64,000 bases of DNA from Halpernia frigidisoli (GTDB lineage: Bacteria; Bacteroidota; Bacteroidia; Flavobacteriales; Weeksellaceae): the NCBI RefSeq assembly GCF_900113805.1, contig NZ_FOQT01000003.1, forward strand, positions 310,001 through 374,000. Reading direction: 5' to 3'. A model generated the notes under the pieces. The model worked only from the letters and a program-made list of their open reading frames with translations, did not search any database and was not told the origin of the DNA. Shown one piece after another: positions 1-64,000 of the stretch; the stretch's first letter is position 1, and the number at the start of each line of letters is the position of its first letter. The translations under genes and the position numbers were made by a program.

Positions 1-654
1 CGGCGTTCCTGGTTTGCCCATCGTTCCCGGAATAAAACCAATTAACTTTCTATCAACGCCAATTTTACTGTCTCCATTTCCATCGCCGCCTAAAGGGTCA
101 CCCGCATTTCCTTTCGTTCCATTTGTACCTTGCGAGGCCGCTTTATCACCTCGACCTTTCAGTAAATTTCCTATTGCGGCAGTTCCTTTTCCGTCACCAT
201 CAGCATTTGCCTTTTCGGGTTTTGCAGGTGCCGTAGAAATTTTAGGCGCAGCTGTTGTGGTGGGTGTTGCCTTTTCAGCAGTTTTTGTTACTTTTTTTAC
301 CGTTTTTTCAACTTTCTCAACTTTCGGTGAGGAAACTTTTACATTGTTTCCTGTAATGATTTTTTCCGGCGCAGGTTGTGGTTTAGAAACTTCGGGCTGC
401 GGTACAACTTCAGTTTCTGCGGGCGCGAGAGAACCTTCCTGATTTTTAGGCTCTTCTAAATTTGCCCCATGTTGATTGTCTCCAAAATTGATCAACATGG
501 TCGTCACAATTTCCTTTTGCGGAACCGGTGTTTCCTGGATAATTTTATAAAAATAAATAAGTAAAAACAATAATAAAAAAGCCACAAAAGTGATCACGGC
601 GCTCTTAGTCTGATCTTTTTTTTCGTCTTTTATATGTTTTAAAGCATAATCCAT
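1..654 (-). CDS. TonB-like energy transducer, 3' end cut by window
   Basis: Open on the minus strand from an ATG at 654 to the window edge, so only about 218 N-terminal codons are visible. A short cytoplasmic stretch rich in Lys/Asp is followed by one membrane segment (about residues 22-38). After it comes a long periplasmic linker rich in Pro, Lys, Thr, Ala and later Gly/Asp, as in TonB/TolA-type transducers. The C-terminal receptor-contact domain would lie outside the window. It starts one base after the exbD stop in an exbB-exbD-tonB-like operon, so it probably couples proton motive force to outer-membrane transport. The assignment rests on context and composition, since no conserved domain is visible in the part shown. 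Confidence 0.75.
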   Translation of the reverse strand, partial: MDYALKHIKDEKKDQTKSAVITFVAFLLLFLLIYFYKIIQETPVPQKEIVTTMLINFGDNQHGANLEEPKNQEGSLAPAETEVVPQPEVSKPQPAPEKIITGNNVKVSSPKVEKVEKTVKKVTKTAEKATPTTTAAPKISTAPAKPEKANADGDGKGTAAIGNLLKGRGDKAASQGTNGTKGNAGDPLGGDGNGDSKIGVDRKLIGFIPGTMGKPGTP

Positions 655-1050
655 CTATTCCTGAGTTGTCGCTATTGCAAGATTATACTTGTGTTTTTCC
701 GCAATTTCCATCACAAAAACGACGTCTTTATGTTTGGTATTTCCATCTGCTCTAATGGTGAAAGTTGGCGTAGTTTCGTTTTTTAAAACATTAACTAAAT
801 AACTTTCCAAATTTTCTTTAGGAACAGCTTTATCATTAATGTAATAAGTGCCGTCTTCTTTAATTGTCACTGTTGAGGGATCCTGCGCAGAAGTTTCTGT
901 AGCGTCGGCTTTTGGCAATTTCACATCTATCGCACTTTGGCTTATCGCCGAAGACGTTATCATAAAAAATATCAACAACAGAAATATAATATCCGTCATC
1001 GAAGCCATGCTGAACTCGGCGTTGACGCGGTTTCTTCGCTTAAGTTCCAT
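655..1050 (-). CDS. exbD: ExbD/TolR biopolymer transport protein
   Basis: This 131-residue protein has the ExbD/TolR layout: a short basic N-terminus (KRRNRVNAEFSMASMTD), one membrane helix (about 18-38) and a small periplasmic domain. The Asp just before the helix (MTDIIFLLLIFFM) corresponds to the proton-conducting Asp of the family. It acts in the inner membrane with ExbB and a TonB-like protein to energise outer-membrane receptors. It lies directly downstream of exbB and directly upstream of the TonB-like gene, with almost no spacing, so the three are probably co-transcribed. Length is normal. Confidence 0.9.
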   Translation of the reverse strand: MELKRRNRVNAEFSMASMTDIIFLLLIFFMITSSAISQSAIDVKLPKADATETSAQDPSTVTIKEDGTYYINDKAVPKENLESYLVNVLKNETTPTFTIRADGNTKHKDVVFVMEIAEKHKYNLAIATTQE

Positions 1051-1728
1051 TTAAAGTGGTTTATTTAAAGTATCTAAAAAGTCATTCACGTGGGTTTGAA
1101 TTTTTAAAACCACCCGATCCACTTTAGTTACTAAAATATTATAGAAAAAATACGCGGGAATACCGATAAATAAACCAACCGCCGTAGTTGCCATCGCTGT
1201 GTAAATGCCGGAAGCCAATAATTTTGGACTAACTGCGCCGGTTACATTTGAAATTTGAAAAAATGCCATGATCATCCCTATCACCGTTCCCAAAAATCCC
1301 AACATTGGTGCCGCGCCGGAGGCAGAAGCTAAAATATTTAAATTTTTCTCAAGTTTTGAAACTTCAAGTTGTCCCTGATTTTGCATCACGTTAGAAATAT
1401 CAGAAATAGGACGTCCAATTCTGGTCAAACCTTTTTCAATCATTCTTGCTTCAGGTGAATCCGTTGCTTTGCAATAATCTATCGCGCCCTGAATTCTGCC
1501 ACCTTCCACAAAATCCTTAATATTTTCTAAAAAATCTGGAGTGTCTTTCGCCGCCCGTTTAATGAAAAAGTAACGTTCCAAAAATATATAAAGAGCCAAA
1601 GCACCTAAAATAAAAATTGAGATCATTATCAGATTTCCGACCAATCCGCCGCTGAAAAGTATTTCCCAAAGAGAAAAAACGTGCTGTTCTACCGCAGGAT
1701 TTGTAGAATTAATTGTTTGTGCTTGCAA
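1051..1728 (-). CDS. exbB: ExbB/TolQ/MotA proton channel protein
   Basis: A 225-residue protein with three membrane segments, at about 28-52, 138-160 and 176-200. The middle part has the MotA/TolQ/ExbB signature around LASASGAAPMLGFLGTVIGM and ATTAVGLFIGIPAYF. It forms the proton channel that drives ExbD and TonB-like transducers. It is the first gene of the minus-strand operon exbB-exbD-tonB-like. Its stop lies immediately before the exbD start at 1050. Confidence 0.9.
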   Translation of the reverse strand: MQAQTINSTNPAVEQHVFSLWEILFSGGLVGNLIMISIFILGALALYIFLERYFFIKRAAKDTPDFLENIKDFVEGGRIQGAIDYCKATDSPEARMIEKGLTRIGRPISDISNVMQNQGQLEVSKLEKNLNILASASGAAPMLGFLGTVIGMIMAFFQISNVTGAVSPKLLASGIYTAMATTAVGLFIGIPAYFFYNILVTKVDRVVLKIQTHVNDFLDTLNKPL

Positions 1729-1816
1729 AATTGAATAGTTTAAGGTTAGTAGTAAAACGAGTCTAACCGCAAATTATTATAAATTACATTAGAAAAGTTT
1801 AATGAGAAAATGAATG

Positions 1817-2266
1817 TTAATCGTCTATTTCAATTTCTTCTGCCTTAAAATGGCATTTTAATTTAAATGGAATTAACTCGTCAGAACCTGTGTAAAAATC
1901 TGTGATATTACCTTTCCAAAAAAGAAATAAATCTCCTTTTTCATCATTTTCAAACTTCAATGAATTTTCAGATATATACGCATCTTCGTCATCGAAGAGG
2001 TTAACTTCACAGCTACTTTCATCGTCTACCAAAAATGTTTGATCAAGAAGATCATCAGTTTCAATAGGGAAATCTGAAATATTTAATGCAATTTGTGGAA
2101 ACTGGTATTGCAGAGAATCATCCTCCACATGCTCAACATCGTCATCAGAAATAATTTCTACTTCCAAAAAATTTTCATTATTGAGAAATACGGCTTTGCA
2201 GTACGTATTTTTCAGATGATATTTAAGGGTTTCTTCCGGGTGATAAATTTTTAAAATCCCTTTCAT
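1817..2266 (-). CDS. Acidic hypothetical protein
   Basis: I do not recognise this 149-residue protein. It has no signal peptide or membrane segment and is very acidic, with Asp/Glu-rich stretches around residues 45-55 and at the C-terminus (EEIEIDD). I chose the ATG at 2266; a TTG three codons upstream would also be open. It stands alone between the exbB operon and the divergent DUF885 gene. A cytosolic role is likely, but no function can be supported. Confidence 0.65.
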   Translation of the reverse strand: MKGILKIYHPEETLKYHLKNTYCKAVFLNNENFLEVEIISDDDVEHVEDDSLQYQFPQIALNISDFPIETDDLLDQTFLVDDESSCEVNLFDDEDAYISENSLKFENDEKGDLFLFWKGNITDFYTGSDELIPFKLKCHFKAEEIEIDD

Positions 2267-2391
2267 GGCTTTCAAATAGTAGATGTTATATTAAAATGAT
2301 TAGTAGCAAAGATAAAAAATCCAATCAAACAGAGAAACTTTTTATTTTTTTGTGAATTTATAAAAATAATCACGATAAATTATAAAATGAG

Positions 2392-2399
2392 TACTTTTG
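2392..2399 (+). promoter_or_regulatory. Candidate flavobacterial -7 box for the DUF885 gene
   Basis: TACTTTTG fits the Bacteroidota -7 consensus TAnnTTTG and lies 17 bases before the ATG at 2417. No clear -33 TTG at ideal spacing was found, so the call rests on the box and its position. Confidence 0.35.
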
Positions 2400-2416
2400 T
2401 TTAAATATTAAATTCT

Positions 2417-4213
2417 ATGTTTAAACCTCTTGTAAAGCTGATTTCGCTTATTGTTATCTTTTCTTTTTTAATAAATTGCAGTAAAGAACAAAAAAGTGTT
2501 TCTACAGAAAAAACAACATCATTAGACAGCATTGCAGCGAGGTATTATGAAGATTATTTAAAACTTCATCCCTTGGAAGCGACCGCACAAGGCGACAACC
2601 GTTATAATGATCAACTCCCGATCAATATTACACGTCAGCAAATTTCGAAGGAGATCAATCTCTATAACCAGTATCAAAATGAACTTCAAAAAGTAGGATA
2701 CGAAGCTCTATCAGATGATGATAAAGTGGTTTATGATGTTTTAGATTATGAAATAAAAGACAAAATTGAAGGGTTTGCCTATCATCCAGAATTAATTCCG
2801 TTTACTCAATTTGGCGGATTGCCATTAAATTTTCCGCTTTTAGGAAGCGGCGAGGGAAATCAGCCTTTTAAAACAACCAAAGATTACGATAATTGGTTAA
2901 AAAGAATCGATCTTTTTGCTGTTTGGATGGATTCTGCACAAAGCAATTTTCGCAACGGGGAAAAGATTGATTTTGTCTTGCCTAAAAAATTAGTTTTAAA
3001 AATGATTCCTCAAATGCGGGCTGCCGAAATCATATCTACAGACATGAAAAAAAATATTTTTTACGGACCTGTAAATAATATACCAGGCAATTTTTCTTCT
3101 TCTGATAAAAGTAAATATGAAAAACTTTATGCAGAAGCTATTAACACGAAAATTATTCCTGCTTATACAAAAATGGCAGATTTTTTAGAAAAAGAATATT
3201 TGCCAAAAGCAAGAATAACAGATGGATACAATGCTTTACCAAACGGAAGTGCCATTTATAATTATTATGTGAAAAGTTGGACAACAACACAAAAAACACC
3301 GGACGAAATTAATAAACTGGGTCTGCAGCAGGTAGAAATGCTCCGTGCGGAGATGGAAAAAGTTAAGGATGAAGTTGGTTTTAGAGGCAGCTTAGAGCAA
3401 TTCTTAAACTATGAAAAAAGCGATAAAAAAGCGATGCCCTACAAAACCAGTAAAGAAATTATTGCTGGTTTTAATGGGATTTTATCAAAAATAACGCCTG
3501 GCTTAAAGAAAATGTTCAATGTAACACCAAAGACTCCTTTCGAGATTAGGCAAACAGAAAAATTTCGGGAAGCTTCCGCAAGTGCAGAATATATGCAGGG
3601 AACGCCGGACGGAAAAAGACCCGGAATTTTCTACATCCCAATTCCTGATGCGACGAAATTTAATGTGACATCAGGTATGGAATCTTTGTTTTTGCATGAA
3701 GCAATTCCCGGTCATCATTATCAGATATCAATTCAGCAGGAAAACTTAAAACTGCCAAAATTTATGCGTTTTGGCTGGCTTGGAGCTTATGGTGAAGGAT
3801 GGGCACATTATTGTGAAACATTGGGACCAGAATTTGGCCTTTACACAGATCCTTATCAAAAATTAGGTTATTTAAGTGACCAAATGTTGCGCGCAGTAAG
3901 ACTCGTAATAGACACTGGAATTCACACAGGAAAGATGACACGTGAAGATGCTATTACATATTTTCTTTCTAATGTTGCTTATGATGAAGCAGGCGCAACA
4001 GCAGAAGTTGAAAGATATATGGCAGTTCCAGGACAGGCTTTGGGTTATAAAATCGGTTCTTTAAAAATACGGGAACTACGCACTTTTTATGAAAAATCTT
4101 TGGGAAGTAAATTTAATTTAGCAAAATTTCATGATGAAGTTTTGAGTCAGGGTTGTCTTCCATTGGATATTTTAGACAGGAAAATGAGAAACTGGGCAGT
4201 AAAACAAAAATAA
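2417..4213 (+). CDS. DUF885 family lipoprotein, putative metallopeptidase-like
   Basis: 598 residues. The N-terminus is a lipoprotein signal: a hydrophobic run ending in LINC, with Cys21 as the likely lipidated residue, so the protein is probably anchored in the outer or inner membrane facing the periplasm. The rest matches the DUF885 family. The conserved segment LFLHEAIPGHHYQ (about residues 426-438), with clustered His and Glu, and the later GEGWAHYCE (about 456-464) resemble metal-binding motifs. Members are thought to be zinc-dependent peptidases, but the substrate here cannot be told. It lies upstream of a histidine kinase gene with a short 16-base gap and may be co-transcribed with it. 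Confidence 0.85.
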   Translation: MFKPLVKLISLIVIFSFLINCSKEQKSVSTEKTTSLDSIAARYYEDYLKLHPLEATAQGDNRYNDQLPINITRQQISKEINLYNQYQNELQKVGYEALSDDDKVVYDVLDYEIKDKIEGFAYHPELIPFTQFGGLPLNFPLLGSGEGNQPFKTTKDYDNWLKRIDLFAVWMDSAQSNFRNGEKIDFVLPKKLVLKMIPQMRAAEIISTDMKKNIFYGPVNNIPGNFSSSDKSKYEKLYAEAINTKIIPAYTKMADFLEKEYLPKARITDGYNALPNGSAIYNYYVKSWTTTQKTPDEINKLGLQQVEMLRAEMEKVKDEVGFRGSLEQFLNYEKSDKKAMPYKTSKEIIAGFNGILSKITPGLKKMFNVTPKTPFEIRQTEKFREASASAEYMQGTPDGKRPGIFYIPIPDATKFNVTSGMESLFLHEAIPGHHYQISIQQENLKLPKFMRFGWLGAYGEGWAHYCETLGPEFGLYTDPYQKLGYLSDQMLRAVRLVIDTGIHTGKMTREDAITYFLSNVAYDEAGATAEVERYMAVPGQALGYKIGSLKIRELRTFYEKSLGSKFNLAKFHDEVLSQGCLPLDILDRKMRNWAVKQK

Positions 4214-4229
4214 TTTTAATTTTTATCAA

Positions 4230-6071
4230 ATGATAGATTCTCATAAAATTACTGCCAAACCGGATTTTCTTTTGGAAAAAAGTCCATTTGGTGTCTGCTT
4301 ACTCGGAAAAGATTTTAAAATAACCCATGTTAATGAAAAATGGATAGCAATCACATCTAAAGATAAAAAAGATTTAATTGGAAAAGGATTAGCAGACATT
4401 TTTCCGCAGATCAAAAAAAACCTGTCTCATTTTTTAGATGAATTAAAAAATACCAACAGACATTATCACATTCATGAATTTCCCGTTACCATTGAAACTG
4501 AGGGAAATTTAACCGGTCGTTTTTATAATTTTCTTTACTGTCCTGTTTTTGATTCTGAGGGAGAACTGGATTATTTTTGTTCACTAGCAGTCGAAATTCC
4601 AAATGCAGTTGCATTAAAGGATCAGCTTGAAAAAAGTGAAGAAAGACTTCGTTTGGCAACAGAAAGCAACAATATCTCAACCTGGGATCTGAATCTTAAA
4701 AATTTTCAAATTTACCATTCCGAGTCTTTGGCTCATATATTTGGCTATGATTCTACTCATAGTATCACTCAACTGGAGATGAAAAATCATATTATAGATG
4801 AAGATCAGCATTTATTAGATGAAGCACTCGCTGATGCATTAGCCACTGGAAAATATAGCTTTGAAGGAAGGATAAAGGACAAAAATGATAAGATAAAATT
4901 TATAAGCAGCCGCGGAAAAATATTTTATGATGAACAAAATGTTCCAGACAGAATGTTGGGCGTATTACAGGATATCTCAGAAAGAAAAAACCTCGAAAAA
5001 GAAATTGAAGAAAGAGAGGTTCGCTACAAATTTTTAGCCGATGCCATGCCGCAGTTCATTTGGATCGGCGATTCAGACGGTAATTTAAATTACTGGAATC
5101 AGGCTGTGTTTGATTTTAGTGGAAAAACACTTGAAGATTTCACGACTGGTGACGGTTGGCTTCAAATTGTTCATCCCGACGATCGCGAAAAAAACATAGA
5201 AATGTGGCTGAACAGTATCAAAACTAAAACTATTTTTAGTTTAGAGCATCGCTTTCAAAATAAAAATGGTGATTTTAAATGGATGCTGAGTCGTGCTGTT
5301 CCAGATTTTGATGATGAAGGTAACGTCAAGCATTGGGTTGGAACAAGCACCGACATTGATGAAATAAAGAAGCAGGAACATCAGAAAAATGACTTTATTA
5401 AAATGGCCAATCATGAGCTGAAAACGCCTATTACAACGATAAAAGGATATGTGCAGCTGTTAAAGAAAATGCGCGGTAATTCAGATGACCAGTTTTTAAA
5501 TAATTCCCTAAACACCATTGAAAATCAGGTCAATAAATTAAATGGTTTGATTGGGGATTTATTGGATATCTCCAGAATGGAAGACGGCAATCTGCCCTTA
5601 ACAAGAAGGCCATTTTCACTTATAAAACTCGTCACAGAAACCATTGAAGATATTAAAGCCTCAGAAGAGAGCCAAGAAATAAAATTTGTGCTGAACAGCG
5701 ACAGTGATATCGAGGTAAATGCCGATAAAGAAAGAATAACTCAGGTTATAAATAATCTGCTTACCAATGCCATAAAATATTCTCCGAACACAAATAATGT
5801 AGTTGTGGAAATAAGCACAAAAAATAATCAGGCAATAGTTTCTGTAGAAGATTTTGGGATCGGAATGGATAACGAAGAACTTTCAAGGATTTTTCAGCGC
5901 TTCTACAGGGTTTCCGGCGAAGATGAAGAAACATTTCCAGGTTTTGGGATAGGCTTATTTATCGTAAAAGACATTCTTGACCGGCACAAAGGCAAAATTT
6001 GGGTAGAAAGCGAAAAACAAAAAGGCTCCAAATTTTATTTTTCTTTACCTTTAAATAAAAAGAACAAATGA
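4230..6071 (+). CDS. PAS-domain sensor histidine kinase
   Basis: 613 residues without a clear membrane segment, so probably cytosolic. Three PAS-type regions cover roughly residues 10-125, 135-255 and 262-380; the last two end in typical PAC motifs (LGVLQDISERK, WVGTSTDIDE). The HisKA phosphoacceptor is His395 in MANHELKTPITT. The ATPase domain follows, with an N-box near 508 (NNLLTNAIKY) and a G-box near 570 (GFGIGLFIVKDIL). Its TGA overlaps the ATG of the receiver gene, so the two are translationally coupled and form a two-component pair. The signal is unknown; PAS domains suggest redox, light or a small ligand. Confidence 0.92.
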   Translation: MIDSHKITAKPDFLLEKSPFGVCLLGKDFKITHVNEKWIAITSKDKKDLIGKGLADIFPQIKKNLSHFLDELKNTNRHYHIHEFPVTIETEGNLTGRFYNFLYCPVFDSEGELDYFCSLAVEIPNAVALKDQLEKSEERLRLATESNNISTWDLNLKNFQIYHSESLAHIFGYDSTHSITQLEMKNHIIDEDQHLLDEALADALATGKYSFEGRIKDKNDKIKFISSRGKIFYDEQNVPDRMLGVLQDISERKNLEKEIEEREVRYKFLADAMPQFIWIGDSDGNLNYWNQAVFDFSGKTLEDFTTGDGWLQIVHPDDREKNIEMWLNSIKTKTIFSLEHRFQNKNGDFKWMLSRAVPDFDDEGNVKHWVGTSTDIDEIKKQEHQKNDFIKMANHELKTPITTIKGYVQLLKKMRGNSDDQFLNNSLNTIENQVNKLNGLIGDLLDISRMEDGNLPLTRRPFSLIKLVTETIEDIKASEESQEIKFVLNSDSDIEVNADKERITQVINNLLTNAIKYSPNTNNVVVEISTKNNQAIVSVEDFGIGMDNEELSRIFQRFYRVSGEDEETFPGFGIGLFIVKDILDRHKGKIWVESEKQKGSKFYFSLPLNKKNK

Positions 6072-6421
6072 GCATTTTGATCATTGATGATAACCGGGAT
6101 ATTTGTGACCTTATTTTAAATATTCTTCTCTCAGAAGATTTAGAGGCGACCACCTGTAGCAATCCTTTGGAAGCTGCAGATATAATTTCCCGAGTAAAAC
6201 CGAAACTTATCATTACAGACATGTTGATGAGCGGTGTGGATGGAAGAACTTTATGCCAAAAAATACGAGCGGATAACGCCACAAAAGACATTAAAATTAT
6301 AATGATGTCCGCACATCCCGATGCTAAAAAAGAAAGTGAAAATGTTGGCGTGGACGATTTTTTAGCAAAACCATTCGAAATTGATGATTTGGTAAATAAA
6401 GTTAAAAACTTATTGCCTTAA
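6068..6421 (+). CDS. Stand-alone response regulator receiver
   Basis: 117 residues comprising only a CheY-like receiver domain: the acidic pair Asp7/Asp8, phosphoacceptor Asp51 (IITDMLMS) and the conserved Lys101 (FLAKPFE). No DNA-binding output domain is present, so it probably acts by protein contact or as a phosphorelay intermediate. It starts inside the stop of the kinase gene (ATGA overlap), which makes that kinase its likely partner. hemD starts ten bases downstream and may belong to the same transcript. Confidence 0.92.
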   Translation: MSILIIDDNRDICDLILNILLSEDLEATTCSNPLEAADIISRVKPKLIITDMLMSGVDGRTLCQKIRADNATKDIKIIMMSAHPDAKKESENVGVDDFLAKPFEIDDLVNKVKNLLP

Positions 6422-6431
6422 AAAATTTAAA

Positions 6432-7118
6432 ATGAATGTTCTATTTACAAAGGAAATAATTCAGCAACAGGTAATTGCAAACCTGAATGAAACTATTTCG
6501 CCCGTATTTTTAGATGTTTTAAAATTTAAAATTAAAATCCTTAAAAAATTTCCATTAAAAAACCAGTCGCTGATATTTACCAGTGCGAACGGCGTCGAAG
6601 CTTTTTTTAAGAATAATTTTCTACCGAAAGACAATTTTACCGTTTTGCCATTCAATAAAATTTACTGTGTTGGTGCAAAAACAAAATTGAAGTTGCGGGA
6701 ATTTGGTTTTGGTGTCTTTAAAACCGTAAAAAACGCGCAGGAATTATGTGAATTTATAATCGAAAAAAGTAGCAGAGAAGACTTTTTACACTTTTGCGGC
6801 AATCTGACTTTGGATATTTTAGATGAAAAATTGCCTTTGCAAAATATTAAATACGAAAAAATCGAGTGCTACGAAACCGAATTATTATATCCTAAAACTA
6901 GCGAAAATTTTGATGCTTTAGTTTTTTTTAGTCCAAGCGGAGTTCGTAGTTTTGCAAAACATAATTCTCTGGAAAATTCCACGCTATTTTCAATTGGCGA
7001 AACAACGTCCGCAGAAATTAAAAAATTAACAAAAAAAGACATTATCACGAGTAAAGAACAAACTTTAAAATCTTTGCTAAAGCTGATCAATAATAAATTT
7101 AAAGCAAATACTGCTTAA
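6432..7118 (+). CDS. hemD: Uroporphyrinogen-III synthase
   Basis: 228 residues, slightly short for the family, whose sequences diverge strongly. The two-lobed HemD pattern is recognisable: IFTSANGVEAFF in the first lobe, then ALVFFSPSGVRSF and FSIGETTSAEIK in the second. The enzyme closes hydroxymethylbilane to uroporphyrinogen III in haem synthesis. The assignment is strongly supported by hemE directly downstream (six bases apart), which takes the product to coproporphyrinogen. Earlier pathway genes are not in this window. Confidence 0.85.
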   Translation: MNVLFTKEIIQQQVIANLNETISPVFLDVLKFKIKILKKFPLKNQSLIFTSANGVEAFFKNNFLPKDNFTVLPFNKIYCVGAKTKLKLREFGFGVFKTVKNAQELCEFIIEKSSREDFLHFCGNLTLDILDEKLPLQNIKYEKIECYETELLYPKTSENFDALVFFSPSGVRSFAKHNSLENSTLFSIGETTSAEIKKLTKKDIITSKEQTLKSLLKLINNKFKANTA

Positions 7119-7124
7119 CACAAA

Positions 7125-8153
7125 ATGATAAAAAACGACTTATATTTAAGAGCATTAAAAGGAGAAATTGTAGAAAGACCACCTGTCTGGATGATGCGCC
7201 AGGCTGGAAGATTTTTACCAGAATTTCGTGAACTTCGAGGTCAATATGACTTTTTCACCCGTTGTCAAACGCCGGAATTAGCTGCTGAAATCACAATGAT
7301 GCCGATACGCAGATATCCTTTGGATGCGGCTATTTTATTTTCAGATATTTTGGTTATTCCGCAAGCGATGGGAATGGATTTCGAAATGCGTGAAGGTGCA
7401 GGACCTTGGTTAGAAACTCCAATTCGCACTTTAGAACAGGTTCAGAATATAGAAGTTCCGAATGTTGATGATACTTTAGGATATGTTTTTGATGCGATTG
7501 AATTGACTTTAATTAAATTAAATAATGATATTCCATTAATTGGTTTTGCGGGAAGTCCGTGGACGATTTTGTGTTATTGCGTGGAAGGACAAGGTTCTAA
7601 AACCTTTGATAAAGCCAAAACTTTCTGTTTTCAAAATCCGGAAGCGGCGCATTTATTATTGCAAAAAATCACAGATACAACGATTGCCTATTTAAAAAGA
7701 AAAGTTGAAAAAGGCGTTTCTGCCGTTCAGGTTTTTGATTCCTGGGGCGGAATGTTGTCGCCGCAAGATTACCAGGAATTTTCCTGGCATTACATCAATC
7801 AAATTGTGGAAGCGCTTTCGGAAATTTCTCCAGTAGTTGTTTTTGGAAAAGGCTGTTGGTTTGCTTTGGAAGAAATGACTTTATCTAAAGCCTCAGCTTT
7901 AGGCGTAGATTGGACAATTACCCCGGAAAATGCTCGAAGATTAACGGGAGGAAATATCACTTTACAAGGTAATTTTGATCCTTCAAGATTATTGTCGCCG
8001 CCGGAAACTATTAAAAAAATGGTAACAGAAATGATCAACCGTTTTGGAAAAGATAAATATATTGCCAATCTTGGACACGGGATTTTACCAAATATCCCGC
8101 TGGAAAATGCGGAAGCGTTTATTAGAGCGGTTGTGGATTGGAGGGAGAATTAG
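7125..8153 (+). CDS. hemE: Uroporphyrinogen decarboxylase
   Basis: 342 residues, normal length. It carries the N-terminal signature [17 protein letters not shown] and the later [12 protein letters not shown] and GNFDPSRL segments that line the active site. It removes four acetate carboxyl groups from uroporphyrinogen III to give coproporphyrinogen III, in the cytosol. It follows hemD closely and ends before a strong hairpin terminator at 8176-8210. Confidence 0.97.
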
Positions 8154-8175
8154 AATTTACTTAATATAAAATAAT

Positions 8176-8210
8176 AAAATCCTCGAAACTTTTCAGAATT
8201 CGAGGATTTT
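8176..8210. terminator. Bidirectional terminator between hemE and sufS
   Basis: A perfect 12-bp inverted repeat (AAAATCCTCGAA at 8176-8187 and its complement at 8199-8210) with an 11-base loop. A-rich and T-rich flanks let it work on both strands. It sits between the convergent hemE and sufS genes. Confidence 0.85.
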
Positions 8211-8222
8211 TCTATTTAAATA

Positions 8223-9449
8223 TTAGCCCAACATCCGCTGCGCTTTCTTCACACCTTCGACCAAAACATCAATTTCATCAAAAGTATTATAAACCGCGAA
8301 ACTTGCGCGAACAGTTCCGGCAATTTTAAAATAATCCATAATTGGTTGTGTGCAATGATGGCCGGTTCTCACGGCAATTCCGAGTTTATCTAAGATCATC
8401 CCGACGTCAGAAGCGATTCCAATTCCTTCTAAATTAAAGGAAATAACGCCGGTTCTTTTGGCTTTTTCGGCGTAAATTTTTAGACCTTCAATTTCGAGTA
8501 ATTTTTTCTGTCCGTAGGCTAAAAGTTCATCTTCATGCTTTTGAATATTTGAGATTCCAATAGAATTCATAAAATCGACAGCAGCGCCCATTGCGATATT
8601 TCCGCCGACATTTGGCGTTCCGGCTTCAAATTTAAAAGGCAAACCTGCGTAAGTGGTTTTATCAAAAGTGCAAACGGAGATCATTTCACCGCCGCCATGA
8701 AAAGGTTGAAGTTTTTCCAAAATTTCTGATTTTCCGTAAAAAATTCCCGTTCCCATTGGCGCATAAATTTTATGTCCGGAAAAAACGAAAAAATCACAAT
8801 CCATTTTTTGAACATCAATTTCAAAATGAACCACAGATTGTGCGCCGTCAATTAAAATATAAGCATCAGAATTTTTGCGAACTTTTTTAATAATTTCCTC
8901 AATCGGATTAATTACGCCCAAAGCATTGGAAACCTGATTAACAGACACTATTTTAGTTTTTTCAGACAACCACTCGTCCAAAATATCAATTTGCAAAATG
9001 CCATTTTCATCCATTGGAATCACTCGTAATTTTGCGCCCGTTCTTTCGCAAAGCATTTGCCACGGAACTATATTTGAGTGATGTTCCAAGTATGAAATAA
9101 TTATTTCGTCATCCTTTTTAACCCAATTAGAATTTCCTAAAGCATACGCAATCAGATTGATACCTTCCGTTGTCCCTTTTGTAAAAATAACTTCATAATC
9201 ATGTTTTGCATTGATGAATTTCTGGATTTTTTGTCTTGACAATTCCATTTCTGCCGTTGCCAATTGACTCAAAGTATGAATCCCACGGTGAACATTTGCG
9301 TTGATTTCCTTGTAATATTTTTCCCAAACATTTAATACGGAAATTGGTTTTTGCGAAGTTGCTGCATTGTCTAAATAAACCAAAGGTTTACCATTAACCT
9401 GCTGATTAAGAATAGGAAATTGCGAACGAATATTTTGTAAATCTAACAT
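8223..9449 (-). CDS. sufS: SufS-type cysteine desulfurase
   Basis: 408 residues. A class V PLP-dependent fold: the PLP Lys is about residue 227 (FVFSGHKIYAP), and the catalytic Cys is about 366 in the short SufS-type loop RTGHHCTQPIM. It releases sulfur from cysteine for iron-sulfur cluster assembly and works with SufE, encoded separately at 17529-17948. I chose the ATG at 9449 (MLDLQNIRSQFP); a TTG 21 bases upstream is also open but less likely. It is not next to the other suf genes here. Confidence 0.95.
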   Translation of the reverse strand: MLDLQNIRSQFPILNQQVNGKPLVYLDNAATSQKPISVLNVWEKYYKEINANVHRGIHTLSQLATAEMELSRQKIQKFINAKHDYEVIFTKGTTEGINLIAYALGNSNWVKKDDEIIISYLEHHSNIVPWQMLCERTGAKLRVIPMDENGILQIDILDEWLSEKTKIVSVNQVSNALGVINPIEEIIKKVRKNSDAYILIDGAQSVVHFEIDVQKMDCDFFVFSGHKIYAPMGTGIFYGKSEILEKLQPFHGGGEMISVCTFDKTTYAGLPFKFEAGTPNVGGNIAMGAAVDFMNSIGISNIQKHEDELLAYGQKKLLEIEGLKIYAEKAKRTGVISFNLEGIGIASDVGMILDKLGIAVRTGHHCTQPIMDYFKIAGTVRASFAVYNTFDEIDVLVEGVKKAQRMLG

Positions 9450-9610
9450 TTTTTGTTTTTGAAAAATCAAAGTTACGGATTTCTGAGTGTGAACTTCGTA
9501 TGGTTTTGATCATGTTTTTCGATGATTCTATTTTGGATTTTACTTAGTTTTGCTTTCTAAAGATTTATTTTTTATCGAAAATAAATAATAATTCAAAATC
9601 GCGAAAATTA

Positions 9611-9692
9611 CGCCCCGACTTGAGTGGAGCTCTTTTTATGCGAAGCGAAGCGGAGCATAAAAAAGCGGGAACGGAAGGCGGATAAAGGCGCC
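9611..9692 (+). repeat. Flavobacterial interspersed repeat, copy A
   Basis: An intergenic element beginning GCCCCGACTTGAGTGGAGC and ending around AGCGGGAACGGAAGGCGGA. A central hairpin is formed by CTTTTTATGC (9632-9641) and GCATAAAAAAG (9655-9665). The end motifs recur in the elements at 13604-13710, 22436-22535 and 51741-51835, with different middles. It lies in the 297-base gap between aguA and sufS. The rest of that gap is AT-rich with no further signal seen. Confidence 0.6.
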
Positions 9693-9746
9693 CAAAAAAA
9701 AATAAAGAAAAATTCACTAAAATAAAAAATTCTAATAAAACTAATT

Positions 9747-10802
9747 CTAAACCAATGGTTCCTGCTGGCTCAAACAGTGAAAACTTCCCAATCCCCAAAT
9801 AATTTCTGTGGAATCTATTCCGACAGCTTTTCTTTCTGGGAAACATTTTTGAATAATTTCTAACGCCAATTCATCTTTGTCGCAACGATAAGTTGGAACG
9901 ATGACGTGCTTATTAGAAATATAAAAATTGGCGTAAGATGCGGGCAATCTTTGTCCGTCCCAAATGACGGGATCTGGCATCGGAAGTTCAATAATATTTA
10001 AAGGTGTACCGTCTAAAAGCCGCATTTCTTGTAACTGGCGAAGATTTGTTTGTAGAATTTCAAAATTTTCGTCGTCTTTGTTATCTTCAACAACGGTGAG
10101 AACGGTGTTTTCATTGACGAATCTTATGGTGTCATCGATGTGTCCGTCAGTATCGTCGCCGATAATTCCGTCATCTACCCAAAGAACCTGCTCGATACAA
10201 TAGTAATTTTTTAAATAATTTTCTACCTGTTCCTGGTTTAAATGTGGGTTTCTATTTTTATTTAAAAGACATGATTTTGAGGTTAAAACCGTTCCATTTC
10301 CATTAAAATCAACAGAGCCTCCTTCCATAATCACTTTTGGGTGATAAACGGGAAAGTTAAATTCTTCTGCAATTTTTGTGGGAACAACGTCGTCTAAATC
10401 AAAAGGCGGATATTTTCCACCCCACGCGTTGAAATCCCAGTCAACGATGATCTTTTTCTCTGCAGCGTTTGGATTGACGAGAAAAGCCGGACCGTGATCG
10501 CGACACCAGGCGTCATTAGTTTCATTGAAATAAAACTCGATATTATCTAAATTGGCGTCAGTTTTTTTAATGTGATTTAGTGCAAATTCTTTCATTTCTG
10601 CATCTTTTACATTAATTCTAACCAACTCACCTTCTGATAAAATTTTTATAAATTCTGCATAATAGGGATAAATATGACCTAATTTTTCAGGCCAGGATTC
10701 TTCTTTGTGCGGCCACGAAAGCCATGTTGCTTCGTGCTGCTCCCATTCTGCAGGAAAACGGTAACCTTGTTCTTTCGGCGTTTTATTTAAATCTATCGAC
10801 AT
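9747..10802 (-). CDS. aguA: Agmatine deiminase
   Basis: 351 residues, typical for the peptidylarginine-deiminase-like family. Conserved segments include WLSWPHKEESWP near the N-terminus, WCRDHGPAF, MEGGSVDFNG and DDTDGHIDD. The catalytic Cys is near the C-terminus (about Cys343, GLGSFHCLSQQEP). It converts agmatine to N-carbamoylputrescine and ammonia. The gene for the next step, aguB, lies eight bases upstream on the same strand, so together they make putrescine from agmatine. Confidence 0.95.
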   Translation of the reverse strand: MSIDLNKTPKEQGYRFPAEWEQHEATWLSWPHKEESWPEKLGHIYPYYAEFIKILSEGELVRINVKDAEMKEFALNHIKKTDANLDNIEFYFNETNDAWCRDHGPAFLVNPNAAEKKIIVDWDFNAWGGKYPPFDLDDVVPTKIAEEFNFPVYHPKVIMEGGSVDFNGNGTVLTSKSCLLNKNRNPHLNQEQVENYLKNYYCIEQVLWVDDGIIGDDTDGHIDDTIRFVNENTVLTVVEDNKDDENFEILQTNLRQLQEMRLLDGTPLNIIELPMPDPVIWDGQRLPASYANFYISNKHVIVPTYRCDKDELALEIIQKCFPERKAVGIDSTEIIWGLGSFHCLSQQEPLV

Positions 10803-10810
10803 AAAATTTC

Positions 10811-11686
10811 TTAATCGTTATCAATAAATCGTTTCGTAATAGGTTGATAAGAATCAATTCTACGATCTCTTAAAAATGGCCAGTGCATTCTAAAATGGTT
10901 GGCTTCGGCTAAGTTTAATTCCGTTACATTTACTTCTTCTTTATCATGTGAAGCCAGATACAAAAGTTTTCCTTGTCCATTAGTGACAAAACTTCCGCCC
11001 CAAAATTTCATCGCGCCATCCTGTTCGAAACCTACTCTATTTACTGAAACTACCGGTAAACCATTTGCCACAGAATGACTTCTCTGGATCGTTTGCCACG
11101 CGTCATACTGGTCTTTATTTGTTTCCTCGTCTTGTTCCGTTGACCAACCTATTGCTGTTGGATAAAATAAAACTTCCGCGCCCATTAAAGAAGTAATTCT
11201 AGCCGCTTCAGGATACCATTGATCCCAGCAAATTAATACGCCAATTTTTGCAAATTTGGTTTCAAAAACTTTGTAGCCTAAATCGCCGGGTGTAAAATAA
11301 AATTTTTCGTAGAACGCAGGATCATCCGGAATGTGCATTTTTCTGTATTTACCTAAATAAGTGCCATCTGCGTCAAGAATCGCGGTGGTGTTGTGGTACA
11401 AACCTTCTGCTCTTTTTTCGAAAAGCGAAGCAATAATTACAACGCCCAACTCTTTTGCAATTTCACTCAAAGCATCAGTTGATGGGCCAGGAATTTTCTC
11501 CGCTAATTTGAAATTTTCATAATCTTCTACATCGCAGAAATAAAGTGAAGTGAATAATTCTTGCAGACAAACAATCTGCGCGCCTTTTCCGGCAGCTTCG
11601 CGGATTTTTTCTATTGCTTTATTTAAATTATCCTCCTTGTTTTCTCCGCAGGTCATTTGGACAGTTCCTATATTTACTTTTGACAT
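10811..11686 (-). CDS. aguB: N-carbamoylputrescine amidase
   Basis: 291 residues of the nitrilase superfamily with the Glu-Lys-Cys triad visible at Glu43 (LQELF), Lys116 (KYRKMHIPD) and Cys153 (LICWDQWYPE). The motif around Cys153 and the length fit N-carbamoylputrescine amidohydrolase, which yields putrescine, CO2 and ammonia. It is the first gene of a two-gene operon with aguA, and the spacing suggests co-transcription. It is the route to putrescine most commonly seen in this group. Confidence 0.95.
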   Translation of the reverse strand: MSKVNIGTVQMTCGENKEDNLNKAIEKIREAAGKGAQIVCLQELFTSLYFCDVEDYENFKLAEKIPGPSTDALSEIAKELGVVIIASLFEKRAEGLYHNTTAILDADGTYLGKYRKMHIPDDPAFYEKFYFTPGDLGYKVFETKFAKIGVLICWDQWYPEAARITSLMGAEVLFYPTAIGWSTEQDEETNKDQYDAWQTIQRSHSVANGLPVVSVNRVGFEQDGAMKFWGGSFVTNGQGKLLYLASHDKEEVNVTELNLAEANHFRMHWPFLRDRRIDSYQPITKRFIDND

Positions 11687-11848
11687 ATTATTTTTCTTTA
11701 AAGTACAAAATTAAGGTTTTAAAATTTATTTGAAAATGAAGAATTATCAAGCCAAATGCAAAATTTAAAATCTATTTTTAAATTTAATTTCTTCTTCAAT
11801 TTTAAATGTAATTTTTTTAATTGATGATATAAGAATTTAAAGTAATTC

Positions 11849-11922
11849 TCTCGCAGATTTTTCAGATGACGCAGATTTAATACAACAATCAAAAATCTGC
11901 TAAATCTCTTAAATCTGCGAGA
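11849..11922. repeat. Intergenic inverted repeat of the AATCTGCGAGA type
   Basis: Arms TCTCGCAGATTT (11849-11860) and AAATCTGCGAGA (11911-11922) are perfect complements, with further AATCTG-like words between them. A related sequence occurs at 30206-30285. This lies in the 321-base gap between aguB and glyS. Besides this repeat and the glyS terminator, the gap is AT-rich with no gene. Confidence 0.6.
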
Positions 11923-11935
11923 AAACAAATCACAA

Positions 11936-11962
11936 AAAATCCTGAATCTAGTTCAGGATTTT
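11936..11962 (-). terminator. Terminator after glycyl-tRNA synthetase gene
   Basis: Perfect 11-bp stem: AAAATCCTGAA (11936-11946) pairs with TTCAGGATTTT (11952-11962) across a five-base loop. Read on the minus strand it is followed by a T-tract, as expected downstream of the minus-strand gene ending at 12008. Confidence 0.8.
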
Positions 11963-12007
11963 ATTCAAATGTCTGTGAGAATCTATGGAAATCCGTGCTT
12001 AAAAATC

Positions 12008-13549
12008 CTAAATCTTACTCAAAAGCGTTCTAAAATTAACCTTTTCATCAATGATTCTGCGCAAATCAGCAACCGCCACTCGTTCCTGTTTCATCGTATC
12101 TCTGTCACGAATCGTAACCGTATTATCAATCAAAGAATCGTGGTCGATCGTAATGCAGAAAGGCGTTCCAAGCGCATCATTTCTTCTGTAACGTTTTCCG
12201 ATGCTGTCTTTTTCTTCGTAAATTAAATTAAAATCAAATTTCAGATCGTCGAAAATTTTCTCTGCATATTCGCCTAAACCATCTTTTTTCATCAATGGTA
12301 AAATCGCGGCTTTCACAGGCGCCAAAGCCGGCGGAAGCGATAAAACAGTCCTTTCTGAACCATCTTCCAAAACCTCATCTTTCAAAGAATTTGAGAAAAT
12401 CGCTAAAAATAATCGGTCTAAACCAACCGAAGTTTCCACCACATAAGGCACATAACTTTCATTTCTTTCATTGTCAAAATATTGTAATTTCTTCCCGGAA
12501 TGTTTCTCGTGTGCCGAAAGATCAAAATCTGTTCGCGAGTGAATTCCCTCTAATTCTTTAAAACCAAACGGAAATTTAAACTCAATATCTGAGGCTGCGT
12601 TTGCGTAATGCGCTAATTTTTCGTGGTCGTGAAATTTATAATTTTCCTTGCCTAAACCTAATGCCAAATGCCAGTTAAGGCGTTTTTGTTTCCATTCTTC
12701 ATAAAAACTAAGTTCAGTTCCCGGCGGTACAAAATACTGCATTTCCATTTGTTCAAACTCACGCATTCTGAAAATAAACTGTCTCGCAACGATCTCATTT
12801 CTGAAGGCTTTACCAATTTGCGCAATTCCGAAAGGTAATTTATGTCGAGACGTTTTTTGAACATTTAAGTAATTCACAAAAATTCCCTGCGCCGTTTCAG
12901 GTCTTAAATAAAGATCCGTTGCAGATTCTGAAGTCGCGCCCAATTTCGTCCCAAACATCAAATTAAACTGGCGAACTTCCGTCCAATTTTTTGAACCCGT
13001 GTCTGGATCAGCGATTTCTAATTCCTCAATCAAGGCTTTTACATCGGCTAAATTATTGTCCGTTAAAGACTTAGCCATTCTTTCCAAAATCGTTTTTTGC
13101 TTTTCTCTATATTCTACAACTCTGGCGTTCGTTGTTACAAATTCATCTTCATTAAAACTTTCGCCAAATCTTTTCGCCGCTTTTTCAATTTCTTTTTGCG
13201 CTTTATCTTCCAATTTTGCGCAATAATCTTCCAGCAAAACATCCGCTCGGAAGCGTTTTTTAGAATCTTTATTATCAATTAATGGATCATTAAAAGCATC
13301 AACATGACCGGACGCTTTCCAAATTGTCGGGTGCATAAAAATCGCAGAATCAATCCCCACAATGTTCTCATTCATCTGCACCATTGCTTTCCACCAATAT
13401 TGCTTGATGTTATTTTTCAGTTCCGCGCCATTCTGTCCGTAATCGTAAATCGCCGAAAGTCCGTCATAAATTTCACTTGAAGGAAATATAAAACCATACT
13501 CTTTCGCGTGCGAAACCACTTTCTTAAAAACATCTTCCTGCTTTGCCAT
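12008..13549 (-). CDS. glyS: Glycyl-tRNA synthetase (single-chain, dimeric type)
   Basis: 513 residues, the length usual for Bacteroidota. It is the eukaryote-like single-polypeptide class II enzyme, not the alpha/beta type. Visible class II motifs are FRNEIVARQFIFRMREFEQMEM (motif 2) and ETSVGLDRLFLAI (motif 3). The C-terminal anticodon-binding domain includes PLMKKDGLGEYAEKIF and RYRRNDALGTPFCITID. It charges tRNA-Gly. It is a single gene ending at a hairpin terminator. Confidence 0.96.
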   Translation of the reverse strand: MAKQEDVFKKVVSHAKEYGFIFPSSEIYDGLSAIYDYGQNGAELKNNIKQYWWKAMVQMNENIVGIDSAIFMHPTIWKASGHVDAFNDPLIDNKDSKKRFRADVLLEDYCAKLEDKAQKEIEKAAKRFGESFNEDEFVTTNARVVEYREKQKTILERMAKSLTDNNLADVKALIEELEIADPDTGSKNWTEVRQFNLMFGTKLGATSESATDLYLRPETAQGIFVNYLNVQKTSRHKLPFGIAQIGKAFRNEIVARQFIFRMREFEQMEMQYFVPPGTELSFYEEWKQKRLNWHLALGLGKENYKFHDHEKLAHYANAASDIEFKFPFGFKELEGIHSRTDFDLSAHEKHSGKKLQYFDNERNESYVPYVVETSVGLDRLFLAIFSNSLKDEVLEDGSERTVLSLPPALAPVKAAILPLMKKDGLGEYAEKIFDDLKFDFNLIYEEKDSIGKRYRRNDALGTPFCITIDHDSLIDNTVTIRDRDTMKQERVAVADLRRIIDEKVNFRTLLSKI

Positions 13550-13603
13550 AGTTGTAAAATAAGGTGCAAAAATAGTGAATTTTCAGTTAATTTTTTAAGA
13601 AGC

Positions 13604-13710
13604 CTGGAACCTGCTATCCGCTATATCTTTTTTTTAATTTTTTATTTGCATCGCGCTTTAAAAAAATTATAAAAAAGGATGCCGCTTCTATCAGGGCTAG
13701 TTACAAGTTT
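13604..13710 (-). repeat. Flavobacterial interspersed repeat, copy B
   Basis: Read on the minus strand it begins TAGCCCTGATAGAAGCGGCATCC and ends around AGATATAGCGGATAGCAGG. The middle is a poly-T/poly-A-rich segment containing GCGCGATGC. The ends match copies A, C and D. It lies between the start of glyS and the stop of the next minus-strand gene. Confidence 0.65.
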
Positions 13711-13773
13711 CGCAAAAATTAAGGTTTTATTTTAAGTAGAAAAGTTCCCCTCAAAATATAATCAAATAAATCT

Positions 13774-14259
13774 CTAAAAATTATAGGAAAGTGCAAATCC
13801 ATTTCCCGCCGCTTCGATTTTGAAATAGGCTGTTTTAGCAACTTCTCCGTTTTCTGCGGCGATTCCCTTTTTTAAATTTTTATTTGCTGCTAAAATAAAT
13901 GGAACACCAATTCCAATCAACCCGGCGCCAACTCCCATTGCAGCATATGCGTTTGTCTTATTTTGTTTTATAATTTGTTGAGTGCCGTTGATGGTAATGG
14001 TAGTTTTTCCGCCAGATAAGGCTCTTGCTAAACCGAAACCCAATGACGCACCACCAACTCCGGCAAAAATTTGTCCTACAGTATTATTTGTGCGGGCTTT
14101 TTTCACATAAGATTTTGCTGCGTCACTTTGCAAAACATCTTCATATTGGGATAATTTATAAGATTTTCCATCTTTTACCAAATGATTGCTTTCAATCGTC
14201 ACTTGCGAAAAGTAGAAATTTGAAAATAAGAAAACCGCTAAAAGTAAAATTTTCGACAT
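13774..14259 (-). CDS. Secreted/membrane hypothetical protein
   Basis: 161 residues that I do not recognise as a named family. A signal peptide covers about residues 1-18 (ending FYFSQ). Two glycine-rich hydrophobic segments follow, at about 63-80 (VGQIFAGVGGASLGFGLA) and 107-123 (AAMGVGAGLIGIGVPFI), so it is probably an envelope protein. The C-terminus ends in aromatic residues (FALSYNF), as some outer-membrane proteins do. It is divergent from folC, with a shared 96-base upstream region. Confidence 0.75.
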   Translation of the reverse strand: MSKILLLAVFLFSNFYFSQVTIESNHLVKDGKSYKLSQYEDVLQSDAAKSYVKKARTNNTVGQIFAGVGGASLGFGLARALSGGKTTITINGTQQIIKQNKTNAYAAMGVGAGLIGIGVPFILAANKNLKKGIAAENGEVAKTAYFKIEAAGNGFALSYNF

Positions 14260-14324
14260 AATATTTTTTTGCTAAAATAAATATATTTTCCGGGTGGCAA
14301 AGAATAATACATTTAGTTATTGAA

Positions 14325-14332
14325 TATCTTTG
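14325..14332 (+). promoter_or_regulatory. Candidate -7 box for folC
   Basis: TATCTTTG matches TAnnTTTG and lies 23 bases before the folC ATG. No convincing -33 element at the usual distance was found. Confidence 0.4.
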
Positions 14333-14355
14333 CAACGTTTTAATATTTATTTTAA

Positions 14356-15597
14356 ATGCTGAACGAAGATCAATATCAAAAAGATTTAAACTGGCTTTTT
14401 GCACAACTGCCAAATTACCAAACTGTCGGACAATCAGCCTACAAACCTGGCTTGGAAAACATAAAAAAACTCTGTGATTTTTTTGGAAACCCACAGGAAA
14501 ACCTAAAAATGATCCACATTGGCGGAACAAATGGAAAAGGTTCAACAAGCAATATGACTGCTTCAATTTTGCAGGAATCCGGCTATAAAGTTGGACTTTA
14601 CACCTCGCCGCATCTGGTAGATTTTAGAGAACGCATTAAAATTAACGGTGAAAATTGTGATAAAGAGTTTGTTTTTAGTTTCATTCAAAAATTAAAAAAT
14701 TTACCACAAGAATTTCAGCCTTCTTTTTTTGAATTTACGACGATCATGGCTTTTGAATATTTTGAAGAAAATAAAGTTGATTTTGCCATGATTGAAGTTG
14801 GTTTAGGTGGAAGATTAGATTCTACAAACATTATTAATCCAATTTTAACGGCAATTACCAATGTCGATCTGGATCATCAAAATCTTTTAGGAAATACAAT
14901 CGGTGAAATTGCATTTGAAAAAGCAGGAATTATTAAAGAAAATATTCCCATAATTTCCGGAACAGAAAATCCCGAAGTTTTCAAGATTTTAAAGGAAACC
15001 GCAGCAAATAAAAATTCGAAATTTATTGACGCAACAGAATTTTCTAATAATTATAAATCTGATCTAACAGGAAATTATCAAGGAAAAAATATAAAAGTGG
15101 TCGTAAAAATCACTGAAGAACTTCGAAAACAAAAAATAGAAATTCCCGAAAAGTCATTGGTTGAAGGTTTAATGAACGTCCAAAAAAACACAGGATTTAT
15201 CGGAAGATGGACTGTTTTCTCAGAAAATCCGTTGACAATTTTAGATACAGCCCATAATTTGGCTGGTTTAGAATTGGTTTTCAAACAACTTGAAACTTAT
15301 AAAACCAAGAAACATCTAATTTTAGGATTTGTAAATGATAAGGTTTTAGATCAGATTTTACAGATTTTACCACCAAAAGAAACCTATTATTTTATCAAAC
15401 CAAATGTAGAAAGAGGCCGAAACCCCTCCGATTACGAAGAAGATCTGAAAAAATATAAAATAAATTATAAAATTTTTGAGAATCTTTCTGAAGCGTATTC
15501 ATTTGCTTTACAGAATATTAAAAAAGAGGAAATCCTATATATTGGCGGAAGTAACTTTGTAGTGGGAGAATTTTTAGAAAAATATTTGCAGAATTAA
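14356..15597 (+). CDS. folC: Bifunctional folylpolyglutamate/dihydrofolate synthase
   Basis: 413 residues of the Mur-ligase-like FolC family. The ATP loop is HIGGTNGKGST (about residues 54-64). The magnesium/substrate region is TIMAFEYFEENKVDFAMIEVGLGGRLDSTN, and the C-terminal domain includes TVFSENPLTILDTAHN. It adds glutamate to dihydropteroate and to reduced folates. It is monocistronic, diverging from a hypothetical gene and followed by tRNA-Val 40 bases downstream. Confidence 0.94.
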   Translation: MLNEDQYQKDLNWLFAQLPNYQTVGQSAYKPGLENIKKLCDFFGNPQENLKMIHIGGTNGKGSTSNMTASILQESGYKVGLYTSPHLVDFRERIKINGENCDKEFVFSFIQKLKNLPQEFQPSFFEFTTIMAFEYFEENKVDFAMIEVGLGGRLDSTNIINPILTAITNVDLDHQNLLGNTIGEIAFEKAGIIKENIPIISGTENPEVFKILKETAANKNSKFIDATEFSNNYKSDLTGNYQGKNIKVVVKITEELRKQKIEIPEKSLVEGLMNVQKNTGFIGRWTVFSENPLTILDTAHNLAGLELVFKQLETYKTKKHLILGFVNDKVLDQILQILPPKETYYFIKPNVERGRNPSDYEEDLKKYKINYKIFENLSEAYSFALQNIKKEEILYIGGSNFVVGEFLEKYLQN

Positions 15598-15615
15598 ATT
15601 TTTGGTCTATCTTTG
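15586..15615 (+). promoter_or_regulatory. Flavobacterial promoter of tRNA-Val
   Basis: TATCTTTG at 15608-15615 fits the -7 consensus TAnnTTTG, and TTG at 15586-15588 lies 19 bases upstream, as expected for the -33 element. The tRNA begins 22 bases after the -7 box. Part of the promoter overlaps the 3' end of folC. This is the best promoter candidate in the window. Confidence 0.6.
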
Positions 15616-15637
15616 CCAAACGAAAAACAGAAATGTG

Positions 15638-15712
15638 GGGCTCTTAGCTCAGTTGGTTCAGAGCATCTCGTTTACACCGAGAGGGTCGGGGGTTCGAATC
15701 CCTCAGGGCCCA
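15638..15712 (+). tRNA. tRNA-Val (anticodon UAC)
   Basis: A complete cloverleaf. The acceptor arm GGGCTCT (15638-15644) pairs with AGGGCCC (15705-15711). The D stem is GCTC/GAGC. The anticodon stem TCTCG/CGAGA encloses the loop TTTACAC, so the anticodon is UAC, reading valine codons. The T arm is GGGGG-TTCGAAT-CCCTC. The discriminator base is A at 15712, and CCA is not encoded (CA follows), which is common in this phylum. Confidence 0.97.
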
Positions 15713-15721
15713 CAATTTTTT

Positions 15722-15749
15722 AAAAATCTCATAGAAATATGAGATTTTT
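15722..15749 (+). terminator. Terminator after tRNA-Val
   Basis: A perfect 12-bp stem, AAAAATCTCATA (15722-15733), with a GAAA loop and its complement (15738-15749), followed by a run of T. It lies ten bases after the tRNA. Confidence 0.85.
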
Positions 15750-15812
15750 TTTGTTTTAATATTTTTCAATTTTGAATCTTTTTTAAATTTACAGTATTTT
15801 TCAATTCAAAAT

Positions 15813-16511
15813 ATGAGTCATAATTTTATAAACAACAATCAGATTAAAGTTGTTTCTGCGTTTGAAGATTTGATCAATAATGACTTTACCGGCGATCAAA
15901 ATGCAGTTTGCTGGGAAAGAAATTTGGATGGAGATTTTGAAGAAATTGTTTTAAAACTACAAATAAAAGAAAATATAACCGAGATTTTTTCAGAAGATCT
16001 TTTATCTCTTAAATTATCTGAAAAAGGTAACACCGCAAGAGAAATTATCTTAAATGATTTACAATTATTAGAAGATTTTGGAGCATCTCCTTCCCTGAAT
16101 TTAATTAAAAACTACGAAAGAGATGACGCGTCAGATTTTATTTCTACTGATGTTTATTCCTTTCACGTCGATCATTCTCCTATCGAAAGCAGTACATTTC
16201 TTTGCACTTATTTTGGCGCAGCAAGTGATATTTTGCCGAATGATGAAGCAGTACAAAAAGTTTTAATCCCTCAAATACGCGAAAAACTAAAGAATTTATA
16301 TAACGTCGAAGAATTGGAATTTGAAACTTTTGTCAGAGAAAACTATTTTGACTTACATTATGAACCGAAAATTAATTCGAAACCTGTCAATCTTGGACTG
16401 GGAAATCTCTGGAGATTAGCTGTTGAAAGTCCGGAACAAAAAGTTTTGCCCTGTATTCATCGAGCGCCTTTAGAAAATAAAGATGAATACCGACTTCTTT
16501 TGATTTGTTAA
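15813..16511 (+). CDS. Uncharacterised protein with HxD...H motif (possible DUF1826-like)
   Basis: 232 residues, soluble, no signal peptide. A conserved-looking core, YSFHVDHSPIESSTFLCTYFG (about 109-129), is followed near the C-terminus by IHRAPLENKDEYRLLLIC (about 215-232). The H-x-D, the later His and the Arg after it resemble the iron-binding and 2-oxoglutarate-binding residues of Fe(II)-dependent dioxygenases. Overall it resembles DUF1826 proteins, which have no settled function. I infer a possible metal enzyme from the motif only. It is a single gene next to tRNA-Val, and its end faces the glycosyltransferase cluster. Confidence 0.7.
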   Translation: MSHNFINNNQIKVVSAFEDLINNDFTGDQNAVCWERNLDGDFEEIVLKLQIKENITEIFSEDLLSLKLSEKGNTAREIILNDLQLLEDFGASPSLNLIKNYERDDASDFISTDVYSFHVDHSPIESSTFLCTYFGAASDILPNDEAVQKVLIPQIREKLKNLYNVEELEFETFVRENYFDLHYEPKINSKPVNLGLGNLWRLAVESPEQKVLPCIHRAPLENKDEYRLLLIC

Positions 16512-16566
16512 AAATTTACGACAAAGATTTTTAGTCAAAGAAATCGTATTTTAGATTTTCCTAAAA

Positions 16567-17532
16567 TTAGATCTTGTCAATTACTCTCTGGATATTCAAT
16601 TCGTTTAAACAGGCATAATCACCGCGGTAACACTCTTTATCGCCAAAAGTGGAACACGGTCTGCATGTAAGATCGACCACCTGGACTACATCATTTTTCG
16701 ATTGTCCATAGCCCAAAAATCCCGCGAAAGGATGCGTTGATCCCCAAATTGAAATACATCTTGTGCCAACAAGACTTGCCAAATGCATATTCGCCGAGTC
16801 CATCGAGATCATCGTTTCTAAACTGGAAATCAAACTTAATTCTTCTGCCAGATTCAACTTGCCTGCAATATTTTCTGTATTTGGAATTTCATTTTGCCAG
16901 GTTTCTAACACTGCTTTTTCCTGCGAACCGCCGCCAAATAAATAGATTTTATTATTTTTTGCTAATATTCGGCACAGTTCAAAAGATTTTTCCAATGGCA
17001 GCATTTTTCCTTTATGCTGAGCAAAAGGTGCAAAACCAATAGCCTTCTTTTCAATTGATTTTTGACGAAATTGGTGTGACAAAGTAACCGGAAAACCTAT
17101 ATCCCGAAAAACATCTGCGTAGCGTTCAAAAGTTGATTTTAACTGTTTTTTATTAAGATTCCAGATGTTGGTTAGTTCTTCTTTTTCCTCTTTTCCTTTA
17201 TTTACTTTAAAAACTTTAAAATTTCGGTTGGTGAAAAAAGTATCTAAAATTTTTGATCGGATCACATCGTGAAGGTCAGCAACATAATCAAACTCAAATT
17301 CTTTTAAAAGTTCTTTTGAGAGTTTTCTCATTCCTAAAATCCCTTTGTAATCCTCAAGATTTATACCTTTAAAAATAACCTGCGGAAGATCTGCAAACAA
17401 AGCTTCGAAATTTTTTTTGGTAACCATGATAATTTCAAGGTCAGGATTCTGCTCTAAAAGCTCACGGAAAACGGGAACTGTCATGGCAATATCACCAAAG
17501 GCGGAAAATCGGTAGGCTAAAACGCGGGTCAT
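16567..17532 (-). CDS. Glycosyltransferase family 9 (heptosyltransferase-like)
   Basis: 321 residues with the GT9 two-domain pattern: N-terminal RFSAFGDIAMTVPVFREL and, in the C-terminal nucleotide-sugar domain, GFAPFAQHKGKMLPLEKS, TMISMDSANMHLASLVG and SIWGSTHP. Such enzymes add a heptose or similar sugar to the lipopolysaccharide core at the cytoplasmic face of the inner membrane. Its ATG overlaps the sufE stop (ATGA), in the order GT4-sufE-GT9. Acceptor and donor sugars cannot be told. Confidence 0.9.
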   Translation of the reverse strand: MTRVLAYRFSAFGDIAMTVPVFRELLEQNPDLEIIMVTKKNFEALFADLPQVIFKGINLEDYKGILGMRKLSKELLKEFEFDYVADLHDVIRSKILDTFFTNRNFKVFKVNKGKEEKEELTNIWNLNKKQLKSTFERYADVFRDIGFPVTLSHQFRQKSIEKKAIGFAPFAQHKGKMLPLEKSFELCRILAKNNKIYLFGGGSQEKAVLETWQNEIPNTENIAGKLNLAEELSLISSLETMISMDSANMHLASLVGTRCISIWGSTHPFAGFLGYGQSKNDVVQVVDLTCRPCSTFGDKECYRGDYACLNELNIQRVIDKI

Positions 17533-17948
17533 TTTTTTAACTGATAAGCAACAGCGTAGAATTTTATCTGCTTCGTCATTGCCATTAAACCATTTGCCCG
17601 GGAAGGCGAAAGAAATTCCTGCAAACCAATTTGCGAAATAAAGTCAAAATCAGAATTAATTATTTCATCAGTAGAATGTCCGCTGTAAATACTGACTAAA
17701 AGCGAAGCAATTCCTTTGGGTAAAATACCGTCAGAATCTGCTTTAAAAACCAATTTGTCATCTGCATAATCTGCATCGATCCAAACCTGAGATTGACAGC
17801 CTTTTATCAAATTACTTTCATTTTTTCTTTCTGCAGAAAGCGGTTTTAACTCTTTTCCCAGATCTATAATATATTCGTATTTCTGTTCCCAATCTTCCAG
17901 AAAGGCAAATTCTGCAACTATTTCGTCTTGTTTTTCTTTAATGGTCAT
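17529..17948 (-). CDS. sufE: SufE-type sulfur acceptor protein
   Basis: 139 residues, typical SufE length. The catalytic Cys51 lies in the conserved segment NLIKGCQSQVWI. It accepts persulfide sulfur from SufS (encoded at 8223-9449) and stimulates its activity in Fe-S cluster assembly. It is sandwiched between two glycosyltransferase genes: ten bases from the GT4 gene upstream, and overlapping the GT9 gene downstream. This is an operon position unrelated to its biochemical role. Confidence 0.94.
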   Translation of the reverse strand: MTIKEKQDEIVAEFAFLEDWEQKYEYIIDLGKELKPLSAERKNESNLIKGCQSQVWIDADYADDKLVFKADSDGILPKGIASLLVSIYSGHSTDEIINSDFDFISQIGLQEFLSPSRANGLMAMTKQIKFYAVAYQLKK

Positions 17949-17957
17949 AATGCAAAG

Positions 17958-19070
17958 TTAAGAATTTTCAGTCTGAAAATTTTCGGTTTCCACTTTTTTA
18001 AAGAGGTTTCTTATTTTATTTTCCTCTTCTTCCCAACACAAAATTCTTCCTGCTTCTTCTAATTCTTTTTTGTAAAAATTTCTGCCATTTTTAAGAACAA
18101 TTTTAATTTTTTCAGCAATATTTTCAGGTTCGTGATCTCCTACTACTTCACCGACGTTAAATTGTTTCTTAATACGCATCATTTCGGGGAAATTGATCAT
18201 TACCAAAGGAACTTTTGCCTGGATATAATCTGAAACTTTATTGGGCAAAGAATAAAGATAACTCACTCCGCCATTTTCTTCTAAACTTAAACCAACATCA
18301 GCTGCTTTGGTTACTTTTCTCATTTCATCCGGAACCATTTTGCCTAAGAACTGGACTTTATTCTGCAAATTATTTTTTAAAACAAAATCTTCGTATTCCT
18401 TTCTTTTTGGCCCATCACCGATTATTTTAAAAATGACATCTTCTAAAAAATTCATTGCTAAAATTGCCTGCGGAATTCCTCTTGACTGATTGATTGCGCC
18501 TTGATAAAGAATTATTTTCGGATTATTCTCAGGAAAGGTAATTTCATCAGTAATTTTTCTTGGAATATTTCTTACCACAATCGGTTTTACGTTGTATTCT
18601 TTTTGAAACCATTCAGCGTAACTTTCACTTTCCGTCATCATGTATTCCACTTTTGGAACCAATTTATTTTCCAGAAATTTCCAGATTTTCTTTACAGATC
18701 TTCCCTGCAACGCGGGCATTTCGGTAAAAATTTCATGACTGTCAAAAACCAAAGGAATTTTCAATTTTTTTGAAACCAGATAATTTGGCCAAAGAGAATC
18801 AAGATCGTTTGATAATAAAATAGTGTTTTGATCTGCTTTTTTTAATAATTCCCGGTAAAGTTTTATTTGAAATTCTAAATAAGCGAAACGAAGTTTTTTT
18901 GACTTTAAAAAAATTCGCGAAAAATAATACGGACGACTCATTTCCGGCAAACCATCCCAACTATTACCAATTAATTCAATTTTATATCCTGCTTCATCAA
19001 GAGTTCTGCAAACTTTTTCCACTCTTTGATCCGTATATAAATTATTAAAAACGCTTACCAAAACTTTCAT
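17958..19070 (-). CDS. Glycosyltransferase, family 4-like (GT-B fold)
   Basis: 370 residues. The N-terminal Rossmann half starts MKVLVSVFNNLYTDQRVEKVCRTL. The C-terminal half has the GT4 pattern ILYQGAINQSRGIPQ, FKIIGDGPKRKEYE, VQFLGKMVPDEMRKV and ADVGLSLEENGGVSYLYSLPNK, with the donor-binding Glu region near the end. It probably builds surface polysaccharide or LPS, like the GT9 gene two positions downstream. It is the first gene of the GT4-sufE-GT9 operon. The specific sugar cannot be told from sequence. Confidence 0.9.
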   Translation of the reverse strand: MKVLVSVFNNLYTDQRVEKVCRTLDEAGYKIELIGNSWDGLPEMSRPYYFSRIFLKSKKLRFAYLEFQIKLYRELLKKADQNTILLSNDLDSLWPNYLVSKKLKIPLVFDSHEIFTEMPALQGRSVKKIWKFLENKLVPKVEYMMTESESYAEWFQKEYNVKPIVVRNIPRKITDEITFPENNPKIILYQGAINQSRGIPQAILAMNFLEDVIFKIIGDGPKRKEYEDFVLKNNLQNKVQFLGKMVPDEMRKVTKAADVGLSLEENGGVSYLYSLPNKVSDYIQAKVPLVMINFPEMMRIKKQFNVGEVVGDHEPENIAEKIKIVLKNGRNFYKKELEEAGRILCWEEEENKIRNLFKKVETENFQTENS

Positions 19071-19190
19071 TAAAAACCTTGTCTTTTATAAGTTTAAAAA
19101 AAATTAATTGTGCTAAAATAGCTGATTTACTAACAAAACTACAAAAAAAAGAGGTCATAAAGTCAGATTAGAATTTTGGTAAAGTATTTG

Positions 19191-19198
19191 TAACTTTG
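19191..19198 (+). promoter_or_regulatory. Candidate -7 box for clpC
   Basis: TAACTTTG matches TAnnTTTG and lies 53 bases before the clpC ATG. A TTTTG upstream is closer than the usual spacing, so the call is moderate. Confidence 0.4.
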
Positions 19199-19251
19199 AT
19201 TGAAGTTAAGGGCGAAAACGTCTTTAATTTAATAATATCGATTTTAAATAT

Positions 19252-21774
19252 ATGAATAATAAATTTTCAACTGGTTTAAATGAAGTTTTTAGACACAGTA
19301 AAGGTGAAGCTAAAAGACTGCACAGTGAATTTCTAAATACAGAGCATTTTCTCTTAGGAATTATGGATTCTGAAAATTCGGCAAAAGAAATACTTCGCGG
19401 TCTAAATGCAGATCTTACGCAGATAAAAAGAAAAATTGAAACCATGACGGTTTCCAATTCAAACCCTTTTGCAGATGCAGAGTCGGACAAAATTTCTTTC
19501 ACGAAGCTTGCAGATCAGGCGATTAAAAGATCTGAACTTGAATGTCGTCTTTACAAAGCTGATGAAATAAATACTGTACATCTTCTTCTGGGAATTTTAT
19601 ACAAATTGGAAGATCCTGCAACAAATATCTTGGATGCATATGATATTGATTATGATAAAGTATCCTCAGAATATAAAAGTATGCTAAAAAATTCCGGTCA
19701 ATTACCAAAAGCAAGCGCTTTTGATGATGACGAAGAAAGAGAAGAGTTTGGACAAATGCGCAAACCAACCGGAAATATAGGTTCTGGAAAAAGCAAAACG
19801 CCAACTCTGGATAATTTTGGACGCGATCTCACTTCTTTAGCAAAAGACGGAAAACTTGACCCGGTAATTGGTCGTGAAAAAGAAATTGAACGTGTTTCTC
19901 AAATTTTATCTAGAAGAAAGAAAAATAATCCACTATTAATTGGTGAACCCGGCGTTGGTAAATCTGCCATTGCGGAAGGTTTGGCTTTAAGAATTCAACA
20001 GAAAAAAGTATCAAGGGTTCTTTACGGAAAACGCGTGATTACTTTGGACTTGGCGAGTTTAGTTGCCGGAACAAAATACCGCGGACAATTTGAAGAGCGC
20101 ATGAAAGCCATCATGACGGAACTTGAAAAAAACCGTGACGTTATTTTATTTATTGATGAATTACACACAATTGTTGGTGCAGGAAGTTCTACAGGAAGTT
20201 TAGATGCTTCAAATATGTTCAAACCGGCTTTGGCGAGAGGTGAAATTCAATGTATTGGTGCCACGACTTTGGACGAATACAGACAATATATTGAGAAAGA
20301 TGGCGCTTTGGAAAGACGTTTCCAGAAAGTAATGGTAGAACCGACTAACATTGAAGAAACGATCTTGATTTTAAATCAAATAAAAGATAAATATGAAGAT
20401 CACCACAACGTAACTTATACTGATGAAGCGATAAATGCGTGTGTGACTTTGACGGCGAGATATATTACAGACCGATTTTTACCCGACAAAGCGATCGATG
20501 CTTTAGATGAAGCAGGTTCCAGAGTTTATATGAAGAATATGAAAGTTCCGGAAATCATTGTAGATCATGAGAAAAAAATCGATGAGATAAAAGAACTTAA
20601 ACAAAAAGCCGTAAAAAAACAGGATTATCTGGAAGCCAGAAAACTGAAAGATGAAGAAGAACGCCTGCAAATGGAACTTTCTGTGGCTCAGGAAAAATGG
20701 GATGCTGATGTAAAAGAGAAAAAAGAAGAAGTTACCGAAGAAAATGTAGCCGAAGTTGTTTCCATGATGAGCGGAATTCCTGTAACGAAAGTTGGCAAAA
20801 ATGAGTTGGACAAACTCGCTGCGATGGACGCAAAATTGAACGGTAAAGTAATCGGACAGGAAGAAGCGGTGAAAAAAGTGGTAAAAGCCATTCAAAGAAA
20901 TCGCGCTGGATTGAAAGATCCGAACCGACCAATTGGAACTTTTATTTTCCTTGGAACAACCGGTGTTGGAAAAACCGAACTGGCGAAAGTAATGGCGCGG
21001 GAATTATTTGATTCCGACGAAGCGTTGATCAGAATTGACATGAGTGAATACATGGAAAAATTCGCCGTTTCACGTTTGGTAGGCGCGCCTCCAGGATATG
21101 TTGGTTACGAAGAAGGTGGACAATTAACGGAAGCAATCCGTAGAAAACCCTATGCTGTTTTACTTTTAGATGAAATTGAAAAAGCGCATCCTGATGTGTT
21201 TAATATTTTGCTTCAAATTTTAGATGAAGGCTTTGTAACAGACAGTTTAGGAAGAAAAATTGATTTTAGAAATACGATCATTATTTTAACTTCAAATATT
21301 GGAACCAGAGATCTTAAAGATTTCGGTGACGGTGTTGGTTTTGGAACTGCTACTAAAAAAACAAATACGGACGCAAGAGCGAAAAGTATAATTGAAAGTG
21401 CTTTGAAGAAAGCCTTTGCACCAGAATTCTTGAATAGAATTGATGATGTCGTGATCTTCAATAATCTTGAAAAAGAAGATATTTCTAAAATTATCGATCT
21501 TGAATTGGCGAAACTTTATAGCCGTTTAGAAAAACTAAACTACTTTGTTAGTTTAACAGACGAAGCGAAAGATTTTATCGCTGACAAAGGTTGGGATAAA
21601 GATTTCGGTGCAAGACCATTGAAACGTGCGATCCAGAAATATATTGAAGATTTGTTGGCAGAAATGCTCGTAAATAAAAAATTGAAAGAAGGCGAAACAG
21701 TAGTTTTAGGTCTTAATGAAGCCAAAGATGGTTTGGAAGGCGAACCGGAAATGATTACCGAAGAGTCTAAATAA
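19252..21774 (+). CDS. clpC: ClpC ATP-dependent Clp protease ATPase subunit
   Basis: 840 residues. The double Clp-N repeat occupies about 1-145. The first AAA+ module has a Walker A near residue 229 (GEPGVGKSA) and Walker B VILFIDELHT. A UVR-like segment lies around 460 (YLEARKLKDEEERLQ). The second AAA+ module has a Walker A near 567 (GTTGVGKTE), VLLLDEIEKAHPDV and a ClpB-D2-small C-terminal domain. It unfolds substrates for ClpP in the cytosol. It is monocistronic with a strong terminator at 21791-21826. Assignment to ClpC rather than ClpB rests on the short middle region and the UVR motif. Confidence 0.95.
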   Translation: MNNKFSTGLNEVFRHSKGEAKRLHSEFLNTEHFLLGIMDSENSAKEILRGLNADLTQIKRKIETMTVSNSNPFADAESDKISFTKLADQAIKRSELECRLYKADEINTVHLLLGILYKLEDPATNILDAYDIDYDKVSSEYKSMLKNSGQLPKASAFDDDEEREEFGQMRKPTGNIGSGKSKTPTLDNFGRDLTSLAKDGKLDPVIGREKEIERVSQILSRRKKNNPLLIGEPGVGKSAIAEGLALRIQQKKVSRVLYGKRVITLDLASLVAGTKYRGQFEERMKAIMTELEKNRDVILFIDELHTIVGAGSSTGSLDASNMFKPALARGEIQCIGATTLDEYRQYIEKDGALERRFQKVMVEPTNIEETILILNQIKDKYEDHHNVTYTDEAINACVTLTARYITDRFLPDKAIDALDEAGSRVYMKNMKVPEIIVDHEKKIDEIKELKQKAVKKQDYLEARKLKDEEERLQMELSVAQEKWDADVKEKKEEVTEENVAEVVSMMSGIPVTKVGKNELDKLAAMDAKLNGKVIGQEEAVKKVVKAIQRNRAGLKDPNRPIGTFIFLGTTGVGKTELAKVMARELFDSDEALIRIDMSEYMEKFAVSRLVGAPPGYVGYEEGGQLTEAIRRKPYAVLLLDEIEKAHPDVFNILLQILDEGFVTDSLGRKIDFRNTIIILTSNIGTRDLKDFGDGVGFGTATKKTNTDARAKSIIESALKKAFAPEFLNRIDDVVIFNNLEKEDISKIIDLELAKLYSRLEKLNYFVSLTDEAKDFIADKGWDKDFGARPLKRAIQKYIEDLLAEMLVNKKLKEGETVVLGLNEAKDGLEGEPEMITEESK

Positions 21775-21790
21775 AGTTTTTTAAATAAAT

Positions 21791-21826
21791 AAAAATCCCT
21801 GTTAATGAAAATTAGCAGGGATTTTT
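21791..21826. terminator. Bidirectional terminator between clpC and the Gre-factor gene
   Basis: A 16-bp stem with one G-U pair (AAAAATCCCTGTTAAT at 21791-21806 against 21811-21826), a four-base loop and a T-tract. It serves the convergent clpC and Gre-factor genes. Confidence 0.85.
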
Positions 21827-21839
21827 GTTTGCTCTTGTT

Positions 21840-22340
21840 TTAATATTTAATTTCCAAAATCTCAAACTCATTTTGTCTTTCACCTAAATTTAAAACTGCT
21901 TTTTCACCAATTTTTTTATGCATTAAGACTTTTGCTAAAGGTGTGATGAATGATATTTTTTGTTTTTTAATATCGGCTTCGTCAACGCCAACTATTTGAA
22001 ATGTTTGTTTTAAATTATTTGCGGCATTTTTAAAAGTAACGGTTGCGCCAAAATGAACTTCATCTTGTGGCAATTTTTCCGGATCAATGATTTTTGCTGA
22101 GGTAATTCTTTCGTTTAATAATTGTAGTTTAGCATTGATGTGGTTAAAGGAAATTCGGTATTCTTTTTCCTGGGATTTGTCTAAATTTTCCATTTCTGCG
22201 GTTAAAATTTCACGTTCTTCTAAAAGCAAATCCATTCCGGTTCGGGTGACAAAATTTTCGGTTCCTTCCGGTAGATCTGCCCTTGGCGCTACCATTGGTA
22301 CTTCTTCCTGATCGTCTTCTTTTACAAAACCTCTGCTCAT
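21840..22340 (-). CDS. GreA/GreB family transcript cleavage factor
   Basis: 166 residues from the ATG at 22340 (MSRGFVKEDDQEE). The N-terminal part is helical and includes RADLPEGTENFVTRTGMDLLLEEREIL, as in Gre coiled coils. The C-terminal FKBP-like domain includes GATVTFKNAANN and ISFITPLAKVLMHKKIGEKAVL. Such factors enter the RNA polymerase secondary channel and rescue backtracked complexes. The frame stays open for 88 more codons upstream, but that part is a translated repeat (22436-22535), so the longer start is rejected. GreA and GreB cannot be separated with certainty. Confidence 0.88.
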   Translation of the reverse strand: MSRGFVKEDDQEEVPMVAPRADLPEGTENFVTRTGMDLLLEEREILTAEMENLDKSQEKEYRISFNHINAKLQLLNERITSAKIIDPEKLPQDEVHFGATVTFKNAANNLKQTFQIVGVDEADIKKQKISFITPLAKVLMHKKIGEKAVLNLGERQNEFEILEIKY

Positions 22341-22435
22341 AATTTCTAATTTGAACTTTTGAATTGCAAATTTTAATCCAAGATTATTATAAATTTTTGA
22401 AGTTAGCGTTGAAACAAAAAAATAAACTTCGAGGT

Positions 22436-22535
22436 AGCCCCGATTGCAGTGGAAATCTGTCATTGCGAGGAACGAAGCAATCTGTTCAAAAGATTGCTTC
22501 GTTCCTCGCAATGACGGATTGTAGCGAAAAGCGGG
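22436..22535 (+). repeat. Interspersed repeat copy D with nested perfect palindrome
   Basis: The outer ends (TAGCCCCGATTGCAGTGGAAATC and GGATTGTAGCGAAAAGCGGGA) match copies A-C. Inside is a perfect 25-bp inverted repeat, left arm 22459-22483 starting GTCATTGCGAGGAACGAAG and right arm 22491-22515, with a seven-base loop. It translates as the SLRGTKQS-type peptide seen in many bacterial misannotations. It lies in the divergent gap between the Gre-factor gene and mnmA. Confidence 0.8.
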
Positions 22536-22593
22536 ACATATATTGAAAAAAGCGATGACCTTGTTGCTTCTAAAAATTATGTAATTATTGTCG

Positions 22594-22601
22594 TAAATTT
22601 G
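22594..22601 (+). promoter_or_regulatory. Candidate -7 box for mnmA
   Basis: TAAATTTG fits TAnnTTTG and is 45 bases before the mnmA ATG. No convincing -33 element at the usual spacing was seen. Confidence 0.3.
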
Positions 22602-22646
22602 CACCTCACGAAAGAGTCCCCTTGAAGGGCTTTATAAAATGAAAAA

Positions 22647-23834
22647 ATGAAAATAGTAGTTGGTTTATCCGGCGGTGTAGACAGCAGTGTTGCCGCGTAT
22701 TTGTTGCAGCAGCAAGGACACGAAGTTATCGCGCTTTTTATGCGAAACTGGAATGATGCATCGGTCACTTTGGAAGATGAATGTCCGTGGATCGAGGACA
22801 GTAATGATGCGCTTTTGGTGGCGCAAAAACTGGGAATCCCGTTTCAGGTGATTGATATGAGCGAACTTTACAAAGAGCGCATCGTAGATTATATGTTTAA
22901 TGAATATAAGAACGGCCGCACGCCAAATCCGGATGTTTTGTGCAACCGCGAAGTTAAGTTTGACGTGTTTATGAAAACAGCCTTATCACTTGGCGCTGAG
23001 AAAGTTGCGACCGGACATTACGCACAAGTGAACTCTACTTTTGACGAAAATGGAACAGAAATTTTCCACCTTCTCGCGGGGAAAGATGACAATAAAGACC
23101 AAAGTTATTTTCTTTGTCAGCTGAATCAGGATCAACTCTCGAAATCGCTTTTCCCGATCGGGAATATTACGAAACCTGAAGTTCGGGAAATTGCTAAAAA
23201 ACTGGATCTGGTAACGGCTGAAAAGAAAGATTCCCAAGGTTTGTGTTTTATCGGAAAAGTGAGTTTGCCGACATTCTTGCAGCAGCAACTGAAACCAAAA
23301 GAAGGCGAAATTGTTGAAATTTTCAAAGATTTTGACCAATATCATCAGGAAAAAACCGAATTTTCTTCAAAACTGGAAGAACTGGAATTTCTTTCTGCTA
23401 AAACACATTACAAAAAAACAGACGGAAAAGTGATTGGCAAACACCAGGGCGCGCATTATTTTACGATCGGGCAAAGTAAAGGTCTGGGAATTGGCGGTCA
23501 CAAAGAATCCTGTTTTATGATTTCCCGTGATATGCAGGAAAATTTAATTTTCGTGGGTGAAGGACGGGATTTTCCCGGCTTGTTCCGGAAAGCCTTAAAA
23601 ATAGAAACGGCAGATATCCATTGGGTTCGCGAAGATCTGAAATTAAAAAACGGCAAAACTTTAGAGGTTTCTGCAAGGATCCGTTACCGACAACCTTTGG
23701 AAAAAGCCACGCTTTATCAGTTTGAAGAAGGCTTGTTTATCGAATTTGAAAACCCACAATCTGCGATTGCAGAAGGACAATTTGCTGCGTGGTATGTCGG
23801 GGAGGAATTGTTGGGAAGTGGGGTGATTTCTTAG
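22647..23834 (+). CDS. mnmA: tRNA-specific 2-thiouridylase MnmA
   Basis: 395 residues. The PP-loop is GLSGGVDSS (about 6-14). The catalytic cysteines are Cys99 ([13 protein letters not shown]) and Cys200 ([11 protein letters not shown]). It installs 2-thiouridine at the wobble position of tRNAs for Glu, Gln and Lys. The ATG at 22647 is chosen. The last 70 bases have a second, diverged copy at 25002-25070, beyond the Panacea module, so this gene's 3' end marks the left edge of an accessory island. The translated C-terminus ([17 protein letters not shown]) looks intact. Confidence 0.95.
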
Positions 23835-23860
23835 ATTGTTAATTATTTTTTACATAATTT

Positions 23861-23891
23861 AAAATCCTTTTGATTATTTCGGAAGGATTTT
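23861..23891 (+). terminator. Terminator after mnmA
   Basis: A 9-bp stem, AAAATCCTT (23861-23869) with AAGGATTTT (23883-23891), followed by T residues. It lies 26 bases after the mnmA stop. Confidence 0.65.
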
Positions 23892-23902
23892 TTGGTAAAT
23901 CA

Positions 23903-24409
23903 CTATCTATTTCCTGGATAAATTATATGATTTCTATCAAACCACACTAAATAAAATATTCCTTTATACAAAAAACCACAGGCTCTTGCTTTCTGGTGAT
24001 AATGTAAATCAAATTGATAAAGCGTTGGCAATTCTTCATCTTTAATCTCATCTGGTTTAAAAGATAAAACTTTCTTGAAATCTTTTCTGTTTATTGACAC
24101 ATTATCTGAATCAAAATCTATAGGATGAAATCTATAGTTTTTTTTAGTTCTTAATTCGTTATATGTAAATTGAGAGTTTGTTTTAAGAGCCGTTAAAAAA
24201 CCCAAATAATCTTCAACCTTAAGAGAGTTAGAGTTGTAACATAAGTTTGAAAATTTTATAGATAGATAATCAAAAGCAAAAACTGGTTTCATATCCCTTA
24301 TATCATAAAAGGACACGCCGTTTTCACCAATTTTATATTTGTCAATTTTAAATTTGTCTAATTGATCTTGCGGATTTGCAATTTGGAATTTCTTTCTATT
24401 CTTTGACAT
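23903..24409 (-). CDS. Unrecognised partner of Panacea protein, putative toxin
   Basis: 168 residues, basic N-terminus, no signal peptide or membrane segment. I do not recognise a named domain. The C-terminus, FDLHYHQKARACGFLYKGIFYLVWFDRNHIIYPG, looks like the most conserved part, with several His/Lys/Arg/Asp residues that could be catalytic. It starts five bases after the stop of the Panacea-domain gene on the same strand. Panacea (DUF4065) proteins typically act as antitoxins or chaperone-like adaptors beside highly variable toxins. From this context I infer a toxin; activity cannot be predicted from sequence. Confidence 0.7.
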   Translation of the reverse strand: MSKNRKKFQIANPQDQLDKFKIDKYKIGENGVSFYDIRDMKPVFAFDYLSIKFSNLCYNSNSLKVEDYLGFLTALKTNSQFTYNELRTKKNYRFHPIDFDSDNVSINRKDFKKVLSFKPDEIKDEELPTLYQFDLHYHQKARACGFLYKGIFYLVWFDRNHIIYPGNR

Positions 24410-24414
24410 TAATG

Positions 24415-24894
24415 TTAAAGTTCTGAATAGAATTTAAACATTGATTTTTTTGAAATGATATTTGTACATCTTTCATGTGGAGCACAGTTTCCTCTTGCTT
24501 CGATCCAAGGCTTTTCATTGTGCGAAAGAAGTTCTAAATCAAAGGAACTTAAAGAGCCGTAGTTATCGAGAACAGAATAAATAAAATCAAGTTGATTAGA
24601 ATCAATTTCATTTTTTTTTATAATATATTCAATTTCCTTATCTACAGTTTCTTCTTCTTCATTGATAATTGCTAAATCATTAAAACCAAAATCTTTAAGT
24701 TTTTGGTAAAGATCAGGTATCACAGGACCGTGAACCCAGGCTTGGAAATCTTCTTGCAAAATGGGTTTTTTAAAATTTACTAAATGCCACGCTTCAACAT
24801 AATATAACAGTTTTTGCAGTTTCTTATGTGAAACTGTATCGCCTTTTTGATTAACGTAATTAGTGATTATATGACCTAAATCCCAAGAATTCAT
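24415..24894 (-). CDS. Panacea domain (DUF4065, SocA-like) antitoxin
   Basis: 159 residues. The N-terminal half has the DUF4065 pattern: KGDTVSHKKLQKLLYYVEAWHL, then FQAWVHGPVIPDLYQKLKDFG. Family members include the SocA proteolytic adaptor and the GepA phage-related protein, and many serve as antitoxins in two-gene modules with unrelated toxins. It is upstream of the 168-residue partner gene with a five-base gap, giving antitoxin-first order. Both sit between mnmA and a second copy of the mnmA 3' end, which suggests horizontal arrival. Confidence 0.88.
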   Translation of the reverse strand: MNSWDLGHIITNYVNQKGDTVSHKKLQKLLYYVEAWHLVNFKKPILQEDFQAWVHGPVIPDLYQKLKDFGFNDLAIINEEEETVDKEIEYIIKKNEIDSNQLDFIYSVLDNYGSLSSFDLELLSHNEKPWIEARGNCAPHERCTNIISKKSMFKFYSEL

Positions 24895-25001
24895 TTTGCA
24901 AAATTACGCAATTTTAGTAAACAAAATTAATTTAAATAAAATTTAAAAAAAGGCACTCGTTTATTTTAAAATAAATTTGAAAAATTTCCGCCCGGTTTTC
25001 A

Positions 25002-25070
25002 ATTGCGGAAGGACAGTTTGCTGCATGATATTTTGGTGAAGAATTGCTGGGAAGTGGGGTGATTTCTTAA
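25002..25070 (+). pseudogene. Remnant of a second mnmA 3' end
   Basis: About 70 bases align without gaps to the last 70 bases of mnmA (23766-23835), with roughly one mismatch per six or seven bases, many at third codon positions. The final 22 bases are identical. Translation gives IAEGQFAA[17 protein letters not shown], so the Trp codon is now TGA. It is in the same orientation as mnmA. It is not expressed as a protein on its own; it marks a recombination boundary. It lies in the 286-base gap between the Panacea gene and the PIN gene, where nothing else was recognised. Confidence 0.85.
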
Positions 25071-25180
25071 AAAATTAATTAATTTTTATTATTTTTGATT
25101 TTGTTAAAACCTTTTTGTGTTTTATGAAATATTCTAAAAAATTTGCAATTTGCATCATAACATTTATTTGATTACCAATA

Positions 25181-26553
25181 ATGGAAAAATTAATTAAGAT
25201 TCACCGCGATAATAATCAACTGGATTTCAAAGCAATATGGAAAGAAGGTCTTTTCATTTTTGATTCTAATGTTTTATTAGATTTATATCGATTACCTAAT
25301 TCCGCTCAAAAAGATTTAATACGAATTCTAAAAAATGATGATTTCAATAAAAGAATTTGGATTGGCTTTCAGGTGATTTTGGAATTTTTAAATAATAGAT
25401 TCGTAGCAATAAGTGATCAAAAAAATAAATTTACTTCTGTCAGAAAAATTTTAGAAGATGCTTTAGAACAACATAAGGAAGTAATTTCAACCTTAAAACT
25501 TGAGTTAAATAAACTTAAACTTAAACAAGACATTCTTCTATTGATCCAGATAAATTCATAAATGACAAAAATATTGATAGTGGAGTAAAATATTTGAATG
25601 ACTTTATTGATAATCTGGAAAAATTAGAAAGTAAGCAATCTGATGTAAACGATCAAGACAAAATTAAAGAAATCGTCCTTGAAATATTTAAAGATAAAAT
25701 CGGAAAAGGTTTAGATAAAAACACGCTTTTGGAACTTTATAAAGAAGGAGAAAAAAGATATCATAACTTAATTCCACCAGGATTTAAGGATAGTAAAAAA
25801 ATTGGATCTCATCTTTATGAAGATAAGGAATATATACGAAAATTTGGCGATTTAATTTTATGGTTTGAGATTATTGATCGGGCTTCTAAAAAAGATTTCA
25901 AATATATTGTTCTTGTTACAGGCGATATTAAAGAAGATTGGTGGCTTGAAAAGAGAGGTAGAAAATTAGGGCCTAGATTAGAACTTTTAAATGAAATATA
26001 TACGAAGGTTCCTGAAATAGACACCTTTTATCTTTATGACACATCAACTTTCTTACAATATGCACAAGAAGAATTAGATGATAAAATAAAAGACTCATCT
26101 ATTGATGAAGCAAAAAAATTAATTGAATTTAGCAAAGAGAACAGAAAAGAATCAGTTCCTGATTTGTTAAATATTTACAATGTCTTAAAAAGAATAGGAA
26201 ATTCAATCGACGGATTAAAAATGGGAATAGGTAAAAGTGTCAAAAATCTACCATTGCTTAATATTGATGTGAGGAATTTTTATTTAGTATTGATAGAAGT
26301 TCTAACGAATGCTGTTGAACATAGTCCAAATGGCTTTGTAGGAATTCACGCCGATGAAAACGAAAATTTTATAATTTTGAAATTTAGAAATGTAAAACTA
26401 GATTCTCTACAAACTGACGATGACTCTACAATTAGAAGAGGTAGGGGATTAAGTTATATCAAATCTATTTTATTAAAAGAATCTATTGACTTTAGCATTT
26501 ATGACGAAGGAAAAAAATTCGAATTAGAAATGTTTATACCAAAAAATAAATAA
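25181..26553 (+). pseudogene. PIN_8-type nuclease with GHKL-like ATPase tail, frameshifted
   Basis: Two adjacent reading frames look like one gene of about 457 codons. The first (25181-25561) encodes a PIN-like N-half: FIFDSNVLLDLYRLP with the first acidic residue, then IWIGFQVILEFLNNR. The second is open from 25525 and ends at 26553. It starts HSSIDPDKFINDKN, then has the PIN_8 C-half (GDLILWFEIIDRASKK, ILVTG-like YIVLVTGDIKEDWW). Its last ~90 residues contain an N-box-like EVLTNAVEHS and a G-box-like GRGLSYIKSIL, as in GHKL ATPases. The change from frame 2 to frame 1 at about 25522-25540 is equivalent to one lost base. The alternatives are two separate proteins or a sequencing error. Partner gene and target are unknown. 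Confidence 0.7.
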
Positions 26554-26633
26554 TTAATTTAAAACATCACTAACTAATCTAGCAAATATTGATATACACA
26601 CCATTAGCATATTTGCCAATCATACTTAAGTTA

Positions 26634-26729
26634 TTACCAATCTTTAAATTCCTTCACGCGATCACGGCTAACGGTAATTTCCAGTTCGGGTTGAAATTTC
26701 AGATCAACTTTGTAATACGGCGATGAGTG
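26634..26729 (-). pseudogene. Remnant of a second lytTR regulator 3' end
   Basis: On the minus strand this encodes HSSPYYKVDLKFQPELEI, then TVSRDRVKEFKDW and a stop. It matches the C-terminal end of the response regulator at 26797-27540 (TSPYYKVDLEFQPELEI and onward), with an early stop replacing the last residues LVK. Nucleotide identity is high over about 80 bases and is lost upstream of codon HSS. It has the same orientation as the intact gene. It forms the right edge of the island that starts at the mnmA 3' end. It lies in the 243-base gap before the intact gene. Confidence 0.85.
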
Positions 26730-26741
26730 TAATTTCCATTT

Positions 26742-26769
26742 CCTTTAATAAGAAATTTCTTGTTAAAGG
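26742..26769. other. Hairpin between lytTR remnant and intact gene
   Basis: CCTTTAA (26742-26748) can pair with TTAAAGG (26763-26769), and the inner AGAAATTTCT is self-complementary. It may be a terminator-like hairpin left from the remnant, but no clear T-tract follows. Confidence 0.35.
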
Positions 26770-26796
26770 TTTATACCCTTTTTGTTTAATAAGCAA

Positions 26797-27540
26797 TTAT
26801 TTCACCAACCAATCCTTAAATTCCTTCACGCGATCGCGGCTTACGGTAATTTCCAGTTCGGGTTGAAACTCGAGATCGACTTTGTAATAGGGCGAAGTAT
26901 GGATGTTTTTAATGAAATTTAAATTAATAATGACCTGTCGGTTTACGCGGAAAAATTGTTTAGAATCTAAACTTTGTTCCAGTTCTTCTAAAGTGAAATC
27001 CGTGGGATAAACGCGGTCTTTGGTTTGTAAATAGGCAATTTTATTTTCGCTGTAAAAACACGACACCTCATCGGTAGAAATGATCTTTAAATTATAACCG
27101 ATCTTCACTAAAATCCGGGATAATTTTGACTCTTCTTTCTTAATTAAATTTTTGAAATTTAATTCGTTAGAAGGCAGTTCACTTGGTAAGAACGATTTAA
27201 ATTTATCAACGGCTTTTTCGAGATCTTCCTGCAAAATGGGTTTTAAAAGATAATCGATAGAATTCAGTTTAAAAGCCTTCAACGTATATTGATCATAAGC
27301 CGTGGTGAAGATCATAAAACTTTGCACGGGATATTTTTCAAAAATATCGAAAGACATTCCGTCACCAAGCATAATATCAGAAAATATGAGTTGTGGCGAT
27401 TCATTATTTTGAAACCAATCTAAACTTTCTTCTACAGAAGACAAGACGGCAACTATTTCTAAATCAGGGATTAAACCTAACATTCTTTCTAGTTTTCTGG
27501 CGGCTGGTTTTTCATCTTCGATGATAACGGTTTTGATCAT
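26797..27540 (-). CDS. LytTR-family response regulator
   Basis: 247 residues from the ATG at 27540 (MIKTVIIEDEKPAARK). The receiver domain has an acidic pocket near Glu8/Asp9 and phosphoacceptor Asp55 (LIFSDIMLGD). The C-terminal LytTR DNA-binding domain covers about 145-247 (ILVKIGYNLKIISTDEVSCFYSE, FFRVNRQVIINLNFIKNI). It is the last gene of the 2TM/LytS/methyltransferase cluster and is the likely partner of the kinase at 28845-30164. A GTG further upstream is open but less likely. A diverged copy of its 3' end lies just downstream, at 26634-26729. Confidence 0.93.
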   Translation of the reverse strand: MIKTVIIEDEKPAARKLERMLGLIPDLEIVAVLSSVEESLDWFQNNESPQLIFSDIMLGDGMSFDIFEKYPVQSFMIFTTAYDQYTLKAFKLNSIDYLLKPILQEDLEKAVDKFKSFLPSELPSNELNFKNLIKKEESKLSRILVKIGYNLKIISTDEVSCFYSENKIAYLQTKDRVYPTDFTLEELEQSLDSKQFFRVNRQVIINLNFIKNIHTSPYYKVDLEFQPELEITVSRDRVKEFKDWLVK

Positions 27541-27553
27541 TTTGCTTTTTTTT

Positions 27554-27670
27554 ACCACAAAGTCACAAAGATTAATTCTAAAATCACTGACACGAAGGAC
27601 ACAATGAATTTAAAATAATTACTTGATAAAATTTTTTTTAAAATTACGTAATTCTTTGTGACTTTGTGGT
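27554..27670. repeat. Long-spaced inverted repeat (ACCACAAAGTCACAAAG)
   Basis: A perfect 17-bp arm pair: ACCACAAAGTCACAAAG at 27554-27570 and its complement at 27654-27670, separated by 83 bases. It lies between the methyltransferase and lytTR genes. Words of this kind recur between genes in many Bacteroidota; the function is unknown. Confidence 0.65.
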
Positions 27671-27681
27671 TTTGAAATTTA

Positions 27682-28242
27682 TTAATAAATAAAAGGAATC
27701 AGTTTTTTCGTCCGCTTCATGTAATCTGTATATTCACTTCCAAATTGTTCTGTTAAGACTTTTTCTTCGATTTTAATGCGCCAAAGAAACATTGAAAATA
27801 CAGGAATTAAAAGGACGATTGCAGCGATCCAGTTGTTTAAAACCAAAGCCAAACCGACAAAAGTGAGCAATGAAAAACTATAAGATGGATGTCTGATGTA
27901 TTTATAAAAGCCGTCTGTAATGAGTTTGTGGTCTTTCACGATCGTTACATCAACTGTGAAATATTTGCCTAAATTATAAACGACAACCAAGCGGAAAATC
28001 ACGCCCAACATTAAAAAAGCTAAACCAATAATTTGAAAAATTTCGTTTGAATAAAAAGGAAAGTGGCTTGCTTTCGCGATAAATATCCCAAAGAATATGC
28101 TGAAGCCGATCACGATCCAAAGGTAGGAGAGCGACTTTTTGTCTTTGCTGTTTTCAGCTCTGCTTCCAGAACGCATTTTTAAAAGTAAAAATACTTCTGA
28201 AAGCGCCCAAATGAACATAATGATCGTTGTTGCTGTTCCCAT
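27682..28242 (-). CDS. Isoprenylcysteine methyltransferase-like membrane protein
   Basis: 186 residues with four or five membrane segments. The C-terminal half has the ICMT/phospholipid-methyltransferase pattern: TDGFYKYIRHPSYSFSLLTFVGLAL and a terminal KIEEKVLTEQFGSEYTDYMKRTKKLIP, which bind S-adenosylmethionine in this fold. Bacterial members have largely unknown substrates, perhaps lipids. It is placed between the 2TM genes and the lytTR regulator on the same strand, so it is probably part of that operon. Confidence 0.85.
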   Translation of the reverse strand: MGTATTIIMFIWALSEVFLLLKMRSGSRAENSKDKKSLSYLWIVIGFSIFFGIFIAKASHFPFYSNEIFQIIGLAFLMLGVIFRLVVVYNLGKYFTVDVTIVKDHKLITDGFYKYIRHPSYSFSLLTFVGLALVLNNWIAAIVLLIPVFSMFLWRIKIEEKVLTEQFGSEYTDYMKRTKKLIPFIY

Positions 28243-28243
28243 T

Positions 28244-28543
28244 TTATTTGTATTTGTCCATTAATTCCTGAATTTTTCTTTCTTCCCAATCGTTTCCAAA
28301 AATAAAATTAGGCATGAAAACGCTTATTCCGTGCGCCGCTAAACCAATTCCCCAGAAGAATGCCGTGAGAAAATTTTGGTATTGAAAATAACTTTCGCCC
28401 GGTTTTAAATCTTGATAATTAAAGTAAGCGATCAGTAAATTAACGCAAACGTAAACCAAAAAATGAATGTAAAATCCTTTAATTTTCTCAACTTTTTTCT
28501 TTGCTTGTCGGTATTTTATTTCGTCTGAATTGTTAGTTTCCAT
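28244..28543 (-). CDS. 2TM-domain protein
   Basis: 99 residues made of a single 2TM domain: a charged N-terminus (AKKKVEKIKGFYIHF), two membrane helices at about 25-42 and 60-78, and the C-terminal motif FGNDWEERKIQELMDKYK. It has three relatives in the same operon, including one fused to the kinase. It overlaps the upstream 2TM gene by 11 bases and lies two bases from the methyltransferase gene. The function of 2TM domains is unknown, and a membrane-signalling role is inferred from their link to LytS kinases. Confidence 0.85.
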   Translation of the reverse strand: METNNSDEIKYRQAKKKVEKIKGFYIHFLVYVCVNLLIAYFNYQDLKPGESYFQYQNFLTAFFWGIGLAAHGISVFMPNFIFGNDWEERKIQELMDKYK

Positions 28544-28829
28544 GGTTGTTTTGATTTAGTTCTCGATCCATAATTTTGCGTTCCCAACTTGCATTTAAAA
28601 AGAATGTTTTGACGCCTTTTATGGCTAAAATAATTCCCCAAACCCAAAAAACCCCGGAAATCTTTCCAATATGAAATATGCTGATCTCTTTATTTAAATA
28701 ATCTGCTCGAAAATAATAAAATGCCAAAGCAATTATGAAAATTGCCAAACCTGTATAGAATTTTTTCATTTGGCGTACCCTTTCTTTTGCTATCGAATAA
28801 TCGATTTCGTTCTTTGATAAATTTTCCAT
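28533..28829 (-). CDS. 2TM-domain protein, divergent copy
   Basis: 98 residues with the same plan: YSIAKERVRQMKKFYTGLA before the first helix, two membrane helices, and ASWERKIMDRELNQ at the end. It lacks the central AFFWGIGLAAHG core shared by the copies at 28244 and 30288 and is the most diverged of the set. It starts 16 bases after the kinase gene, overlaps the next 2TM gene and is certainly co-transcribed. Confidence 0.82.
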   Translation of the reverse strand: MENLSKNEIDYSIAKERVRQMKKFYTGLAIFIIALAFYYFRADYLNKEISIFHIGKISGVFWVWGIILAIKGVKTFFLNASWERKIMDRELNQNNHGN

Positions 28830-28844
28830 TTTTATAAAAGTTTT

Positions 28845-30164
28845 TTAGTTTTGTTTATTTAAAATTTTCTGAATTTGCTGCTCTTCCCAATCTTTGCTGA
28901 TGCCAAAAACTGAAATTGCCTGGATAATAATGCTTAATCCCCAACCGAGCATCGGCCACCAAAACCAATGGTATTCTGGCGCCGTATAAAGATTTACAAA
29001 AATTAAAAAGGGAATAATGACGCAGAAAGAAGTAAGACTTCCATAGAAATTTTTTAATTCTTTGACGCGTTTTGATGCTTTTTCGTAAGCGTTGTTTTCT
29101 GAAATATTTGAAGTGTTCATTTTTGTTGTTTTTTGTGTTAAAATTGGTAGTTTGACTTTAAAATAATCAGCAGACTTTTCTATAAAAACATTTCTTTTGG
29201 TTAATAAAGCGTACCGCTGAACGATGTTTGAAAGTCCGATTCCGGAAGATTCTTTGATGTTTTCTCTAAACTGAAGATTGTTCTCTATTAATAAATTTCC
29301 ATCTTCCGAACTGATTTTTATATGCAAAGGTTTTGCAGAAGTGGCGAAATTATGTTTGATGCAGTTTTCTAAAATTAATTGCAGTGAAAGCGGCACGACA
29401 AAATGCAGTTTATCACTTTCCTTGACATTAAATTCAAAAGTCACGCTGTCTTCAAAACGGGTTTTCAAAAGTGCTGTGTAAGTTTTTGCAAACTCAATTT
29501 CTTCTTCCACGGAAACCAATTCTTTGTCTTTTTGCTCTAAAATATAGCGGTAAATTTTCGACATTGATGCCGTAAAAACCTGCGCTTGCTCTGGGTTTTC
29601 ATCAATTAAAGCGCTGAGAACATTTAAAGAATTAAATAAAAAATGCGGATCGAGTTGGTTTTTTAAAGTTTCAAACTGTGCGTTCGCAGATTTTGCAATT
29701 AATTTTTGTTCTACAACTTCCTTTTTTGACGCCTTTTTCCATTCATTCATAAAACCTCTCGCGTGGAAAATTGCGGAAAACAAGAGTGCGACATTAACAA
29801 TGATCCAGTTGAACATTCCCATTTCACCTTTTAAAAAATTAGCAGGATCGTTTTTTTGAAGAACAATTAAATTTAAATAATTACAAACAAAAACTAAAAA
29901 AACATTAACGAAAAGTGTTGAAATTATACCTAAAATAATTCTTGTCCGCGTATCGTCGATCCAGGAATATTTTGAATTTAGGTAGCAATTCGTGTAATAA
30001 TTTCCCATGATGAAAACGAAAGAATACATAAAGGAAATCGCGAAACTGATCACCAGATTATAGAAGGATTTATTATCATTAAAAAAAGTAAAAAAGAAAA
30101 TGCCCGTTGCGAATGAAGTCCAGAGCATTGTGATAAATTTTCCTCTTAAATCTTTTGTTTCCAT
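28845..30164 (-). CDS. LytS-type sensor histidine kinase with C-terminal 2TM domain
   Basis: 439 residues. Four membrane segments lie in about 12-135. The His_kinase (LytS/YehU) domain has phosphoacceptor His174 in LKNQLDPHFLFNSLN. A degenerate ATPase part follows (LQLILENCIKHNF, SGIGLSNIVQRY). From Met349 a complete 91-residue 2TM domain is appended (KASKRVKELKNFYGSL to DWEEQQIQKILNK). That domain looks like a whole stand-alone protein joined through the linker TQKTTK, suggesting recent fusion by loss of a stop. The likely partner is the LytTR regulator at 26797. Confidence 0.9.
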   Translation of the reverse strand: METKDLRGKFITMLWTSFATGIFFFTFFNDNKSFYNLVISFAISFMYSFVFIMGNYYTNCYLNSKYSWIDDTRTRIILGIISTLFVNVFLVFVCNYLNLIVLQKNDPANFLKGEMGMFNWIIVNVALLFSAIFHARGFMNEWKKASKKEVVEQKLIAKSANAQFETLKNQLDPHFLFNSLNVLSALIDENPEQAQVFTASMSKIYRYILEQKDKELVSVEEEIEFAKTYTALLKTRFEDSVTFEFNVKESDKLHFVVPLSLQLILENCIKHNFATSAKPLHIKISSEDGNLLIENNLQFRENIKESSGIGLSNIVQRYALLTKRNVFIEKSADYFKVKLPILTQKTTKMNTSNISENNAYEKASKRVKELKNFYGSLTSFCVIIPFLIFVNLYTAPEYHWFWWPMLGWGLSIIIQAISVFGISKDWEEQQIQKILNKQN

Positions 30165-30205
30165 TTTGTAAATTTAATTATTTAAATAATCCTCTGAATA
30201 TTTTT

Positions 30206-30285
30206 TCTCTCGCAGATTTTAAGGATTTGGCAGATTTTAAAATAAAAGATATAAATTTGTTACATCTTAATAATCTGCGGGAAAT
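30206..30285. repeat. AATCTGCG-type intergenic repeat, second copy
   Basis: Begins TCTCTCGCAGATTTTAAGG and ends TAATCTGCGGGAAA, resembling the element at 11849-11922 (TCTCTCGCAGATTTTTCAG and its inverse). It lies between the 2TM gene stop at 30288 and the kinase start. Confidence 0.5.
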
Positions 30286-30287
30286 AT

Positions 30288-30578
30288 TTATTTATTTAAT
30301 ATTTTCTCAATCTGATTTTGTTCCCATTCTCTTCCGAAAATAAAATCTCTTCCAAACACTGAAAATCCATGTGCTGCAAGACCAATTCCCCAGAAAAATG
30401 CCGTCATAAAAGGATCAGAAGTTTGTAAACTAAATGGACTGTCGATGTAGCAACTTGCGATAATAAATAGGTTTACAAATAAATAAACAGTCGCGTGCGT
30501 GTAAAATCCTTTGATACATTTCACTCTTTTTTGAGCGTTTGCTAATTTTTCGTCTGAAGTTAAAGTGTAAGTTTCCAT
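30288..30578 (-). CDS. 2TM-domain protein, first gene of the cluster
   Basis: 96 residues from the ATG at 30578 (METYTLTSDEK). Same domain as at 28244: AQKRVKCIKGFYTHATVYLF, the core TAFFWGIGLAAHGFSVFG and the C-terminal FGREWEQNQIEKILNK. The core segment is nearly identical to that of the 28244 copy, so these two are close paralogues. It precedes the kinase gene by about 120 bases. A longer start reaching 30641 is open but adds no conserved sequence. Confidence 0.85.
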   Translation of the reverse strand: METYTLTSDEKLANAQKRVKCIKGFYTHATVYLFVNLFIIASCYIDSPFSLQTSDPFMTAFFWGIGLAAHGFSVFGRDFIFGREWEQNQIEKILNK

Positions 30579-30695
30579 TGTGATAAAATTTATTTGGTTA
30601 ATTAATACTGTAAAGATACTTTGGGAATCAGGCGTTTGCAATAATTTTCGACTGGGTGGTAAGTTTTTTATACTGAATGGGATTTAATTTTGCGT

Positions 30696-30756
30696 TTGTC
30701 ATTCTGACGAAGGAAGAATCTGTAGTGTTAAGATTCTTCCTTCGTCAGAATGACAA
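30696..30756. repeat. Perfect 26-bp palindromic repeat (GTCATTCTGACGAAGG type)
   Basis: Left arm 30696-30721 begins TTGTCATTCTGACGAAGG; right arm 30731-30756 is its exact complement; the loop is nine bases. The form resembles the palindrome nested in the repeat at 22459-22515 (both open GTCATT and end AATCT). It lies in the 335-base gap between the 2TM gene and the 30914 gene. Confidence 0.8.
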
Positions 30757-30780
30757 GATAACGTCAAAAAAAATCCGTGC

Positions 30781-30829
30781 AAATCTGTGAAATCCGTGAG
30801 CAAATTCAGCGCACAGCTTTCACAGATTT
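30781..30829. repeat. Short inverted repeat AAATCTGTGAAA
   Basis: Arms AAATCTGTGAAA (30781-30792) and TTTCACAGATTT (30818-30829) are perfect complements, with CCGTG words around them. It is adjacent to the longer palindrome at 30696-30756. Confidence 0.5.
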
Positions 30830-30870
30830 ACACAGATCAAAATCTCAATTACTGTAACCTTTTAACAAAA

Positions 30871-30893
30871 AAATCCCGCAAAAAGCAGGATTT
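30871..30893 (-). terminator. Terminator of the 30914-31570 gene
   Basis: Stem AAATCCCGC (30871-30879) with GCAGGATTT (30885-30893), one mismatch, five-base loop. A T-tract follows on the minus strand. It lies 20 bases beyond the minus-strand gene stop. Confidence 0.65.
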
Positions 30894-30913
30894 AATTTTG
30901 AACTTTGGTGAGA

Positions 30914-31570
30914 TTATTTCCCCACTTGAGAAAGAAAATAATCCGCTTCCTCTTTTCCCCAAGTTGGATCTAACGCACTTTTTGATTTATAAACTGCAAA
31001 CTGCGCCTGGGCTTTTTTAAATAATTCAATGCCTTTTTCTTTACTTCCGCCGTATTGTTCCGGCGTGTAATACGTGTCTTCCGCTTTTAATAAAGAGATT
31101 CTTGGGTTTTCCGGATCCATTTTTTCTGCAGTTGCAAGAAGTTCGGCAGCCGTAGAACCTTCACTCATAAAGCGCGATTGCGGATCAACCATCATTCTCA
31201 TACTGTGAGACATTTTTTCAAGAATAGTTAACTCTACATTATTTGGGGAAAGTGTTTGGGCAATATCAATGTGTTTTTGCGCATCATCAGCCAAAGCATC
31301 CAGTTGTGAAAGATCATTCGCGCGCATTAGGATTCTGCCTTTTTGAATGTCTGCATAAGCCGCGTAATATTGTGGCAACCATTCTTTATTTTCCTTTAAA
31401 GCAATTCTGGAAAAGTCATTGGCAAGAGCGCCAAGTTCATCTGCGCTTTGACTTTGCTGCACTTTCATCACTTTGTCTTTCATGGCGGTTTCGTAAGCGG
31501 TTTGTGCAAATGCATTGATTCCGGTGAAAGTTAATAAAAGTGTTAATGCTAAATTTTTGATCGTTTTCAT
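30914..31570 (-). CDS. Periplasmic TPR-like hypothetical protein
   Basis: 218 residues with a signal peptide (about 1-22, ending INAFAQ). The mature part is helical, with TPR-like segments such as WLPQYYAAYADIQKGRIL, AQKHIDIAQTLSPNNVELTILE and LLATAEKMDPENPRISLLKAEDTYY. It is probably periplasmic and involved in protein contact. No enzyme motif is visible. It is located upstream of the TonB-dependent receptor gene's end and separate from it. Related proteins are common in this group without known function. Confidence 0.78.
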   Translation of the reverse strand: MKTIKNLALTLLLTFTGINAFAQTAYETAMKDKVMKVQQSQSADELGALANDFSRIALKENKEWLPQYYAAYADIQKGRILMRANDLSQLDALADDAQKHIDIAQTLSPNNVELTILEKMSHSMRMMVDPQSRFMSEGSTAAELLATAEKMDPENPRISLLKAEDTYYTPEQYGGSKEKGIELFKKAQAQFAVYKSKSALDPTWGKEEADYFLSQVGK

Positions 31571-31710
31571 AATATTATTTTTAATTGGTTTGTTAATGAT
31601 AATGTAAAGATATACTGAGATTTTTTTATTTAAAACTAATTTTTGCTGAACGGTTATTTTTGATTTCTGAACGGTTTAAAATCTTGATTCTTGGCTCTTT
31701 ATTCTAAAAT

Positions 31711-33918
31711 CTATAAGTTATTATTAATCGCATCATTCGTTTTATCCTGTCCGAAACTAATGAAAGCACCGATAAAGACGAAAGTATTGACAGTTGGCGT
31801 AACGGGCGAACGTCGCAATCCATTATTTGAATAATTATAGCCATAAATATTTTTCTGCCCTAAAATATTGGAAACACTCAACACTAAAACAGTAAATGCT
31901 TTCGAATCTTTTTTACCCAAATTCGGCAGATAATTTAAACTGAAGTTTAGTCCGCTGTAATCTTTTAATTTTCCTTCATTTCTGATTATATTTTGTCCGT
32001 TGTTATCAACAATATCATAATAAGGACGGCCGGAAGAATAGGTATAAGACATATTAAAACCCGTTTTCCATTTGGTAACGAACTTTTTCGCCACCGCAGA
32101 AAGTGTGTGTTTCGCTGCAAAACCAGGCGCCAGACTTATTGGATAATTTTGAAAATCACGTTTGGAATCCAGGTAAGAATAGGTGACCCAGTAATCGATG
32201 TCTTTGATGGATTTTTTATCGCGCCAGAACAATTCCAGACCTTTCGCAAAACCATTTCCTTGGTTATTAATTGCTGTAGAAAAATTCTGATTTCCATTGG
32301 TTTTAATTAGTTGATCGTATTTTTTGTAAAATGCTTCCAATCTTAAATTTCTGCCTTCTGTATTTCTTTGGATCTGGAAAATATAATGGTCCGCTTTTTG
32401 AAAAGTTAGTGGCACGTTGGAATTTAAATATTTACTTTCCGGGTTTTGAAAAAATTTACCGTAAGCCAAAGAAGTGGTAAAATCTTTCGCAATTCTGTAC
32501 GCAACGGCAACTCTTGGGGCAAAATTCCAGTGATTTAAATAAGAAGAATTTTCTGCACGCGCGCCAATTTTAGCAGAAAAATTGTTTGAAAAACCAAGAT
32601 CAGTTTCTACAAATCCGGCAGAAAGTAAGTCTGAATAGTTTTTTTGGAAAATTCCATATCGAGAATCTTCATTGGCATTATTGAACTCAAAACCACCACG
32701 AACGGCAGAAATTTTATTAAATTTTCTTTCTAAAACTGCTTTTGCATTAATGTAATTTCCAGTTGTTTTTGAATTAATTGTATTCTGCGGAACGTTATTT
32801 AGCAAAGTGGTAAAATCAACATCAGATTTATTATAAGTGTAAGACGATCCAACATTAAGTAAATATCTCCCGAATTTTTGTTTAAATGAAAGATTTTGAA
32901 AAATATTATTTCCCTTCAAAGCAACCTTATTTTTATCAGAATCCGGTTCTAAACTTTCAGATAAAACCGCCAGTTTATTGGTATCAAATTTTGTATAATA
33001 TTTTAAAAATCCGCCGCCTTTTGTTTTAATTCTGAAATTAGCATCGGCACTTATGTTTTGCGGCACTTTGTCAAAATCTGTGTTGTATTTTAACAATTTA
33101 TCTACTAATGTTATGTTTAAATAACCTAAACTCGCGCCATAAGAAGCCGTTTTTGCTGTATTTAATTTCTGATAACTTCCGTTTAAAAATATTGGTGAAA
33201 CGCCGATGTCAAAAGAAGTCTGTTCCGGAAGATCCACACTTTCCAGAATTAAAACGCCGGACAAAGCCTGACCGTAAAGCGCAGAATAACCGCCGCTGGA
33301 AAAAATATTTCCTTTAAATAAAGATGTATTAAACTGATCTCTACCAGCAATCCCGGGAACAGAATTTGAGAAATAATTGTTGATCAAACTGCCGTCCATA
33401 AAAATTTTGGTTTCAGCGCCGGTTCCGCCACGCACGAAAATTCCTTCCGTTTCGCCAACTTTTTGCACACCGGGAAGATAATTTAAAGCTGCAGTAATTT
33501 GTCCGTCTGCGCCTGCAGTTGTATAGATGTCAATTGGTGTTAATAAAGCAGTTGCACGTTTTTTATCGCTCGCTTCAATGCTTCCGGCGGAAATTACAAC
33601 GGCGTCAATTTCATTAAGCTGTTCTTTTAATTCAACATCTTGCGTGATGTTTTCCGTCGAAATAATGATCGGTCTTTCCACATTTTCAAACTTTGTATTG
33701 GTAAAAACCAATATTTTATTACCTTTTTCACAAGTTTCGAAAGTGTAATTTCCCTCTGCATCAGAAGTTGCGCCATCGTAAGTGTCTTTTAAAGTAATAG
33801 AAATATTTGCAACGCCTTTATTTTTGTAACTGATCTTTCCGCTGATTTTTATCTGCGCAAAAAAAACGCCGCTTATTAAGAATGTTAGAATAGAAATGAT
33901 TTTCAAAATTGATTTCAT
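31711..33918 (-). CDS. TonB-dependent outer-membrane receptor
   Basis: 735 residues from the ATG at 33918. A signal peptide (to about 22, VFFAQ) precedes an N-terminal carboxypeptidase-regulatory-like domain (about 23-105, KISGKISYKNKGVANISITLKD). A plug follows with YLPGVQKVGETEGIFVRGGTGAETKIFMDG, and then a beta-barrel ending in aromatic-rich strands. It imports a bulky substrate across the outer membrane; siderophore, sugar or peptide cannot be distinguished. No SusD partner is adjacent, so it is not a polysaccharide utilisation locus. The ExbB/ExbD system at 655-1728 could energise it. Confidence 0.9.
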   Translation of the reverse strand: MKSILKIISILTFLISGVFFAQIKISGKISYKNKGVANISITLKDTYDGATSDAEGNYTFETCEKGNKILVFTNTKFENVERPIIISTENITQDVELKEQLNEIDAVVISAGSIEASDKKRATALLTPIDIYTTAGADGQITAALNYLPGVQKVGETEGIFVRGGTGAETKIFMDGSLINNYFSNSVPGIAGRDQFNTSLFKGNIFSSGGYSALYGQALSGVLILESVDLPEQTSFDIGVSPIFLNGSYQKLNTAKTASYGASLGYLNITLVDKLLKYNTDFDKVPQNISADANFRIKTKGGGFLKYYTKFDTNKLAVLSESLEPDSDKNKVALKGNNIFQNLSFKQKFGRYLLNVGSSYTYNKSDVDFTTLLNNVPQNTINSKTTGNYINAKAVLERKFNKISAVRGGFEFNNANEDSRYGIFQKNYSDLLSAGFVETDLGFSNNFSAKIGARAENSSYLNHWNFAPRVAVAYRIAKDFTTSLAYGKFFQNPESKYLNSNVPLTFQKADHYIFQIQRNTEGRNLRLEAFYKKYDQLIKTNGNQNFSTAINNQGNGFAKGLELFWRDKKSIKDIDYWVTYSYLDSKRDFQNYPISLAPGFAAKHTLSAVAKKFVTKWKTGFNMSYTYSSGRPYYDIVDNNGQNIIRNEGKLKDYSGLNFSLNYLPNLGKKDSKAFTVLVLSVSNILGQKNIYGYNYSNNGLRRSPVTPTVNTFVFIGAFISFGQDKTNDAINNNL

Positions 33919-33933
33919 AGTTTTAATTTTGAC

Positions 33934-33941
33934 CAAAGATA
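33934..33941 (-). promoter_or_regulatory. Candidate -7 box for the TonB-dependent receptor
   Basis: On the minus strand TATCTTTG matches TAnnTTTG and lies 15 bases before the ATG at 33918, giving a very short leader. Confidence 0.4.
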
Positions 33942-34045
33942 ATTTCAGTGTATATTTATACCTAATTTTTCTGCCTGAGTTGTAGAATTCTGTTTCTAAA
34001 CGGTAGTAAAATTATTAACTTAAGAATTAATCTAAATTAAATAAT

Positions 34046-34573
34046 ATGAAAAATTTTAAATTTTTACTTTTTGCAGCAGCTGGCGTTACGGCAACGTCTT
34101 GTGGTTCTATGAAAAAAATGAAAACCATGAAAACCATGACGGAAACCATTAATTCTAAAAGCGGAACAAATACCCAGGGAACTGCGAAATTTACCGAAGA
34201 CGGCGCGATGGTGGAAATGGACATGAATGTTTACAAATTAACACCCGGAACTCACGCCGTTCATATCCATGAATTTGGAAACTGCTCTGCAACAGATGCA
34301 AGTTCTGCCGGCGGACACTGGAATCCTTCAAAAGATGATCATGGAAAATTCGATTCTGCACATTTTCATATGGGCGATATCGGAAACTTAGTTGCTGATA
34401 AAAACGGAACGGCTAGATTAATTTTTAAAACCGATAAATGGTGTCTGGGATGTTCTGACGACTCAAAAAATATCGTGGGAAAAGCGATTGTTATTCATGC
34501 AGGAAAAGATGATTTCATGACGCAACCGACAGGAAACGCTGGTGGTAGAGTTGGATGTGTAGAGATAAAATAA
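34046..34573 (+). CDS. sodC: Cu/Zn superoxide dismutase, lipoprotein form
   Basis: 175 residues. The lipoprotein-type N-terminus (FAAAGVTATSCGS, with Cys19 lipidated) places it at the membrane facing the periplasm. The Cu/Zn SOD core has HAVHIHEFGNCSATD (copper ligands), GGHWNPSKDDHG, DSAHFHMGDIGNL (zinc ligands) and the C-terminal IHAGKDDF and GNAGGRVGC with the disulfide Cys. It dismutates superoxide. It is followed by a strong terminator shared with the convergent protease gene. Confidence 0.92.
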   Translation: MKNFKFLLFAAAGVTATSCGSMKKMKTMKTMTETINSKSGTNTQGTAKFTEDGAMVEMDMNVYKLTPGTHAVHIHEFGNCSATDASSAGGHWNPSKDDHGKFDSAHFHMGDIGNLVADKNGTARLIFKTDKWCLGCSDDSKNIVGKAIVIHAGKDDFMTQPTGNAGGRVGCVEIK

Positions 34574-34592
34574 ATCCTAAATTTCATCAAAT

Positions 34593-34626
34593 AAAAAAGG
34601 CCGGAAATTAATTTCCGGCCTTTTTT
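34593..34626. terminator. Bidirectional terminator between sodC and the tail-specific protease
   Basis: A perfect palindrome (AAAAAAGGCCGGAAATT at 34593-34609 and its complement) followed by T on each strand. It lies between two convergent genes. Confidence 0.88.
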
Positions 34627-34642
34627 TCTGTAATTATTTTAT

Positions 34643-36763
34643 CTATTTCATTTCTGAAACTACATTTACAGCTTCATCAAGATAGAAATCACGGCTGAGA
34701 TTTTTCGTCCAGGCTTTGGTTTTTTTAGCGAAAACTGTATCTGTTTTCTCTTTAGCCACCTCGTCCGGATTCAGTAAGAAACTTAATTTATTGTCATATT
34801 TCTCCAGAGGTTTAAATGCTTTAAGATCAGATTTTCTTTGCTCCATCAGCGCCATAAATTTTTTCTCATTTAAAGTAACGCTCTTTTCTTTGTCTAACTT
34901 ATCTTTCCATTCAGTAGATTTTTGCAGCAACTGATAATTAGCATTATTTTTAATTCTTGCTTCACTTGCTTTCTGTAACGCAGCAATATTAAAAACATTC
35001 ATTTTCTGGAAACTCGTGGCTGCAATTTTATCCCAAGGCAAGGCATAATCACTGAAACGCTCACCTATTTCAGAATTCGTGAAGAAATCTTTTAAAGAAA
35101 TGTCGGAATTAACACCTTTAATTTGTGTTGATTCTCCTGTAATTCTATAAAATTTCTGAATGGTTAATTTAAGCGAGCCAAAATCGTCATTAGTGTTTAA
35201 AAATCGGTTTAAATCTACAAAAGTCTGTACCGTTCCTTTACCGTAAGATTGCGGCGATCCAACAATTACAGCTCTTCCATAATCCTGCATCGCACCAGCT
35301 AAAATCTCTGAAGCGGAAGCTGACAACTCGTTTTGCATAATTACCAGCGGACCCGTCCAAAGTGGCGTAGTCGATTTATCTCTCAAAGTTTGAATTTTTC
35401 CATCACCATTTTTAACCTGAACGTAAGCGCCGCCATTCATGAAAAGTCCCATAATATCACCAACTTCGGTTAATGATCCTCCTCCATTATTTCTCAAGTC
35501 TAATATAATTCCCTCAACGTTTTGGGCTTTTAATTTTACCAATTCAGCTTTTAAATCATCGGAAGCATTTCTTCCTTTTGGATCATTAAAATTAGCATTA
35601 AATCCCGGCAAATTAATGTAGCCGTATTTTTTACCATTTTTATATTGAATAGAAGCGCTTCTTGCGAATGTATCTTCAATCGTAATTTCATCACGTATCA
35701 AGGTAACATCTTTTATCGATTTGTCTTTTTTCTCAACCGTTAAAGTCACAGGCGTTCCTTTTTCCCCGCGAATTAGTTGTACGGCTTCCTCTGAAAGCAT
35801 TCCAACAACATTTACTGCATCTTCATTTGCTTTTGATTTTACCTTTAAAATTTTATCACCTTCGCTTAATTGTTTAGATTTCCAGGCTGGTGCTCCGGTT
35901 ACAAGTTCACCTAAATATAAAAACCCTTTCTTTTCCTGAATAATTGCGCCAATTCCGATAAACTGTCCGCTAAAACTACTGTCAAAATCTTCTTTGTCTT
36001 TTGGCGAATAATAATTACTGTGCGGATCAAAAACCTGCGTGTAAGCATTCATATAAACCGTAAACCAGTTCATTTTTTTTCTTTTCTTAAATCTCCTGAA
36101 AGTATCTGCCACAAGATCTTTTACCTCATTAGTCGCTTTAATTTTTTTAGCTTCAGGCGTGAGTATATTTAATTTAATGGTATCCTTTAATTTAAATTTC
36201 TGTACGGAATCTTTCTTTTCTTTTTGCGCTTCCTCCTTTGAAGTGTAAGTCGCCATTTCCTGAAGAATGTTATATTTTATATATTTTTTCCACTCATTAT
36301 ACTGCGCCTCTTTATTTTCAGGATTTAATTTATCTTTTGGCTCAATTATCAAACTGTCATTTTCGTCCAGATTGATTGGTTTTTTAAAAATATCCTGCGT
36401 CATTAAATCAATTTCGTCTACACGCTGGTAAAGTCTGTCAACTGTTGCTTTGTAAAAAGTAAGATCTCCATTAGTTAGAAAATCATCAAGTTTTGTATTG
36501 TACTGAGAAAATTCTTTCATATCAGATGCCAAAAAATACCTTTTTGCAGGATCTACCATATCAAAATACTGCTTATAAACATCTTGTGAAAATGCATCAT
36601 TAAAAGGTTTTGGACTATAATGCAAATAAGAAAGTGTGTTTTTAACACTTACCATAATAGTCGACATTTTTTGATCATCATCTTTAGGAGAATTAAAACA
36701 AAAAGCAAGCGTTGTAAGCGGAATGAAGAGAAGAAGTTTATTGAATTTGAATTTTTTGAACAT
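34643..36763 (-). CDS. prc: Carboxy-terminal (tail-specific) processing protease
   Basis: 706 residues. An N-terminal hydrophobic segment serves as signal. A long helical N-domain is followed by a PDZ domain (about 255-345, YSPKDKEDFDSSFSGQFIGIG onward). The S41 catalytic domain has the Ser in ELSASASEILAG (about 480) and the Lys in GSPQSYGKGTVQTF (about 505). The C-terminal region is of the DUF3340 type. It degrades proteins with exposed C-termini in the periplasm. It is a single gene on the minus strand, divergent from surE. Confidence 0.92.
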   Translation of the reverse strand: MFKKFKFNKLLLFIPLTTLAFCFNSPKDDDQKMSTIMVSVKNTLSYLHYSPKPFNDAFSQDVYKQYFDMVDPAKRYFLASDMKEFSQYNTKLDDFLTNGDLTFYKATVDRLYQRVDEIDLMTQDIFKKPINLDENDSLIIEPKDKLNPENKEAQYNEWKKYIKYNILQEMATYTSKEEAQKEKKDSVQKFKLKDTIKLNILTPEAKKIKATNEVKDLVADTFRRFKKRKKMNWFTVYMNAYTQVFDPHSNYYSPKDKEDFDSSFSGQFIGIGAIIQEKKGFLYLGELVTGAPAWKSKQLSEGDKILKVKSKANEDAVNVVGMLSEEAVQLIRGEKGTPVTLTVEKKDKSIKDVTLIRDEITIEDTFARSASIQYKNGKKYGYINLPGFNANFNDPKGRNASDDLKAELVKLKAQNVEGIILDLRNNGGGSLTEVGDIMGLFMNGGAYVQVKNGDGKIQTLRDKSTTPLWTGPLVIMQNELSASASEILAGAMQDYGRAVIVGSPQSYGKGTVQTFVDLNRFLNTNDDFGSLKLTIQKFYRITGESTQIKGVNSDISLKDFFTNSEIGERFSDYALPWDKIAATSFQKMNVFNIAALQKASEARIKNNANYQLLQKSTEWKDKLDKEKSVTLNEKKFMALMEQRKSDLKAFKPLEKYDNKLSFLLNPDEVAKEKTDTVFAKKTKAWTKNLSRDFYLDEAVNVVSEMK

Positions 36764-36878
36764 TTGGCGGGTTATATTTATGATTTAATAGGTCTTTGGA
36801 AATGATTTTTTGTTACTTTAAAAAAGTTCAACTGGCAAATTTAATACCTAATTAACGAAGTTTCCACAACTTTTTAAT

Positions 36879-36886
36879 TAATTTTG
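36879..36886 (+). promoter_or_regulatory. Candidate -7 box for surE
   Basis: TAATTTTG fits TAnnTTTG and lies 18 bases before the surE ATG. No good -33 TTG was seen at the usual distance. Confidence 0.35.
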
Positions 36887-36904
36887 TAAAAACGAAAAAG
36901 TTCT

Positions 36905-37678
36905 ATGCAAAAACCCTTAATTTTAGTAACAAATGACGACGGAATTACCGCGCCGGGAATAAGAAATTTAGTTTCTTTTATGAATGAAATTGGCGATGTA
37001 GTCGTTGTGGCTCCAAATTCTCCACAATCCGGTAAAGGCCACGCAATAACAATAAACGCAACTTTAACTTTCGAAGAAATACATTTAGAAGGACCACAAA
37101 AAGATTATGCTCTTTCCGGAACGCCTGTTGATTGTGTGAAATTTGCTTTAGATAAAATTTTAGACCGAAAACCAGATTTAGTGGTTTCAGGGATTAACCA
37201 TGGAGCAAATTCTTCCATTAATGTCATTTATTCCGGAACGATGAGCGCTGCAGTTGAAGCCGGCGTTGAAGGTTTACAAGCCATTGGTTTTTCACTTTTA
37301 GATTTTGCCTGGGATGCAGATTTCAAGCAAGGGAAAAAATTTATCCAGAAAATTGTGCGTAATGTTTTAGAAAAACCTTTACCAAAAGGTGTTGTTTTAA
37401 ATGTCAATATTCCAAAACTTAAAGAAGACGAAATAAAAGGAATCAGAATTTGCAGACAAGCGAACGCAAAATGGGAAGAGAATTTTGATGAAAGAGTTAA
37501 TCCTCATGGTAAAAAATATTTTTGGCTTTCTGGCTATTTTAATAATATGGATTCTGGAAAAGATGCTGATGAAAATGCACTTTTAGAAGGTTTTGTTTCC
37601 GTAGTTCCTGTAAAATTTGATTTAACGGCGTATGAATATATTGCTGAACTGACAGAAAATTTTAAATACGAATCTTAA
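36905..37678 (+). CDS. surE: 5'/3'-nucleotidase SurE
   Basis: 257 residues. The metal-binding Asp pair is Asp11/Asp12 in LVTNDDGITAPGI. Conserved APNSPQSGKGHAIT, the Ser/Asn region GTPVDCVKFAL and VVSGINHGANSSINVIYSGTMSAAVEAG identify SurE. It dephosphorylates nucleoside monophosphates and may act in stress survival. It is followed after one base by a small membrane transporter gene and is probably co-transcribed with it. Confidence 0.95.
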   Translation: MQKPLILVTNDDGITAPGIRNLVSFMNEIGDVVVVAPNSPQSGKGHAITINATLTFEEIHLEGPQKDYALSGTPVDCVKFALDKILDRKPDLVVSGINHGANSSINVIYSGTMSAAVEAGVEGLQAIGFSLLDFAWDADFKQGKKFIQKIVRNVLEKPLPKGVVLNVNIPKLKEDEIKGIRICRQANAKWEENFDERVNPHGKKYFWLSGYFNNMDSGKDADENALLEGFVSVVPVKFDLTAYEYIAELTENFKYES

Positions 37679-37679
37679 A

Positions 37680-38009
37680 ATGAACTGGTTAATTCTTATT
37701 ATCGCCGGACTTTTTGAAGTCGCTTTTGCTTCTTGCCTTGGGAAAGCAAAAGAATCTTCGGGAACTGTCATGTATTTATGGTACGCTGATTTTTTGATTT
37801 CGCTTAGCATTAGTATGCTATTACTTTTGAAGGCTGTCCAAACTTTGCCAATCGGAACTGCCTATGCAGTCTGGACAGGAATTGGAGCGGTTGGAACAGT
37901 TTTAATGGGAATTTTTGTTTTCAAAGAACCGGTTCATTTTTGGCGGATGTTTTTTTTAATTACATTAATTGGATCTATTATTGGTCTAAAATCCGTTTCA
38001 ACCATTTGA
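37680..38009 (+). CDS. Small multidrug resistance (SMR) family exporter, SugE/Gdx-like
   Basis: 109 residues with four membrane helices. The conserved Glu lies in the first helix (AGLFEVAFASCLG). The pattern AYAVWTGIGAVGTVLMGIFVFKEP in helix 3 is typical of the SMR superfamily. The N-terminal WLILIIAGLFEV and the third-helix GIGAVGT lean toward SugE/Gdx exporters of guanidinium-like compounds rather than EmrE. No guanidine riboswitch was recognised upstream. It acts as a dimer in the inner membrane. It starts one base after the surE stop. Confidence 0.88.
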   Translation: MNWLILIIAGLFEVAFASCLGKAKESSGTVMYLWYADFLISLSISMLLLLKAVQTLPIGTAYAVWTGIGAVGTVLMGIFVFKEPVHFWRMFFLITLIGSIIGLKSVSTI

Positions 38010-38079
38010 TACTTCGAATGAATTTTAAGATAATTTTAACTTAATGATAATTTTATAATCTATAGTTTAAATAATTCCC

Positions 38080-39159
38080 ATGAAATCTTTAATTTGCTTG
38101 ATTTTTTTTCTTTTTATTGGTTGTAAAAATAGTTCTGATATTACAGAACCTGTTAATAATCCTCAAGCGCCAAATGAAAGCATTTACTTTCCACCAAATA
38201 ATTCCGACACCTGGGAAACCAAAGATCTTAATACACTCGGATGGCATTCTTCAGCGGTTCAGCCTTTGTATGATTATTTGCAGTTAAAAAATACAGTATC
38301 ATTTATGGTTCTCTATAATGGGAGAATTGTTTTAGAAAAATATTTTGGCACACAAACCGCTGCTTCACCTTGGTATTGGGCAAGTGCAGGAAAAACTTTA
38401 ACCTCAACAGTTGTGGGAATTGCACAACAAAATAATTTGGTAAATCTCAACGAAAAAGTTTCTGCCTACGTTGGAACAGGTTGGACGAGCGAAACTTTAG
38501 CACAAGAAAATCTCATTAAAGTAAATCATCTTTTGACAATGACTTCTGGTTTAGATGATTCTTTGGGAGATGATGTCAGTCCTTCAAATTTAAAATATAA
38601 AGCAGACGCCGGAACAAGATGGGCATATCACAATGTTTTTGAAAAATTACAAGATGTTGTTGCAAGTTCAAGCAAGCAAACATGGATCAATTATTTTAAT
38701 GCCAATCTTCGGGACAAAATAGGAATGACGGGAACCTGGATTCCCAATGGAAACGATAATATTTACTGGAGTACCGCAAGAAGTATGTCAAGGTTTGGTT
38801 TATTATTTTTAAACAATGGAAACTGGAATGGAACTCAAATTATTAATAAAGACTTTGTCACTGCGGCAACCAATACTTCTCAAAACATCAATTTGGCTTA
38901 TGGATATCTTTGGTGGCTCAATGGTAAAGCAAGTTACCATTTACCTCAAACCCAGGTTCAAATTCCCGGCACTTTAATTCCTAGCGCGCCAAATGATATG
39001 TTTTGTGCTTTGGGTAAAAATGACCAAAAAATATACGTTGTTCCTTCTAAAAAATTAGTGATCATCAGAATGGGGAATTCTGCTGATGGAACCAATTTCG
39101 CACTTTCTGATTTTGATGATTCACTTTGGCAAAAAATAAATGCCGTGATTAAACCTTAA
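38080..39159 (+). CDS. Serine hydrolase (class C beta-lactamase/esterase family) lipoprotein
   Basis: 359 residues. The lipobox IGC gives lipidation at Cys15. The active-site Ser is Ser102 in SAGK (S-x-x-K, Lys105), and the second motif is Y-H-N at 183-185. The beta-lactamase fold continues with SMSRFGLLFLNNGNW and YGYLWWLNG. Proteins of this type are esterases, DD-peptidases or beta-lactamases; the substrate cannot be told. It is a single gene upstream of guaC. Confidence 0.88.
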   Translation: MKSLICLIFFLFIGCKNSSDITEPVNNPQAPNESIYFPPNNSDTWETKDLNTLGWHSSAVQPLYDYLQLKNTVSFMVLYNGRIVLEKYFGTQTAASPWYWASAGKTLTSTVVGIAQQNNLVNLNEKVSAYVGTGWTSETLAQENLIKVNHLLTMTSGLDDSLGDDVSPSNLKYKADAGTRWAYHNVFEKLQDVVASSSKQTWINYFNANLRDKIGMTGTWIPNGNDNIYWSTARSMSRFGLLFLNNGNWNGTQIINKDFVTAATNTSQNINLAYGYLWWLNGKASYHLPQTQVQIPGTLIPSAPNDMFCALGKNDQKIYVVPSKKLVIIRMGNSADGTNFALSDFDDSLWQKINAVIKP

Positions 39160-39187
39160 GATATTATTTCTTAAATAATATTATATT

Positions 39188-39195
39188 TATCTTTG
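39188..39195 (+). promoter_or_regulatory. Candidate -7 box for guaC
   Basis: TATCTTTG fits TAnnTTTG and lies 16 bases before the guaC ATG. Confidence 0.45.
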
Positions 39196-39211
39196 AACTT
39201 AAAGATTCAAA

Positions 39212-40252
39212 ATGCGCATAGAAAACGATATAAAATTAGGTTTTAAAGATGTAATGATCCGCCCAAAAAGATCAACATTAAAATCCCGATCACAAGTTAG
39301 TTTAGAAAGAAATTTCACGTTCAGAAATTCTCAAAAAAAATGGAGCGGCGTCCCAATTATCGCAGGAAATATGGACACCGTCGGAACTTTTGAAATGGCA
39401 GAAGCTCTTTCCAAAGAAAAAATTATCACGGCAATTCATAAACATTACACGGAAAATGAATGGGCAGAATTTCTTTTGGATCAAGACGATTCCATTTATG
39501 ATTACATCGCTTTAAGCACAGGAACAGGTTCCAACGACGCAGAAAAAATCAAAAATATTCTTACGAATCATCCAAAAATTAATTTTTTATGCATTGATGT
39601 TGCGAACGGTTATTCTGAACATTTTGTAGAATTTGTAAAAAATGCCAGACAAAATTTTCCAGATAAAACCATTATTGCAGGAAATGTAGTGACTGGCGAA
39701 ATGGTTGAAGAACTAATTCTTGCCGGCGCAGATATTGTAAAAGTGGGAATTGGTCCAGGTTCCGTTTGCACAACCCGTATAAAAACCGGCGTTGGTTATC
39801 CTCAACTTTCCGCGATTATTGAATGCGCAGATGCCGCGCATGGACTTGGGGGACAAATTATCGCTGATGGCGGTTGCAAAATTCCAGGTGATGTTTCGAA
39901 AGCATTTGGTGGCGGCGCAGATTTCGTAATGCTCGGTGGAATGTTTGCCGGTCACGATGAAAGTGGCGGCGAAATAGTTGAAGAAAACGGCAAAAAATTT
40001 AGACTTTTTTATGGCATGAGTTCGCAAACCGCGATGAATAAACATTCCGGTGGTGTTGCAGAATACCGCGCCTCTGAAGGTAAAACTGTAAAAGTGGCTT
40101 ATAAGGGTGCTGTTTCAGAAACTGTGAAAGATATTTTGGGCGGTGTTCGTTCGACATGCACTTATGTCGGTGCGTCTCATTTAAAAGAACTTTCTAAGCG
40201 TACAACTTTTATACGCGTGCAAGAACAAGAAAATCAGACTTTTAACGATTAA
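39212..40252 (+). CDS. guaC: GMP reductase
   Basis: 346 residues with the IMPDH/GMPR barrel but no CBS domains. The catalytic Cys186 lies in [20 protein letters not shown], at the position known for GMP reductase. Other signatures are [11 protein letters not shown] at the N-terminus, [34 protein letters not shown] and the C-terminal [17 protein letters not shown]. It converts GMP to IMP with NADPH in purine salvage. A GNAT gene follows after 14 bases. Confidence 0.94.
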
Positions 40253-40266
40253 TTATTTTTAAAATT

Positions 40267-40710
40267 ATGGAAATAAAAAGGACAAATTCAGAAGATTTAA
40301 ACTTTATAAGTTTAGTGAAAGATCTTGATTTTTATCTTGCTTTAAAAGATGGCGAAGAACATGCTTATTATGCTGAATTTAACAAAATTACGGCGCTTCA
40401 AAACTGTCTTGTCTTGTTTGAAAATAACGAAGCCGTTGCTTGTGGTGCGATTAAACCTTTTGATGAAAATACGGCAGAAGTAAAGAGAATGTTCGTAAAA
40501 CCGGAATTTCGGGGTAAAGGTTTTGCGTCTAAAATTTTATCTGAATTAGAGAATTGGGCAAAGGAATTAGGTTTCACTAAAACAATTCTGGAAACCGGCA
40601 AACGCCAAACGGAGGCGGTAAATTTATATTCAAAAACCTACAACATTATTCCTAGTTACGGACAATATAAAAATATGGAAAACAGTATTTGCTTCGAGAA
40701 AAATTTATAA
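40267..40710 (+). CDS. GNAT family N-acetyltransferase
   Basis: 147 residues forming one GNAT domain. The acetyl-CoA loop is VKPEFRGKGFASKILSELENWA, preceded by NTAEVKRMF and followed by GFTKTILETGKRQTEAVNLYSK. The substrate is unknown; many such proteins acetylate small amines or ribosomal proteins. It is directly downstream of guaC and ends seven bases from the convergent racemase-like gene. Confidence 0.9.
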   Translation: MEIKRTNSEDLNFISLVKDLDFYLALKDGEEHAYYAEFNKITALQNCLVLFENNEAVACGAIKPFDENTAEVKRMFVKPEFRGKGFASKILSELENWAKELGFTKTILETGKRQTEAVNLYSKTYNIIPSYGQYKNMENSICFEKNL

Positions 40711-40717
40711 AAATTCT

Positions 40718-41368
40718 TTATTTTAAAAATTCTTCGATCTGTAAATCTGCCATATCAATACATTTTGAATCATTTTTTAAAGCAAAAACAGACAATTCTG
40801 TACAAGCGATTACGACGGGATTTTGGACAGAATATTCTATGATTAAATTCTGGTAAGTTTCGATTTCTATTTGTGTTTGAATTTGATCAAAAACTTTTTT
40901 CCTGAAATTATCTAACCAGATTTGATGTTCTTCAGATGGAAGAATTAATTCTATGTTATTTTCAGAAAATTTTTCCTTTAAATAATCGGAATTCATTGTG
41001 TATAAAGTGCCGAACAACGTGATTTTTGAAATCTTATTTTTAACCAAATAATCGATTGTCAATTTTACGGGATGAAATAATTTTAACGGACTTTCTATTT
41101 TGTCTAAAGTTTCGTGCAACGTAATATTTGGAACTAATAATTCAGAAATTCCTAAACTTAAAATTTCATTTAAAACGGATTCTATTTTAGGCTTTAAAAC
41201 AGCAAATTGATTCGGCAAAAATGGGTTTATTTCCTGAAAATCAATCTGATACAAAAGATATGGACAAGTTGAAAATTCTTTATTTCTTACTTTGAATTTT
41301 CTTTGAATTTCACCCAAATAATACTGCGTGGAAAACGCGCCAAGTCCTAAAATTCCTTTTAAACTCAT
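40718..41368 (-). CDS. Aspartate/glutamate racemase-family protein lacking the first catalytic Cys
   Basis: 216 residues of the Asp/Glu racemase fold. The second active Cys is present at Cys189 in VIACTELSVF. At the first-Cys position the usual PCNTxH reads PNITLH (about 80-85), so one catalytic Cys is replaced. Such one-Cys members often do not racemise amino acids and may isomerise or lyse other acids. Its ATG overlaps the egtD stop, so it is translationally coupled to egtD and may act in the same pathway. The role is unproven. Confidence 0.8.
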   Translation of the reverse strand: MSLKGILGLGAFSTQYYLGEIQRKFKVRNKEFSTCPYLLYQIDFQEINPFLPNQFAVLKPKIESVLNEILSLGISELLVPNITLHETLDKIESPLKLFHPVKLTIDYLVKNKISKITLFGTLYTMNSDYLKEKFSENNIELILPSEEHQIWLDNFRKKVFDQIQTQIEIETYQNLIIEYSVQNPVVIACTELSVFALKNDSKCIDMADLQIEEFLK

Positions 41369-42315
41369 TTTTTTGTCAAAATATAATCAGCAAAATAGTT
41401 TTTAGAGTCTAAAAATTTATCTGAAATTTCAAGAGAGGAATTTTTCAATAAATCATTTAAAATTTCATCATTATATTTCCGGGAAATCTCTGTGTGAATT
41501 TTTTCATTTTCATCAAATTCAAAAGTTTTATCTAAATCTTTGACGTAAACTTCCTGTTTTATTTTACTTACTAAATAACTTTTCGCAAAACCTTCTTCAG
41601 TGTATTCCGGTTGATGTTTAAAATTCTCCAAAATGAAATTTGCGCCAAGATCTTCATTTATTCTTTTCAATAAATTCATATTAAATTCTCTCGTAACGCC
41701 TTGTGCATCGTTATAAGCGGGCAAAACAATTTCGCGGGATTTAATTAAATCAAGACCTAAAAGCAGTTTTTCATTTGGTTTTAAATGCGTCGCCAATTTA
41801 TTTAAAAAATCATGCGCCACCTCATCATTTAGATTACCCAAATTTGACCCAATAAAAAGAATCACTTTCGGTTTTTCTGAACTAAATAATTCATCTAAAA
41901 CCGTAAAATATTCACCTTGTTTGGCTTCAAGAGTCAAATATGGAAATAAATTTACAAGTCGATCTGAAATAACATCTAAACTATTTTGAGAAATATCAAC
42001 CGGAATATATTTAAAATTATAACCATTTTTCAATAAATTATCTAATAGATATTGCGTCTTTTTTCCGTCGCCTGCGCCAAGTTCAATCAACTCAAATTCC
42101 TGATCTTTTATGATATCAAAACTCGAAATAATACTTTCACTTTGATCGCGAAATATCTCTAACTCGCAATTTGTAAGGTAATATTCCGGCAATTCCATTA
42201 TTTTTTGGAATAATTCGTCGCCAATTTTATCGTAAAAAAAATGGGAAGAAATAAACTTCTTCTCACTTGATAATCCCAAATCGATATCTTCTAAAAATGT
42301 ATTTTCTTTTGTCAT
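41365..42315 (-). CDS. egtD: L-histidine N-alpha-methyltransferase
   Basis: 316 residues from the ATG at 42315, which overlaps the egtB stop (ATGA). The S-adenosylmethionine site is ELGAGDGKKTQYLLDNL, with LFIGSNLGNL and LLLGLDLIKSREIVLPAYNDAQGVTREFNMNLL downstream, all typical of EgtD. It makes hercynine (trimethyl-histidine) from histidine. It is translationally coupled to egtB upstream and to the racemase-like gene downstream. A GTG start 30 bases upstream is open but not favoured. Confidence 0.93.
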   Translation of the reverse strand: MTKENTFLEDIDLGLSSEKKFISSHFFYDKIGDELFQKIMELPEYYLTNCELEIFRDQSESIISSFDIIKDQEFELIELGAGDGKKTQYLLDNLLKNGYNFKYIPVDISQNSLDVISDRLVNLFPYLTLEAKQGEYFTVLDELFSSEKPKVILFIGSNLGNLNDEVAHDFLNKLATHLKPNEKLLLGLDLIKSREIVLPAYNDAQGVTREFNMNLLKRINEDLGANFILENFKHQPEYTEEGFAKSYLVSKIKQEVYVKDLDKTFEFDENEKIHTEISRKYNDEILNDLLKNSSLEISDKFLDSKNYFADYILTKK

Positions 42316-43463
42316 TTCGCTAATCTTATTCCTGTAATTTGCCACCTGTATTTTGGGTGAAAAAAGTTTCTGTACGTATTTCTTTCGTGGCCTTTTGGTG
42401 TCGCAGTTGAAGCACCGCGCAAAACCATCGTGTTGATCATAAATTTTCCATTATACTCGCCAACTGCACCTTCTGCAATTTTAAATTTTGGATAAGGAAG
42501 ATAAGCGGAATAAGTCCATTCCCATCTCTTTCCCCATTTTAATTGGTTTGATGCCGCTTCCCATTCAAATTCTGTAGGTAATCTACAACCTTTCCAATTG
42601 GCAAACGCTTGTGCTTCGTAAAATGAAATGTGTGTTAAAATATCTTCGGGTTCAATTTGTTTTAAACCTTCTAATGTGTACGAATACCAATTACCTTCGA
42701 TTTTTTGCCAATAAAGTGGTGCTTCAATTTGATTTTCATTAACCCAATTCCAACCTTCATCCAACCAATATTTGAAGTTTTCATAACCACCATCTTCTAT
42801 AAATTCTAAAAAATCTGCGTTAGTCACTAAACTTTTTGAAATTTCGAAATCGTGTAAAAAGACTTTGTGTCTTCCTTCTTCATTATCAAAATGAAAACCT
42901 TCGCCTTCGAAACCAATTTCGTAAATGTTTTCTGATATTTTTAACCAACCTTCTTCCTCATTTTTTTGAGCAGTGAGGTTAAATTTTTCTTTATAAACGG
43001 GATTTATCGGATTGTAAGAAAGTGTATGTTTTAAGTCCGTGATCAGTAATTCTTGATGCTGTTGCTCATGATTTATTCCTAAAATTATTAATTCTTTTAA
43101 TTCTTCTGAAACATCATCTTTTAGTAATTTTTCAATGTGAGAATCTACATAAATCCTATATTGATAGACTTCTGAAACGGTTGGACGCGTAATCGTTCCA
43201 CGTTCTGTGCGAATCGCTCTTTCACCAACTGCATGGTAATAACTATTAAATAAGAAAGAAAAATGCGGATTAAATATTTGGTAATCTTCAACGAATTTCT
43301 TTAAAATCATTTCCTCAAAAAACCAAGTAGAATGACTTAAATGCCATTTTGGTGGACTTGCAAAATCAACAGGTTGCGGAATATAATCTTCGATTTCCAG
43401 CGGCGAGCACAACTCAACTGAATAAGCGCGCGTTTTTTGAAAATTTTGTAAAAGTGAAGTCAT
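42312..43463 (-). CDS. egtB: Sulfoxide synthase of histidine-thiol biosynthesis (EgtB-like)
   Basis: 383 residues from the ATG at 43463. The N-terminal DinB-like domain carries the iron ligands: His near 44 (SHSTWFFEE) and His132/His136/Glu138 in H-x3-H-x-E (NHEQQHQE). The C-terminal formylglycine-generating-enzyme-like domain includes AQAFANWKGCRLPTEFEWE and FFHPKYRWQITGIRLAK. It joins sulfur to hercynine. No egtA or egtC is adjacent, so it may use free cysteine. The Tyr pair at 75-76 (FNSYYHAVGER) is of interest for subtype. Ergothioneine is the most likely product; ovothiol is possible. Confidence 0.9.
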   Translation of the reverse strand: MTSLLQNFQKTRAYSVELCSPLEIEDYIPQPVDFASPPKWHLSHSTWFFEEMILKKFVEDYQIFNPHFSFLFNSYYHAVGERAIRTERGTITRPTVSEVYQYRIYVDSHIEKLLKDDVSEELKELIILGINHEQQHQELLITDLKHTLSYNPINPVYKEKFNLTAQKNEEEGWLKISENIYEIGFEGEGFHFDNEEGRHKVFLHDFEISKSLVTNADFLEFIEDGGYENFKYWLDEGWNWVNENQIEAPLYWQKIEGNWYSYTLEGLKQIEPEDILTHISFYEAQAFANWKGCRLPTEFEWEAASNQLKWGKRWEWTYSAYLPYPKFKIAEGAVGEYNGKFMINTMVLRGASTATPKGHERNTYRNFFHPKYRWQITGIRLAK

Positions 43464-43575
43464 CAAATCTTTAATACTTTTATTGAATTAAAGTTAAACA
43501 AAAAATATTCCGCAATTTAGTTTTATCAACTAATTTTTAGTTTTTAGTAAAAGAATTTGTGATTTTTATTTCTAA

Positions 43576-44319
43576 TTAAGTCAACATTCCACCGTCCACA
43601 TTTAAAACCTGTCCTGAAATGTAAGACGACATTTCGCTAGCGAAGAAAACGCATGCATTTGCAACATCTTGCGGTTGTCCACCGCGTTTTAAAGGAATTG
43701 CATCTCGCCAACTTTGAACGGTTTTTTCGTCTAAAGCCGCGGTCATTTCAGTTTCGATAAAACCTGGCGCGATGGCATTACAACGGATATTTCTTGAACC
43801 CAATTCCAACGCAATTGATTTTGTAAAACCAATAACGCCCGCTTTTGAGGCGGCATAATTGGCTTGTCCCGCATTACCTTTGATTCCAACAATCGAAGTC
43901 ATATTGATTATAGAACCAGATTTTGCTTTCATCATTGGCTTTACAACGGCCTTTGTTAAATTAAAAACCGAATCTAAATTAGTTTTTATGATCAGATCCC
44001 AATCGTCTTTTGACATTCTCAGCATCAAATTATCTTTGGTGATTCCGGCATTGTTTATCAAGACATCTACTCTTCCAAATTCTTCAATAACGTCGGCTAC
44101 TAATTTTTGCGCAGCATCGTAATCCGAAGCGTCTGACTGATAGGCTTTTGCTTTCGTTTTTGTGTTTAATTCCTTTTCAAGCGCATTTGCTTTATCTACA
44201 GAACCGGCATAAGTAAAGGCAACTTGCGCACCTTGCTCAGCAAAAACTTCTGCAATACCTTTTCCAATCCCGCGTGTTGCGCCTGTAATTAAAACCACTT
44301 TTCCTTCTAATAATCCCAT
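43576..44319 (-). CDS. fabG: 3-oxoacyl-ACP reductase
   Basis: 247 residues of the short-chain dehydrogenase family. The cofactor site is TGATRGIGKGIAEVF, then NNAGITKDNLMLRM. The catalytic Ser/Tyr/Lys run is SIVGIKGNAGQANYAASKAG, and the C-terminus is ISGQVLNVDGGM, the FabG hallmark. It reduces 3-oxoacyl-ACP in fatty-acid elongation. It follows rsmI in the same direction with a six-base gap. Confidence 0.94.
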   Translation of the reverse strand: MGLLEGKVVLITGATRGIGKGIAEVFAEQGAQVAFTYAGSVDKANALEKELNTKTKAKAYQSDASDYDAAQKLVADVIEEFGRVDVLINNAGITKDNLMLRMSKDDWDLIIKTNLDSVFNLTKAVVKPMMKAKSGSIINMTSIVGIKGNAGQANYAASKAGVIGFTKSIALELGSRNIRCNAIAPGFIETEMTAALDEKTVQSWRDAIPLKRGGQPQDVANACVFFASEMSSYISGQVLNVDGGMLT

Positions 44320-44325
44320 TTCAGT

Positions 44326-45060
44326 TTATTTTTCTAAGTTTTTATATTTATTTTTTGACGAAACTATTTCACTTTCGTTTTCTTTATTTTCAACATTATT
44401 GACTACCAAAACAATCTCGCCTTTCAAAGTTTTACTTTTAGAAAAAGCAATCAATTCGTCAATTTTTCCACGTTTTGTTTCTTCAAATTTCTTGGAAATT
44501 TCCCTGCTCAAACTAACTTTGGTTTCATCTCCGAAAAATTCTTTGATCTGTTCTAAAGTCGTGTTGATTTTGTGCGGACTTTCATACAGAACCACAGTTT
44601 TTTGTTCCGCTGCCAATTGTTTTAATTTTGTTTGCCGACCTTTTTTAGGTGGTAAAAATCCCGCAAATAGGAATTCATTATTTGGCAATCCTGAAACCAC
44701 CAAGGCCGGAACAAATGCTGTCGCGCCTGGTAAACATTGCATTTCAAGATTTTCATCTGAAATAGCTTTCGCTAAAAGATAACCTGGATCCGAAATTCCT
44801 GGTGTTCCCGCATCTGTAATTAAAGCGATATTTTGTCCGTTTTTAAGATCTTCAATTACCTTTTGCGTGTTTTGGTGTTCGTTGTGTAAGTGATAGGATT
44901 TCAGTTGCTTAGATATTTCGTAATGCTTTAAAAGAAAGCCAGAAGTCCGCGTGTCTTCACATAAAATATAGTCGACTTCCTTCAGTAAACGAACCGCTCG
45001 AAACGTCATATCTTCCAGATTTCCGACTGGTGTTGGAATAAAATACAGGATTCCGCTCAT
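44326..45060 (-). CDS. rsmI: 16S rRNA 2'-O-ribose methyltransferase RsmI
   Basis: 244 residues. The RsmI/tetrapyrrole-methylase signature YFIPTPVGNLEDMTFRAVRLLKEVD at the N-terminus and LITDAGTPGISDPGYLL, LPGATAFVPALVVSG and FLPPKKGRQTKL in the core identify it. It methylates C1402 of 16S rRNA. It lies directly after the coiled-coil gene with no spacing and six bases before fabG, so all three are probably one operon. Confidence 0.95.
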   Translation of the reverse strand: MSGILYFIPTPVGNLEDMTFRAVRLLKEVDYILCEDTRTSGFLLKHYEISKQLKSYHLHNEHQNTQKVIEDLKNGQNIALITDAGTPGISDPGYLLAKAISDENLEMQCLPGATAFVPALVVSGLPNNEFLFAGFLPPKKGRQTKLKQLAAEQKTVVLYESPHKINTTLEQIKEFFGDETKVSLSREISKKFEETKRGKIDELIAFSKSKTLKGEIVLVVNNVENKENESEIVSSKNKYKNLEK

Positions 45061-46092
45061 TTAAATAAATTTATTTTCCACCAAAACCCAAAGTCTTTGC
45101 GCATATTCATCTGCTTTCTTCCAATCATTTTGGTAATATAATTCACTTAAATATTCTTTCGCTTCATCCAAAGTTTTATAACTATTCAATTGATTTACAG
45201 TAGATTTAAGTTCATTTTCATCACCTTTAAATAATAATTTTGTGAAAGCGAGTTTATCATTAAGATCAATTCTAAAATCTTGTTTAAACTTTTCTGCTTC
45301 CATAAAGTCGGTTGCCATATTGCTGTTGTGCAAAGATTTTTCCTCAATTTTTTCTACCGGTTTTTCTTCTAAAAAATCATCATCAAATAAAGATTTTACA
45401 ATTCCCAATCCTTTGATTTTCCCTAATCTAAATTTTTTCTCAGAAAGTGTTTCATTTTTAAATTCATCAAAAATCGACAAAGGTTCTGCGCTTACACTTT
45501 CAGTTTTATTAAATTCAACAATTTTGCGCCTTCTTTCCTCCGCTTCTTTTTCCTGAATTAATTTAATTTGCTCTTCAACAGTTTCGTTTATTTCAGTTTC
45601 GGAAGTACTTTCAGCATCAAAACTTTTTATTTCTTCCACATTTAAATTTTCCAATTCAATATTTTCAACAAATTCGTTTTCTTTAATTTCTTCTGTTTCG
45701 GATAAATCAGCAAAAGCATTTTCTAAAGGCATTTTTGGCAAAACAGTTTCAGTTAATTTTTCCTGAACTTCAACATTTTCTAAAACTTTAATTTTAGCAG
45801 ATAATTCAGAAATTTCTTCTTCTTTTTGCTGTAGAATTTCCCAATATTCTGTTTTTAAATTCTCATTTGTTGCTTCAAGATTCTCAATTTGCGCTTTACT
45901 TTCATCGGAAAATTGGGGAATCTCAATGTCAATTTCTGATAATTTACTTAAAAATTGAGTTTGCTCTAATAATTTTCCAATCGTTTTTTCCTGTTGAAAT
46001 AATTCTTCCTGCGTTTCAATTTTTCGGATTTCCTGCAAGTAATTTTGACACTCAGAAAAAATGTTTTCCTTTAAATTTTGAATACTTTGCAT
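45061..46092 (-). CDS. Coiled-coil hypothetical protein
   Basis: 343 residues, acidic, with coiled-coil stretches at about 55-110 and 160-200 (many Glu/Lys/Leu heptads such as IQLIQEKEAEERRRKI) and no signal peptide. The C-terminal third has FRIDLNDKLAFTKLLFKGDENEL and ALEYLSELYYQNDWKKADEYAQRLW-like helices. I do not recognise a named domain; a scaffold or cell-division-associated role is possible but unproven. It is the first gene of the rsmI-fabG operon and diverges from tdk. Confidence 0.75.
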   Translation of the reverse strand: MQSIQNLKENIFSECQNYLQEIRKIETQEELFQQEKTIGKLLEQTQFLSKLSEIDIEIPQFSDESKAQIENLEATNENLKTEYWEILQQKEEEISELSAKIKVLENVEVQEKLTETVLPKMPLENAFADLSETEEIKENEFVENIELENLNVEEIKSFDAESTSETEINETVEEQIKLIQEKEAEERRRKIVEFNKTESVSAEPLSIFDEFKNETLSEKKFRLGKIKGLGIVKSLFDDDFLEEKPVEKIEEKSLHNSNMATDFMEAEKFKQDFRIDLNDKLAFTKLLFKGDENELKSTVNQLNSYKTLDEAKEYLSELYYQNDWKKADEYAQRLWVLVENKFI

Positions 46093-46153
46093 GGTTTTAT
46101 CTTGTTAATTTTTGCTTACTTTTGAGGTAATTTATTAATTGCTAATTTAACAA

Positions 46154-46735
46154 ATGTTTTTAGAAAACACAATAAATCACGCGAAACAAAGTGGTTGGAT
46201 GGAAGTAATCTGCGGCTCAATGTTTTCGGGGAAAACGGAAGAATTGATCCGGCGTTTGAGACGCGCAGAAATGGCTGGACAAAATGTAGAAATTTTTAAA
46301 CCCGCGTTAGACGTCCGCTATTCGGAAGAAGATGTGGTTTCTCACAATCAAAATAAAATCAGAAGCACGGCGGTACAAAGTACTTCCGAAATTTTACTTT
46401 TAGGTTCTGGTTGTGATGTAGTGGGAATTGATGAAGCACAGTTTTTCGACGAAAGCATTGTTGATGTTGCAAATACTTTGGCAAATAATGGCGTTCGTGT
46501 CGTGATTGCTGGTTTGGATATGGATTTTTTGGGACGACCTTTTGGCTCCATTCCAAATTTAATGGCGACCGCAGAATATGTGACGAAAGTTCACGCAATT
46601 TGTCGAGATACCGGAAATTTAGCCAATTATTCTATGCGAAAATCCGAAGGAAAAAATTTGGTAGAATTGGGTGAAACAGAAAATTACGAAGCCGTTAGTC
46701 GCAAAGTATTTTTTGAAAAAATGTCAGAAAAATAA
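46154..46735 (+). CDS. tdk: Thymidine kinase
   Basis: 193 residues of the type II thymidine kinase family. The phosphate loop is CGSMFSGKTEELIRRLRR, the catalytic/lasso region GIDEAQFFDESIVDVAN, and the nucleoside-binding end HAICRDTGNLANYSMRKS. The second Cys of the usual C-x2-C zinc knuckle is Thr here, a form also seen in other Bacteroidota. It phosphorylates thymidine in salvage. Its stop overlaps the murF-alr start (TAATG). Confidence 0.93.
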   Translation: MFLENTINHAKQSGWMEVICGSMFSGKTEELIRRLRRAEMAGQNVEIFKPALDVRYSEEDVVSHNQNKIRSTAVQSTSEILLLGSGCDVVGIDEAQFFDESIVDVANTLANNGVRVVIAGLDMDFLGRPFGSIPNLMATAEYVTKVHAICRDTGNLANYSMRKSEGKNLVELGETENYEAVSRKVFFEKMSEK

Positions 46736-49182
46736 TGAATTACACAACAAAAGAAATAGCAGAAATTACTCATTCTCAATTAATTGGGAATGAAAGTCTT
46801 TTTGTTAAATCTTTGGCTTATGACAGTAGAATTATCTTTTCTACGCTTGAAACGGCTTTTATCGCGATCAATAGTTTTAAAAATTCTGGTGAAAAATATA
46901 TCAATGAGGCGATAGAAAAAGGTGTTTCAATCATTATTTCAGCGCATCAAATTTTTGAGCATCCAAATATTACCTGGATCATAACCGAAAATACCACAGA
47001 ATTTTTACAGAAATTAGCAAAACACCATTTCGAAAACAGTCATTTAAAAAGCATTGGAATTACCGGCAGCAACGGAAAAACAATCGTAAAAGAATGGCTT
47101 TACCAATGTCTTTGGAACGAATTTGTAACTGTGAAAAGTCCGAAAAGTTTTAATTCTCAAATTGGTTTGCCGCTTTCGCTTTTGCAGATTGAAAAAAAAC
47201 ACGAACTCGGAATTTTTGAAGTTGGGATTTCAAAACCTGGCGAAATGGCAATTCTCGAAAATATATTTTCCCCAGAAATAGGAATTTTAACACATATTGG
47301 AACGGCTCATTCCATCAATTTCAAATCAGAAGAGGAAATTATTACAGAAAAATTAAAATTATTTAAAGATTCTAAAACCATTATTTTTAATGGCGATAAT
47401 GATTTGGTTTTTAAGTTAATGAATGAAAAATATGCTGATAAAAATTTAATTTCTTTTGGTTCAAAAAGTAGAAACGACTATCATTTAACCACAGACTGGA
47501 AAAATGTCAATAAAGAAATAGAGGTTGAAAATGATTTAGAACAATTTACTTTTCCCGTAAAAAACAGGACTGAAGCCACAGTTTTAAATGGACTTTGTAT
47601 CATTGCAACTTTGCGACATTTGGATTTTAAAATTTCAGAAATTATCCCGAAACTTAACGCTATAAAATCCGTTGAAATGCGTTTGGAAAGTGTTGAAGGG
47701 ACGCGTAATAATTTAATTATCAATGATTCTTTTAATCTAGACGTTGATTCTTTACAAATTGCATATCAATTTATTAAAGAATATAAGAAGCCAAATAAAA
47801 TCTTAATTCTGACTGATATTATTGATGTAAAAGAAAAGCCGGAAATACTTTATTCTTATGTTGCAAAACTTACAATTGAGCAAAATTTTAATCAAATATT
47901 TTTAGTTGGTTCAGAAATTATAGAATATTCAGATCTGTTTTCTAACGAAGTTTATACCTTTAAAACAACCGAAGAATTAATTGACAATCAGTTAATTAAC
48001 AAGATTGAAAATTCAATTATTTTATTAAAAGGCGCAAGAAAATTTGAAATTGACCGTTTAAAACTGACTTTAGAACTTCAAAAACATGATACTGTTTTGG
48101 AAGTCAATTTAAATAATATGTTGCATAATATTAATGTTCATAAATCTTTGCTAAAACCGGAAACCAAAATGATGGCGATGGTAAAAGCGCATTCCTATGG
48201 ATTGGGAGGTTTTGAAATTGCCGAATTTTTACAACACCATTTAATTGATTATCTGGGTGTTGCGTTCGTTGATGAAGGGATTGATCTAAGAAAAAAAGGG
48301 ATTACAGTTCCGATTATGGTGATGAATCCTGAGCAACAAAGTTATAATGGCATTATTGATTTTAATCTTGAACCCGAAATTTACAGTTTTCGGGTTTTAA
48401 AACAATTTGTAGAAAAACTTCAGCAAAAAGGAATTGATGGAAAATATCCCGTTCATATTAAATTAGAAACAGGAATGCATCGTCTGGGTTTTAAAACTGA
48501 AGAAATAGAGGAACTTATTGAGCAAATTAAACTTAATAATCTTGAAGTTAAAACGATTTTCAGCCATTTATCTTCCGCTGATGATTTGGAACAAAAAGAT
48601 TATACTTTAAAGCAAATTGAGACTTTCAAAATAAACTCTGATAAAATTATTGCTGCATTAAATTATCCAATTGTTAGACATATTTTAAATTCGTCCGGAA
48701 TAGTTAATTATTTTGATCATCAATTTGATATGGTTAGAATTGGAATTGGAATGGTAGGAATTTCACCGAACCCAAAAATTCAAAAACAATTAAAACCAGC
48801 GGTAAGTTTAAAAACGGTTATTTCCCAGATCAATGAAATTCTTCCGGGAGAAAGTGTTGGTTATAATCGGAATTTTATACCAAATGTTAAAACCAAAATT
48901 GCCACAATTCCCGTAGGTTATGCAGATGGAATCCCAAGATTAATTGGGAATGGTATCGGAAAGGTGGGAATCAATAAAACTTTAAAACCAATTGTTGGAA
49001 ATGTTTGTATGGATATGATGATGATCGAACTTGATGATCTGCCAGCAAAAGAAGGCGATGAAGTAATTATATTTAATGACAACCCAAGTTTACAGGATTT
49101 CGCAAATTACTGTAAAACAATTCCTTATGAAGTTTTAACCTCTATTTCGCGACGCGTGAAAAGAATTTATATAAAAGATTAA
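46735..49182 (+). CDS. Bifunctional MurF-like ligase / alanine racemase
   Basis: 815 residues. The N-terminal half (about 1-455) is a MurF-type ligase: SIGITGSNGKTIVKEWL (ATP loop about 108-116), then GIFEVGISKPGEMAILE and ILTHIGTAHS. The C-terminal half is alanine racemase, with PLP Lys484 in MMAMVKAHSYGLG, and HRLGFKTEEIEELI and NVCMDMMMIELDD further on. It supplies D-alanine and joins D-Ala-D-Ala to the cell-wall precursor. This fusion is characteristic of Bacteroidota. It overlaps tdk and is followed by the patatin gene after one base. Confidence 0.94.
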   Translation: MNYTTKEIAEITHSQLIGNESLFVKSLAYDSRIIFSTLETAFIAINSFKNSGEKYINEAIEKGVSIIISAHQIFEHPNITWIITENTTEFLQKLAKHHFENSHLKSIGITGSNGKTIVKEWLYQCLWNEFVTVKSPKSFNSQIGLPLSLLQIEKKHELGIFEVGISKPGEMAILENIFSPEIGILTHIGTAHSINFKSEEEIITEKLKLFKDSKTIIFNGDNDLVFKLMNEKYADKNLISFGSKSRNDYHLTTDWKNVNKEIEVENDLEQFTFPVKNRTEATVLNGLCIIATLRHLDFKISEIIPKLNAIKSVEMRLESVEGTRNNLIINDSFNLDVDSLQIAYQFIKEYKKPNKILILTDIIDVKEKPEILYSYVAKLTIEQNFNQIFLVGSEIIEYSDLFSNEVYTFKTTEELIDNQLINKIENSIILLKGARKFEIDRLKLTLELQKHDTVLEVNLNNMLHNINVHKSLLKPETKMMAMVKAHSYGLGGFEIAEFLQHHLIDYLGVAFVDEGIDLRKKGITVPIMVMNPEQQSYNGIIDFNLEPEIYSFRVLKQFVEKLQQKGIDGKYPVHIKLETGMHRLGFKTEEIEELIEQIKLNNLEVKTIFSHLSSADDLEQKDYTLKQIETFKINSDKIIAALNYPIVRHILNSSGIVNYFDHQFDMVRIGIGMVGISPNPKIQKQLKPAVSLKTVISQINEILPGESVGYNRNFIPNVKTKIATIPVGYADGIPRLIGNGIGKVGINKTLKPIVGNVCMDMMMIELDDLPAKEGDEVIIFNDNPSLQDFANYCKTIPYEVLTSISRRVKRIYIKD

Positions 49183-49183
49183 A

Positions 49184-51328
49184 ATGAAAAAATTTATATT
49201 AATTATACTTTTAATAATCGGTTTTTTACCTAAATCACAAGTAAAGCAGGGTTTCGTTATTCCGCCACATCCAAGAGTCGGTTTATCATTAAGTGGCGGT
49301 GGCGCGAAAGGATTTACACATATTGGTGTCTTAAAAGTTTTGGATTCTTTGGGCGTAAAAATCGATTATATTTCGGGAACAAGTATGGGCGCCATTGTTG
49401 GCGGACTTTACGCTTCTGGATATTCGGGTAAAGAGATTGAAAAGATTGTTTTAGATACTGATTTTTACACGATCATCGCCAATGAAAAAACGCGTGTTGA
49501 AACCTCATTTTTAAATAAGTCAATTGATAAATATTTAATCACAGTACCTATTCAAGACGGAAAAATTAATGTTTTGCCTAAAGCCATTTCTACCGGACAA
49601 AAAAATATTTATCTTTTAAAAGAACTTTTTAGAAATGTATCAACAATTGATGACTTTTCTAAACTTCCCATACCTTTCATGTGTGTTGCAACCAATTTAG
49701 AAACGGGTTCACTTAATATTTTTGAAAAAGGAGATCTTTCTCAGGCTATTATGGCAAGTTCCGCATTTCCAGGATTAATGGATCCTGTGAAGATCGGTGA
49801 TAGCTTATATATTGATGGCGCAATGACAATTAATTATCCTTCAAAACCACTCAGAGATAAGGGAATTGATGTTGTGATAGGTGTAGATTTAAGCCAGGGT
49901 TTAGCGAAAAGAAGTGATCTAAATAGTGCTATTTCTATTCTAAATCAGGTAATTGATTTTGGAATCCAGCGGGAAACTATTAATCAATATAAATATACAG
50001 ATATTAATATTCATCCTGACTTAGGGACATTAGGTGCAACAAGCTATGATGCAAAAAAGCAAATTTTAGACTCTGGTTATGTTGAGGCAAAAAAATATAT
50101 CACAATCCTTGATAAACTTCCAAAAAAAACAGATACAGTCTTGCGCGCACCAATGACGGGTATTTATTCAAATATTTATAAGATTGACAGTCTGCAATTG
50201 GTTAATAATAATATTTTTAGCAGTTCCTATGTTCAGGGAAAAATGAATTTAAAAACGCCAGCTCTTCTTACTTATGGCAATATTAATAAGATGATTGACA
50301 AATTATACGCTACAAATAACTATAAACTGATAAATTATGATGTTATTCAAAAGGATAACTTAAATATACTAAGAGTTGATGTGCAGGAAGATGATACCCG
50401 ATTTTTCCTGAAATTTGGACTTCATTATGACGAAATATTTAAAACTGGTTTACTTCTTAATGCCACTGCTAAAAGACTTTTCTTTAGAAATTCAACTATT
50501 TCTTTAGATGGAATTATCGGAGATAAACCACGATACTATTTTAATTATTTTATTGACAATGGTTACATTCCTGGTTTTGGCGTTTATGCCTCCGGTATGA
50601 GTTTTAACACGAAAACAAACTCCGGCGATATTATAAAAACTGTGAATTGGTTTCGCACCGAAGCATACATCCAGTCAATTTATAAAGAAAAATATGCGCT
50701 GGGCGGCGGTATCAGCAATGATATATTCAAAATACGGGGAAATCCTACTGAAACTTATTATAACGCCTATATCTTTTTACGGAGCGACACGCAGGATGAT
50801 AAAGAATTTCCAACAAGAGGTTTTTATTTAAATGCCGTCGGAAAAAGTCTAGATCTTTTTAATAAAAATATATTGAGCAGATCTTACCAGGCAAAAGCAG
50901 ATGTGAAAATTCACTTTCCAGTTACTTCACGCTTGACCTATTCTGTTCGACTTTTTACAGGTTTTACTGTTGGCAGCAGCGATTACGAGAATTATAAATA
51001 CAGTATTGGCGGTATTTTTGAGCAAAATTTAAATAATTTTGTGCCTTTTGATGGTTATCAGTTGGGAGAAATTACTGACAATAATATATTACTCGCTTCA
51101 AACAGTCTTCAGTATAGCTTGTCAAAAAATTTCTTTTTCACTGGCACTTTTAGCATCGCAAATTTGTTTGAAGATATTCAGATCAAAGAATTTTTAAATG
51201 TTCGGTATAAATCTGCAGGTCTTACCGCTGGATACAAATCACCTTTTGGGCAAATAAAGGTAAATTACAGTCATCCTCTTAACAATGGCCACGGAAACTT
51301 CAACGTCATACTCGGACACTGGTTTTAA
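49184..51328 (+). CDS. Patatin-like phospholipase with C-terminal BamA-like barrel
   Basis: 714 residues. A signal peptide precedes the patatin domain: oxyanion loop GLSLSGGGAKGFTHIG, nucleophile Ser67 in GTSMG, and catalytic Asp211 in IDGAM. From about 330 a POTRA-like linker and a surface-antigen beta-barrel follow (FGLHYDEIFKTGLLL onward, ending SHPLNNGHGNFNVILGHWF with C-terminal aromatic residues). It probably sits in the outer membrane as a lipase exposed to one side. It is one base after murF-alr. Its end is four bases before the ybeY ATG. Confidence 0.9.
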   Translation: MKKFILIILLIIGFLPKSQVKQGFVIPPHPRVGLSLSGGGAKGFTHIGVLKVLDSLGVKIDYISGTSMGAIVGGLYASGYSGKEIEKIVLDTDFYTIIANEKTRVETSFLNKSIDKYLITVPIQDGKINVLPKAISTGQKNIYLLKELFRNVSTIDDFSKLPIPFMCVATNLETGSLNIFEKGDLSQAIMASSAFPGLMDPVKIGDSLYIDGAMTINYPSKPLRDKGIDVVIGVDLSQGLAKRSDLNSAISILNQVIDFGIQRETINQYKYTDINIHPDLGTLGATSYDAKKQILDSGYVEAKKYITILDKLPKKTDTVLRAPMTGIYSNIYKIDSLQLVNNNIFSSSYVQGKMNLKTPALLTYGNINKMIDKLYATNNYKLINYDVIQKDNLNILRVDVQEDDTRFFLKFGLHYDEIFKTGLLLNATAKRLFFRNSTISLDGIIGDKPRYYFNYFIDNGYIPGFGVYASGMSFNTKTNSGDIIKTVNWFRTEAYIQSIYKEKYALGGGISNDIFKIRGNPTETYYNAYIFLRSDTQDDKEFPTRGFYLNAVGKSLDLFNKNILSRSYQAKADVKIHFPVTSRLTYSVRLFTGFTVGSSDYENYKYSIGGIFEQNLNNFVPFDGYQLGEITDNNILLASNSLQYSLSKNFFFTGTFSIANLFEDIQIKEFLNVRYKSAGLTAGYKSPFGQIKVNYSHPLNNGHGNFNVILGHWF

Positions 51329-51332
51329 AACT

Positions 51333-51740
51333 ATGATAAATTACTTTTTTGAAAATACCGATCCAATAGAAATTTCAGAAAAAATTTCGCCTTGGCTAAA
51401 TGATTTGATCACTTCCGAGAATAAAAAATTAGGTGAAATTACTTTCATTTTTGCTGACGATGAATATGTTTTAAAAGTAAACCAAGACTATTTAAAACAT
51501 GATTTCTACACTGATGTTATCACATTTGACTATGTTAAGGGAAAAATCATTAGCGGTGATATTTTCGTATCTTTGCATCGCATTTCAGATAACGCCAAAA
51601 TGCTGGATAAAGACTTTGAAAAAGAATTTTTAAGGGTTTTAGCACATGGCATTCTTCACCTCTGTGGTTATAAAGACAAATCCGAAGAAGAAATTTCTTT
51701 AATGCGTGAGAAAGAAGATCATTATATAAATCTTTTTTAG
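51333..51740 (+). CDS. ybeY: rRNA maturation factor YbeY
   Basis: 135 residues from the ATG at 51333 (MINYFFENTD); an upstream in-frame ATG at 51285 lies inside the patatin gene and is rejected. The metal site motif is HGILHLCGYKD, in which the third His of the usual HGxLHLxGYxH is replaced by Asp, as in many Bacteroidota. It takes part in 16S rRNA 3'-end maturation and ribosome quality control. It begins four bases after the patatin stop. Confidence 0.93.
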   Translation: MINYFFENTDPIEISEKISPWLNDLITSENKKLGEITFIFADDEYVLKVNQDYLKHDFYTDVITFDYVKGKIISGDIFVSLHRISDNAKMLDKDFEKEFLRVLAHGILHLCGYKDKSEEEISLMREKEDHYINLF

Positions 51741-51835
51741 AAGCTATTTCCCGCTTTCCGCTGCAATCTATTCTTTTTTCAAGAAAAAGAAAAGGATTTC
51801 CACTTCAATCGGGGCTAGTTTCAATCTGGTCTTCT
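51741..51835 (-). repeat. Flavobacterial interspersed repeat, copy C
   Basis: On the minus strand it reads TAGCCCCGATTGAAGTGGAAATCC, a poly-pyrimidine stem, then AGATTGCAGCGGAAAGCGGGAA. The ends agree closely with copy D at 22436-22535 and with copies A and B. It lies directly after ybeY and before the parS site. Confidence 0.65.
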
Positions 51836-51852
51836 TAGAAAATTTTTATAAA

Positions 51853-51868
51853 TGTTTCACGTGAAACA
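51853..51868. promoter_or_regulatory. parS site 1 (ParB-binding centromere)
   Basis: TGTTTCACGTGAAACA is a perfect 16-bp palindrome and an exact match to the conserved parS consensus bound by ParB/Spo0J. It lies ten bases before the mnmG ATG. parS sites cluster near the chromosome origin and nucleate segregation complexes. Confidence 0.92.
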
Positions 51869-51877
51869 ATTAAGATT

Positions 51878-53740
51878 ATGATAAACGAAATATACGACGT
51901 TATCGTTGTTGGTGGCGGTCACGCAGGTTGCGAAGCTGCTGCTGCTGCTGCAAATTTAGGTTCTAAAACGCTTTTAGTAACCATGAATATGCAAACCATT
52001 GGGCAAATGAGTTGCAACCCTGCGATGGGCGGAATTGCAAAAGGACAAATTGTTAGAGAAATCGATGCAATGGGCGGTTATTCCGGAATTATTTCCGATA
52101 AATCTGCCATACAATTTAAGATGCTCAATCTTTCAAAAGGTCCTGCGATGTGGTCGCCGAGAACACAAAATGACAGAATGTTATTCGCAGAAGAATGGCG
52201 AATTGCCTTAGAACAAACACCAAATCTTGACTTTTTTCAGGATATGGTAAAAGAATTTATCATCGAAAACAACAAAGTTTGCGGCGTAAAAACATCTTTA
52301 GGACTTTCAATTAAAGCAAAATCGGTTGTTTTAACAAACGGAACTTTTCTTAACGGATTAATTCACGTTGGTGAAAAACAATTAGGTGGCGGAAGAATGG
52401 GCGAACCAAAATCTTTCGGAATTACCGAGCAGTTGGTAAGTCTAGGTTTCGAAGCTGGAAGAATGAAAACAGGAACTCCCGCCAGAATTGATGGAAGAAC
52501 ATTGGATTATTCCAAAATGGAAGAACAAAAAGGGGATGAAAATCCTCAAAAATTTAGTTATTCCGACACACCAAAAATTACAAGACAATTAAGTTGTCAT
52601 ATTGCTTACACCAACGAAAAAGTCCACGATATTTTAAGAACTGGCTTTGAAAAATCACCGATGTTTAATGGCACGATTCAAAGTATTGGACCAAGATATT
52701 GCCCAAGTATTGAAGATAAAATAAACCGATTTGCTGATAGAAACAGACATCAACTTTTCGCTGAACCAGAAGGTTGGCGTACTGTTGAAGTTTATTTAAA
52801 TGGCTTTAGTTCTTCTTTACCTGAAGAAGTTCAAATACAAGCAATGCAGGCAATTCCTGGTTTCGAAAATGCAAAAGTTTTTCGCCCAGGTTACGCTATC
52901 GAATATGACTACTTCCCTCCTACTCAATTAAACCACACTTTAGAAACAAAATTAATCTCAAATCTATATTTTGCCGGACAAATTAATGGTACAACTGGTT
53001 ACGAAGAAGCCGCGGGACAAGGTTTAATGGCCGGAATTAATGCTCATTTAAAAATTAATGAGAAACCAGAATTTATTTTAAATAGAGACGAAGCTTACAT
53101 TGGTGTTTTAATCGATGATTTAATAACAAAAGGAACTGATGAACCTTATAGAATGTTTACATCAAGAGCAGAATACCGTTTGCTTTTAAGACAAGATAAC
53201 GCAGATATTAGATTAACGGAAAAGTCATATAAAATTGGTTTAGCAAAAGCAGACAGATTAAAAAATGTTACAGAAAAGATTGATAAAAGCAATGAACTAG
53301 AAGAGTATTTGCGTCAAACTTCTTTAAAACCAACTGTAATAAATCCTTTATTAGAAAGTATCGAATCTTCTCCAGTTGATCAAGCGTATCGCGCTTCTCA
53401 AATTTTGACACGTCCAAATATTACCCTAAAAACTTTAGAATCAATAACTATTTTAAAGGAAAACTTAGATAAATATTCTGAAGAAGTTCGTGAACAAGCC
53501 GAGATTAATATTAAATATAAAGGCTACATTGAGAAAGAAAAAGTAAATGTAGATAAACTAAATCGACTCGAAAATATAAAAATTGCTGAAACTTTCGAGT
53601 ATTTAAATATACCTTCCCTTTCTTCCGAAGCAAGACAAAAATTAACAAAGGTTCAACCAAAAACATTAGCGCAAGCAGGAAGAATAAGTGGTGTTTCACC
53701 TTCTGATATTAATGTTTTGATGATTTATATGGCAAAATAA
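51878..53740 (+). CDS. mnmG: tRNA uridine 5-carboxymethylaminomethyl modification enzyme MnmG
   Basis: 620 residues, normal length. The FAD site is VIVVGGGHAGCEAAAAAANLG. The GidA signatures are GQMSCNPAMGGIAKGQIVREIDAMGG and YCPSIEDKINRFADR, and the C-terminal helical domain ends ISGVSPSDINVLMIYMAK. With MnmE it makes the cmnm5 group on wobble U34 of several tRNAs; the thiolation partner MnmA is encoded at 22647. It is flanked on both sides by parS sequences, as mnmG often lies near the origin. Confidence 0.96.
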   Translation: MINEIYDVIVVGGGHAGCEAAAAAANLGSKTLLVTMNMQTIGQMSCNPAMGGIAKGQIVREIDAMGGYSGIISDKSAIQFKMLNLSKGPAMWSPRTQNDRMLFAEEWRIALEQTPNLDFFQDMVKEFIIENNKVCGVKTSLGLSIKAKSVVLTNGTFLNGLIHVGEKQLGGGRMGEPKSFGITEQLVSLGFEAGRMKTGTPARIDGRTLDYSKMEEQKGDENPQKFSYSDTPKITRQLSCHIAYTNEKVHDILRTGFEKSPMFNGTIQSIGPRYCPSIEDKINRFADRNRHQLFAEPEGWRTVEVYLNGFSSSLPEEVQIQAMQAIPGFENAKVFRPGYAIEYDYFPPTQLNHTLETKLISNLYFAGQINGTTGYEEAAGQGLMAGINAHLKINEKPEFILNRDEAYIGVLIDDLITKGTDEPYRMFTSRAEYRLLLRQDNADIRLTEKSYKIGLAKADRLKNVTEKIDKSNELEEYLRQTSLKPTVINPLLESIESSPVDQAYRASQILTRPNITLKTLESITILKENLDKYSEEVREQAEINIKYKGYIEKEKVNVDKLNRLENIKIAETFEYLNIPSLSSEARQKLTKVQPKTLAQAGRISGVSPSDINVLMIYMAK

Positions 53741-53747
53741 CGATGAA

Positions 53748-53763
53748 TGTTTCACGTGAAACA
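53748..53763. promoter_or_regulatory. parS site 2 (ParB-binding centromere)
   Basis: A second exact copy of TGTTTCACGTGAAACA, 1.9 kb after site 1 and just beyond the mnmG stop. It can be read through as NVSRET in a longer reading frame, but that frame's upstream ATG at 53743 is not favoured as the start of the next gene. Confidence 0.92.
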
Positions 53764-53772
53764 TTTAAAAAT

Positions 53773-54393
53773 ATGAAGCATTATATTTTAATTATTTTCT
53801 TGTTTGTGGTACAAAGTTGTGCAGTTTCAAAAACTAGCGAACTTCAAAATGGTGATCTACTTTTTGTACAGGCAGAAACACAAAATCTCTCTGGCGCTAT
53901 AAGTCGCGTTACTGATAATAATCAATCAATTTCATTTGATCATATTGCAATTTTAGAAAAAGTACGAAAAAATATTAATGTACTGGAAGCATCCACGAAA
54001 AATGGATCCAGTAAAGTTTCTTATGTTGATTTTATAAAGAATCATAGCAAGACAAAGATTGTACTTTACCGTTTAAAACCAAAATATCAATCTGCAATTC
54101 CGGATGCAATAGTCAAAGCAAAATCAATGCTTGGTAAACCTTATAATACTGCTTACATTTTAAATGAAAATTCTTATTATTGTTCAGATTTTATTGAAAG
54201 AAGTTTTAGTAAAGCCAACATTTTTGAATTAAAACCAATGACTTTCATCAACCCAAAAACTGGAAAAACTGACGAATTTTGGTTAAATTTTTACGAGAAA
54301 TTAGGTGTGGAAGTTCCTGAAGGAAAATTAGGATGTAATCCAAATGGACTTTCTCAATCATCAAAAATTGAAAAAATTAAAGTTTTAAATTAA
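53773..54393 (+). CDS. YiiX/YebB-like papain-fold amidase lipoprotein
   Basis: 206 residues from the ATG at 53773 (MKHYILIIFLF). A lipobox gives VQSCAV, so it is a lipoprotein. The circularly permuted NlpC/P60-like motifs are present: His in ISFDHIAILEKV and Cys in YYCSDFIERSF, with the opening ELQNGDLLFVQ. Such proteins are putative peptidases or amidases acting on the cell wall or lipids. I prefer this start over the ATG at 53743 because the earlier one would translate the parS site and lengthen the signal peptide. It follows mnmG and parS site 2. Confidence 0.82.
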   Translation: MKHYILIIFLFVVQSCAVSKTSELQNGDLLFVQAETQNLSGAISRVTDNNQSISFDHIAILEKVRKNINVLEASTKNGSSKVSYVDFIKNHSKTKIVLYRLKPKYQSAIPDAIVKAKSMLGKPYNTAYILNENSYYCSDFIERSFSKANIFELKPMTFINPKTGKTDEFWLNFYEKLGVEVPEGKLGCNPNGLSQSSKIEKIKVLN

Positions 54394-54413
54394 TCCTGAT
54401 TACTATTTTATAA

Positions 54414-55238
54414 ATGAAAATTAAAGATCATTTCCTAACTCAGGAAACTTTTGAAATTAAAGAAACTGAAATTCCAGGTGTCTATAAAACCTTCCCTATT
54501 CCATCGGATTTAGATAAATATTATGATAGCGAAAATTATATTTCTCACCATCAGGATTCTGGTAGTTTGAAAGAAAAATTTTACAAATATTTACAAGGTT
54601 TTAATTTAAATTATAAAAAAAATATACTTTCAAAATTTATCCAAACTGGTCCAAAAATTTTAGATTATGGTTGCGGTGCCGGCGAGTTTTTAAAATATAT
54701 AGAAAAAGATTTTCAACCTTTAGGATTTGAACCAAATGAGTCTGCAAGGAATTCTGCTCAAAATAAATTAACAAAATCAAAAATAATTTCTGATTTAAAT
54801 TTAGTTGAAAATGAAAGTTTAGATGCAATTACTTTGTGGCACGTTTTCGAACACATAGAAAATCAAAATGACATTTTAAATCAATTTCATTCCAAATTAA
54901 AACAAGGCGGAATTTTAATAATTGCGGTGCCAAATCCGAATTCTTTTGATGCAAAACATTACGGAAAATTTTGGGCGGCTTATGATGTTCCGCGTCATAT
55001 TTTTCATTTCACAAAAACCGGAATGGAAAATTTACTTAAAAATAAAAGCGCAAATTGGAATTTGAAAAAAATTCGTCCACTTCTACTCGATTCATTTTAC
55101 ATTTCTATGTTGAGCGAAAAATATAAAAAATCTGGCTTATTTTGGTTAAAAGGATTCATTTTTGGTGCGATTTCTAATTTTAAGGCCTCAAAAAACTACG
55201 AATTTTCCAGTTTGATATATATTATAGAAAAAAAATAA
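54414..55238 (+). CDS. Class I SAM-dependent methyltransferase
   Basis: 274 residues. The SAM loop is ILDYGCGAGEFLKYIE, with the acidic residue in LGFEPNES and the later ITLWHVFEHIENQNDIL and GGILIIAVPNPNSFDAKHY, typical of Methyltransf_23-like enzymes. Substrate unknown; similar proteins modify polysaccharides or lipids. It follows the lipoprotein gene after 20 bases and is convergent with pgk, with a terminator hairpin between them. Confidence 0.88.
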   Translation: MKIKDHFLTQETFEIKETEIPGVYKTFPIPSDLDKYYDSENYISHHQDSGSLKEKFYKYLQGFNLNYKKNILSKFIQTGPKILDYGCGAGEFLKYIEKDFQPLGFEPNESARNSAQNKLTKSKIISDLNLVENESLDAITLWHVFEHIENQNDILNQFHSKLKQGGILIIAVPNPNSFDAKHYGKFWAAYDVPRHIFHFTKTGMENLLKNKSANWNLKKIRPLLLDSFYISMLSEKYKKSGLFWLKGFIFGAISNFKASKNYEFSSLIYIIEKK

Positions 55239-55312
55239 AAAATAGAAAATTGATTGGTTTCTGAAATCAAATTTTAACATAATTTTACTAAAATTAAACA
55301 AAAATAAAAAAA

Positions 55313-55338
55313 CTGATTACGAACTGTAATCAGGTTTT
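55313..55338. terminator. Bidirectional terminator between the methyltransferase and pgk
   Basis: CTGATTAC (55313-55320) pairs with GTAATCAG (55326-55333) across a five-base loop. A-rich and T-rich flanks add pairs after a one-base bulge. It sits between convergent genes. Confidence 0.7.
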
Positions 55339-55364
55339 ATTTTTAAAGACTATTTTATAAATTT

Positions 55365-56555
55365 CTATTTTGTGATTGCTGCAACTCCCGGAAGTTCCAA
55401 ACCTTCTAGACTTTCCAACATCGCGCCGCCGCCAGTTGAAACATAACTTACTTTGTCATCATAACCAAATTGTTTTACAAACGCAACGGAATCTCCTCCT
55501 CCAACAAGTGAAAACGCACCAAGTTTTGTTGCTTCGGCGATACTATCACCTAAAGCAACAGTTCCTTTAGAAAAATTTTCCATTTCAAAAACACCAATCG
55601 GGCCATTCCATAAAATAGTTTTGGAATTGACGATCACATCATGAAATAATAAACGCGTTTTGCTACCAGCATCTAAACCCATCCATTTTTCAGGAATTTC
55701 ATAGATATTAACTTCTTTATGTTCTGCTTCATTATTGAACTCCTTTGCAATAATTGTATCAACCGGCAAATAAACTTTTACATTATGCTTTTTTGCATTT
55801 TCTAAAATTTCTAAAGCCAACTGCATTTTATCCGCTTCTAAAAGAGAATCTCCAATATTACCACCAAGTGCTTTCACGAAAGTGAATGCCATTCCACCAC
55901 CAATAATTAAGTTATCAATTGCTGGCAAAATATTTTCAATGATCGTAATTTTTGTAGAAACTTTAGAACCACCAAGAATTGCAGTAATTGGTTTTTCGCC
56001 AGAATTTAAAACTTTATCAATTGCTTTTAATTCATTTTCCACTAATAAACCGAAAAATTTAGTTGAAGGAAAGAATTGTGCAATTACGGCTGTAGAAGCA
56101 TGTTCTCTGTGAGCAGTTCCGAAAGCATCATTTACATAAACATCTCCATATTTGGAAAGTTTTTCAGCAAAATCTTTATCTCCTTTTTCTTCTTCATTAT
56201 AAAATCTAAGGTTTTCTAATAATAAAATTTCACCAGGTTTAAGATCATCAACCATTTTTTGGGTTTCATCACCAAGCGCGTCTTCAGCAAATTTTACTTT
56301 TTTTCCTATAACATTTTCAATAGTTGGAAGAATACTTTTTAAAGAATATTTTTTATTCTTCTCTCCATTTGGTCTTCCTAAATGTGTCATCAAAATAACA
56401 GAACCGCCGCCATCTAAAATTAAATCTAAAGTTGGTTTCACTGCCGAAATTCTTGTGTCATCAGTCACTTCTAACTTTTCGTTTTGAGGCACATTAAAAT
56501 CCACACGAACAAGAACTTTTTTATCTTTGAAATTGAAATCTGAAATATTTTGCAT
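55365..56555 (-). CDS. pgk: Phosphoglycerate kinase
   Basis: 396 residues, normal length. Signatures: VLVRVDFNVPQNEKLEVTDDTRI, ILMTHLGRPNGEKNKKYSL, VNDAFGTAHREHAST, the central ILGGSKVSTKI and, near the end, VGGGDSVAFVKQFG plus STGGGAMLESLEG. It makes ATP from 1,3-bisphosphoglycerate in glycolysis. It stands alone on the minus strand, with the long AT-rich gap 56556-57247 upstream. Confidence 0.97.
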   Translation of the reverse strand: MQNISDFNFKDKKVLVRVDFNVPQNEKLEVTDDTRISAVKPTLDLILDGGGSVILMTHLGRPNGEKNKKYSLKSILPTIENVIGKKVKFAEDALGDETQKMVDDLKPGEILLLENLRFYNEEEKGDKDFAEKLSKYGDVYVNDAFGTAHREHASTAVIAQFFPSTKFFGLLVENELKAIDKVLNSGEKPITAILGGSKVSTKITIIENILPAIDNLIIGGGMAFTFVKALGGNIGDSLLEADKMQLALEILENAKKHNVKVYLPVDTIIAKEFNNEAEHKEVNIYEIPEKWMGLDAGSKTRLLFHDVIVNSKTILWNGPIGVFEMENFSKGTVALGDSIAEATKLGAFSLVGGGDSVAFVKQFGYDDKVSYVSTGGGAMLESLEGLELPGVAAITK

Positions 56556-57247
56556 AATTTTTTTGTTTTGACTTGAGCAAATTTAGGATTTCTGAACCGT
56601 TAAAAAAAAATTAAAATCGAAAAGTTTCCCTACTCCCAAAACTCATTCATTCATCATTATATTTCTTTATTATTAAAAAAGAATATGAGTATTGTTGTTG
56701 GTCTAACCAGAATTGTGGAAAAATAAATCTTTTTATTTCTCTTCATTCTAAAGTAAATAAATTAATAGTTTACCAACATTATAAAGAGATTTAAACCAAA
56801 GGATTAAGGTACTTATGGGCAATTGTTAGTAAATTTGAAAAATTTATTTTGTGTATAAAACTTCTATGGAAAAAGTCTCCGAAAACTTTTAAAAGTCCAA
56901 AAAAGTAATTTCAAGAAAATCCAAAATTAATGTCCATTAGAAATAATAATTGAACTAAAAAAGAGAAAAAAATAAAAACTTATCCACAGGTTTATTGGTA
57001 TTTCTTAACAAATTTTTAGATTTCTTTAACAAACACATAATTAAATTTCCTAATTCTTTTATAGACAGTAATTTAAAGTGAATTTTGTGATATTTTGTTA
57101 ACTAATTTTAAGCCAAACCACTTTACTTTTACCAATTAAACCTTAAATTTGTATTAAAGGAAAAATTTGAAATCGCCATTTAAATATCAAATAATAAAAA
57201 ATACTTCTAAATAGGCGATAACATTTGACAAATAAAAAAATTATAAA
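56556..57247. other. AT-rich intergenic region with DnaA-box-like sites, candidate replication origin
   Basis: 692 bases without a convincing gene and very AT-rich. Three DnaA-box-like 9-mers fitting TTWTNCACA occur: TTTTCCACA (minus, 56714-56722), TTATACACA (minus, 56850-56858) and the exact consensus TTATCCACA (plus, 56980-56988). The neighbouring genes diverge from it. It is 3.0 kb from parS site 2. Together these fit a chromosomal oriC, but dnaA is not adjacent and no GC-skew test was possible here. A TAAATTTG promoter-like box is at 57144-57151. Confidence 0.5.
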
Positions 57248-57679
57248 ATGCAAATGAAAATAGCAATTGCCGCTGACCATGCGGGTTTTAAGTACAAAGA
57301 ACTTATTAAAGATCACTTGAAATCTAATTATGAAATTCAGGATTTTGGAACTTTGTCAGAAGATTCGGTAGATTATCCCGATTTCGTTCATCCTGCAGCA
57401 AGTTCTGTAGAAAATGGCGAAAATGTTTTTGGAATTTTAATTTGTGGAAGTGGCGAAGGCGTTTCTATTACAGCAAATAAACACCAAGGAATAAGATGTG
57501 CACTTTGCTGGGAAGTTGAAATTGCAAAATTATCTCGACAACATAATAATGCCAATATGATCTCTATTCCTGCAAGATTTGTTTCTGAAGAATTGGCAAT
57601 TGAAATGGTTGATGCATTTTTAAATACTGAGTTTGAAGGCGCAAGACATCAGGATAGAGTTAATAAAATTTCTTGTTAA
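57248..57679 (+). CDS. rpiB: Ribose-5-phosphate isomerase B
   Basis: 143 residues. RpiB/LacAB signatures are IAADHAGFKYKELIKDHL at the N-terminus and the active-site Cys66 in LICGSGEGVSITANKHQGIRC, then NMISIPARFVSEE. It interconverts ribose-5-phosphate and ribulose-5-phosphate. A second ATG two codons in is possible. It is followed by rnr after 45 bases. Confidence 0.94.
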   Translation: MQMKIAIAADHAGFKYKELIKDHLKSNYEIQDFGTLSEDSVDYPDFVHPAASSVENGENVFGILICGSGEGVSITANKHQGIRCALCWEVEIAKLSRQHNNANMISIPARFVSEELAIEMVDAFLNTEFEGARHQDRVNKISC

Positions 57680-57724
57680 TAATCAGAAATTCTAATATTT
57701 CTTTTTTTGATTTAAATAAAATAT

Positions 57725-59875
57725 ATGAGTAAGAAAAAATATCAAAGCGATAAAAACAATAATAAACTTCAGGAAATCGGAAGGTTGATTGTAAGATTTA
57801 TGAATGGAAATTCTACGAAAATCTATAATTATAAACAGATTTCAGACGGAATTGAACATAAAAATCCGCGCCAAAGAGAACAGGTTATTCAAAGTTTACA
57901 CAAACTTTTAGCAACTGAAAAAATAAAAGAAGTTGAGAAAGGAAAATACATTATCAACTTAAAAATAAAAGGCACTTTAACCGGGAAAATTGACTTTAAC
58001 CAAAGTGGAAATGCTTTTGTTAAAGTAGAAGAACTTCCCGATGATGTTTTTATTCATCAAAAAAATGTGAAAGATGCTTTGCAAGGCGATAAAGTTTTAA
58101 TCGTTACCTATAATTTTAAAGGAAAAAAATTAGAAGGTTCTGTTGTTGAAGTTTTAGAAAGAAATCGGACAGAATTTGTTGGCGTTTTTCAATTAATTGA
58201 GCATAAAGATTTTGGCTTTGTGGTTTGCGATAAAAAAGCAATAAATACCGACATTTTCATTTCTAAAAATCATTTTAATGACGCAAAAGATGGCGATAAA
58301 GTCATCGTTAAAATGGTTGGTTGGGAAGCAGGAAATAAAAATCCGGAAGGTGAAATTATTCAGGTTTTAGGAACGCCGGGAAATCACGAAACTGAAATTC
58401 ATTCCATCTTGGCAGAATATGGTTTGCCTTATGAATTTCCAGAAGAAGTTGAAAGAGAAGCGGATAATATTGATAAAAGAATTGGTGGAAAAGAGTTAGA
58501 AAAACGCCGCGATATGCGAAAAGTCTGCACTTTCACGATCGATCCAAAAGATGCAAAGGATTTTGATGATTCTATGTCCATTGAAAAATTAGAAAATGGA
58601 AATTGGGAAATAGGTGTTCATATTGCGGATGTTTCCCATTACGTACTGCCAGGAACTCTTTTAGATGATGAGGCTTACAAACGCGCGACCTCAGTTTATC
58701 TCGTAGATCGCGTTGTACCGATGCTTCCCGAAGTTTTGAGCAACGAGGTTTGTTCGCTTCGTCCAAATGAAGAAAAATATACTTTTTCTGCGGTTTTTGA
58801 GATGAATGATAAAGCCGAAGTTTTAAATGAATGGTTTGGAAAAACCGTGACTTATTCGGATCGCCGATTCACTTATGAAGAAGCACAGGAAAGAATTGAA
58901 AATAAAGAAGGTGATTATGCAGATGAAATTTTGAACCTTGACAGTTTAGCAAAAATTTTGCGACAAGAAAGAATTGAGAATGGCGCAATTACTTTCGACA
59001 GAAGTGAAGTGCGTTTTAATCTGGATGAAAACAGCAACCCAATTGGGGTTTATTTTAAAGTAAGTAAAGATTCCAATCATTTGATCGAGGAATTTGCATT
59101 GTTGGCCAATAAAAAAGTGTCAGAATTTGTGTCACTAAAAAATGGAAAACCGACTGAAAAGACATTTATTTATCGAATTCACGATGATCCGGATCCTTCA
59201 AAATTAGAAGCACTGCGCGATTTTGTAGGTAGTTTTGGTTATAAAATGGATCTTGCAAATACCAAAAAAGTGGCCCAATCTTTAAATAAATTATTGAGCG
59301 ACGTTCAAGGAAAAGGTGAAGAAAATATGATCGAAACTTTGGCGATGCGAAGTATGAGTAAAGCGATTTATTCTACTGAACCAATTGGGCATTATGGTTT
59401 AGGATTCGATTATTATTCGCATTTTACGTCGCCAATTCGCCGTTATCCAGATTTAATTGCACATCGATTATTACAACATTATTTAGACGGCGGAAGATCA
59501 CCTTATAAGCCAGAATACGAAGAAAAATGCAAGCATTGCAGTGCGATGGAACGTGTAGCAGCCGAAGCAGAAAGAGAATCCATCAAATTTATGCAGGTAA
59601 AATTTATGCAGACGCATCTTAATGAAGAATTTACTGGTGTAGTTTCCGGTGTTGCAGAATTTGGTTTTTGGGTACAAATCCCTGAAAATGGCGCGGAAGG
59701 TTTAATTAAATTAAGAGATTTAATGGATGATTCTTATTCTTATGACAAAGCAACACACGCAGTTTATGGCAAAAAATCAGGAAACAAATACCAATTGGGT
59801 GATGAACTAAGAATCAAAGTAGTGAAAGCAAATTTAATTGCGAAACAACTTGATTTTAAAATTGTTACAGATTAA
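57725..59875 (+). CDS. rnr: Ribonuclease R
   Basis: 716 residues. The order is an N-terminal helix-turn-helix-like region, cold-shock domains (about 75-225, with GTLTGKIDFNQSGNAFV), the RNB catalytic domain with the Asp cluster DPKDAKDFDDS (about 277-287) and HFTSPIRRYPDLIAHRLL, and a C-terminal S1 domain (EFTGVVSGVAEFGFWVQIP). It degrades structured RNA 3' to 5'. It lacks the long Lys-rich tail of the E. coli protein. It follows rpiB and precedes a LysE-type gene. Confidence 0.95.
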   Translation: MSKKKYQSDKNNNKLQEIGRLIVRFMNGNSTKIYNYKQISDGIEHKNPRQREQVIQSLHKLLATEKIKEVEKGKYIINLKIKGTLTGKIDFNQSGNAFVKVEELPDDVFIHQKNVKDALQGDKVLIVTYNFKGKKLEGSVVEVLERNRTEFVGVFQLIEHKDFGFVVCDKKAINTDIFISKNHFNDAKDGDKVIVKMVGWEAGNKNPEGEIIQVLGTPGNHETEIHSILAEYGLPYEFPEEVEREADNIDKRIGGKELEKRRDMRKVCTFTIDPKDAKDFDDSMSIEKLENGNWEIGVHIADVSHYVLPGTLLDDEAYKRATSVYLVDRVVPMLPEVLSNEVCSLRPNEEKYTFSAVFEMNDKAEVLNEWFGKTVTYSDRRFTYEEAQERIENKEGDYADEILNLDSLAKILRQERIENGAITFDRSEVRFNLDENSNPIGVYFKVSKDSNHLIEEFALLANKKVSEFVSLKNGKPTEKTFIYRIHDDPDPSKLEALRDFVGSFGYKMDLANTKKVAQSLNKLLSDVQGKGEENMIETLAMRSMSKAIYSTEPIGHYGLGFDYYSHFTSPIRRYPDLIAHRLLQHYLDGGRSPYKPEYEEKCKHCSAMERVAAEAERESIKFMQVKFMQTHLNEEFTGVVSGVAEFGFWVQIPENGAEGLIKLRDLMDDSYSYDKATHAVYGKKSGNKYQLGDELRIKVVKANLIAKQLDFKIVTD

Positions 59876-59909
59876 TTTTCTAAAAAAGATCAAAATTAAA
59901 TTTTAGAAA

Positions 59910-60590
59910 ATGCTTGAACTTATTTTTTTAGCCATTGGATTGGGATTGATGCTTAGTTTAGTATTCATCGGTCCGATCTTTTTTCTTTTAATTGAAACCA
60001 GTTTTAATCGTGGCCCAAAACACGCTTTGGCTTTAGATTTTGGCGTAATTTCGGCAGATTTGCTTTGTATTTTTGCTGCTTATTTTGCAAGTGATGATCT
60101 TGTAAATATTATTGATAAACATCCCGGCTTTTATCGAATTTCTGCGTTTATTATTTTAGTTTATGCCATTTATATGATTGTTTCTAAAACAAATATGCAT
60201 TTAAAAGGCGAACAGAAAATGATCGATCAGAATTATATTAAAACTTTTTTTAATGGTTTTTTCCTTAATTTTTTAAATATTGGTGTTGTCCTTTTTTGGT
60301 TGGTAACAGTAATTTCAGTGAGAAGTTCTTATCCGAAAACAGATGAGTTTATCCTCTACATTGCTTTGGTTATAGGAACTTATCTTTCTGTTGATCTCTT
60401 TAAAATATTTTTAGCAAAACAGTTTCATTACAAGCTCACAGAAAAATTAGCCAATATTATCCGAAAAAGTGTTGGTGTGATCCTGATATTATTTAGTTTG
60501 CTGATTTTTCTGCAAAGTTTTCAAAAGTTTAATCAGTTCGATAAAAGACTGGAAAAAGCAGAGCAAAAAGAACATTTAGAACAACGTTAA
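59910..60590 (+). CDS. LysE-family exporter
   Basis: 226 residues with six membrane helices. The LysE/RhtB N-terminal pattern GLMLSLVFIGPIFFLLIETSFNRGPKHALALDFGVISADLL and the following ASFIILVYAIYMI-like helix fit amino-acid exporters. The substrate cannot be told. Its TAA overlaps the following LD-carboxypeptidase gene's ATG, suggesting co-translation. Confidence 0.88.
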   Translation: MLELIFLAIGLGLMLSLVFIGPIFFLLIETSFNRGPKHALALDFGVISADLLCIFAAYFASDDLVNIIDKHPGFYRISAFIILVYAIYMIVSKTNMHLKGEQKMIDQNYIKTFFNGFFLNFLNIGVVLFWLVTVISVRSSYPKTDEFILYIALVIGTYLSVDLFKIFLAKQFHYKLTEKLANIIRKSVGVILILFSLLIFLQSFQKFNQFDKRLEKAEQKEHLEQR

Positions 60591-61525
60591 TGAAAGATAT
60601 AATTTATCCTAAATCTTTAAAAAAAGGCGGTAAAATTGCCATTATTTCGCCCGCTGGCTTTGTCGAAAGATCTACCATCGAAAATACGTTAAAATTAATT
60701 GAATCAAATGGTTACGACTATGAATTTGGCGCGCACGTTTTTGATAAATATGAACATGGTTACAATTATGCAGGTACTGAAAGTGAACGACTTTTAGACT
60801 TAAATTGGGCTTTAACTGATCCCGAAATTTCTGCAATCTGGACAACTCGTGGCGGTTATGGCTGTATGCATTTACTGGAAAAAATTGATTTAAAAGAATT
60901 CAAAAAAAACCCAAAATGGTTTATTGGATATTCTGACAATACTGTAATCAGTAGTTTTTTACTTAAAAATGGTTTCGCTTCCATTAACGGACAAACTTTA
61001 AAAACATCGTCTTTTGGTGTTTCGGATGAAAGTTATGATCAAATATTTGATATTTTAAAAGGAAAATTTCCAAGATATACTGTCGAAAATAATCAGTTTA
61101 ACAAAGAAGGAAGCGTTGAAGGACAATTAATTGGCGGAAATTTAGCATTAGTTTACGCACTTTTAGGAACAAAATATACTTTCGATTTTCGGGATAAAAT
61201 ATTATTCATAGAAGAAATTGGTGAAAATTATTACGCGTTAGACAGAATGTTAATGAGTCTGGAATTAGCCGGCGTTTTTAAAGAGATTAAAGGATTAATT
61301 ATTGGCGGAATGATCAATATGGGCGATGAAAAAGAGAACAAAAATTATGAAAATAGTTTTGATGAAATGGCTTATCAAATCATTGCGGAACGAGTTTCAA
61401 AATACAACTTCCCTACTCTTTTCGGCTTTCCAAACGGTCATATTTTTGATAATTTACCGTTGATCATCGGTTCAAATATTAGTTTAAATGTGGGGAAAAT
61501 TAATGAAGTTAATTATTTAAAATAA
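60590..61525 (+). CDS. LD-carboxypeptidase (peptidase family S66)
   Basis: 311 residues. N-terminal IAIISPAGFVERSTIENTL, the catalytic Ser115 in WFIGYSDNTV, the Glu region LFIEEIGENYYALDRML and the His in GFPNGHIFDNLPLIIG match the S66 Ser-Glu-His triad. It trims the terminal D-alanine from tetrapeptides in cell-wall recycling, in the cytosol. It overlaps the LysE-type gene by one base and is one base before the DoxX-like gene. Confidence 0.92.
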   Translation: MKDIIYPKSLKKGGKIAIISPAGFVERSTIENTLKLIESNGYDYEFGAHVFDKYEHGYNYAGTESERLLDLNWALTDPEISAIWTTRGGYGCMHLLEKIDLKEFKKNPKWFIGYSDNTVISSFLLKNGFASINGQTLKTSSFGVSDESYDQIFDILKGKFPRYTVENNQFNKEGSVEGQLIGGNLALVYALLGTKYTFDFRDKILFIEEIGENYYALDRMLMSLELAGVFKEIKGLIIGGMINMGDEKENKNYENSFDEMAYQIIAERVSKYNFPTLFGFPNGHIFDNLPLIIGSNISLNVGKINEVNYLK

Positions 61526-61526
61526 T

Positions 61527-61877
61527 ATGGTTTATTCAAAATACATTCTTATTTCAATATTAATTTTTGCAGGAACAATGCATTTTGTTCGTCCATTTTT
61601 CTTCATAAAGATAATGCCGAGTTATATTCCTTTTCATTTAAAATTGGTTTATATAAGTGGTTTAGTAGAGATTTTGTGTGGTTTACTTTTAATTTTTCCG
61701 CAGACGCAAACTTTTGGTGCGTATCTAGCCATTCTTTTATTTATAGCGGTTTTTCCGGCAAATATTGAAATGGCGAAAGATTATTACATTACACATAATA
61801 AATATTTTTGGGTCACAGTCTTGCGGCTTCCCTTGCAAATTTTACTCATTTTGTGGGCTTATCAATTTAGAAAATAA
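61527..61877 (+). CDS. DoxX/MauE-like four-helix membrane protein
   Basis: 116 residues with four membrane helices (about 6-20, 37-55, 63-82, 96-112). Motifs such as GTMHFVRPFFFIKIMPSYIP and LVEILCGLLLIFPQTQTFGAY fit the DoxX-like family. A redox-linked role is common in the family but is not shown here. It overlaps the yraN start at 61877. Confidence 0.82.
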   Translation: MVYSKYILISILIFAGTMHFVRPFFFIKIMPSYIPFHLKLVYISGLVEILCGLLLIFPQTQTFGAYLAILLFIAVFPANIEMAKDYYITHNKYFWVTVLRLPLQILLILWAYQFRK

Positions 61878-62248
61878 TGGCAGATCATAATGAATTTGGA
61901 AAACTTGCAGAAGAACTGGCCGTTAAATTTTTAGAAGATTTAAAGTATAAAATTCTGGTAAGAAATTACAGATTCATGAAGGCTGAAATTGATATTATCG
62001 CGGAATTTGAAAATGAAATCATCATTGTAGAAGTTAAAGCACGAGGAACAGATGCTTTTATGGAACCTCAAGAAGCCATTAACAAAAAGAAAATGAAACT
62101 TCTTATTTCTGCTGCCAATGATTTTTCAGAGAATTTTAAAAGAGATTTAAACACTAGGTTTGATGTCATTACAATTCTTCCAGATGAAAGAAAGAAACTT
62201 CAAATCACGCATATAATTAATGCTTTCGAAAGTATTGATGGTAATTAA
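61877..62248 (+). CDS. YraN family (UPF0102) nuclease-like protein
   Basis: 123 residues. The YraN pattern FGKLAEELAVKFLEDLKYKILVRNYR, then EIDIIAEFENEIIIVEVKARG, holds the PD-(D/E)xK-type Glu/Asp/Glu-x-Lys residues of Holliday-junction-like nucleases. Its cellular role is unknown. It overlaps the DoxX-like gene by one base and is followed by the SDR gene after 11 bases. Confidence 0.9.
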   Translation: MADHNEFGKLAEELAVKFLEDLKYKILVRNYRFMKAEIDIIAEFENEIIIVEVKARGTDAFMEPQEAINKKKMKLLISAANDFSENFKRDLNTRFDVITILPDERKKLQITHIINAFESIDGN

Positions 62249-62259
62249 AAATTTAAAAA

Positions 62260-63012
62260 ATGAAAACAGTATTAATAACCGGAGCAACATCCGGAATAGG
62301 TGAAGCAACTGCGAAACTTTTAGCTGCTCAAAATTACAGACTAATTCTTTGCGGGCGAAAGAAAGAAGTTTTAGATCAATTAAAAACAGAACTTTCAAAT
62401 TATACCGAAGTATTTAGTTTAAATTTTGATGTCCGTTCCAATGAAGAGGTGAAAAACGCTTTTAAAACGCTACCAAGAGAATGGCAAGATATAGATATTC
62501 TTATTAATAATGCTGGAAATGCTCATGGTTTGGAGCCTTTATCAGAAGGGAACGTAGAAGATTGGGATGCAATGATAGATGGAAATGTAAAAGGTCTTTT
62601 ATACGTTTCTAAAGAAGTAATTCCGCAGATGAAAAAAAGAAATTCTGGACATATTGTGAATATTTCTTCAGTTGCTGCAAGACAAACTTATGCAAATGGC
62701 GTGGTTTATTGTGCTTCAAAAAAAGCAGTCGATGTCATTTCTGAAGGTATGCGTTTAGAATTAACAGAGTTTGGCGTAAAGGTCTCAAACGTGCAGCCAG
62801 GCGCTGTAGAAACAGATTTTTCTAAAGTCCGTTTTAAAGGCGATGAAGAACGCGCCTCATCAGTTTATGACGGCTATGACGCTTTGAAGGCAGAAGATAT
62901 TGCAGATTTGATCGCCTATATTATTAATGCACCAAAACACGTGTCAATTGCAGATGTGGCTATATTTCCAAGTGCTCAAGCAGAACCTCGGACGATTTAT
63001 CGCAGAACCTGA
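62260..63012 (+). CDS. Short-chain dehydrogenase/reductase
   Basis: 250 residues. The NAD(P) site is [15 protein letters not shown], then NNAGNAHG. The catalytic Ser/Tyr/Lys run is [26 protein letters not shown]. The C-terminal [20 protein letters not shown] resembles the YdfG type, which reduces 3-hydroxy acids. The substrate is unknown. It ends two bases before the convergent LacI gene. Confidence 0.9.
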
Positions 63013-63014
63013 TT

Positions 63015-63995
63015 TTAAATAACAGCTTCCTGAAAGCAGGTATCCATATATTTTGTTTCTACTGCTGTACTTTTTGTTTCTATTTTTTCTAAAATTTTGT
63101 AAGCGGTGGTTTTTCCCATTTCAAAACCGTCATGTTTTACAATACTGATGTTTTTTGCAAGAAAGGAAGTTAGTTTCCCACTGCTGATCGCTGTTATCAA
63201 ATAATCTTTCGGCGAAACATTAAGTGAATTAAAAGCAGAGAAAAGGCCGGCCAAAACCTCATCACTCATTGCAAATATAGAATCAAATTTTTCTGTAAGA
63301 ATTACACTTTCAACGAAATTACGCGCCTGATCTTCATTTTCTGCGTAGAGTTTTGTCGCTTTAATGTTGCTGTCAGAAAGTTTTTCCATTAAACCTTTTT
63401 CCCTTCTTTTAGTTATTTCTAATTTTTTATTTCCAAAAATACAAAGTGTACTTTTTACATTATTTTTAATTAAAAAATCAGCAATAGCCGATGTTGAGGC
63501 CGCATCGTCTATTAAAATTTCGTCAAAACTGTCTTGCGGAATACTTTTATCAAAAATTACTACAGGAATGTCGAGATTTGCCGCTTTTTCTAAATGAGAA
63601 AGATCTTGTGTCTCGGATGTCAGTGAGATTACGATTCCGTCAACACCATAATTACAGCAGAAATCAATATTTTTTTTCTCTATTTCCATATCTTCATCAG
63701 AAATCAATATCAGTAAATGATAATTTTTTTCTGTTAAAACTGATGAAAGTCCGTTAATTATGGAAGGAATAAAAAACATATTCATTTTAGGTACGACGAG
63801 ACCAATTAAGCGACTTTTTTTACTTCTAAAATTTTTCCCCCATTCGCTGGGTTGGTAATTCATTATTGAAACTACTTCTCTCACTCGGATTTTTACTTTC
63901 TCACTGATATCCGGATGATCGCTTAAAGCACGCGATACGGTTGAGGTGCTTATTTTTAGCATTTCGGCAATGTCTTTTATTGTAATCCTGCTCAT
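63015..63995 (-). CDS. LacI-family transcriptional regulator
   Basis: 326 residues, complete, with the ATG at 63995 close to the window end. The helix-turn-helix is ITIKDIAEMLKISTSTVSRALSDHPDIS. It is followed by the hinge VVSIMNYQPSEWGKNFRSKKSRLIGLVVP and a periplasmic-binding-like domain (DGIVISLTSETQDL, DSIFAMSDEVLAGLFSAF). It probably controls a sugar-use operon beyond the right edge of the window. The target is unknown. Confidence 0.92.
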   Translation of the reverse strand: MSRITIKDIAEMLKISTSTVSRALSDHPDISEKVKIRVREVVSIMNYQPSEWGKNFRSKKSRLIGLVVPKMNMFFIPSIINGLSSVLTEKNYHLLILISDEDMEIEKKNIDFCCNYGVDGIVISLTSETQDLSHLEKAANLDIPVVIFDKSIPQDSFDEILIDDAASTSAIADFLIKNNVKSTLCIFGNKKLEITKRREKGLMEKLSDSNIKATKLYAENEDQARNFVESVILTEKFDSIFAMSDEVLAGLFSAFNSLNVSPKDYLITAISSGKLTSFLAKNISIVKHDGFEMGKTTAYKILEKIETKSTAVETKYMDTCFQEAVI

Positions 63996-64000
63996 TTCGT

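Follow-up and report, generated by a model that had tools for sequence, protein, structure and literature searches.

For hotspots that are free of integrases, double homologous recombination at the flanking core genes has been proposed (Oliveira et al. 2017, PMC5635113). In the T6SS arrays of Vibrio cholerae, effectors are displaced, and a mechanism resembling homology-facilitated illegitimate recombination was suggested for this (Kirchberger et al. 2017, PMC5361080); the displacement was judged to be rarer than replacement by homologous recombination. Recombination with circular intermediates has been put forward for the displacement of rhs C-termini (Jackson et al. 2009, PMC2935791), and homology-facilitated illegitimate recombination itself is described for three naturally competent species and for conjugation of E. 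coli (PMC3240628). These statements follow the accessible portions of the four papers. A literature search, with subscription journals largely uncovered, returned no paper combining mnmA, hotspot, horizontal gene transfer and flanking. Among the matches listed, mnmA was absent for hotspots or defense systems in Flavobacteri and Halpernia was absent for defence and recombination; for defence hotspots with partial duplication of a flanking gene none of the matches listed was, by title, on the subject.

The locus described here belongs to Halpernia frigidisoli (family Weeksellaceae) and lies in a stretch of 64,000 nucleotides, called the window below. In the window mnmA and a lytTR gene are convergent with 2962 bp between them, and this gap holds, in order from mnmA, the Panacea pair, a second mnmA end (mnmA'), a PIN_8/GHKL gene and a second lytTR end (lytTR'), followed by lytTR itself:

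22647-23834, plus strand: mnmA (tRNA 2-thiouridylase), intact, left hotspot flank (ORF list; Pfam PF03054, PF20258, PF20259)
23903-24409, minus strand: 168-aa protein, partner of the Panacea gene (without Pfam match; NCBIfam MAG6450 sub-threshold only)
24415-24894, minus strand: SocA_Panacea antitoxin-like protein, 159 aa (PF13274, E = 1.4e-25; NCBIfam SocA_antitoxin below the cut-off)
25002-25070, plus strand: mnmA' scar, corresponding to the terminal 69 bases of mnmA but diverged, with an in-frame TGA (alignment)
25181-26553, plus strand: PIN_8 and GHKL-type gene, frame broken (ORF list, Pfam)
26636-26723, minus strand: lytTR' scar, diverged lytTR 3' end without its last codons (alignment)
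26797-27558, minus strand: lytTR response regulator, intact, right hotspot flank (ORF list; PF04397, PF00072)

The repetition of the mnmA 3' end at 25002-25070 had been pointed out in an earlier note made from the sequence, and it is borne out by a gap-free alignment of 23766-23834 with 25002-25070, in which 59/69 bases are identical. Aligned locally against the gap, the mnmA tail scores 91, and none of 200 dinucleotide shuffles scores above 29. About 11 differences, mostly at third codon positions, had been claimed; the bias holds (8 third, 2 first), but the count is 10. Likewise, the identical run of 22 bases exists, but it is not final, as it stops one base short of the end, where TAG is replaced by TAA. 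The Trp codon that has become TGA in mnmA', and the stretch of about 1.2 kb with the Panacea module between the copies (1167 bp from the end of mnmA to mnmA', with the hypothetical/SocA_Panacea pair inside), were both read correctly. The homology runs beyond the stop to 25088, with 84% identity over 87 nt. When the last 100 bases of mnmA were searched against the whole genome, matches at E <= 0.001 were found at these two places only, and thus the match is not common to unrelated loci of this genome. Upstream of mnmA, at window 22454-22520, two 33-nt arms with 94% complementarity form an inverted repeat around a single base, and this may be a mobile palindromic repeat.

The earlier reading was incomplete, since a scar of lytTR, the hotspot as such and recurrences in three other species had been overlooked. 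The lytTR' scar (26636-26723) matches the 3' end of lytTR at 80/88 bases (91% over 88 nt) with a score of 136 against a shuffle maximum of 27, and its differences fall at 7 third positions and 1 first position. Its frame ends with TAA after KDW, where the homology stops, while intact lytTR ends in KDWLVK (by eye). The 73-bp spacer between lytTR' and lytTR bears no likeness, by eye, to the spacers of empty sites. In GC content both scars are gene-like (0.42 and 0.41), in contrast to 0.27-0.28 in the surrounding cargo.

The gene enclosed by the two scars is split over two frames, 25181-25561 and 25594-26553, which match successive parts of PIN_8. An unbroken homologue is the CDS at 51476-52894 on plasmid NZ_CP126340.1. 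It is the only gene of the plasmid collection that the window PIN gene matches as DNA, at 68% over about 906 nt. This PIN-like plasmid gene (1419 bp) adjoins IS26, and the plasmid is a conjugative one of Atlantibacter hermannii (Enterobacterales); because the homologue sits on a plasmid of such a host, the window PIN gene seems to cross phyla. In the vector search neither a phage DNA match nor a viral-contig relative of the C-terminal part of the PIN protein was found. Within the family a PIN match is present in 19/320 genomes, the best outside the own genome reaching 49% over part of the protein (G290 contig C103, with mnmA on C78). The earlier note had proposed to look in relatives for mnmA ending directly at this PIN gene or at lytTR. 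The former arrangement was not found, the neighbours having been checked in some of the 19 PIN-matching genomes, the own one and G290 among them, and the latter is common, as given below.

The two scars enclose the PIN gene with the orientation and order that the native gene ends have, and for the window only it may be supposed that the PIN cassette and both tails were inserted as one piece through two non-homologous joins, in which case one insertion would explain both. This possibility, which overlaps the explanation preferred below, is regarded as unlikely, as two illegitimate joins would be needed and the other three scarred loci have one scar each (on the lytTR contig of Kaistella palustris, a lytTR scar was sought by tblastn only).

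To describe the site across the family, mnmA loci were gathered from family genomes and from named species, giving 137 stretches, 136 of them with full mnmA and 105 of these 136 distinct when judged on the last 600 bases of mnmA. In 95/105 distinct loci lytTR follows mnmA within the retrieved stretch. Of the 95 gaps, 26 are empty (1-104 bp) and 69 are filled with 0.2-9.1 kb of varied genes, 13 of them measuring 201-868 bp and 56, the window included, more than 1 kb. In the 68 loci whose gap is 300 bp or more, 201 ORFs of at least 90 aa are present, which form 62 cargo clusters, 38 of them seen once. The mnmA-lytTR gap is an integrase-free cargo hotspot, with the same core genes and very different contents in relatives. 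The most compact form of the site is a spacing of a single base between the mnmA and lytTR stop codons, present in five distinct loci of the Kaistella group (L106, L107, L108, L115, L123).

Defence-like genes stand nearest mnmA in six loci of the genus Kaistella (L111, L202, L201, L207, L038, L110). They include a SMEK/ABC-3C protein with a DUF2326 partner, a DRT-type reverse transcriptase (PADLOC Drt6, E = 4.6e-162), SLATT_5, DzbA, NsnA/PD-T4-2 with a HEPN protein, and GmrSD. In one of these loci (L202 7592-10409, Kaistella-genus G307) a DRT4/6-type reverse transcriptase stands next to mnmA, accompanied by a 308-aa protein that lacks annotation. PADLOC was applied to ten proteins only, among which the PIN part from the window and the 674-aa protein of Halpernia humi were without a match. 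In other loci, cargo with plainly non-defence domains occurs, and many cluster representatives are without a Pfam match.

It is a textbook outcome of site-specific integration at a gene 3' end that an intact gene is left together with a displaced tail behind the cargo, the element bringing the replacement tail, and the displaced tails seen here agree with it. Nevertheless, such integration is very improbable for this locus. An integrase is absent from the window gap (ORF list, Pfam), and no member of a tyrosine or serine site-specific recombinase family was found by Pfam in 57/58 cluster representatives outside the window, the 58th being the G309 scar itself. The scan covered ORFs of at least 90 aa in gaps of at least 300 bp, 10 loci without lytTR in reach being outside it except for two H. 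humi cargo proteins that were included; two cluster representatives are IS-type transposase/rve proteins. Moreover, the start points and lengths of the scars differ, the copies are diverged throughout with no identical core, and both flanking genes are hit.

Profiles of the mnmA tail and the lytTR tail were run over the 136 loci, some of them redundant and the K. palustris lytTR contig lying outside the set. Upstream of mnmA the search took in 870,853 bases; in lytTR-bearing loci it also took in 248,826 gap bases and 887,329 bases on the far side of lytTR. Extra tail copies were found only in the window gap, in the gap of Kaistella-genus G309 and in the locus of H. humi, which is counted twice in the set (L033, L102). 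The search gave no remnant in the 26 empty sites; by the earlier note, a remnant in places without cargo would have spoken against its reading. In H. humi a lytTR 3' scar of about 180 bp adjoins different cargo, and in G309 a longer mnmA 3' scar (residues 289-395) lies between two cargo blocks. In K. palustris (G312) the contig that runs on to lytTR opens with an mnmA 3' scar of at least 228 coding bases; the mnmA contig ends 133 bases past the stop, and it likely adjoins the scar-bearing one. A truncated 3' end of an anchoring gene behind cargo is thus seen in the window, in H. humi, in G309 and, given the likely contig adjacency, in K. palustris. The mnmA scars start at about nt 831, 940 and 1120, and the pieces of mnmA or close lytTR detected by tblastn come from the 3' part only.

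When the mnmA C-terminus was used as query against 320 family genomes, the lytTR tail being outside the scope, 317/320 matched and 48 gave two or more matches, with a true second mnmA tail in 3/320 (G000, G309, G312). The window scar reached only E = 2.6e-5 in this search, so shorter or older scars would escape it. The second matches in 45 of the 48 genomes, and the third in G312, were rejected, being in a different frame of about 180-220 aa with 26-45% identity. Other candidates were set aside as well: the mnmA-tail scores of L057, L064 and L070 were only 2-3 points over the maximum of 30 simple shuffles (first 40 loci) and found no support in the profile search, lytTR matches of full-length appearance (26-28%) were regarded as paralogues, and short second DNA matches of 21-31 nt in G080, G142 and G235 were ascribed to chance.

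In H. humi, intact lytTR is about 60 kb away from the lytTR scar (L033 5555-5809, L097 8430-10983). A TolC-like and a MutS-like gene bound this block, and they lie next to each other in the window genome (C2:24816-28011); from this adjacency it follows that a rearrangement breakpoint fell within the hotspot. A DprA-family gene is present in all four scarred genomes and permits transformation, but it says little, since 11/14 control genomes, E. coli included, also carry one.

A simpler origin of the scars would be local duplication, by slippage or unequal crossing over, with cargo landing between the copies and the copies then drifting as pseudogene pieces. Some of the similarities are as it predicts: the lytTR scars group by species (informative patterns 3:1:0, which leave a shared ancestral lytTR scar in both Halpernia species unsupported), K. 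palustris mnmA' is nearest its own mnmA (213/228), and window lytTR' is nearest its own lytTR (80/94, the next 76/94). The pattern of differences speaks against it. The share at third codon positions is 8/10 in window mnmA', 7/8 in window lytTR', 13/19 in G309 and 8/13 in K. palustris; pooled, it is 36/50. A copy that arose locally and drifted without constraint should show about one-half, equal neutral rates being assumed in both lines, and the pooled share departs from this at P = 0.0013. Singly, P is 0.055, 0.035, 0.084 and 0.29, respectively, and the excess is non-significant in three of the four copies. Only gap-free stretches were used, with the last 264 bases of G309 counted, its decayed first part left out and the gapped H. 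humi scar excluded. Because the differences cluster at third positions, the copies seem to be alleles that diverged mostly while they were working genes. Further, the match of window mnmA' to its own mnmA (59/69) is not better than its matches to mnmA of other genera (58-60/69 for the best twelve), and both flanks of the window are affected at once. Local duplication followed by decay is accordingly held to be quite unlikely, and the conclusion of the earlier note, that a gene end was duplicated through insertion or through recombination with a diverged allele, is supported by differences that are mainly synonymous.

When mnmA' DNA was searched against the 320 genomes, of which 181 matched, a clear donor was absent. 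The best matches were its own mnmA (84% over 87 nt), a genome of the genus Cloacibacterium (87% over 77 nt), H. humi (84% over 85 nt) and Kaistella G309 (87% over 71 nt). From window mnmA, mnmA' differs at 10/69 positions and H. humi mnmA at 3/69; from window lytTR, lytTR' differs at 8/88 and H. humi lytTR at 18/88. Judged by these sequences, the two window scars disagree on the distance of the donor. The intact mnmA tail of the window is of the Halpernia type (66/69 with H. humi), and this points to the scar as the imported one. In G309, between scar and lytTR, there is a 186-aa gene whose cluster is common to five other Kaistella-genus loci (representative Diphthami_syn_2); towards mnmA there is a 1094-aa repeat protein with relatives at 39 and 46% identity in two Epilithonimonas-genus loci, in each of which the relative is the sole cargo ORF of at least 90 aa. 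Such a distribution suggests that the newer cargo is the one next to mnmA and that the native tail was displaced. An imported scar and a displaced native tail may both occur.

There is no sign of frequent exchange of the gene tails themselves, since synonymous identity at the 3' ends is not raised against the rest of the genes (106 mnmA and 96 lytTR sequences). Homogenised tails had been considered because of a rise in identity between genera at the mnmA 3' end. This rise is gone when only synonymous codons are compared, and so it is due to protein constraint and not to exchange.

The explanation that we think probable is rare flank-anchored recombination, by which cargo was set beside older cargo while a gene tail was displaced or imported. 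It is favoured because two scars are present in one gap, both of gap-facing gene ends, and because scars recur beside different cargo in other species; the rarity of scars (mnmA tails in 3/320) counts against it, as do the conflicting donor distances of the two window scars, the failure to find a donor allele in the genomes searched and the synonymous identity of the 3' ends, which is not raised. Incoming DNA from a related bacterium would pair with the end of mnmA or lytTR, and usually two homologous crossovers would swap the cargo cleanly and leave no trace. In rare cases homology would resolve one side only and the other side would be joined without homology; alternatively, a circle carrying a gene tail and cargo would integrate through a single crossover. 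New cargo would then come to lie beside the old, with a truncated, allele-diverged 3' end of the flank gene at the seam, and in the window the PIN/GHKL gene would have a seam of this kind at either side. The recombination route, the order of events and which tail, the intact one or the scar, is foreign are what we infer. The scars most likely record foreign genes that were stacked successively without a dedicated integration enzyme.

Tail scars of this sort are physical evidence of single incomplete events, they are searchable by profile in any hotspot bounded by core genes, and they would allow gains to be ordered and their rate to be compared with that of clean replacement. A bolder and rather doubtful generalization is that housekeeping gene 3' ends are addresses for a free pool of defence cassettes, which carry a short tail of the flank gene, are taken up through a single crossover anchored in that flank and become stacked; scars would then record the order of cargo gain in integrase-free hotspots generally.

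The closest described systems share some of these features. The integrase-free hotspots of Oliveira et al. (PMC5635113) likewise have variable cargo between conserved core genes and no recognisable mobile element, but tail scars of flank genes are unmentioned in the accessible part of that paper, where recombination was inferred from statistics of the flanking genes instead of from such scars. In the rhs arrays (PMC2935791) dissociated gene tips are left by recombination, as here, although those tips are, in the accessible text, variable C-termini of a diversifying gene and not the ends of conserved flanking genes. In the V. cholerae T6SS arrays (PMC5361080) a new module also lies beside the old one with the 3' end of the old gene shifted back, and the route through one-sided homology and an illegitimate join is, in the part of that paper accessible, a proposal made for those arrays; the displaced tail there belongs to a cargo (effector) gene, whereas here it belongs to the housekeeping genes that flank the cargo.
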